64,000 nt of DNA, from positions 21,454,582 through 21,518,581 of the forward strand of contig NC_019864.2 in the NCBI RefSeq assembly GCF_002234675.1, given 5' to 3'. The notes under the pieces were generated by a model. It had not been told where the DNA came from. It ran no database searches and was given only the letters and a program-made list of their open reading frames with translations. Every line of letters begins with the position of its first letter. Within the stretch, counting starts at the first letter, position 1. The translations under genes were made by a program, and so were the position numbers. This DNA is from Oryzias latipes (lineage: Eukaryota > Chordata > Actinopteri > Beloniformes > Adrianichthyidae). Shown in pieces: positions 1 through 64,000 of this stretch.

Positions 1-942
1 TTTTTTCTAAACAGATGTTCTTTTATTAAATGTTCTTCCTTCAACAGAGCATTCCTATATTCTTTAACAATCAAAGAGATTCCCTTTTAATGTGATTGGG
101 AGTTTGGTATTTATATTCCATCAAATGAGCGATTAGCCACATCTGTAAAAAGTTCTGGAAATGATTTAAAGTGGGTTCATTATGGCCTCCTCACCTGCCA
201 GCTGTGGCTCAGACATGCCGGCTGCATTGTGCTCTCAGGAATAGTTTTTTTCAGTGTGAGATCAAGTCTACTGTCATTGAGGTCACCTTCCTTATAGCTT
301 GAGCTGTGGCTTGTCTGTTTGAGCTGAGCTTGGAAAGAAGTGGGAACCTTTGTCTAAGGTGGGATAGCTCTGGGGCTTGGTTGGTTAGCATCTGTGACTG
401 AAATGAAGGAAGAGGCAGAAAATAGTGGCAGGTCTGTGCCGCAAAAGTCTGTTCAGGTTAAGCTTCTGTGTGAGACCAAATCAGAAAAATTTCTTTATAT
501 CAGACACACATCTGGTTGAGGTATTTTGGACATCTGGCTTGACCTCCAAACTGATTCCGCAGCTGAGTCTGACCTTCAGTCATCTGTCTACAGTTCTCAA
601 TAACCCTCAGCAGGTTCTTCCTTTCCTGATCAGATGTTCCTATAAGACCACTGCTTCTACAAGGAAGCCATTGTATTGAACACAGACTTTAATATAGACC
701 GTTAAAGACTCTCATCACATTTGTGTTGTGTTCTCTCTGGCTCATGGACTACATCTTCATTAAAACATCACTGCAGAAGTCTTGATACTTCCTCAGCTCA
801 CAAGTGACATCCCAACATGTTAATGTAAATACATATTTGTAGGTTGATATTCATCCCAGTAAAAAAAAAACAATTGACAAAGTTCCTCTGTCTGTGTAAA
901 GCCTAACATTGCTATGGGTTTGTTGTCTCTGTGTTTTTGTAG
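1..942 (+). other. Probable intron upstream of the first liprin-beta exon
   Basis: No exon could be recognised in this stretch. It ends in a pyrimidine-rich tract and the AG at 941-942 that serves as acceptor for the first coding exon of the liprin-beta gene. Short open frames (for example 425-679) show no family resemblance and are probably chance. Confidence 0.55.
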
Positions 943-3743
943 AACAACATTTCTCCAGCAGAGGTTTCCCAGTGGACCAACCACAGGGTGATGGAGTGGC
1001 TGCGATCGGTGGACCTCGCTGAGTACGCCCCCAACCTCAGAGGCAGCGGCGTCCACGGAGGGCTGATGGTGGGAAAGCCCTGGTTCCAGTTCCCGTCTCG
1101 AGCGTCCACTCTTCAACCGCTGATTTCTGGTCTGTCTGTTCAGGTTCTGGAGCCTCGGTTTAATGTGGAGACCATGGCCCTGCTGCTGAACATCCCCCCC
1201 AACAAGACCCTCCTGCGGCGCCACCTCGCAACACACTTCAGTTTGCTCATTGGTGCAGAGGCTCAACAGCTTAAACAGGAGTGTCTTGAGAACCCAGACT
1301 ACACCGTACTCACTGCCACCACTAAAGTCAAGGTAGTAATAGAAATGAAAAGAACCTGTAACTTGAAATTAGAAGTTCTTCTCAGCTTTGGTCATGAGTT
1401 TTTCTTAACCATCAAGGGAACAGAACAGAATACATATTTTAATTGCACTCAGAATTATAGCAAAAAAAATAATTAAAATAGTGGACTTTTTAATTTCTCG
1501 CTGAAATAGAAATAATGAGATCCTGTAACCTTTAATCTGTGTAGTGAGGTGTAGTCAGTTGGGCTTTATTGAAGCGTTGTCCAGAGGGGAACGGGTCAAG
1601 CAGATTGTATGTGAAGGCCTTCCTAATAAGGTCTTGTTTTTCCTGAGGCAGTGGGCTCTGGTTTTTACTGTTCAGAGAGGGGAGTAGACGGCTGACCTTG
1701 GTTTTTTGGATGGCATTTATGCCCCTCTGCACAGCTTTTGTTTTCAGCTGTGGAGCCTGCATACCACATCAGCAGACAGCAAGTCAGTGTGCAGTCCAGC
1801 AGGAGCTTGTTGTTCAAGTCGAAGTTTCTGCGGCTGGTTCTTCATCACAAAGGTTTTGTTGTTGATGGGGAGAGGGGCCGGAATTTCTGTCCCCTTAAAG
1901 TCTTTGACTGGCTTTCAGCTACTTAAATAACACCAGACTGGGAGTCTCAACCTCAAATCTGTAAACCAGTCTGGATTTTCTGGGCTCTAGCCACAGTGGT
2001 GTCATCTGCAAATTTGATGAAGGTGTAAAATGGAGAAAGATTATAGTTGCAGTTTTACTGTAGTGAGCTTAGCACACAGCCCAGAGGAACACCAGCAGAG
2101 AGGGGTGCTCATTCTTAAAGACCCATTTTAATCATCTTTTGATCTATTGTAACACTGTTCCCAGTGGTCTTTTAATAATGATTATTATTAAACTTTTAGT
2201 CAAAATCAAAAACCTGTCATTTTATAGGAAATAGTTTGTGCATGTCTCATTGTCTGTCCTCTCCACAAGCACATAGAATGATCTTCAGGTGGACAGTGTG
2301 TTTGATATTTAATTTTTTTTTCTCCTTCATACCAGCCAAAGAAGCTGCCATTTAGTAACTTTGGCAGTCTGAGGAAGAAGAAGCAGGATGAAAGTGAGGA
2401 GTACGTTTGTCCAATGGATGTGGAGATGCCAAAGGGACAAAGCTTCCAGAGAGGCTTTGAGCTCCAAATCTACGAAGATGACCTCGACAGGTTGGAACAG
2501 GTGGGCTACTTCAAATAAACTTAAAGGCCTTTTCTTCTTCTCACTCCCTTTCTTGTATTTTTTTGTCCTATTTTTCTTTTTATGGCATAGATTTGACCTA
2601 ATAATATTATCATCATCAGAATCACAATTGCTTCTATAATGGAATACTATATGATTCACTTTTTGACCTGATGTCGACCTTTGATTTATTTTTTCATAAG
2701 ATGGAGGACTCCGAGGGGACGGTGAGACAAATTGGGGCGTTTTCTGAGGGAATTCAAAACCTAACGGTAAGATGGGAGAATGAAATTCTCTCATCACAGA
2801 TTTCCTAACAATTTTTTCAGCAGATCTGTTAATCTTTCATAGTCTCTGCATGCATCATGCAAGAGCCAATCACACATGCTGTTGAGAATGACGACAACCT
2901 TTGTTTACTATAGTTTGCATTCAGAATTAAACGTAAAGCTAACAAACCTGGAACTTTGGAAGTGCTTTAGAGGAGGTTAGGTTGTTTATTTTGAATATAT
3001 TTTGGACATGGTTTTGACGTTGTCTTTTTTTTTGTTTTAAGATGTGTACGCTTTAACTCTTCATGTCGTACGTCACTCTTAGCATTAAATCCAGGACTGC
3101 TTAATTTAGCATAACTTTGAAGGGAAGTAAAGAATATTTTTTGTCTAAATGGAAATAAAGTCAGGTATGAAGGGGTTTATTTTTGTAAATGGCGTAGACT
3201 TATACAGCACTTTTCTACCTACAAGGCCCAAAGCGCTTTACAGTCACACACACATTCACACACTCGTGGCGGCTCCGCTGCAGAGCACTGGCGCCAACCT
3301 CCCTCCAGAGGCAGGGTAGGGTTCAGTGTCTTGCTCAAGGACACATCGACTCATGGGCGTGCAAGCCGGGAATCGAACCTGCAATCCTACGATCGTGGGT
3401 CGACCGCCCTACCGCTGCACCACGGCCAACCTTTGTCTGCATACTTTTGATCTTTCTCAGAAAACATTGAAACGATATGTTTTTCATTTTTGAAGTTATT
3501 GCCGTTAAATAAATTAAAAAATGTACTACTTGTAAATGAATTTGGGTTGTAATAAATAAATAAATGAATATCAACGATTGCCACAAAAACAAATTGTTGA
3601 GTAGTAAAAAAAAAAATGCCTGGACTAATTGCTGATTTTTGTTTTTTGTGTCTTATCAGAGCATGCTGAAAGACGATGAGTTCTTTAAGGAGGTTTCAAA
3701 CTCGCCAAACCTGAGTGTGACGGATGAAGACTCGAATGCTTGA
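943..3743 (+). CDS. ppfibp1: Liprin-beta (ppfibp1-like), C-terminal five coding exons, 5' truncated by window
   Basis: Liprin-beta is a scaffold of cell cortex and synapse that binds liprin-alpha and related partners through three SAM domains. The exons read 943-1068, 1144-1332, 2336-2500, 2701-2766 and 3660-3743, all phase 0, with GT-AG introns. The first two exons carry the last SAM domain (NNISPAEVSQW..., MEWLRSVDLAEYAP, MALLLNIPPNKTLLRRHL). The tail holds a basic patch (FGSLRKKK), EEYVCPM, an acidic DDLDRLEQMEDSEGTVRQIG stretch and the ending SVTDEDSNA. From memory, this tail resembles liprin-beta-1 more than beta-2, hence the symbol, and an a or b paralogue cannot be told. The N-terminal coiled coil and first SAM domains lie outside the window. 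The first intron here is only 75 bp and stays open in frame. Confidence 0.9.
2115..2262 (+). repeat. Truncated copy of the TTAAAG(A/T)CCC MITE family (copy A)
   Basis: This intronic stretch of the liprin gene begins TTAAAGACCCATTTTAATCA and continues with the CTTTTGATC and GTGGTCTTTTAAT blocks seen in the copies near 22.8, 25.2, 28.0 and 41.5 kb. The 3' part of the element is absent. It is on the same strand as copies B, C and E. Confidence 0.7.
3188..3427 (-). repeat. tRNA-derived SINE, minus orientation
   Basis: On the minus strand the right end reads as a tRNA-like head with an A box (GTGGTGCAGCGGTAGGG) and a B box (GGTTCGATTCC). The body contains the AAGCGCTTTACAGT and CACATTCACACAC words common in fish SINEs. 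It sits in the last intron of the liprin gene. The edges are approximate and I saw no clear target-site duplication. Confidence 0.8.
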
Positions 3744-4440
3744 GAATCCGAAAACCTGGATACTCTGCAAATGAAACTCTGTGCCAACCCTTTCCACTGA
3801 CACAAAGAAAACTCCTCCAATGCTCTTTTATTTTCATCAAAGAGCCAAAAGTATTACATCGCCTTCAGTTGGTCGGTCGCAGAGGAAACGTTTTGGACAA
3901 CGCCACTGTTTGCCAGCTGGTTTCTGGAAATGATTCTAATAGAATAGAAGTGTCGCCAAGCAGAAAGACAAAAAAAACCACAACGCAGATTTAATATATG
4001 TCTTTTAAAATTGCCTTTTGACTGTAGGGATTTGGGAAGAACAGTAATATTGTGTTTAGGTAAAGTAGTAACTCCAAACCAGCTGCTAAGTTTTTCTACT
4101 CACCTGAACTTTGGTAATAGTGTTAACGGTCTGACATTTTATCTTTTTCTTGATGTACTCATGCATTTGCACATAAAAATGCACAACCTAATGAAAGCAG
4201 CATGGAGCTGAGAGCCATATGAAAATGTGTCATTTGGTTTTTATCTTACAAGGATTTTTTTACACATCTTGAGCTGTTTTTTGGCAGCAGTGTAGGGGAA
4301 AAAATGAAACTTTTTACAGTAATATTTCGGCAATAAAAAAAAAGAATTTGACGTTCCTGAACTTGTGAAATTGGAGGTCATTAAAGTTCAATAAAAAACT
4401 GATGGTTTTATTCAAGTGAACAAATAAAAGCTCAATACTT
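3744..4440 (+). other. ppfibp1: 3' UTR and polyadenylation region of the liprin-beta gene
   Basis: This is noncoding sequence after the TGA. AATAAA hexamers occur at 4332-4337 and 4390-4395, with another AAATAAAAG near 4422, so alternative poly(A) sites are likely. The open frames at 3740-3994 and 4011-4211 have no recognisable content. Confidence 0.65.
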
Positions 4441-5397
4441 AAAGCAGTGTTGTTGAGATTGTGACATATTTGATGCTATTTTATTACATTTGAGAGAAGA
4501 ATTGTGGATCAAACACATTTTGTGTACAAAATCAGGATTTTGTGTTCACTTCTAAATGTTCTTTTTTGTATTTATACAGTTTCTTAGCTTATTTATGCGT
4601 CTACCAGCTAAAAACAATGAGTACTTAGTTAAAAGTGAGATTTAAATTAAGAAACTTGACAATTTGAAATAGAAACATTGCAGAACAATTGGATCAACAT
4701 TTCAAAAAGTGTTAACATGCTTGGCAGAAGATCAGAAACGCTTCCATTTGTCACATCACAGAACAAGTATAGAAATGTAAAAAACCTGCAGACTGACTGT
4801 ATTGTGCATACTTTCCCAAGGACAATTCCCCTTTGGTTTTTTCCTGATGCCCAAATTCACGACTGTCTGGTACTTAAATACCATCAAAAAAGTTGCAGAA
4901 ACGGATTATGAGAACTTCCATTTGTGTTAAGAGGAATTTATTTACTGAAGAAAATATCTCAGCAGTTATTTTAGCACCTGAATTGAGTTTTAAAAAACTC
5001 CTTTTTGGAAAATAAGAACATTAGAAGCCATTAATGGTTTGAAAAGGCATTAAAAAAATCCAATGGCAGGTGGTGAAAGCAAGTGGCTTCCTTTCTGCAG
5101 AAACATTTAATTTTATTTTAATGTGTTTACAAATGTCTAATGTTGTTCAACAATTATGCTAAAGTCAAATATACTTTCAAAAGTAGGCATAACTGAGACC
5201 AGTTAATGATTTTTAATCTGTTCTGATGGAATCAACCTGAATAAATCAGAATTTACAGTCAAAAATACTAAAATGATCCTAAAAACTAGTTGTCCATCAA
5301 GCCTACTGCTTGCATGAGATCAGACATATGTTCAAAACTATTCCTATTTTTAGATAAAAGTCTGTGAAAGTTTCTCCACAGTAACGCATTTAGTATC
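4441..5397. other. AT-rich intergenic DNA, nothing recognised
   Basis: This spacer between the liprin poly(A) region and the endou promoter contains no convincing ORF, RNA gene or repeat that I can identify. Confidence 0.5.
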
Positions 5398-5412
5398 GCG
5401 CCACCTAGTGGT
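5398..5412 (-). promoter_or_regulatory. CTCF-like motif upstream of endou
   Basis: The minus strand reads ACCACTAGGTGGCGCG, which matches the core CTCF consensus CCA(C/G)(C/T)AG(G/A)(G/T)GGC(A/G)C. It lies about 80 bp before the endou start codon, between two unrelated genes. This is a motif match only, and binding is inferred. Confidence 0.55.
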
Positions 5413-5491
5413 GACTCAAAGCTGTATTTCAGTGTTGACTTCAGACTCAGAAGACTGCAGTCTGAACTGAAGCGCTGGAGACTCAGACATC

Positions 5492-7505
5492 ATGTCTGCA
5501 AGGTTTGTTTCCCTGTTATTTATGATTCATCTGTAATTTGAAGACGTTTTTCTATCCTGTGATAGAAACTAAATGAGTTTCGTTCCACAGAATTCTCCTC
5601 CTTGCCCTCTTTCTGTGTGGACTGAATGCATCCAGGTAGAGTTCTTCACATTTCTCAAGCGTTTGGATCAGTGTAACTTCAGACCGATGCTCTCACTTTG
5701 ACTTGTCAGGGATGAATCTTCTGTAAACCAGGAGTTATCCAACATATTCAACGAGCTGTGGCGCTTGGATCTGAACCGGATGACGCCTGGGATTGATTAC
5801 AACATCTCTGTTCAGGTCAGGAGCATTCTTCTGCCCTTGCAGCTTTTTGTGTGTGTTTTTACAAGGACACTGCAGATTCTGTGTCTTATCCATTTAGAAC
5901 AAAGCCGGGTTTGTGACCCAGGGCAGCACTGTGGTGAGGGATCAAGCCCCACAGCCTCTGTTCTCCAGTGTTGATGAGGATAAAATGAAGAGGACAACCA
6001 CTTTTTTTCGTGAGTCACATGCTTTCAGCCTCTGAGTTTTTCCTCTCATTTGTCTACTTTATTTTGAGAACTTTGGTCTCTTGCAGTCCTCATGAAACTC
6101 CTGGACAACTATGAGCGGTCTGCCAGTGTGTCCGAGCAATACACGCCAGAGGAGATCACAGAAATCAGCCTCTTCCTGGATGCTGTTCTGGAAACTCAAG
6201 TCATGAAGGTGCAAGCACAGTTTTTAGATCAGTCTCAATTTTTCAAGAAAAGAAAGATAAAATTATGAAAGGATTTTAAGTTTGTCAGTTTTCCTTCATA
6301 GTGTAGCTGAGCTCCTCAGAGACTTTTGCTTCTTCCTGCATATCTGCAGGAACACATGATGCAATTTCATGATGTTTACAAGAGAAAGAACAGAAGGAGG
6401 GAGAAAACATCTGTGTGCAGCTGTGGAATGCCGTGCAGGCCTCAGCAACCTCCCAAAGGGGGATTACTGGAAAAAATGTGAACTCTCACTTCATGTTGTG
6501 TTTGGAAAACACTGAGCTGTAGCTGAAATTCAAGCAAGAGTCTTAAAAAGATAGTTTCCTGTTTCTAGACCAGGTTGACCTTTAGTACTTCAGTATCTAT
6601 TTCTGTAAATGTAGGAAGAAAAATAATATTTTTTTTTAATGTTTCAGAGTAAATTATAACTATGTGCAAAGTTGAAAAATCTGTTTCTTGTAGAAGAATA
6701 GAACCAGAGCTTCAGAAGAAAAAAAAATTAAGCTGATGTCAATCATATAGCAGCTTTCTGAATGTTTTGGATCTAATTCATGGCTGAATCTTCTTCCTAG
6801 AGAGCTCATAAGTACCTGGTGAGCAAAGGAAAGTCCAGCTCAGATCTAACAACCTTCAAGAATCAACTTAATTGGATCTGGTTCCATCTCTACAACCGTC
6901 AGAGAGACACCGGGTGAGTGAGAGCTGAGTCTTTTCTTTAGAAACTATCACTACACTTGTGTCTCCATCGAAACGGGATGGTGTTTCTGTTTGTGTGGCA
7001 GCCCAGACTCCTGCGGATTTGAACACGTCTTTGTCGGGGAGACCAGAACCGGATCGGAAATCGCTGGTTTTCACAACTGGGTGCAGTTCTACCTGCAAGA
7101 AAAAAACACTCATTTGGACTACAAAGGGTTCAAGGCCGGGCATCAAGACTCCGTACGTTCAGCATTCCCTTCCATTAACATCAGCATCTCTTGAGCTCTT
7201 GAATCTCACTTGAGTTCTTCCTTCTGCAGCCTGATTCAGACGACCACGTTCTGAACCTCCAGTTCAGCTGGCACGGCGCAGTCAAGCCCGTTGGAAGTGC
7301 TTTCATCGGGACCAGCCCTGAGTTTGAGATGGCCGTCTTCACCATCGTCTTTCTGATGAACACAGAGAGAAGCACCAAGGTGGTGGTCGACATCGACCAG
7401 TGTCAGCTGGAGCTGCTGGTGGTCCGACATGGCAATTCCATTGGGACAGCATTTCCCAAACTACTCAGCAGCAACAGCAGGCATGTCCGTCAGCAGTCTC
7501 ACTGA
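5492..7505 (+). CDS. endou: Secreted EndoU-family (XendoU/PP11-like) endoribonuclease, complete, 8 coding exons
   Basis: EndoU enzymes cut single-stranded RNA at uridylates, leaving 2',3'-cyclic phosphates, usually in a metal-dependent way. Exons are 5492-5502, 5591-5635, 5710-5815, 5898-6009, 6087-6208, 6801-6913, 7002-7152 and 7230-7505, which join in frame to 311 aa. Residues 1-18 ([18 protein letters not shown]) look like a signal peptide, so the protein is probably secreted or lumenal. The expected catalytic triad is present: H178 in [10 protein letters not shown]194 in GFHNWVQFY and K239 in [12 protein letters not shown]. The 16-residue His-His spacing matches XendoU as I recall it. The family block [16 protein letters not shown] follows. 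There is no somatomedin-B domain, unlike mammalian ENDOU. The first coding exon has only 11 bases. Which fish paralogue this is (endouc, endoud or another) cannot be settled here. Confidence 0.9.
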
Positions 7506-7720
7506 TGCCCTCCAGCAGAGAGTTTTCACCTTCTTCTGTGCTTTTATATTAACAAGCATGATGATTATTACACATATGATTGATGGAATAATCATTTGTG
7601 ACAGCAGCTAATTTTGAACATTTTGAAGGAAATCAGTTTTTTTAATTCTAAATGATCCTTGTAATTGCCTCACGGGGCTGCAGTACAAAGGAATCCCACT
7701 CAGAGGTGCAATAAATAAAC
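7506..7720 (+). other. endou: 3' UTR of endou with AATAAA signal
   Basis: A short 3' UTR follows the TGA. AATAAATAAA at about 7710-7719 is the likely poly(A) signal. Confidence 0.6.
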
Positions 7721-8281
7721 GTCACTTTCAAAAAATGCTAACTTTTGTTGCTGCACCATCAGTTAAGTTTCAAGCTTGAAACATTATAGTGTGTTTCTGT
7801 GCTAAAAATCTCTAAATCTGAAATGTAGGAAACCTTTGTTGTTGTTTTTTTCTTTGTTACATTTACGATGCAAAATAAAAAGTACATTTTTGCAGCTTTT
7901 CAAAAGTCTTTTGATGTCATGCCAAAGGAAAACAGGACTTATGTACGTCAATTTATGATAAAAGAACTTCTCACTAGATTTTAAAAGACAGCTGTTAACT
8001 TCTCAGTAAGGCGAAGACTTGGGTTCGCTTTGGCTGCATATAGAGCAGAATTGTGAAGAACAAGGCCAGACATTAATAGATTATGTTCGTGGCTTGTAGC
8101 TGTAAAGGAAACTGGATTTTTTTTTTTTATTAAGTGCAATCTCATATAAAAACAGAAGGCGATTAAAATGCAGAAAAAGAGGATGGTTTAATCCCAGACG
8201 TTCGGAGTCCTGCAGTGTCCAAAATATGCAGCTGTAAGACTGGATCTACACAGAGATCAGACAAAACCAAAAACTTCAATG
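7721..8281. other. Intergenic, nothing recognised
   Basis: This is AT-rich spacer between endou and the repeat block. I see no supported gene or named repeat. Confidence 0.5.
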
Positions 8282-8288
8282 TTGTGAT

Positions 8289-8334
8289 CATCCATCCATC
8301 CATCCATTCATCCTTCCATCCATCCGTCCATCCA
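8289..8334. repeat. (CATC)n simple repeat
   Basis: An imperfect CATC/CATT tetranucleotide tract abuts the 3' end of the minus-strand LINE remnant. This is a common arrangement at the tail of this kind of element. Confidence 0.85.
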
Positions 8335-8935
8335 TGTTCCTCCGCTTATCTGGGATCAGGTCGCGGGGGCAGCAGTCTAAGCAGAGACTTCCCTCACCCC
8401 GGCCACTTCCTCCAGCTCCTCTGGGGGGACCTCGAGGCGTTCCCAGGCCAGCCGGCAGACATACTCTCTCCAACATGTCCTGGGTCTTCCTCGTGGCCTC
8501 CGCCCAGTGGGACATGCCCGGAACACCTCTCCAGGGAGGCGTCCTGGAGGCATCAGGACTAGATGCCTGAGCCACCTCAACTGGCTCCTTAAATGTGGAG
8601 GAGAAACGGTTTTAGTACTCCGAGCTCTCCGCGGGTGACCAAGCTTCTCGCCCTATTCCTATGGGAGCGCCCACCCACCCTGAACTCATTTCTGCCGCTT
8701 GTATTTGAGACCTCGTTCTTTCGGTAATGACCCAGAGCTCATGACCATAGGTGACTATTGGAACGAAGATCGACCGGTAAATTGAGAGCTTTGCTTTTTG
8801 GCTCAGGTCTCTTTTCACCACAATGGACCGATGCAGCGACCGCAAAAATTACTTCTTTACCCCCCACAAATAATTCTGGCTCCTGCATTTTGGACCAGCT
8901 GCAGCCTGGATAATAAAGCCTTGGGTAACCCAGCA
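8335..8935 (-). mobile_element. Non-LTR retrotransposon fragment: C-terminus of a LINE reverse transcriptase ORF
   Basis: Minus-strand frames contain RDLSQKAKLSIYRSIFVPI, TYGHELWVITERTRSQIQAA and, further on, PPGRLPGEVFRACPTGRRPR and LAWERLEVPPEELEEV. These are the hallmark blocks at the end of a widespread fish LINE reverse transcriptase. The blocks fall in different frames and the middle is shortened, so the copy is dead and 5' truncated. It ends next to the CATC tract. Confidence 0.85.
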
Positions 8936-9837
8936 TATGAACAGCTGCAATAATTTAGTCGACAACACGAAAGCATGGGCGACACTCAAGTTTTGAAAAC
9001 CAGAAGCAAACAAGATTTCCAAACCAAAGAGAGCAACAAATGAAACAAACTGTCTGACCGTCCAGAAGCCTCACTCAGCAGTTCTTCTGTAAAATGCTTT
9101 CAACATCATGGTCACCACGGTCAGCGCCCTCCGCGGATCCTTCCAATGGTTTGACCAGCATGACCTGTTTTCATCCATGGACAATGCGCAAATTGTACGT
9201 AGCGGCAGTGGGACATGGCCTGAACCACAGGACTGTCACTCAGTTCTTCCAGGTAACTTTCTGAATGAGAACCAAAAAAAGAAAACATCTCAGTTTTTGT
9301 GAGGCACACTGGTAAAACAAAGGTTGGACTGAGTGCAGTGGTTACCTGTTTGAACATCCAGGTGTTTCCTGCCCTGTAGAGATGGGATTTATGGCTCTTT
9401 GGCTCATTTCATATTTATTTACTTTTAAGAAGCCAGTCTGGACATTATTCCTTTTATCCTGGAACTAATCACAGGGAGGTTTGATGGGCTGAGACCTGGA
9501 TCTGAATAATTCAAATTTAGATTTCCTAGCTGTAATTTACTTTAAATTCTTTTTGAAATATCAATTCAAGCTTTATTTGACATGTGTGGCCAAGATGTTA
9601 AAGTCATTGTAAATATTCCATATCCTCTGAGTGACAGCAAGATCACTGTGTACCCTTTGTAAAAAGAGTGTGTTTGTGTACATTGAATTGTGTTATTACT
9701 GTAACAGCTAACCTAATGCTAAAAGAACCATTTGGTCCAGGTTCTTACTACCCCTGGCTGCACCACACTGTTTATAAAAATGGACTTTATTGGTGTTTTT
9801 GTGCTTACTACGCCATTTATATGTAACACGTGGCTTT
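8936..9837. other. Intergenic, no supported gene
   Basis: Short ORFs on both strands around 9108-9357 have reasonable codon composition but no family I recognise and no matching splice context. I do not call a gene here. Confidence 0.4.
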
Positions 9838-9839
9838 GA

Positions 9840-10216
9840 AATTCATTCATCTTCTCCTTCTGCCGTTATATCCCTTTCGGGGTCACGGGCTGCTGGAGCC
9901 TATCCCGGCCACCCTGCGAAGTCAGGGTACACCCTGGACAGGTCGCCAGTCTATTGCAGAGCCACAATCACACACCCATTCACACTCACACTCACACCTA
10001 GAGACAATTTAGAGTTGCCAATTGACCTAGGACCTATGTTTTTGGACGGTGGAGGAAGCCGGAGACCCCGGAGAAAACCAACGCATGCAGGGGGAGAACA
10101 TGCAAACTCCACACAGAAAGGTCCCCCATTGGTGTTCTGGTTCAGGTCCCCCAGCCGGGACTTGAACCGGCCTTCTTGCTATGAGGTAAGAGCGCTAACC
10201 CATGCGCGATCGTGCA
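9840..10216 (-). repeat. tRNA-headed SINE-like element, minus orientation
   Basis: It contains GCTGGAGCCTATCCCGGC, ACCCTGGACAGGTCGCCAGT, TTTTTGGACGGTGGAGGAAG and GGAGAACATGCAAACTCCAC, the blocks of a very common fish interspersed repeat. The right end, read on the minus strand, has a tRNA-like B box (GGTTCAAGTCC). A second, more decayed copy lies at about 47760-48078. The 146-codon ORF through it is a repeat artefact. Confidence 0.8.
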
Positions 10217-11100
10217 TCCTTTTACTCTGACAGAAGCACAGACAAGTTCCTTTCCGAAATCAAAGTCACTGTCAAAAAAGATCCTCCTGAGACAGCAGAT
10301 GTTCTTGCAGTTACCTTTATAGCACAATTCTGTCATTTAATAACGTCTTAACACATGTAGGAGAATCAAGGACATGTGCTTGAAAATTAATGTAAAAACA
10401 GTTCTGACAAAAGATGGAATCATCATTATACTCAGTCATCGGATTAATTAAGCACACAAGGGCTCTTCATTTAGTGTCATGTCAGCAGTGGTTAAAAAGG
10501 AGTTTATTCTACTATTAAAACAATCACCTCATTAAAGAAATAAGCTTAAACTGTAACCAACAAACCCTCATTGATACACAACACAAATCAGGCTACTCTG
10601 GGCTTCACGCAAAAGCTTCTGTTGAAACATTTGAACACCAGAAGATTTTCAACAAAACAGCAAAACTCAAAAACTCCTGACTTCAGAACGAGCACTGAGC
10701 GCGCACGCGCTGCGAGTTTGAGACACGCCTCTCTTTTTTTTCACGGAGGTCCTCGCGTGAATCGAGTGTGCACAACTCCTGTGATGTTTGCATCTGAAGT
10801 AAGAAGGATGAGCTGGTTTGAGCATTTCTGTGAACGTGTGAAGCTCAGGGGAGGGAGAAAAAAAGACAGAGAAAGAGAACAGTTCCCACTAAAACGAGAC
10901 TCAAAAGGTTCGGTTCGTTCGTGAGCGCAGGTCCAGGAGTTCTGGCTCTGAACTTTCTCCTGACCAGTTTTGGACCACCGGCTCCTCCTGTGTGCGCATG
11001 ACAGACTGGATCAGGCCGAAATGTTGGAAACAGTTTGAATTTGGAGAGTCACATGCACGTCAGCGAGCACCGTTTCATTTAGCGCTTAGACTCATGCATG
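10217..11100. other. Upstream region of the kinase gene, nothing certain
   Basis: It becomes GC-richer near 10690-11000 (GCGCGCACGCGCTGCG at about 10700). An ORF of 117 codons at 10571-10924 has no recognisable content. The stretch could hold 5' UTR or distal promoter of the kinase gene, but nothing proves it. Confidence 0.35.
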
Positions 11101-11102
11101 AC

Positions 11103-11330
11103 TGACGCGCGTGCACACAACCCACGTGACTGCGGTGGTTCAATGAATGACGTAATTGTCCGGTAATGACGTCATCAGAAACATCACCCTTCCACATTTG
11201 AATTACCTCACACTATCCATGACCTGTTATGACAACAAAATACATGTTATGATGTCATTTTACATCACCGAATAAAGCTAAATACGTGTTATGATGTAAT
11301 TTTACGTCAGCAGTGAAGCTTTAAATATAC
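11103..11330 (+). promoter_or_regulatory. Candidate promoter with CRE-like site cluster and 42-bp tandem repeat
   Basis: An E-box CACGTG (11123-11128), a CRE-like TGACGTAA (11148-11155), a full palindromic CRE TGACGTCA (11167-11174) and TTACGTCA (11302-11309) lie within 190 bp. Two similar units beginning TGTTATGATGT start at 11245 and 11287, a period of 42 bp. An AT-rich TTTAAATATA near 11320 could be a TATA-like element about 140 bp before the ATG. The site matches are direct, while ATF/CREB control of the gene is inferred. Confidence 0.5.
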
Positions 11331-11458
11331 GTTGAGTTTCCCAGGAGAAACATCTCAAAGTTCACGATAGAAAGTCAAAAACCGTTGATCAACTGTGTTC
11401 TAAGATTAAATCTTTAAAACTGACAGACGATCTGAAGAAGAACAGACTTAAAGAAAAA

Positions 11459-13993
11459 ATGTCAGGAAAAGGAAATGGAAAAACTGCAGCCTTTGAGCTG
11501 AAAGTAGGCCATGAGTTGGTTGGAAATAAGGGGGTCTATATAGTTGAGGAATTCCTGGGAGAAGGAAGTTTTGGAAAAGTGGCTAAATGTAGTAAATTTT
11601 GGAGTCTGGAAGTCTACGCTGTTAAAATTATGAAAAAATCCAGAGCAGGACAGAAAGAGTTTGAAACGATGAAACTCATCCAAGACCTGGATCCTGATGA
11701 GAACCACTTGATTAAGATGTACGAATGCTTCACACATAGAAGTATGACTTGTATAGTGTACGAGCTCTTGGAGGTAAACTTTCATGATTCCTTGATAAAT
11801 GAGCAGCAGCTGGTCCCTTTATGTTTTATCAGAGTCATTGCTCAGCAGTTGCTCAAGGCTCTCAAAGCGCTCAAGAGAATTGGTGTGGCACACTGCGACA
11901 TAAAATTGGACAACATTATGTTTGCGGATCTAAATGTCATGAATGTAAAACTCATCGACTTTGGTCTGGCTGTGGAGACAAAGGAACTTTTAACAGAAAC
12001 CGATATCCAAGTAACTCCATTCAGAGCACCTGAAGTTATCCTGGGTCTCCCTTTAGATGAAAGCGTTGACATGTGGGCACTTGGCATGGTGTTGGCCTGT
12101 GTTTACAGTGGAAATTATCTCTTTCCATCAAGAACCGAATACGAAACAATACAAGCTATGGTGCAGATATTTGGTTTACCTGAAGCTGACGTTCTCCATA
12201 GGGCAAAGAACAAAGCAGCCTTTTTCACTAGGGACAATGGAGACTGGAGACTATGCACACCAGAAGAATACACCAAATCAACTGGGGTAGAAGTGAGACA
12301 CATGGACTATGTGATAGATTTTGATGCTATGACTGATCAACATCGGAATATGTATCAAATGCACGATGATGACGACCACAAAGCTTTCATTGCCCTTCTC
12401 AAGCGCATTCTGGAGGTCAATCCTCAACGCAGAATCACGCCGAGTCAAGCCCTCGAACACGACTTCATCACCATGAAGCACCTTGCAGGTAAAAGTAAGG
12501 CCGCGTATGCTGCTGGATGTAAAGGTGTCATGGGAAAGACCCCGCCGTCAGAAGGACAAGTAAATCCCTCAGCCTCTTCTAGTTCAAGCATGAGTGGATC
12601 CTTTAATCAAAGCCTGAAGTCATCAATGTCCAACAGGGAAATTGTAGACATGAGGGAAGTTCCTTCTGCTGGAAGTGCAGAAGAACAATCAAGTCACTCC
12701 AGCCTTGACAGCTCTGTCTCCTGTGAGAAACCCGTGTTTCAGGAGAATTTGGAAAAGACTGAAGATCTGCAGACAGACAAAGACCAGGCAAAAATGTCAA
12801 GAAAAGGAAGTAGAAAAACGGAAGCCTTTGAGCTGATGGAAGGCCATTATTTGGTGGGAAATCAGGGGATCTATAAGGTTCAGGAATTCCTGGGAGAAGG
12901 AAGTTTTGGAAAAGTGGCTAAATGCACTAAAGTGGGAAGTCAGGAAATGTATGCAATTAAAATCATAGCAAATGTCCAAGAAGGCAAGCAAGAGTTTGAA
13001 TCCATGAAACTAATCCAAGTTCTGGATCCTGATGAGAACCACTTGATGAAGATGTATGAGTGTTTCTCATTTCAAAATGTGATTTGCTTGGTGTATGAGA
13101 TCCTGGAAGAAAGCTTGGAAGATTTCTTGAACAAAAACGAATGCAAAGCGACACCTCTGACTTATGTCAGAGCTATTGCTCAGCAGATGTTTCAGGCTCT
13201 CAAAGCGCTCAAAAGTATTGGTGTGGTTCACTGCGACATAAAATTGGACAACATTATGTTTGCGGAAAAAAAATCTTTGAAATTCAAACTCATAGACTTT
13301 GGTGTGGCTGTAGGGAAAAGGGAACTTCCAATCGGAACCGAAATCCAAGCAATTCCATTCAGAGCACCTGAAGTTATCCTGGGTCTCCCTTTAGATGAAA
13401 GTGTTGACATGTGGGCTCTTGGAGTTAGTTTGGCAACTGTTTACTGTGGAAATTATCCTTTTCCGTATTATTATGACTATGAAACCATCAGAGCTATGGT
13501 GCAGATATTCGGGTTACCAGAAGAAGAACTTCTTTCTGCAGGACTAAACACTCTAGACTATTTCACTTGGGACAGCAGTGTAAACGGCTGGAGGCTGTAC
13601 ACAGCAGAGGAATATACCCAAAGAACAATGTCATATGTGAATGGGAATCATGTGATAAATCTTAACCAGATGACTGAGATTCATCGAAAGCAGTTTGACA
13701 TGTACGATGATGACGACCACAAAGCTTTTATTGACCTTCTCAAGCGCATGCTGGAAGTCAATCCTCAGCGCAGAATCACGCCGAGTCAAGCCCTCGAACA
13801 CGACTTCATCACCATGAAGCACCTTGCAGGAAAAAAGTACTATCAAGACGAAGACGTCATGGGAGACTGGCTGCTGGGACAAAGGAGAAGAACTTCTCCA
13901 CTGGTAAACACGGTTCTTGGAAAGTGTAGTAGCCACAAGTGTTTTAGGCGTGTTCTGAAGTTCTTTTGTGAACTTCTGCCTTATTATTGTTAA
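11459..13993 (+). CDS. Tandem double-domain HIPK/DYRK-like protein kinase, intronless
   Basis: One uninterrupted frame of 844 codons encodes two complete Ser/Thr-type kinase domains. Domain 1 has a glycine loop GEGSFG (residues 34-39), Lys56 in YAVK, HCDIKLDN (145-152), DFG (167-169) and FRAPE. Domain 2 repeats these at about 479-484, Lys501, Asp593 in HCDIKLDN, and DFG 613-615. MWALG and GLPLDESVD after FRAPE place both in the HIPK branch of the DYRK family. Catalytic residues look intact in both, but the tyrosines typical of HIPK activation loops are replaced (TETDIQVTPFRAPE and GTEIQAIPFRAPE). The second copy begins at Met446 with nearly the same start as the first, so a whole gene was duplicated and fused. 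A Ser-rich linker (about 345-445) joins the domains. The basic, Cys-containing tail is not recognised. Lack of introns suggests retroposition or membership of the fish-specific HIPK-like expansion. Substrates are unknown. Confidence 0.85.
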   Translation: MSGKGNGKTAAFELKVGHELVGNKGVYIVEEFLGEGSFGKVAKCSKFWSLEVYAVKIMKKSRAGQKEFETMKLIQDLDPDENHLIKMYECFTHRSMTCIVYELLEVNFHDSLINEQQLVPLCFIRVIAQQLLKALKALKRIGVAHCDIKLDNIMFADLNVMNVKLIDFGLAVETKELLTETDIQVTPFRAPEVILGLPLDESVDMWALGMVLACVYSGNYLFPSRTEYETIQAMVQIFGLPEADVLHRAKNKAAFFTRDNGDWRLCTPEEYTKSTGVEVRHMDYVIDFDAMTDQHRNMYQMHDDDDHKAFIALLKRILEVNPQRRITPSQALEHDFITMKHLAGKSKAAYAAGCKGVMGKTPPSEGQVNPSASSSSSMSGSFNQSLKSSMSNREIVDMREVPSAGSAEEQSSHSSLDSSVSCEKPVFQENLEKTEDLQTDKDQAKMSRKGSRKTEAFELMEGHYLVGNQGIYKVQEFLGEGSFGKVAKCTKVGSQEMYAIKIIANVQEGKQEFESMKLIQVLDPDENHLMKMYECFSFQNVICLVYEILEESLEDFLNKNECKATPLTYVRAIAQQMFQALKALKSIGVVHCDIKLDNIMFAEKKSLKFKLIDFGVAVGKRELPIGTEIQAIPFRAPEVILGLPLDESVDMWALGVSLATVYCGNYPFPYYYDYETIRAMVQIFGLPEEELLSAGLNTLDYFTWDSSVNGWRLYTAEEYTQRTMSYVNGNHVINLNQMTEIHRKQFDMYDDDDHKAFIDLLKRMLEVNPQRRITPSQALEHDFITMKHLAGKKYYQDEDVMGDWLLGQRRRTSPLVNTVLGKCSSHKCFRRVLKFFCELLPYYC

Positions 13994-14620
13994 ATTAGTT
14001 TGGGTTTTCTCCTGGAGCTCAGGTTTGCCCTAAAAAAAAAGTCACTTATTAATATTGTTGTTTTTTGTTAGAAGTGTAAAAATGAAAAATGTTTATTTCC
14101 ATTGCTTATTAATGTTGGTGTTTATTGTTAAAAGCGCAAAAATTAGAACTTTTTGTTGTTGTTATTTATGTTAAATTATATTTGGTTTTCTCCTGGAGCT
14201 CAGGTTTGCCCTTAAAAAAATCATTTATTATTATTGATGTTTATTGTTAAAAGTTCAAAAATTTGAACTTTTTGTTGTTATTTATGTTAAATTAGTTTGG
14301 GTTTTCTCCTGGAGCTCAGGTTTGCCATAAAAAAAATCTACATTGCTTAATAATATTGTTGCTTTTTGTCAAAAGTGTAAAAATTTAAACTTTATTTTTA
14401 GTTGTTAGTTATGTTAAATTGTGTGGGATTGTCCTGTGTTTTCTGTTTCAATTTTTTTTCGTATTTTATGACTATTATCTGCTTTTATGTTAGGCGCTTT
14501 GTGTTTTTAGCCAAAATGAAAGGCACTATACAAATCAATAAAGTTTGAAGTTTAAATTAGTTTGGGTTTTCTCCTGGAGCTCAGGTTTGCCCTAAAAAAA
14601 ACTCTTCATCACTTATTAAT
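13986..14620 (+). repeat. Diverged tandem repeat array beginning at the kinase stop codon
   Basis: The core TTTTCTCCTGGAGCTCAGG, followed by TTTGCC, occurs at 14005, 14186, 14302 and 14577. Each copy is preceded by TTAAATTA-like sequence and followed by a run of A and an AT-rich TTATTAATATTGTTG block. Spacing varies (181, 116, 275 bp). The first copy overlaps the end of the kinase ORF, so the array lies in its 3' UTR. AATAAA at about 14537-14542 is a plausible poly(A) signal inside the last spacer. Confidence 0.8.
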
Positions 14621-14685
14621 ATTGTTGCTTATTGTTAAAATTATAGAAATTAAAACTGTTTATTTAAATTAATATTTGTCAATCA

Positions 14686-14775
14686 ATCAATTAATCAGTC
14701 AATGAATTAATAAGTCAATTAATCAATCGCTCAGTCAATCAATGAATGTATGAATGAATGAATCAATGAAAGAAA
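14686..14775. repeat. (TCAA/TGAA)n imperfect simple repeat
   Basis: This is a degenerate tetranucleotide tract of AATC, AATG and AGTC units that ends in GAAAGAAAG. Confidence 0.75.
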
Positions 14776-14907
14776 GAATGTAATGCAACCACAGGGGAGC
14801 ACAATCCAACTCTCTTGTGCCGGTCCCAAGTCCGGATAAATGCAGAGGGTTGTATGAAAGCAAAACTAAATTAAATATATCAATCACAAACAGAGTTAAT
14901 ATCTAAC

Positions 14908-14968
14908 TGTATGTATGTATGTATGTATGTATGCATGTATGTATGCATGCATGCATACATGCATGCAG
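14908..14968. repeat. (ATGT/ATGC)n simple repeat
   Basis: About 60 bp of GTAT repeats grade into GCAT repeats. It is a typical microsatellite. Confidence 0.85.
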
Positions 14969-15549
14969 GTCGGTTCATCCTGCAGCGCCAGTTCTGCTTA
15001 CCAAAACTGGCCCACTAGGCGGCTCGCATTCCATGGATTACTTCATACAATTTTTCTTGTAAAATATTGAGCAACTATGATTGCAAAACCATTCTTATTA
15101 CAGTTTTTCTCCATTGGTTTGGCTCATTTCTTGAAACAGAAATTACATTCTCAAAACAACATGGACAAACTTCCAAACCACTCTGCAATTGTTCACAGCA
15201 GAATGGAATTTCTCATTAGTTTCATCAAATTGCAAATGTCTTAGTACTTGTCTCAATGTCTCAGTACATCTTTGCAATTGATTAAGTACAGGTAGCCTTC
15301 ATTTAGCACAATTTCCAAGTGAATAGATCTTGTTGATCTAAACTGATTGTTGATTCTCAGTCTAATGGTTGTTCTCTCCAAAATGAGTCAGCATCATTTC
15401 ATTGTGTAAGTCATCACATGCACAATAGTCTGAACATTATACCATGAATATGATATTTATGAATCCCTTGGAACATTTGATAAATTTAATACAGAAACTG
15501 ACAGTGAGGTGAAACTAGAACTTGACTAACGAAGGAGGATGTCCCAGGA

Positions 15550-15755
15550 TGTCCCATAGATAGATAAAATGAACTTTATTAATCTCCCAAGGGAGATACT
15601 CAGGTGTCTGGCAGCAAAACACACACAATAAATAACAATAAAATAACAGTTCATAAAAAAAGCAGTTCATATCAGGCAGATTTGTTAAACAGCCTAATAG
15701 CTGAAAGGAGCCTATAACTCCGCGGCTCCTCTGTGCTTTGCTGACGGTCACAAAC
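15550..15755 (-). mobile_element. 3' tail fragment of a non-LTR retrotransposon, minus orientation
   Basis: TAGATAGATAAA followed by CTTTATTAATCTCCCAAGGG is, on the minus strand, the familiar fish LINE ending GGGATTAATAAAGT plus a (TATC)n tail. No coding sequence is left. I infer a Rex1-like element but cannot name it. Confidence 0.55.
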
Positions 15756-16098
15756 TAACAGACTGAGTAATTTCATCTCCTTTTTTGTCTATCTGATGAA
15801 AACAGTGATTCAATTTGAATTGTTGTTCAATATGTCTTTTACGTTTTTTCTGCACTTACTGCAACTAACAGACAGAGCCGGGCAGGGACCCTTCCACAAC
15901 ACTAGGGGGCAGCAGTACCCACCCAAAAGTGCAAAACACCGGGAGTGAAAGAAAAAGACAAACACGCGGAACCTTTCTTTCGTTCCTCCTCGAATGTACG
16001 GATGCTTTACTGCGATACACGGAACGTTGGTTTTCCAGCAGCAGTCGGTGTAAGACTGTTTTATTTATGAGTTAAAGGTTAACCAGCTATTGTTAACC
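15756..16098 (+). promoter_or_regulatory. polr3b: Promoter and 5' UTR region of polr3b
   Basis: GC content rises just ahead of the polr3b start codon and I see no TATA box. A CTCF-like motif lies at 15899-15915. The transcription start cannot be fixed from sequence. Confidence 0.45.
15899..15915 (+). promoter_or_regulatory. CTCF-like motif at the polr3b promoter
   Basis: The sequence ACACTAGGGGGCAGCAG differs from the CTCF core CCACTAGGGGGCAGCA at one position. It lies about 185 bp upstream of the polr3b ATG, between the kinase gene and polr3b. Confidence 0.55.
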
Positions 16099-40756
<24,658 letters not shown>

Positions 40757-40910
40757 GCAGGACTGGGACAGAAACAATGTCTGCGTGAGTGAAAGGTTCA
40801 ACGCCGGAGATTGATAAACCTGAAGTTTAAGTTCAAAGACGGGACTGCAAACTCTTGTTCCCAAAATTCTTCCACAGATGTTCTTCAAGTGTGTACATAA
40901 TAAAGTTATT
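40757..40910 (+). other. polr3b: 3' UTR of polr3b with AATAAA signal
   Basis: The short UTR after the TGA ends shortly after an AATAAAG poly(A) hexamer at about 40899-40904. Confidence 0.7.
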
Positions 40911-41790
40911 TCTTTCAGCTGCTGTATCGCTCAGTTTTTTCTGTACATTTAAAAAAACATTGTTTTCTAAATGTATTTCTATTTTAAGGTAGGTAGCCTG
41001 CTTTCTCATTTTAGAATTCTGAGACTTGACACGTCCTTTGATTACACTCAGCTGTTTTCACTAATGTTCTTCCACATCATTACATTGTTTCTCTGTCAAA
41101 CAGATGTTCTTTCTTAAAGAAGCTACTTACAAAACTTTAAATGTGGCCTCAAAAGAACAGAGATTAAAATTCACTGATAGAAGTACTTAAAAGTTGTTAT
41201 AAAAGTTTATATTTCTGAGTAGAGTATTGAAATATTTAGAATAAATTCTGATTCTCCTTATTTTTAACAGGTTTGAAGCTGAAACTTTGAACAGGCCCAG
41301 TCTCAAAACAGCTTTGTGAAATCTATACATCATCATTTGCACGCCTCCAATGTACAAAAATAGAAAACACAAAACGATAGCAAAACTTTAATTCTAAAAT
41401 ATTAAATAAAATATTAAAATTTAGAACTTTTTCGGAAAAGCTAATATGGTTTTTATTAAACGTTTTAACGCAGACTGTGAGCGGAAACGTCTTTAAACTC
41501 AACTGAAGACTTTGCTGTGCTTGTGTTGTAGAAATCTATTTATTAAAGTCCAACTCCAATCATCTATTCTCAAAGTGTTGCCCGTGTCTTTTAGTTATAA
41601 TTATAATTTTATACCAAATCAAAAAAGCAGTGTAGTTTTCCTGTACATAGTTTCTGCAGAGCGGCAGGAGTTCATCAGAAATTCCCCTCGGAGTTGTAGG
41701 CGTGACTGTTTGCAACAGCCTTCGCTCTTTTCCCATCATCCCGGTGTTTAAACACTCTCCTGCTAGCTCACAGCCCCTCACGACCCCAAC

Positions 41791-42397
41791 TAGGCCTGCA
41801 AAATATACCGCAAATTTATCGTTATCGCAATATCCAGCTCTGCAATATGCATATCGCAAAAGACGGCGAATATCGCAATAAATCGCAAACCCAAAATGTG
41901 TTAAAACAATCTTCTAGCAGCTTGAAGCATTTAACGAATCAAATAAATCCCTTTATGCTTTGACCAATCAGATGGACGCCTTCCCATTGTTGACCAATCA
42001 GATGGAGGCCTATTATGTTAACCCTGGTCCTGAAGAGCCTCAACCCTGCCTGTTTTCCAGCTCTCCTTAACCAGCTTGCTGTTGATTGGCTGACTCAAGT
42101 GATTTCACATCCTGATTGACTGAACACACCTGATTTTGGTTATCATTATCGAGCAGTCTAGGGAGAATTGGAAAACAGACAGGGTTGAGGCTCTTGAGGA
42201 CCAGGGTTAGCCACCCTGACGTTTGTCCCCCATGTCGATGAGGGTCATTTGGAGTATAATTTTAAACTGTTGCAATGAAATGGGAATGATGTTTTTGTTT
42301 ATTTTTCTATTTGTTTATTTACCGCAAATTTATCGTTATCGCAATATTGATCACTAATATCGCATATCGCAAGTTTTCCTCATATCGTGCAGCCCTA
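41791..42397. mobile_element. hAT-like MITE with 8-bp target-site duplication
   Basis: The ends TAGGCCTGCA and TGCAGCCCTA are inverted repeats (TAGGSCTGCA). The 8-bp direct repeat ACCCCAAC flanks it at 41783-41790 and 42398-42405. The body holds repeated TATCG/CGATA words and the two halves of a third element. An 8-bp duplication with these ends points to hAT; there is no transposase. Confidence 0.85.
42019..42209. mobile_element. Small palindromic MITE nested inside the hAT-like element
   Basis: It starts TAACCCTGGTCCTGAAGAGC and ends with the near-perfect inverse, GCTCTTGAGGACCAGGGTTA. The inverted arms extend about 45 bp through CTCAACCCTG and TGTTTTCC. No target duplication was clear. 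Confidence 0.75.
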
Positions 42398-42813
42398 ACC
42401 CCAACCTAACATTACAGGTGCAACGTAAATGGCGAGCAATATTGGAGCTATCCAGCCGTAGAGTTTTCAGCTCAGATGGGGAAACCAAAGACGTACATGG
42501 ATCTATTTGTCTGCAAGTGGATGCATCAGAATGGAGCAGAGCAGGAAACCTGTGACCTGCCGACCATAGTTTGTACAAAACAACTACAAGCTTTTCGAAC
42601 GACGTATTTTTATCTGGTTTACAACAATTTAAATAAAGAAACACTCAGAAATGCAATTTTAATCTTAATTTTCTTTGTGTGTGTGCTCCATCATCAGAAA
42701 AATGCTACAGGAATATGTTAAAAACACAAAAAACTGAACTTTTATCCTAGTGGGTCTTTAATTTAAGATATTTATTCAAGAAGCTCTGATGCCATAAATG
42801 CCTTATATGTGGG

Positions 42814-42898
42814 ACCCCCCCCCCCCACACACACACACACACACACCACACACACACACTCACACACACATATACACACAAACGCATACAAACACACA
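42814..42898. repeat. Poly-C then (AC)n simple repeat
   Basis: A run of 13 C followed by an interrupted AC tract, between polr3b and rfx4. Confidence 0.9.
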
Positions 42899-44179
42899 TA
42901 ACCAAACTGGGTGCTTTCAAGTCCACAGGAGCAGAAGAGATTTGTGCAGAAAGCCTAATGTTTGGCTGTACCTGTTTAACTTTAAATCTTTGCATTCATC
43001 TGTTTACACTAAATTGAAATTTGTGTGTTTATGACTTTCATTCAAGTCTTGCAGCTTCAGTCAGTGGGGCGGGGTGTGTCCAGGGATGCAGCATCCTGCC
43101 CCGCTGCTCACACCTTGTCCGTGCAGGTGTCTTCCAGAGGAGCATCAGCAGCAGCCTCCACGCCTGTGCACCGAAAGAGAAAGTGCTTCCTTTGCCGTCC
43201 ACGGTGTTGTGAGTAATTCTGCCATAATCCGCTTTTCTTCTCTCTCTCTCTCTCTCTCTCTTCTTTCCCCTCTCCTCTCCCCCCTCCTGCGGTTCCATTC
43301 ATATTCTAATCACAGCTTTCCCTTCTCCAGCTCTCAGGCACTCCATCAGAGCCCTCCCAGCCTCAGGCTTTGCACTTTTACTTCCCCCCCTTCTTTGTGA
43401 GCTTTGCCTCTTCTCAGAAGCACACCAAAAATAAGTGAAAGAGTTAGAAATACAAGCAAAACCCAGCTGAGAAATCTCCTACACAGCGGTTAAACATACC
43501 TGTCCTAATATCAAGCAAATGAGTTGTCAGTCAGAAAAGTGGTTTTGAGGATGCTGTTCACAAATGCTGCAACAAGTGTCTATGGAGTGTGAGAATGTTA
43601 TTTAAAAAAAGCAGTAGGAAATTTATTTTATTTGAAGCGCAGGGCTGTGTAAAACGCATTAAAAGCCATTAAACTGGAGTACGGTGGGGCCACAGTGTTA
43701 GGACTGCGTACATCTAAGCCTCTTTTTTTCTTCTTCTTTTTTTTGGGGTGGGGGGGTGGGCTTTTCTTATTCAAAACAGCCCCACAAAAGACTTCCAGTG
43801 AGCCTTGCCACATCCCCATCTGACTTGGGGCCATTCATCAGCCTTCCAAGCCTATCAATGACATGTCCCCATCAGGGCTCCTATAAAATAAGCCCCTTTC
43901 CCATGAAACATCAGCAAACATTTTGACGGGTCTGGCTTTCCCCCCGCTGGATTTCTCTCCCCACCCCTACACCCCGTCTCATTCCACCCTGATTCCCACC
44001 TCTCCCTCTCTCCTCCGCCAACACCACCCCTCTCTGGGCGAACCTCAGATCCTCAACATCTCCTGTGACGGGCAGTGGTCACAGGAACACAGAGCGAGAC
44101 GAGGGGAGAGCCACTAAGGTGGGGGAAACGTGCACTAAGCCATTTTCTTGGAGCAGCCAGCGTCGTTGATGGGAAGAGG
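42899..44179 (+). promoter_or_regulatory. rfx4: Upstream and probable 5' UTR region of rfx4
   Basis: The rfx4 start codon is at 44180. Upstream sequence is GC-balanced with a (CT)n tract (43237-43262) and CCCACC/CCTCTCC-rich stretches near 43960-44040. No TATA box is convincing. An additional upstream noncoding exon is possible but cannot be placed. Confidence 0.4.
43237..43262. repeat. (CT)n microsatellite
   Basis: A pure CT tract followed by a pyrimidine-rich stretch to about 43290, upstream of rfx4. A GAGA-like tract near a promoter can matter for chromatin, but that is inference. Confidence 0.85.
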
Positions 44180-47100
44180 ATGCATTGCGGGCTGCTGGAG
44201 GAGCCTGACATGGATTCCACAGGTCAGTCCTGTTGCTGCTGCCTCCCCTGTGTGCCTCTTACTTTCTCTGGAGGTGCTCACAGGAACTCTCTGGATTCTC
44301 CTTTTTATCCATTCTCTTTTGAAGTTATTTCATTCATTTTTGGCCCTCTATGTTTATTTTTGTGATTTTTCTAGATGCACCAGGCGTTTTTGATTTTCTG
44401 CGACAAAACTGTTAAAAAAAGAGAGCAAACATAGAACACAATTACATTTTTTTGTGTGTTTTTGTGCTCATCAGCTGAATGTTAAAACAGGAAAAGTTTT
44501 TCTGAGAATTTAAACTTCAAAAAGCTAATCCAAAGAAATAAAAAATAAAAATCCACTTTTACTGTCGCAACAGGTGTATTTTTTAAAGCACTGAAGCCTA
44601 ATTTGTCATAAATGTTTTGTAAGTAGTAGTTTAGTCCTAAATGTGTTGATAAATGAGTGCCAGTTAGTCTCATTTGCTGATCAGATTTAATCCAATTATT
44701 TAGATCCCCCAGTTTTCTGTTCTTGGGGTAAATGAAGCTTGAGGTCTGAGCCATCGTGGAGAATTAGCTCCACTTCAACGGATACTGTTTATTTCGGAGA
44801 ATTTTCTCAGTACAAGTTTATTTTCTCCTTTAAAAATAAAAAAAGAACTTAAAAATAGAAAGGATTTTCTTTTTTTTTAATTAAATGCAGATTGTTTTAA
44901 ACGACACTTGTGACTAAATGCTAACAATTTAATGCACTTTCTGTCTGCATCTGAAGAATAGAAACTTTAATTTGTTATTTAAATAAGTTATTTGAATAAT
45001 GCTACAGATTTTCTAAAAGTGAAAATTGCATAATTTGTAAAACAAAAAAAAAACACTGCTGGTTGACTTTTTTTAGGTAGCACGTGCAGAGCGAGGAGCT
45101 GAAGTTTTTTAAAGTCAAACTCCTAAAACTTTTCAGAACTTTTTCCTCCTGTCTCTACCAATGTGTAATCCTTTCAAACAAAAATATTGTTTTTTTTTTT
45201 CTTTGAAATAAGATGGACAAATGTTTACAGAAAAATTATAGATTATGTTTTTAGAAATGGATTCAAATGTTTCGATTCATTTCTATTTACTTTTTTGATT
45301 TCTGTATTGGTAACAACAATGTCATAGAAAATGTCATCGAGAAAGTGCTTTAATGTTATAAACAAAAACGGTTTTCTTGTTTATGACATTTACTTAAGAA
45401 TTCTGAATAGTCCTTTGGGCTGTTTTTTACACCATTTGTGTTTTGCGGCTTCTCGCACACCAGTTGAGCCATTTCTAAGTAGAAATTAAAACGGGACAAT
45501 GGCCGCTATTCCACCAGACTGCTTCAGTAATGTGCACAGGCTCTTTTAAGCGAGTATGAGCGCTCCTAGTCTCTGGGGAACAATGCTGGATTCCTGCAGT
45601 TTTGCTGAAAACATCTTAGATAGAGCCATGGCTGTGCTGCTGCTCCTACAATCGGCTGCTGTCAGCTCGCCCTGTCACATTACTGACATTTAATAAGTCC
45701 TGTATGGCTTGTGTTTATGTAAATAAAGCTTTGGTTGGATGATATCAGGTCACCGCAGAAAAAGACATTTTAGTCCGAGGATTAAAATGCGAAAACAGAA
45801 AAAGCTGATGTTCATAACTTAAAAAGATTCAAAATGTCATCATATCTAAATATTTCAACCAAATTACATTATTTTAACAGAGAGCTGGATTGAAAGGTGC
45901 CTTAATGAAAGTGAGAGCAAGCGATATTCCAGCCACACGTCTCTGGGGAACTTGTCCACCGACGAACGTAAGCAGATCCTTCGCTGCCCACCTGAATGTG
46001 CACTTTCCAACACCCAAATAGTCCGACCTGTTAGTTTATTCCAAAAAAATTCATTCATATTTTCACAGAGTATTCCCGTGCTTGTGTTAAACTCCTAAAA
46101 TTGTTGTCCCACATGTGTTGCTTATTGCAGATGAAGAAAAGGAAAACAACAGAGCCTCAAAACCACATTCAACTCCAGCTACTCTGGAATGGTAAGTAAA
46201 GAACTACGACACCATGTATTACTCTGTTCAACACAACAGGTAGATGCAAAAAATATATTTATTTGTCAATATTTTTGCATTTTTAAGCGATACAAATATG
46301 TTTCTCATAAAAAACAAAATAAATATATAAATCGGACAAACCAAGATCCATTATCAACAAGATTGAGACAAGCCATGTGCTTGAAAATCATTTGGCAAAC
46401 TCTGATCTAAGAGGGGTTTTGATGTTTTGATTTGATCTAAACTGTGTGAAACACACAGCTAAACATTTCTTTAGTCCATGTATTTCAAATAATCTGCTGT
46501 AAAAATGCATCATTAAAGCATTTTTTATGTGCATCATTTTGCGACCAGATAACTTTCAAAGGGTTAACTGACATTCAGCCCAAATTACCTGTAAACTTTA
46601 AAAGCTTTTGTGTTTTTTTTATTTTCATGGATTATTGTTTTGATTTGCCAAACATCGACCTGTGTGTTTAAAAATCAACAACAACATAATTGTCATTAAA
46701 TATTATATTTCTTGTAGATTTATTGTAAATAAATTGTCACCTTGGTACATAAACCCACTGAAAGGGTTAAGCATAACAGGACCAGACTTTTGGATTCAGA
46801 TGTTGCACAGACAAAAGTAACTCTTTATTTAAAATACTTGGATTATAAAATCTAAAAAAGGAGGCTTTTTTACACGAAATAAATTCACACTTTTGTGTAT
46901 TTCAAATTCTTTTTTTCATTGACTTAAAAATCTTCTCATAACTGCACTCTTTTCCCCCACAATATTGTCTGAAAAATTATGTTTTTTCTTTTATTCTTAA
47001 ACTTCACATCAATACCCTAAAAAGAAAACCTGGAAAACCTACTGACGCTAGTATTTATATTATATGTGATGCTCCTCTGATAATGCCTCATTCTTCACAA

Positions 47101-50100
47101 GGTTTTCTCCGGTTTATCATTAAAATCTTCTCCCATCTTTAATCCTGGTGAATTTCAAGGATTTCAAAGTTAGTAACTGGTGTTTTATTGTATAATAAAA
47201 AAGCAAATTTAGGGACTTATACAAACATTTGAATGAAAAACTCACCGAGATGCTGTTAAAAATGATCTTTTGTTGGATTTTCTCCATTCATATCTAAATA
47301 TGGATCAAATCTAAAACATTGAAGTTCCTAATTTTTCTGTTTTTTATTGCATAGTCATGTACATTTTTTTTAACTTACTAACAAATAGGTTTGCCTTCAA
47401 CATTTTTCTCTCAGATGCTAACAACTAAAAACAAAGATTTTCACATCAGGGCTGAAAAATAAAACAGAAATCGTAGTTAAAATATAATAAAATAGAAATC
47501 ATTGTTTATTTTGTCACTTAAAGATATAACATTTTCTGTAGAAAGTGCAGAAAAAACACACAATTAAAGTCAGTTTCATTTGTTGGTGTACCTCAGGGCT
47601 TTGTATTGGTGCTCCAAAGAAAATACATTCAGCAATAAGGATGAATTTACAATTACCGGTAATTCAATTTTATTTTTATTGCATATAACTATTTAATATT
47701 GCTAATTTAACTCAAATATTTAGAGATAAGTAATTCTGCATGTGTACCCATTTCATTCCTTCATTCATTTTCTAAAGCCATTTTGTGGGGCTACTCGTGG
47801 GCGAAGGGAGGGGATATCCTGGAGACGTCGCCAGTCTGTCACAGGGCCACAAATCACACACCTATGCACACTCACAACAATTTACAGTAACCAATTAACC
47901 TATGAAGCATGATTTTGGACGGTGTGAGGAACCCAGAGTCCCCTGTGAAGACCCACGCAAGCACAGGGAGAACATGCAAAGGTCCCCAATTGTTGTTCTG
48001 TTTCAGGTTCCCCGGCTGGGACTTGAACCGGGGGTATCTCTGGAGTGTGCTAACCACTGCCCCACCGCGACTCCACTTGGGCGAAATTATTTATTTTCCA
48101 ACCCTGCGAAATTTAAATTAGCCTGATGAAGTTGTTAAGAGCGTATATATGTGGTTAACCGTGATTTTCTTATCTGGCTCTTGGAATTGGCAAAGAAAAT
48201 GAGAGCACGTCTTAGAAAGAAATGCTTATTTATCCATTTTTTCCCAACTTTTTAACAGGTTAGAAGAGAACTACGAGATTGCTGAAGGTGTATGCATCCC
48301 CAGAAGTGCCCTCTACATGCATTACCTGGACTTCAGTGAGAAGCACGACACGCAGCCGGTGAACGCAGCAAGCTTTGGAAAGGTGACCGTCTTATGTCAG
48401 TGTTGATGGGATTTAAAACTCGTATCACTTCCAGGGGGATTTGGATGAAAACCAACATACGTATTTTTTCAATTTTACGCTCGGCTTCTGATGGCTAAGG
48501 TGGGCTTTTTAGTGACTCCATCAGTCATAATCTGCCGCTGCAGCTCAGTGTGAGCACATCATCTAAAGCCAAAGGAGATGTGCTTTCCTCTGTTCCCACA
48601 ACCCCAAGAAGTCCCTCAAACCTTTCTACCCCCAGCCATCCGCTGTACCTTGGACTCCAGCCCCAACCCCCAACCCCAATCCGGCCCCCGCTCCTCCACC
48701 TCTCCTGTCGGAAGATATTGAAAAAAAGAAGGGGCCTGGATTAATGTGTAATTAAAGGAAATTTGGAAGGGTGAGATGTTGCGGAATGTTAGATCAGTGG
48801 CTGGAGCAGTGTGGGGTGTCCTTTAGGAAGGCTTCATTGATTCGGGACAAAAAAACCAGAGAGGGCCTGCACTGCCTCCCTGTCTGCTCATTTATCAAGC
48901 GGGGCCTGACAGAAACTTCACAGCTTGGCCCCTTTTTTTCATCGCACACAATGGAGAGCTACACTGTTTGCTAAAGTTTCTGCACCAGGAGCCGGACCGA
49001 GGAGCCAATCTCTTCGGACAAAAAGGGGAGGAAAGGAAGGAGGTGTGAGGATGAGGGGAGGCAGTTGATGAAGAAAAAAGTAATGCTGGATGTCATAACT
49101 GGATTTTTTTTTTTTATTTAAGTCACAAACCCCCCTATGGATTTTATTTTAGAAAAACTCTACTGATTTTTCTTTATTTAAAAAAAAATTATAGATTTTT
49201 TAAACCAAGTCTATTTAAGTAAGGAATGTTATACTTACTTTTACTGACCTAAAATTTGATTTAAACTAATTTCAGATTTTATTTTTTAACATCAGTGAAT
49301 TGCTTTGATGCTTAACAATAAAATTACTAGAAAATAGTAAAATATCTGTCCATGGAGCAAGTCATTTTTATTAGGCAAGAAATCTTACAGTAATAAATCA
49401 AAATGTAGATAAAAGGAATTCCATTCAAGCATTCCAAAACAGGAAAGATAATCTATAAAGTTATTTGTTAGATAGAATGTTGTACAGCTCGATAATAGGA
49501 ATTTTTTTGCTATTTGGTCTGCATCGTTGGAGTGGTTATGCATATCATTTGTATGTAATGTGGTTGTTTTTTTAATTTACAGTTGCAAAAGCAAGTGTAA
49601 TCATTGGAAATGACTAATTTTATAGAAAAATGTGAAAAAAATGAGAAAACCATCTTAGTACAAGTTGTCCCACCTTAATAGATCCTATTAAAATCTAAAA
49701 CTAGCACTTATTCTTTGAACATAAATCAACATTTTTGTTTAAAAAATAATGACAATGATAACTTGTCTGAACTAGACAAGTTAGGTGAACTATAACATCC
49801 CTTTTTTGCCTTAATTCATGTTTTTCTATTGTAGAGAGTTTGGAGCAAAATGATTTTTGACTCATCACTCAAAAAGTGCTGATTTTAAGAAGATTTTGGA
49901 AAGCTGCAGAGCAAAGAGAAGTCAAAACAGCTTAAAAACCTGGTCAAATATCTTGAATGACTAAAAACAAGGTTTGAAATCTTTGCAAGGATCAAATAGT
50001 TTGTAGTTAAAACTTTAAACACGTTTTTTATTTCTCCCAATAAACAGATTATAAGGCAACAGTTTCCAGCACTAACCACCAGAAGATTGGGAACCAGGGG

Positions 50101-53100
50101 CCAGTCAAAGTAAGAACATTTCAAGAACATCAAAACCGTTTCTTATTTTTAGCCTTTTGGTAAAGATTTGACCTTATATTAAAAAAAAAAAGGTAATAAA
50201 TGTACAGTATTTAATGAACTGTTTAGCCTTGCAGGCTTTTGCTTAGTCCTCCTTCGTTGCGTCTCCTCTCCTCAGGTATCACTACTATGGCATCGCAGTG
50301 AAGGAGTCGTCTCCGTACTACGACGTGATGTACTCCAAGAAAGGAGCGGCGTGGGTGAACGAGACGGGGAAGAAAGAGGTCACGAAGCAGACAGTGGCGT
50401 ATTCACCGCGCTCCAAACTGGGGACGCTCCTGCCAGAGTTCCCAAATGTCAAAGACCTAAATTTGCCTGCCAGCCTGCCAGAGGAGAGGGTAAACAGGAG
50501 TCCATCTTTACAGACCCCCCATCCCTCCTTCACACCTCACTTCTCTCACCATCTTGGTGCCCCCTCCTCTAGTTCTTTTATCTGAGTTTAGAGAAGGACC
50601 TTAAGGATTTATGTGCTGCCTCCACACTAACTCTTAATCTTTTAGGGCAGATAATAAGATCTCAGACAAAGGACAGGCACTAGCTGTCTGGCTTTTTAAG
50701 GGAGGCCATGATTTTAAATTGTTTGTGTTTTGCTGATCTGTAAAGGCTGTTTTATATTACTTTTCTCCAGCCTGGACTTGCAGCATAAATTTATTGCGTC
50801 TCATGCTTTGTTTAAGATTTATCCTCTTGTTTTTGCTGCACTTGTTTTTCTCCAGAAGTTACGGGGAGAGGGCTATTAATTCTGTGCTGCAGTTGGATTA
50901 ACACTCGGTTGTCGCCCACAGGTGTCGACCTTCATCATGATGTACAGAACACACTGTCAGAGGATACTGGACACTGTTATCCGAGCCAACTTTGACGAGG
51001 TGAAGCTTCCATTTTCCTGAGCAGTGTCACCTCAGCTGGAGGAAGCTTCACTTCCTTTGTTTCATCTGTAGGTTCAAAGCTTCCTGCTGCACTTCTGGCA
51101 GGGCATGCCCCCCCACATGCTGCCTGTCCTCGGCTCCCCCACTGTGGTGAACATCGTCGGCGTCTGCGACTCCATCCTCTACAAGGCCATTTCCGGGGTT
51201 CTGATGCCCACCGTCCTTCAAGCACTGCCTGACAGGTGAGCGCCAGGATTATTCCTGACCTTCCTGTGTCAACAAATCCATACAACCACACAACTGTTAG
51301 ACACACGCTTTAAACACATTCCTTTAAAGTTTAGATTTTAAAATTGTTTACTTTTAGGTCAAATGCGTTTCTAGTTCTGGACGATGGTCGTGTCCATGCA
51401 TTGTTTTTTAGTTTAAAACTAATACAATTTCAGACTCAGTGGGAATGTAATCACCCTGAACTCAAAGCTCTTGATGAATTTAAGGAAATTTGAGATAAAG
51501 TGATTTTAAAATAAAAGAAATCTGACTAAATTTAAAAAAAAGGAAAATTAAAAAGAGAGAGTTTCAATTTCAAGTTTTACATTAACTTTTGTTGTTCAAA
51601 TTTTTAATATTTCTTTCAAGTTTAAAATATATTTTGGTTGTATATATTATCAAATTTACAATTTTATTTTTCAAAATTTCAAAATTCTCCCTTCAAGTTT
51701 ACAAGGTGTGGTTTCGAGCATAAAAGTTAATCAAGTTTTCTCTTTTTCTTTCTTCCAAATTTATAAATTGTTTTTTTATTCACTTTTACCTGATCCTAAT
51801 ATGACACCATGGTTCCTTTTTTTAAAATACACAAACTTGAAAATAGTAGTAATCAAAAGTTAAGTTGGAAAATCTTAAAGTCAAAAGTTAAGTCAAATTC
51901 TGTCATCCAAAGTTTAAATGAAAACAAGATAATGGGAACAATATTAGAGATATTAAAATAAGGATCCAGAGAAAAAACAAAAACAAATTTTGTTCTTGTT
52001 TTTTTTTTTAAATAAAATAAAAAAAAGCATAAACCTTTAATTTGAGTGTACTTTTACATATACAAATGTAGCATAAAAAGCTTCAGGTTTTATAGAATTT
52101 TAAACACAATACCATTTTCATTTTTCATCTAATCTATCTACAATGTTTTTCCTGCTTTCATAATTCTGCCTAATTGTCCTTTCTCCACAGTTTGACTCAG
52201 GTTATCCGAAAATTTGCCAAACAACTTGACGAATGGCTTAAAATAGCACTTCACGACCTTCCCGAAAACCTGAGAAATATCAAATTTGAGTGTAAGTTTT
52301 TAAAATGCTACCTGCTTTATTGTTTTTATTAACCAAATAGCTGAAATTGAAGGATTTTTCTTATTTTTCTGCTTCCAGTGTCCCGGAGATTCTCTCAGAT
52401 CCTGAAGCGGCAAACGTCGTTAAACCATCTATGTCAGGTGCCTGTCAGGTTCTGGACAGTTTCCATTACGTCCATGATAGAACATTTCAAGTCCAGAGAG
52501 ACCCGGGGGTGCTTGGTGTGTCATTCTGCGCGTCTCTACATTTTTCAGGCGTCCCGGACTGTAATAAACAGTGCGGATATCACTTTTCAAATGCTGGAGG
52601 ACTGGAGGAACGTGGACCTGAACAGCATCACCAAGCAGACACTTTACACTATGGAGGACTCTCAGGAGGAGCACAGGCGGATCATCATCCAGCGTAAGTC
52701 CACAGAAGATTCCAGTAGCATTGCTAAGGGGACACCTAAAGGTTTAACCAGTCCTGTCTTCTTCTGAGGAGCTTTCTCCGTTCTGTCCTGACGGAGTAGA
52801 GGTTGCTGAAATGTAGACGCTCTGGTTTTCCGATGCAGCTTTATGTCCTGATTCTGGTTTTGAAGTGTGAGTTGATGTCCTGGCTGCTGTCACAGTGTAT
52901 CAGGAGTTTGACCGCTTATTGGAGGAGCAGTCCCCGATCGAGGCGTACATCGAGTGGCTGGATTCCATGGTGGACCGCTGCGTCGTCAAGGTGAGTGTCA
53001 TTGTAACAAGTCGACTCTTGAAAGCTGCTGAGATGTTTTTTTTTTAAGAGTCTGACTTTAAGATGCACCAATGAAGAAACTTTTTTCCCAAAAATGCAGA

Positions 53101-56100
53101 AAACCAGGTTGGAATAAATAGTTGAAGCAAAACTTTGATCGTCTTCCTGGCAGGGACACCTGCAGCTTAAAGCCGCTCGTCTTTCTCCCACAGAGCCACT
53201 TACACTGCAGTCCTCCCAGTTAATGATGTCTTCAAGCTTCCCATTTGCGTCCATTATGTGCCAGATATGGGCTTGTAAAATTTGGTCGCCTTGGCAACGT
53301 CTTGCACCGCCCAGACAATAGTTCAATAGGAAGGCGTGTCCCTGGGGGCAAATTAAATAGTTGACTTGTTGACATGTTTTTCGTTCCTGAGGGTTAAGCC
53401 CCAATACGGACCCGGGGGTTAATTCTGCCCCAGCATCCTCACCCTTCCCCCTCTTTTCTCATGGAAATGTTCTCTCTAGGTGGCAGGAAAGAGGCCCGGT
53501 TGCCTGAAGAAGGTGGCTCAACAGTTCCTGCTGATGTGGTCGTGTTTTGGTACCAGAGTCATCCGGGATATGACCCTCCACAGCGCGCCCAGCTTCGGTG
53601 AGCAGACGCTGCTTCTCATTATGTCTTCATAAAGAAGGATGTCCTGAAAGTTCAGGGGGGGGGGGGGGATTTTATTTTTATTTTTTGCACAAAATCCTGT
53701 TGCAGAATTTCTTTTAATTTTTTCAGAATTCTATAAAAAATTTGTCACCTACAGAATCAAAAACCATTCATGAATTTCCCTTAAAAAAGGAACCGTTTGA
53801 GTTTTTTGTGAAACCTGATGCTTTCTGCTTCCTGATCGGTGTCATCAGGGAGGATTTTTTGAAATTTCTCTGGACCTCTCGGCCACTTAAGTCCAAACTG
53901 AGCAGGAAGGAGGAGAAAATGGCAGAAGCTTTAACGGCCTGCTGTGTACGACCCGAGTCTGAGCTGTAAAAGCGGGAGGAAAGAGAATGGCTTCCCTTTC
54001 GTCTGTCCTCCCTCATGTCCTTCGGCTTGTCTGTGAATATCAAAGACACAGCTGGTCGCGGTGTTTTGATAAAGCCAATCTCTGTGGACAAACAGCTAAT
54101 TAACAAAAGGCGCCCCTCCCCTCTCCCGGTGTGTTTGCCCGTCTTTTCCATTTTATGAGCGGTCAGTATTACACCCCGCTCCTCCTGAATGGCCACAAGT
54201 GTTTATTATGCACACGGCAGCATCGGCGGCCGGCACAATGACACAGTTGATGACACCCCCCCCATTCAAATGCTTCATTCTCATCCTTCTTGTGACCTCA
54301 GGGGTTGGCTGACATATTTTTCTGGCTCTGAGGCAGAGCACGGAAAGGAGAGCAGCCGCTTCCTGTTAATGACGGGATCTGATGTCAGCCTGTCCTGTTT
54401 TAACTTTTTTTTTACCCCCATCAACTGGAATCCTGACATTTTTCCTGTAAAAGTTGGCCGTTTCTGTCCACAGGCTCCTTCCACCTGATCCATCTCATGT
54501 TTGATGACTATGTGCTTTACCTGTTGGAGTCTCTGCACTGTCAGGAGAGAGCCAACGACCTGATGAGGGCCATGAAGGGCGAGGGGGTCACAGGTGAGCC
54601 CACAGCTGCAGGGACATCCCAGAAACATGCAGATGTCACCAGAAACTAAACAGATTCCCAAAGCGTCTTTCGGCTATTTTATTCATTCATGATACATTTA
54701 TTTGTAAAAAAAATATATATACTAATAGGTCAGCCACATTTGGATACTGTTTCCTTTCATTTTTATTATTAATGTTGTTTTTTTAATTGTTTTATATCTA
54801 CTGATACTCAACTAAGCTTTGGTTTGAATTAGCCTTATTTTAATATGAAAAGTAAATTGAAACTGTTTTTTTTTTTTTTTGTATTTTTACTTTTTTGCAG
54901 CTTCTTGAAATGTCTCAGCTGTGAATTCTGTAAAAATTTTAAATATTAAAACAAAGATCATCAAACAGAAAACTCTTTTTTTGGGAGTTTAGTTCATTTT
55001 TATACTGAAAAGAATTCCTATTTGCTTGTCGTAGCTGAGACGGCTAGAAGTAAAATGCATCAAAGGGGAATAAAACAACCTTTTCTTCACTTCTTTAGCG
55101 AGTGTTTTGATAAATTAAGCAGGTCTTAAAGGATTTCCGTGTCATCGGTTTATGTAAATGTCGTGTGTTAAAGAAGCAGTTGTGTCTCTTCAGCAGAACC
55201 AGAGGAGGAATTCACGCTTTCAGAAACCACTCCCACCTCCCCGTCTCCAGGGTCATACTCCCCTGCTCGATCAGTCAACTCCGTCAGCGTCTCCTCGGTT
55301 GGTTCTCCCACAGCTGCGGTGTCCCCGGAGTTCACCGGAGTGAGCGCCTCCACAGGTGAGACCGGGCTCCCCCAGGGGTCACTTCCTGTGAACGAGCAGT
55401 GGAACGGACCTTCCTGCACTGAGCTGCTGTGCCACAAACGTTTGTGTTCACACGTGTCTACCAGGTGCTGTGCAGTCATATACCTGGTCCCTTACATACA
55501 CAGTGACAACAGCTGGTGGTTCTACTCCGGAGGCTGGACAGCAGCTGTCCTGCATGAGGAGCAGCGCTCCGGCCCCCCCTCCGTCCTCCACCCACCGGAT
55601 GCCGGTTTATCCCCACAGAGAAGAGCACGGGTAAATATGACCCGAGTTTCAAAACAAGATTTTAAGATAGTTTTCATTCAATTAAATATCCTTTTTTTCC
55701 TTTATGCTTCCGTAGTTACCCTGGTAGCTACAACTACAGCAGCTACAGCAATCAGCATCCTCACTCCATCCAGGGCCAGTATCCCAGTCTGGCACACGAG
55801 GCGGCAATCCCAGCCCCCCTTCACTACTCCACCTACCACCGCTCATCTGCACAGGTCCGTCCCTCAGAGCCGGTGTTTGCTGGCATTTTCATGAATGAAT
55901 AAACTTCCCCAACTTTAAAAAGTAGTATAAAGTAATGTTGAAGAAGTGGTTCCTATCTCATTCTCCAATATCTGCATGAATATTTGTAGTCATTTTGCTT
56001 ATGTTCATTACAACAAAGAAATAAAACGGCAAACATAAAATATTCTTACTGTAGTCACAGAACAAAACTAAAGATTGCTAGATTGTAGGTTAAAACTTTG

Positions 56101-59100
56101 CACAAAAAAGGTAATGGGAATACATTTTAGGTGTCTTTTAAATATAGGATGATTGTGTCTTAAAAAAGATTAAACAAAACATCTTTAAATGGAATTAACT
56201 TTAATAACAAACTACAAGTGGGTGGTAATTTCTAGAATAATGCACAGCAACTTTTCATCATCTATATCATAAAATCATCTTTATCCTCTAAATATAAACT
56301 TAAAATAAATTTAAAGTATTAAAAAATATGAAATAAATTATGAAAAGTGTTAAGCTCCCTGTATTTAACCACTTAACCTTCAAATAAGATAAATATATCA
56401 AAAGTATTTGCAGTTTTAACAGCCAAATTACAATTGTAAAATACGAAACCCTACGTCTGCAGTGATGAAGATGAAGAACGTTATGTATTTACCGTACTTT
56501 ATTGCATCATCAATGTCTCTTTGGTTTCATCTCTCAATGGAAGTGAGTGTGAACATAACTGTAACATGTGATATAAGGTTACAACCAACAATTCTGATGA
56601 TTGGTGACTCATCAATCAAACATTTCTTGATTTAACCAATTAATCCAGATTTTTTTGCAGCATTTATAAATGGTTTTTATTTCTGTACCAAACAAAATTG
56701 TAATGTTTATTCCAAAAGTATGAAATCAAAGTTAAAGCAGAAAGAAGGTCTGGACTTTTTAAAATGTTTTCTTTTATTCTTATTGATTTTTAAGCTGAAC
56801 CCACAAGTTCCCATCTATTGAGATGTTTTTAGTCCTTTTGATTTACAACAGATTTCAGTGTGAATTAGTGTTTTTTCACTTTTAGTTAATTGTATATGAA
56901 TTCATAAAGCTAAGAATTGTATTTCTTACAGAGCCCTGAACAAGACATTAAAAAAATTGTTACATCTAAATAATTATTTGAAGCCTCAATTTAGTATTTT
57001 ACTGTGAAAAATTAGTATTGTGTTAGCATTTTATGCACACAAATTAATATTATAGTATCATCAAGTCCTATTACTAATTTGTGCCCACGAAATACTCTTT
57101 TCTGTTTTAACATTTTTATTGTTATTTTGAGAAAAACAAACAGCAACAGAAGAAAGAAAAAAAGAAAAAAATTCCAGCACAACAAAGTCAGAGCACGGAG
57201 GCAAACACATCAGATAGTTACATACATCTAGTACATTTCATAGATTATATCATGGGGAACCAGATTATCATTAGTTCAATCAGAGGACAAGGTTTGGACT
57301 GCCTAAAGAATGTTGACTAGATCACCAGGAAGATGATCAAGCAGAGGCTTCCATAGTTTTTAAAAAGCATCAGAGTTGCCCTTTAAGAGGCCTCTGAGGC
57401 GCTCCATAGGAAGAACTTTGAATGCCTCTCTGTACCACTGCGTGGCAGAAGGAGGTTATCCCTGAATCCACTTCAGCAGGATGTATCGTCTTGCCAGTTT
57501 ATGTAATAAAACCATCGCCTGACCAGATAGAGGTGGTCTCTCCACAGGTACGCCAAGAAGAAACAGCGCAGGGCTCAGAGGGATTGTTCTGTGAAAAATA
57601 CAGCTGAGTTCTTTTACAATGTTTTTCCAGAATCTAGTGATCAAAGGATATTGCCAGATACAGTGATAGTAGGTTCCTAAACCAGTTTTACATTTTATCG
57701 AAGAGGGGAACATTGAGGATTGAGTCTATGCAGAAGCTGTTGGGTGGATTGAAGTCTGTGCAGAATTCTATATTGATTTTCTCTTAGTCTGTCGCAGATG
57801 AACACGGTCTTGGCAGATACAAAAGACGAAATACTCTTTTGCGCACAAAATGATCATTTGTGCCGACAAAATGCTAAATTGTACGCACAAAATGCTCAAC
57901 AGTGCATACAAATGTTAATTGTTATGTCCAATTAATAACTTGTGGCCACAATTTAGCATTTTATGGCCAAAAAGTATTTATAAGTATTGTATTAGCATTT
58001 TCCAGGCACAAATTACCTTTTTGTGCACAGTATTTTAACATAATCAATTTGTACTACTAGTTTGGCCTCAAAATGTTCATTTGTGCTCACAAAATGTTAA
58101 TTTGTGTACACAAAATGCTAATTTGAGTCCACAAAATACTCTTTTGTGTACGGAAAATGTTAATTTCTGCGCACAAAATACTAATTTGGGTATGCAAAAT
58201 GTTTCTTTTTGTCCACAAAATGCTAATTTGTGTATGCAAAATGTTTCTTATTGTCCACATAATGCTAATTTGTACGGTGGTCAAAAAATACACAAAAGGT
58301 CTGTCTACAAGTTTTTAGCACAATTAATTATTTTGACAAATTGCTGCACACTAACCTGAATTTCATTTCAAATAAAACTAAAAGTAAGACAAACAGGGTG
58401 AGTGATATCTATTCATATTAAAGCTTTCAAGCAAATGGTGTGAATTCCCTCTTTTGGTGGCGGTTTCCTGTGGAGGGTCCTCCAGCCTCTGCTGCCGGTA
58501 TGGGAGGGGATCAGCTGGGCCTCAGCGCTGCCTCCCCACACCGCGGAAGCAGACAGTGAAAGGTGGCTCGGCTGGGGCCAAGAGGGGCCCAGCTCTGTTA
58601 CTTCTCCTTCCAGCTCTCAATAGTCTCTTCATCTGTTTGAGGCAGTGGTCATGGAGCGGGGCAAGGGGGCGTTTATTAAAATATTGTTATTCAATGGTCT
58701 CTTTTCTGCCTGTGAACAAGAGGCAGCTGAGTCGTCCGTCCTGTCCTGACCGTCTTTTTCCATGCTGTGATCCCTCATAATGGAATCGACTGTCGTGTTT
58801 ATATTTAGCAAGAAAAAGGAAAAAAACGTTTTACTTCCACATTTTTAAGACCCGTCTGAGCTTAAATGGGTCACAATGCTCGCGCTTTGTCAGTGAAAGA
58901 GGTCAGATGCGCAGCTGAAAACTCTTCCGGATCTCAATTTATCGGAAATATTTTTGTCAGGAGGCCATTTTTGTGCTATTTAGGATTGGCTTCCAAACGC
59001 AACAAAAAAATTACCAAATTTCTTGAGCTTAAGTCTCTAATTGTAAGGCATTGTCTTAATACAGGAAATGGTTATCAGCAAGATCACTTTACAACCAGTT

Positions 59101-59869
59101 CTAAGAGCCTTAAATACTTGGAATATAAGACCAGCAGGGTTTAACAGTCACTATTGCACAGGAAAGAGAATCTGCGTTTACTGTCTGAGGAAATCTGTCT
59201 GTTGTCCAGGTTCTGTTGTCCCAGAACTTTTCTTCTTCAAAGCAACAGGAGTTCAAAGGTTCACCTAGAAGAAGTTCCCCACCTCATCCAATGAACTTAT
59301 TAGGAGATGTTTAACCTTAAAACCCTCCCTAAAATCTTTATTTTTGAATGTTAAACCATCTGTTTCATATTTATCAGTAAATTACCAACCGGATAGAATT
59401 TATTTTTCATTAAATTAAATTTAAATTTTTTTAAATAAACTTCTGCAGTTTTAGTTATTTTATAACACAGTAGATGTCACTGCAACATGAATAAAAAATT
59501 CATTAATTGTTTCATTGTATGGAAAAAAATCTTTAATAGATTTAGCAAAGGAAAGGCTTCATTGTCATGTTTTAAACTCTCCACTCTTGGTTTTTTCCTC
59601 TGCAGTACCAACAGATGTCTCGAATGGAGCCCTGTCTGATGGGCAGTACTCCTCGTTTGCACCCTTCGCCTGTCGCCCCCCGGTGGCCGGATGTGTCCCC
59701 TGCCAACAGCTGTTACACGAGCCCACCTTTGCATTCATCCCGTTACGCCCCCTCTGGGGACATGTACTCTCCCCTAGGCCCTCGCAGGAACTCGGAGTAT
59801 GAACATTCGCAGCATTTTCCTGGCTTTGCGTACATAAATGGTGAAGCCACCACAGGCTGGGCCAAATAA
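44180..59869 (+). CDS. rfx4: Transcription factor RFX4, complete, 18 coding exons
   Basis: RFX4 is a winged-helix factor binding X-box DNA. In vertebrates it is needed for dorsal midline brain patterning and ciliary gene control. Exons: 44180-44222, 45881-45967, 46131-46191, 48259-48382, 50048-50109, 50276-50489, 50922-50999, 51072-51235, 52191-52291, 52379-52437, 52549-52693, 52896-52990, 53480-53597, 54474-54593, 55194-55355, 55465-55630, 55716-55854, 59606-59869. They join in frame to 733 aa; human is about 735. The start [14 protein letters not shown] matches the human brain form as I recall it. The RFX DNA-binding domain runs about 58-138 ([29 protein letters not shown]). The extended dimerization region follows ([51 protein letters not shown]). 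The C-terminal tail is Ser/Pro/Tyr-rich and ends [15 protein letters not shown]. Splice phases are consistent throughout. Confidence 0.97.
45420..45760. other. Candidate conserved noncoding stretch in rfx4 intron 1
   Basis: GC-balanced and repeat-free within an AT-rich intron. It has a SOX-type GGGACAATGG (about 45494-45503), GAACAATG (about 45579) and a TTTATGTAAATAAAGC stretch. There is no exon. Enhancer function is inferred from motifs and composition. Confidence 0.35.
47755..48078 (-). repeat. tRNA-headed SINE-like element, second copy, minus orientation
   Basis: It has the same block order as 9840-10216: GTCGCCAGTCTGTCACAGGG, TTTTGGACGGTGTGAGGAAC, GGGAGAACATGCAAAG, and a minus-strand tRNA-like head with GGTTCAAGTCCC. 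It is more deleted than the first copy. It lies in rfx4 intron 3. Confidence 0.75.
48490..49070. other. Candidate conserved noncoding stretch in rfx4 intron 4
   Basis: GC-balanced, repeat-free, and containing GGATTAATGTGTAATTAAAGG (homeodomain-type words, about 48740). The rest of intron 4 (49080-50040) is AT-rich and featureless. Confidence 0.3.
53150..53460. other. Candidate regulatory stretch in rfx4 intron 12 with an X-box
   Basis: A GC-balanced island within the intron, ending just before exon 13. It holds the X-box match at 53285-53298 and TTAATGATG and AATTAAATAG words. No coding potential is seen. Confidence 0.4.
53285..53298. promoter_or_regulatory. Perfect RFX X-box match
   Basis: GTCGCCTTGGCAAC fits the RFX consensus GTNRCC-N(0-3)-RGYAAC at every fixed position, with a 2-bp spacer. 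It is within rfx4 itself, about 190 bp before exon 13. RFX4 binding is inferred. Confidence 0.6.
53990..54420. other. Candidate conserved noncoding stretch in rfx4 intron 13
   Basis: GC-balanced and repeat-free. It contains AATATCAAAGACACAGCTGG (TCF/LEF-like ATCAAAG and E-box CAGCTG, about 54037) and AGCTAATTAACAAAAGG (homeodomain plus SOX-like, about 54093). It is not coding. Function is inferred. Confidence 0.35.
56985..57101. repeat. Left part of the 21-bp minisatellite region
   Basis: Diverged units such as TTAGCATTTTATGCACACAA and TACTAATTTGTGCCCACGAA are related to the array beyond the L1 insertion, which splits the region. Confidence 0.6.
57102..57825 (-). mobile_element. 5'-truncated L1 fragment with 15-bp target-site duplication
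   Basis: The minus strand encodes [20 protein letters not shown] and [17 protein letters not shown], typical of the C-terminal region of fish L1 ORF2. The 15-bp direct repeat ACGAAATACTCTTTT flanks it at 57087-57101 and 57826-57840. On the L1 strand the duplication starts AAAAGAG, as L1 target cleavage would predict. It is in rfx4 intron 17. Confidence 0.85.
57826..58275. repeat. Degenerate 21-bp minisatellite
   Basis: Units like ATGTTAATTTGTGTACACAAA repeat about nine times from 58086 to 58275, with older and partly inverted units from 57841 on. Later units alternate ATGCTAA and ATGTTTC starts, giving a 42-bp higher-order period. The open frame across it is a consequence of a period divisible by three. 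Confidence 0.85.
58430..58800. other. Candidate conserved noncoding stretch in rfx4 intron 17
   Basis: GC-balanced sequence after the minisatellite with TTATTAAAATATTG and TATTCAATGG words and no repeat. It does not look coding. Regulatory use is a guess. Confidence 0.25.
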
Positions 59870-60950
59870 AACAATTCTGTGGATTTTATTGTACAAGCTC
59901 CAGACCTGCCATGCCAGCAGGCACACAAGTACTTTCATTCAAGTGCAAGTAAAAATGTGTGAGTAAAGAGGTGGAAGTGCCATCGCGAGGAGACAGGAAC
60001 ACTGGTTGGAATGACAATTCCAAGCGATTCAATCACAAGGGTGATTGTGGCTTAAATGAGAAGTGGTTTATTTAACTTTAAAAATGTTAAAGGGAGAATT
60101 AAAAAAAAACCTAACTACTGTCAAAACTTGCAGCATTATTATTTTAGGAGTGCAATGCTGCCGCCGAGCTGTGCCTTCGTTTTAAGGAATGTACACCTCT
60201 GCCGAGTTTCGCTGAAAGGTCAGAGCTCACGTCACCTCAACAACAGTCAGGACCGGCTGCGCTTTTCGCCGTTGCAATCCCTGTGATGACGCCCCTTCCT
60301 CGTGTTGCTCAGCCCTATCGTCATGAACGGCTGTTCTGCCTTAACTCTCACCTGGAACACCTTTTTTTTTTATTGCAACAGAGTTCTGTCCATTGACCCA
60401 TATAAGGTGTCTCAATATTTCCAGTCAAAGAGTTTTTTAATGGTTGACTCAACAAATATGGTTTTTTGCTGTTTTTCTGTGACACACTCTCAGATGCATA
60501 CAATACACATGTGTATGTATTCTCTGTGACTTTGTAACATGGTGTATCCTTTATTTTCTATGTTACAGTTGGTACTTTGTCTATGTTTTGTATGATTAGT
60601 AAAGGATGCATTAACTTAGAGATGTGTGTTTTATAATGCACTCAAAGCCACTAAGGACCTATTACCCTATGGGTATTTATAGAAAAGGGAAAGTATCAAA
60701 GTGTACAGTAACATGAGGTCTAGAAACTCTTCTGTAAATACCATGAAAGCACTGGAACACATATGTGGTGACAGTTTAACTATCACAGCTGAAAGTTATG
60801 TATATGTGAAAAATATGCTGCCACATAAATAATTTCTCTATTTAAAAATGAGTTGTTTTGGTCATCTTTTTTCCTCTCTTTCACTAGTACTTATGTTGGG
60901 GACTTTATTGAGGTCATTCAGAAAAAACAGGACTTTGTGTCTTCCAGATG
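59870..60950 (+). other. rfx4: 3' UTR of rfx4
   Basis: Noncoding, repeat-free sequence follows the TAA. A Pumilio-type TGTAAATA lies at 60733-60740. No strong AATAAA is seen; an ATAAATAA at about 60825 is the best candidate signal. The true end is unknown. Confidence 0.45.
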
Positions 60951-62090
60951 AAAATACAAATAGAACTTTATTTCATCAGCATAGAATTAGAATGTGACAG
61001 ATAATGGAGCACAAAGATGTGTCAAAAAAAGAAGAGGTCAGGGAACACAACCCTGTGAAGACGTAGTCAAATCAAGAAATGTCCTCCTGGTGGGATTCAT
61101 GGAAATTTTTTGATCCAATTCAATTTAATCTATATAGGCCAATATAACAACAGTGTCTCAGTGGGCTTCATACCGGTAATTGTATAAGAAAATGAAATCT
61201 GTCATAAAATTCATCAGGTAATTGGCAAACTAAGCTAAACTGGGCATTCCTGTCCACTTTCTCAGAAAGGAAGATATTGGAATTTACAGTTTTAAACCTG
61301 TAGAAAAATCAAGTAGGATTAAAAAGGTAGATTACACTGTGAGAAGAGGCTCTATGACAAAAGCTAGGGCAGTTTTCGCTAAATCACCTCTTCCAAAATC
61401 AAGTTGGTTCAGATCAAGGAGGTTTCTTTGGTGACACTAAACTTTAAATGTTGTAAAATTTTTATTGTTCCAGGGTTTTGGCCAAAACTATGGAAAATGG
61501 CTAAAAGAAATCTTACAGTAAAACTGTTTTTCTTTAGATTCCTAATCCCCAGTATTGGTGAACGGGATTTCTTTTCTGTGATTATCCAAGCCGCTTTTTT
61601 TTCTTTTTTCTCCATTCCAACTCTGTGAACCTCTATAGCCACACAGTGGGGGGCTGGGTCAGAAGCAGAAGAGCTGCAGTGCAGAAAGAATTACATTTCT
61701 ATAGGGAGAATGTCCTGCTGGGCCAGGGTCATTGCACCTCAGTCCCATAACCTTTAACCTCTGACCCCTGTCAGTTGTCTTTTTCCTTTGTTTAATTAGA
61801 GTAGATCTTCTGCGTTGAATCTTCCAGCAGATTTCCGTTGAGACATTAAATTCAGCAGATTTATTGAACGCAAAGCAAAAAAGAACTGATTAGAGTGTTG
61901 ATGTCAGTATGTGCCAAAGATCTCAAATGGAGATTAATATGCTAGAAATATGCTAGTTCTGTAAATAGCTTTTTAAATTATACTACCATGTTGTTTGCAT
62001 TTATGCTACATTTTCTTTGTTCTTGTTTTTTTTTTTTTTATTATTCTTAGTCTTTTTTCCCCTCTGCTGTCAAGTGCTATGGTGACAAAC
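60951..62090. repeat. Intergenic DNA with decayed interspersed repeats
   Basis: ATTCAATTTAATCTATATAG with GGCCAATATAACAACAG at about 61118-61160 resembles the common fish TTCAATTTATTTATATAGCG repeat. The following 250 bp may belong to it. From 61400 to 62090 I recognise nothing specific. Confidence 0.4.
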
Positions 62091-62142
62091 AAATTTTCCC
62101 ACGTGTGGGATCAATAAAGTATTTCTGATTTCTGATTTCTGA
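62085..62142 (+). mobile_element. 3' end of a non-LTR retrotransposon or SINE
   Basis: GTGTGGGATCAATAAAGTAT followed by three TTTCTGA units is the standard 3' terminus and short tail of fish LINE or LINE-tailed elements. The 5' extent is unclear. Confidence 0.55.
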
Positions 62143-63187
62143 ATCCAGCATGCTGAGAGAAATGTGCAACTGCTCACTTTCACATTGATTTTAGCTCATT
62201 TATTTGGTCATTTAAGTAATTACCATTAACTATCCGAGATAACTCCATACCCTCCAGCATTTTATTTCTTTGATATAAAATCTAAATTCCATAACAATAA
62301 ACAAAGTAAAATAAAATAAAATAAGACATCGCAGAAAAATTTGCTAAATGTGAAGCCATTTTAGCACTAGTAACTAATTAACCAACCTTTGGCAACACCT
62401 TTTTGTGAGGATTAATTTTCATATCTGAAAACCTCAAAGTAAAAAATAACATTAAAATCTGCTAAATTTGAACAAAACATTAGAACCTTTTGGCCCCCAG
62501 TTGAACCTATCATTGTTTATGAAATCATTCATAAATAAGGCTGAATAAGTCCTACAACATTTCAAGTTTTAGGTTTTGGACTCAACCTCAATTCTCATGA
62601 TTCCCTCTGATGTCAATAACCTTTTGTAAATTTCTCACAATGTTAAAAGTGTTCTGCTTACAAAGTTCTACGTTTGCAAAAACAAGCCCAAACCATTAGT
62701 CTTCCACCTCCATGCTTCACACCTGGTTCAGATGTTCACTCAGTCGCCCACTACTGAGAACATTTAAAAGTTGGAGAATTTCCATATTTCTTGCTGTAAA
62801 ATTGATTTATTGGGAAATGATTGTGTAGTAGTCTTTTGCTGATTTAGTGTAAGAAGCTTTTACACGGTGAATATTGATGTCTTTCCCTCCTTGAATTTTC
62901 TGGATAATGACACTGCCATTAGCTAAAACACGCTCAACAAACGTTCTTAAAATCTTTACGGCTGTTTAAAAGATTGTATTCTTCTGGAAAAACTGTGAAG
63001 GTTAAAAGATTACCTAAATTAGGTCTTTTAACAAAAATAATTTTTTGTCAAACTAGTCCTGATTGAGTATAGATTTTCTACGAACTAAAATAGTTATATT
63101 ATTTCAAAGTGTTTGAAAAGAGAGTTAATTGTTTACAACAACAAAGGGTAGAGTAATGGTGGAAGAAAAATGCTAAAAGTTTTAAAG

Positions 63188-63189
<2 letters not shown>
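62143..63189. other. AT-rich intergenic DNA, nothing recognised
   Basis: No supported gene, RNA or named repeat between the retroelement tail and the (TTA)n tract. Confidence 0.5.

Positions 63190-63246
<57 letters not shown>
63190..63246. repeat. (TTA)n microsatellite
   Basis: About 57 bp of pure TTA repeats directly abutting the presumed ric8b promoter. Confidence 0.95.
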
Positions 63247-63248
<2 letters not shown>

Positions 63249-63413
63249 CTTCCGTCTACTAGGAACATGGGAGTTCGTGTCCGCTCATGGACGCAGGCAG
63301 GGCTGTAGTTTCCCTTTGACAGCAGAGACTCGGTTAGCCTGACAGCTAGCTGCTCAGCACTCAGCGCTAACGGCAGATATAGGCGAACTGCTGTGTTGTT
63401 CAGAGAGGCCAGA
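63247..63413 (+). promoter_or_regulatory. ric8b: Promoter and 5' UTR of the ric8-family gene
   Basis: An ETS/GABP-type CACTTCCG at 63247-63254 and a GC-balanced, TATA-less stretch lead into the start codon at 63414. This is typical of a housekeeping promoter. The transcription start is not determined. Confidence 0.45.
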
Positions 63414-63497
63414 ATGGATTTGAAGAATTTTCTGGCACAGCTCGACGCAGCCAACGAAGATGACACAGAGAGGCTTTTGCAGCAGTATAACCGAGAG
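63414..63497 (+). CDS. ric8b: Ric-8 family chaperone/GEF, first coding exon only
   Basis: The exon encodes 28 residues starting MDLKNFLAQLDAANEDDTER and ends at a GT donor (63498), phase 0. Ric-8 proteins fold G-alpha subunits and act as guanine nucleotide exchange factors; Ric-8B serves the Gs/olf class. The helical start with an acidic EEDD-like run before LLQQYNRE resembles Ric-8 N-termini. The main support for the b paralogue is its position directly after rfx4, as in human. The exon is too short to prove identity. Confidence 0.6.
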
Positions 63498-64000
63498 GTC
63501 AGTCTCTGTGAAGATATTCATTGTAAACCAAAACAAACAATTTTGCTAACATTAGCTGGCTAGCTACATACTAGCTAGCCGTGAGTTGACTGAAAAGCTG
63601 CTGGCTGACCTGGAATCACGCTGAGCTGAGATTTTAGTTTGTCATAATCTTATTTGTATATTTATTTATATGTATATATATTGGACACTTCATTACTGAT
63701 GATTGGAGGGATGATAGAGACATTCAGAGACAATCCTGTTGTAACCTCTGCTCAGGCAAATATCATGCTGATGAGAAAATTCAGTATGTGTTCTCTTCAC
63801 GTGAAGTGTTCCCTGTTCAGAGTTTACTGCACTCCTCTGTATACGGCTCCTCTTTGGTGAAACTATGGAGGTGGGACATTCCGTGAATTCTTAGTGGCCT
63901 ATATTATAACGATGCTTTAGGCTTCTGCTACGGGTGCCCAGGTGGTACAGAGCCAGTCAGCTGTTTGTGGATGCTCACATCCCCACCTGTGAAGCACTAC
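63498..64000 (+). other. ric8b: Intron 1 of the ric8-family gene
   Basis: Nothing coding is recognised. An ORF at 63654-63860 has no family resemblance. Confidence 0.5.

Follow-up and report, generated by a model that had tools for sequence, protein, structure and literature searches.

Two HIPK-like kinase domains in one intronless frame of Oryzias latipes and a putative family of poly-kinase genes

The two-kinase frame and its surroundings

Here we describe a kinase gene in the window, by which we mean the whole 64-kb stretch of Oryzias latipes DNA that was analysed (C6:21454582-21518581). The gene is a single 844-codon frame at 11459-13993 (+) that has no introns, starts with ATG and has its nearest upstream in-frame stop at 11333. 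The original prediction of two full HIPK-like kinase domains in this frame is confirmed by the open frame itself and by Pfam, which finds the full Pkinase profile (PF00069, positions 1-263 of 263) in each half. As predicted, the second half begins at Met446 (12794) with a start resembling the true one, and the glycine loop, the ATP-binding lysine, HCDIKLDN and DFG are all present in both halves, which are identical to each other at 225 of 349 residues (BLASTP E 2e-160) and at 78.5% of bases over 1061 nt. The lysine, HxD, DFG and APE expected of a full-length protein kinase domain are found in both halves. The features of the locus are given below, with L numbers denoting other places in the genome.

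11148..11174 (+): two putative CRE-like matches (TGACGTMA) starting at 11148 and 11167, from a pattern scan
11320..11329 (+): TATA-like TTTAAATATA, 139 nt before the ATG; L012-L020 have the identical ten bases in their leaders
11459..12493 (+): first kinase unit (K1), residues 1-345; Pfam Pkinase 1.4e-46, HIPK2 224 bits, in a clade (100/99) with the first units of L012-L020
12002..12004 (+): codon for Asp182, which occupies the position of the HIPK activation-loop tyrosine in the alignment to HIPK2 chain 6p5s
12489..12500 (+): donor-like GT sites at 12489 and 12495, the two best-scoring of the frame
12494..12793 (+): Ser-rich linker (23% Ser), residues 346-445; tail homology, last 45 nt leader-like, no indels or stops
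12794..13834 (+): second kinase unit (K3 type), residues 446-792; Pfam Pkinase 1.3e-47, HIPK2 237 bits, in the K3 clade (99/98)
13340..13342 (+): codon for Glu628, at the activation-loop tyrosine place in the alignment to HIPK2
13835..13993 (+): C-terminal tail (52 residues) and stop, by comparison with L012-L014
13990..14651 (+): 3' region with repeat units of ~116 nt and an AATAAA-type signal at 14537

Among PDB sequences the best solved relatives of both units are HIPK2 and HIPK3, followed by DYRK1B (150 bits for K1 and 140 for K3), with no HIPK1 or HIPK4 chain among the matches listed. Over 339 aligned residues K1 shares 129 and K3 133 identities with HIPK2 (chain 6p5s), and K1 and K3 share 220 with each other. 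The proposed HIPK-like identity holds for the kinase domain, which is closest to HIPK, but does not extend to the rest of the frame. In contrast to HIPK1-3, which are DYRK-related CMGC kinases, the window gene has two kinase domains in one frame, is intronless and lacks the activation-loop tyrosine; outside its kinase units there are only the 100-residue linker and 52 residues, which, judged by length, leave no room for long N- and C-terminal regions. The C-terminus of HIPK1-3 is described, in the accessible text of PMC4353451, as carrying homeobox-interaction, autoinhibitory, PEST and YH regions. By comparison with L012-L014, one nucleotide is missing from the window copy after 13880 and an ancestral TGA is altered, so that the last 37 residues of this copy form a private, frameshifted C-terminus. 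An AlphaFold2 model of the 844 residues, run on the single sequence without an alignment, was uninformative (mean pLDDT 32.9).

The case for gene conversion between the halves is weak, with mixed silent-site clustering statistics: the longest run was matched in 3209 and the sum of squares in 395 of 10000 shuffles, and further statistics gave p 0.002-0.009 (variance) and p 0.017-0.107 (range). The longest identical stretch between the halves, 62 nt, was reached in 0 of 2000 shuffles and could be explained by amino-acid constraint alone.

The flanks were copied along with the genes: DNA homology among the family copies takes in part of the 3' repeats and, on the upstream side, between 0.65 and 2.05 kb according to the copy. 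The ~116-nt repeats begin at the stop codon of the window gene; they are also present, differently arranged, behind L012-L021. There is no second HIPK-like locus elsewhere in the window. Downstream of the kinase gene, exons for Rpb2 domains 3, 6 and 7 lie at 28895-40102 (+), and we assign these to a gene for the second-largest RNA polymerase subunit; a SAM-domain exon lies at 943-1473 (+), and XendoU and RFX-BCD matches occur in other frames (150 of 293 frames scanned). Scans of the window with Rfam (gathering scores) and for tRNAs gave no matches.

The gene family and the history of its units

A search of the genome (734 Mb in 25 contigs) matched the first half of the window gene (half A) in at least 118 places and the second (half B) in at least 106, remote kinase fragments included. 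We examined 41 places, namely 40 fetched stretches and the window, picked from the better matches rather than comprising all of them. Intact frames with two or three kinase units, of 797-1348 codons, occur at 12 of the 41: triples at L012, L013, L014, L020, L022 and L023, and doubles at the window gene, L017, L018, L019, L026 and L027. Two of the 14 multi-unit genes, L015 and L016, are broken. One-unit genes occupy 24 places (L021, L024, L025, L028, L029 and L032-L050, with L041 showing no DFG) and fragments three (L030, L031 and L051). The fusion had been taken for an event at the window locus, a reading that does not survive the finding of the same architecture, sometimes in triple form, in genes on C1, C6, C9, C21 and C22; on this sequence evidence, the window gene is best regarded as a member of an intronless poly-kinase gene family and not as a one-off. 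The one-unit frames L032-L050 lie on C1, C3, C7, C8, C11, C15 and C16. The L022 and L023 triples, at C22:22.34 and 22.36 Mb on opposite strands, are extended at the N-terminus by 40 residues that show homology to the window gene's 5' leader.

Three clades stand out in a tree built from 39 units and HIPK2. One (100/99) holds the first units of the window gene and of L012-L020, another (99/98) the K3-type units of the window gene, L012-L014 and L017-L020, and the last (99/96) the middle units of L012-L016; in the deeper pair L026/L027, instead, the two units fall together. Because the units of the window gene and L012-L020 cluster by type and not by gene, it was entire fused genes that were duplicated. 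The window gene itself is of the K1-K3 double type. In its sister triples L012, L013 and L014 the middle unit resembles K3 as far as nt 551-556 and K1 from there on, with an identical breakpoint in all three (informative sites 112:5 followed by 93:10 in L012, 107:7 by 93:16 in L013, and 116:9 by 84:10 in L014), and over its first 550 nt this unit clusters with the final units of L012-L014 to the exclusion of the window gene and C9 (99/97, midpoint-rooted). From the chimeric breakpoint and this grouping, the K1-K3 double is older than the L012-L014 triples, which were made by one recombination, most simply an unequal crossover. L020 gained its third unit separately, since its second and third units both sit within the C9 clade (100/100). 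A one-unit gene, L021 at C6:23.39 Mb, has a K3/K1 chimeric make-up like that of the triples' middle unit.

The linker appears to record how the units were joined. Over its first ~90 residues it is homologous to the C-terminal tail found in the single-kinase paralogs L028 and L029 (0 of 1000 shuffles; scores of 67 for the window linker and 76 for the L022 linker), and over its last 45 nt it is similar to the 5' leader, with agreement at 26-28 of 45 positions in five genes (0 of 2000 shuffles). The predicted likeness of the bases around both ATGs of the window gene is borne out over the 45 preceding positions, of which 28 agree, but fades further upstream. As the linker is made up of an old C-terminal tail and a leader-like end, a cut tail was probably joined to the leader of the next unit. 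The proposal that a complete gene was duplicated in tandem and fused after loss of its first stop is thus upheld as to tandem origin and in-frame fusion, but not as to a simple stop loss; the homologies, found in the window gene and in its relatives, make the fusion look old and shared. The end of the L026 linker is like that of the window linker at the DNA level (0 of 1000 shuffles), a likeness that the protein does not show (277 of 1000). Within the window, neither the 3' region nor the second tail nor upstream DNA matches the linker significantly. Linkers of the deeper relatives are 103, 146 and 55 residues long, compared with 100 in the window gene, and Thr-Pro is present in 14 of 20 linkers.

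One chain, two proteins or decay

Whether the two kinases form one protein depends on whether the linker is translated. Linker indels are absent from all seven comparisons within the close set, which are of overlapping pairs, and the adjoining 5' flanks of those pairs carry 4-9; the probability of finding none is 0.002-0.012 from two disjoint pairs. The 14 linkers of length 100 (10 distinct) contain no stop in frame 0, and 57 and 125 in the other frames. Nor does any of the 23 genome matches to the linker contain a stop; these represent one fragment at C1:26.71 Mb and 20 family linkers, two of which give a pair of matches apiece, and the 55-residue linkers of L026 and L027 lie outside this set. 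The internal start codon is ATC in K2 and K3 of L012, ATA in K2 of L014-L016 and absent in K2 and K3 of L022/L023, and the frames of all these genes run on through the lost start. A methionine is kept at unit residue 15, before the kinase domain, which would still allow internal initiation. Selection on the linker is less distinct: there is a modest synonymous excess, with a pooled p of 0.018 for frame 0 as compared with 0.31 and 0.61 for the other two, a codon-usage score is no better for frame 0 than for the other frames, and dN/dS is 0.35-0.41 for the window linker against those of L012, L013 and L014, with intervals reaching 0.85-1.07, and ~0.95 for L012 against L013, with an interval that includes 1. 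The linker without indels or stops, together with the internal starts lost in several relatives, favours one fused protein, and a single chain with two kinases is, from these patterns, probable.

The alternative of two separate proteins, in which a kinase of its own is started by ATG 12794 or by a second promoter and the linker merely happens to be open, we consider unlikely. It would account for the A at -3 at both ATGs, for the leader-like last 45 nt of the linker and for its unremarkable codon usage, and 83 open codons would arise by chance in 1.3-2.7% of cases, which is not extreme. However, relatives that have lost the internal ATG keep the frame, the linkers of the close set have no indel and none has a stop, and a pattern scan of the window linker found no TATAWA, TTTAAA or poly(A)-signal hexamer. 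The suggestion of a separate protein beginning at the second ATG is accordingly improbable as a rule for the family.

Alternative splicing, with a donor at 12489 or 12495 joining the first kinase to a distant exon and the second kinase skipped, is quite unlikely. Scored with a donor-site frequency table, the GT at 12489 stands at the 98th percentile of those in the window and just where the halves cease to be alike, but it is shared only with linker 1 of L022/L023. The site at 12495 (AGTAAGG) is kept in 16 of the 20 linker starts listed; the same bases, however, simply encode a conserved Ser-Lys, and they are lost in linker 2 of L014, linker 2 of L020 and L026/L027. No in-frame acceptor with more than 8/12 pyrimidines precedes the second kinase, and purifying selection on the K3-type units speaks against their being skipped. 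An intron confined to the linker was also considered and rejected, there being no convincing in-frame acceptor.

Most kinase units bear the marks of constraint. Sixteen of 20 dN/dS comparisons between units lie at 0.17-0.42; against L012, L013 and L014, the window gene gives 0.38-0.45 for K1 and 0.27-0.37 for K3, and its K1 against that of L017/L020 gives 0.74, with an interval up to 1.39. On these values the units are mostly under purifying selection, and their catalytic motifs are kept. A decaying family of segmental-duplication copies that drift without function is very unlikely for the same reason. Although two members are broken (L015, L016), three are fragments (L030, L031, L051) and dN/dS between the window halves (0.49, 0.36-0.69) is high for kinases, 12 frames are intact and the rough probability of encountering no stop without selection is 0.0008 for K1, 0.0012 for K3, 0.024 for the linker and 0.073 for K2. 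Neither window half decays faster, because 22 changes relative to HIPK2 are specific to the first and 18 to the second. An assembly artefact gluing two gene copies can be practically dismissed: family members are tandem and similar in places and can mislead assemblers, but the halves differ at 21% of aligned bases and junctions of the same kind recur at 20 linkers on C1, C6, C9, C21 and C22.

Kinase units without the activation-loop tyrosine and their relation to known systems

The catalytic lysine, the helix-C glutamate (position 67 in the HIPK2 alignment), the HxD aspartate, the asparagine and DFG are present in all 39 units, a set that includes the open units of broken genes. The catalytic-loop lysine is present in 37 of the 39 and is replaced by threonine in the second unit of L022 and L023; L013_K3 and L026_K2 have substitutions in the glycine loop and L022_K3 a two-residue gap near it. 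The HIPK activation-loop tyrosine occurs in none of the 39 units and in none of the 18 additional one-unit relatives whose loop could be read (one of 19 was unreadable), and because it is missing from all 18 readable one-unit loops in L032-L050, its loss probably predates the fusion. The equivalent position is E in 13 units, K in 9, D in 5, N in 5, R in 4, Q in 2 and V in 1. Given this variety, Asp182 and Glu628 as mimics of phosphotyrosine were rejected as a family rule. According to the sections available of PMC4353451, the tyrosine is autophosphorylated, occurs in all HIPKs and supports full activity, and HIPK Tyr-to-Phe mutants retain reduced activity, so that the poly-kinase heads may be active without it. 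Both heads are probably active.

K1 and K3 are fixed differently at 51 of 342 positions (six genes each), and by region, with borders that we set ourselves, the differences fall at 16 of the 51 positions in the CMGC-insert region, 15 of the 77 in the N-lobe and none of the 42 at the C-terminal end. This concentration in the CMGC insert and N-lobe fits different docking surfaces; whether K1 and K3 differ in substrates or docking partners we would put at even odds.

Taken together, we propose that these frames, with two or three HIPK-like kinases joined by linkers of 55-146 residues, most likely each encode one polypeptide, with a single mRNA and protein per gene. Each head would be an active Ser/Thr kinase without the HIPK/DYRK tyrosine-autophosphorylation switch, and the Ser-rich linker would be a flexible tether holding heads with different docking surfaces, which could act on one target complex or on each other. 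Such multi-head kinases would evolve by gain of units and by recombination inside kinase coding sequence. We give this explanation as a whole, a poly-kinase family of tethered multi-head kinases, a probability of about 0.76. The role of the linker as a tether, possibly itself a substrate given the Thr-Pro found in most linkers, is put forward tentatively. More speculative is the wider picture of a young modular poly-kinase family in an animal, in which the number (1, 2 or 3) and identity of units are recombined, tethered heads lack the tyrosine switch and K1 and K3 are kept distinct by selection. Copy turnover and dN/dS of up to 0.74 would fit conflict-driven evolution, a doubtful reading at present; fast turnover, if this picture holds, would be in keeping with an involvement in genetic conflict, whether in immunity or in the germ line.

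Proteins with more than one kinase domain are known from several systems. Plant tandem kinase proteins and obscurin/SPEG belong to other kinase families than HIPK. JAK, RSK/MSK and GCN2 have two kinase or kinase-like domains per chain, and these are old, fixed and mutually dissimilar, whereas the poly-kinase family is a recombining set of similar units. Two kinase domains per protein are reported, in the portions available of the papers, for wheat Yr15/WTK1 (PMC6170490) and vertebrate obscurin and SPEG (PMC7957886); the genes described here differ in having two to three similar units, with motifs kept and unit number variable.

Closer parallels come from fishes. In the accessible text, 30 of 40 DYRK kinases of fugu cluster apart (PMC3359783), 14 Hipk genes are among the new genes of flatfishes (PMC8618825), a HIPK/DYRK-like expansion is reported in yellow goosefish (PMC7729161), and the multiplication of fish HIPK genes is linked loosely to eye traits (PMC7729161, PMC8618825). 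These expansions resemble ours as lineage-specific multiplication, with many HIPK-like genes in one genome, and are probably the parent family of the poly-kinase genes. They differ in that the portions available (PMC3359783, PMC8618825, PMC7729161) describe expansion only and do not mention two or three kinases per gene; in the fugu text (PMC3359783), as far as it is available, 'two kinase domains' and 'tandem' occur 0 times. We found no description of double- or triple-kinase HIPK genes among the literature matches listed, which lie mostly outside subscription papers and bioRxiv preprints, and similar gene models may sit unremarked in protein databases. The HIPK expansion in fishes as such is already published.

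If chains of two or three tyrosine-free kinases are encoded, they would represent a different enzyme class, and fish HIPK genes may have been miscounted, misannotated or assigned to the wrong orthologs. The family also lets one follow how recombination assembles enzymes with several domains, and it provides a natural experiment on whether the tyrosine switch is dispensable for HIPK-type kinases. Two scans of viral contigs gave no viral relatives of the window kinases, and a scan of microbial genome contigs gave three remote bacterial matches at 28-32% identity.
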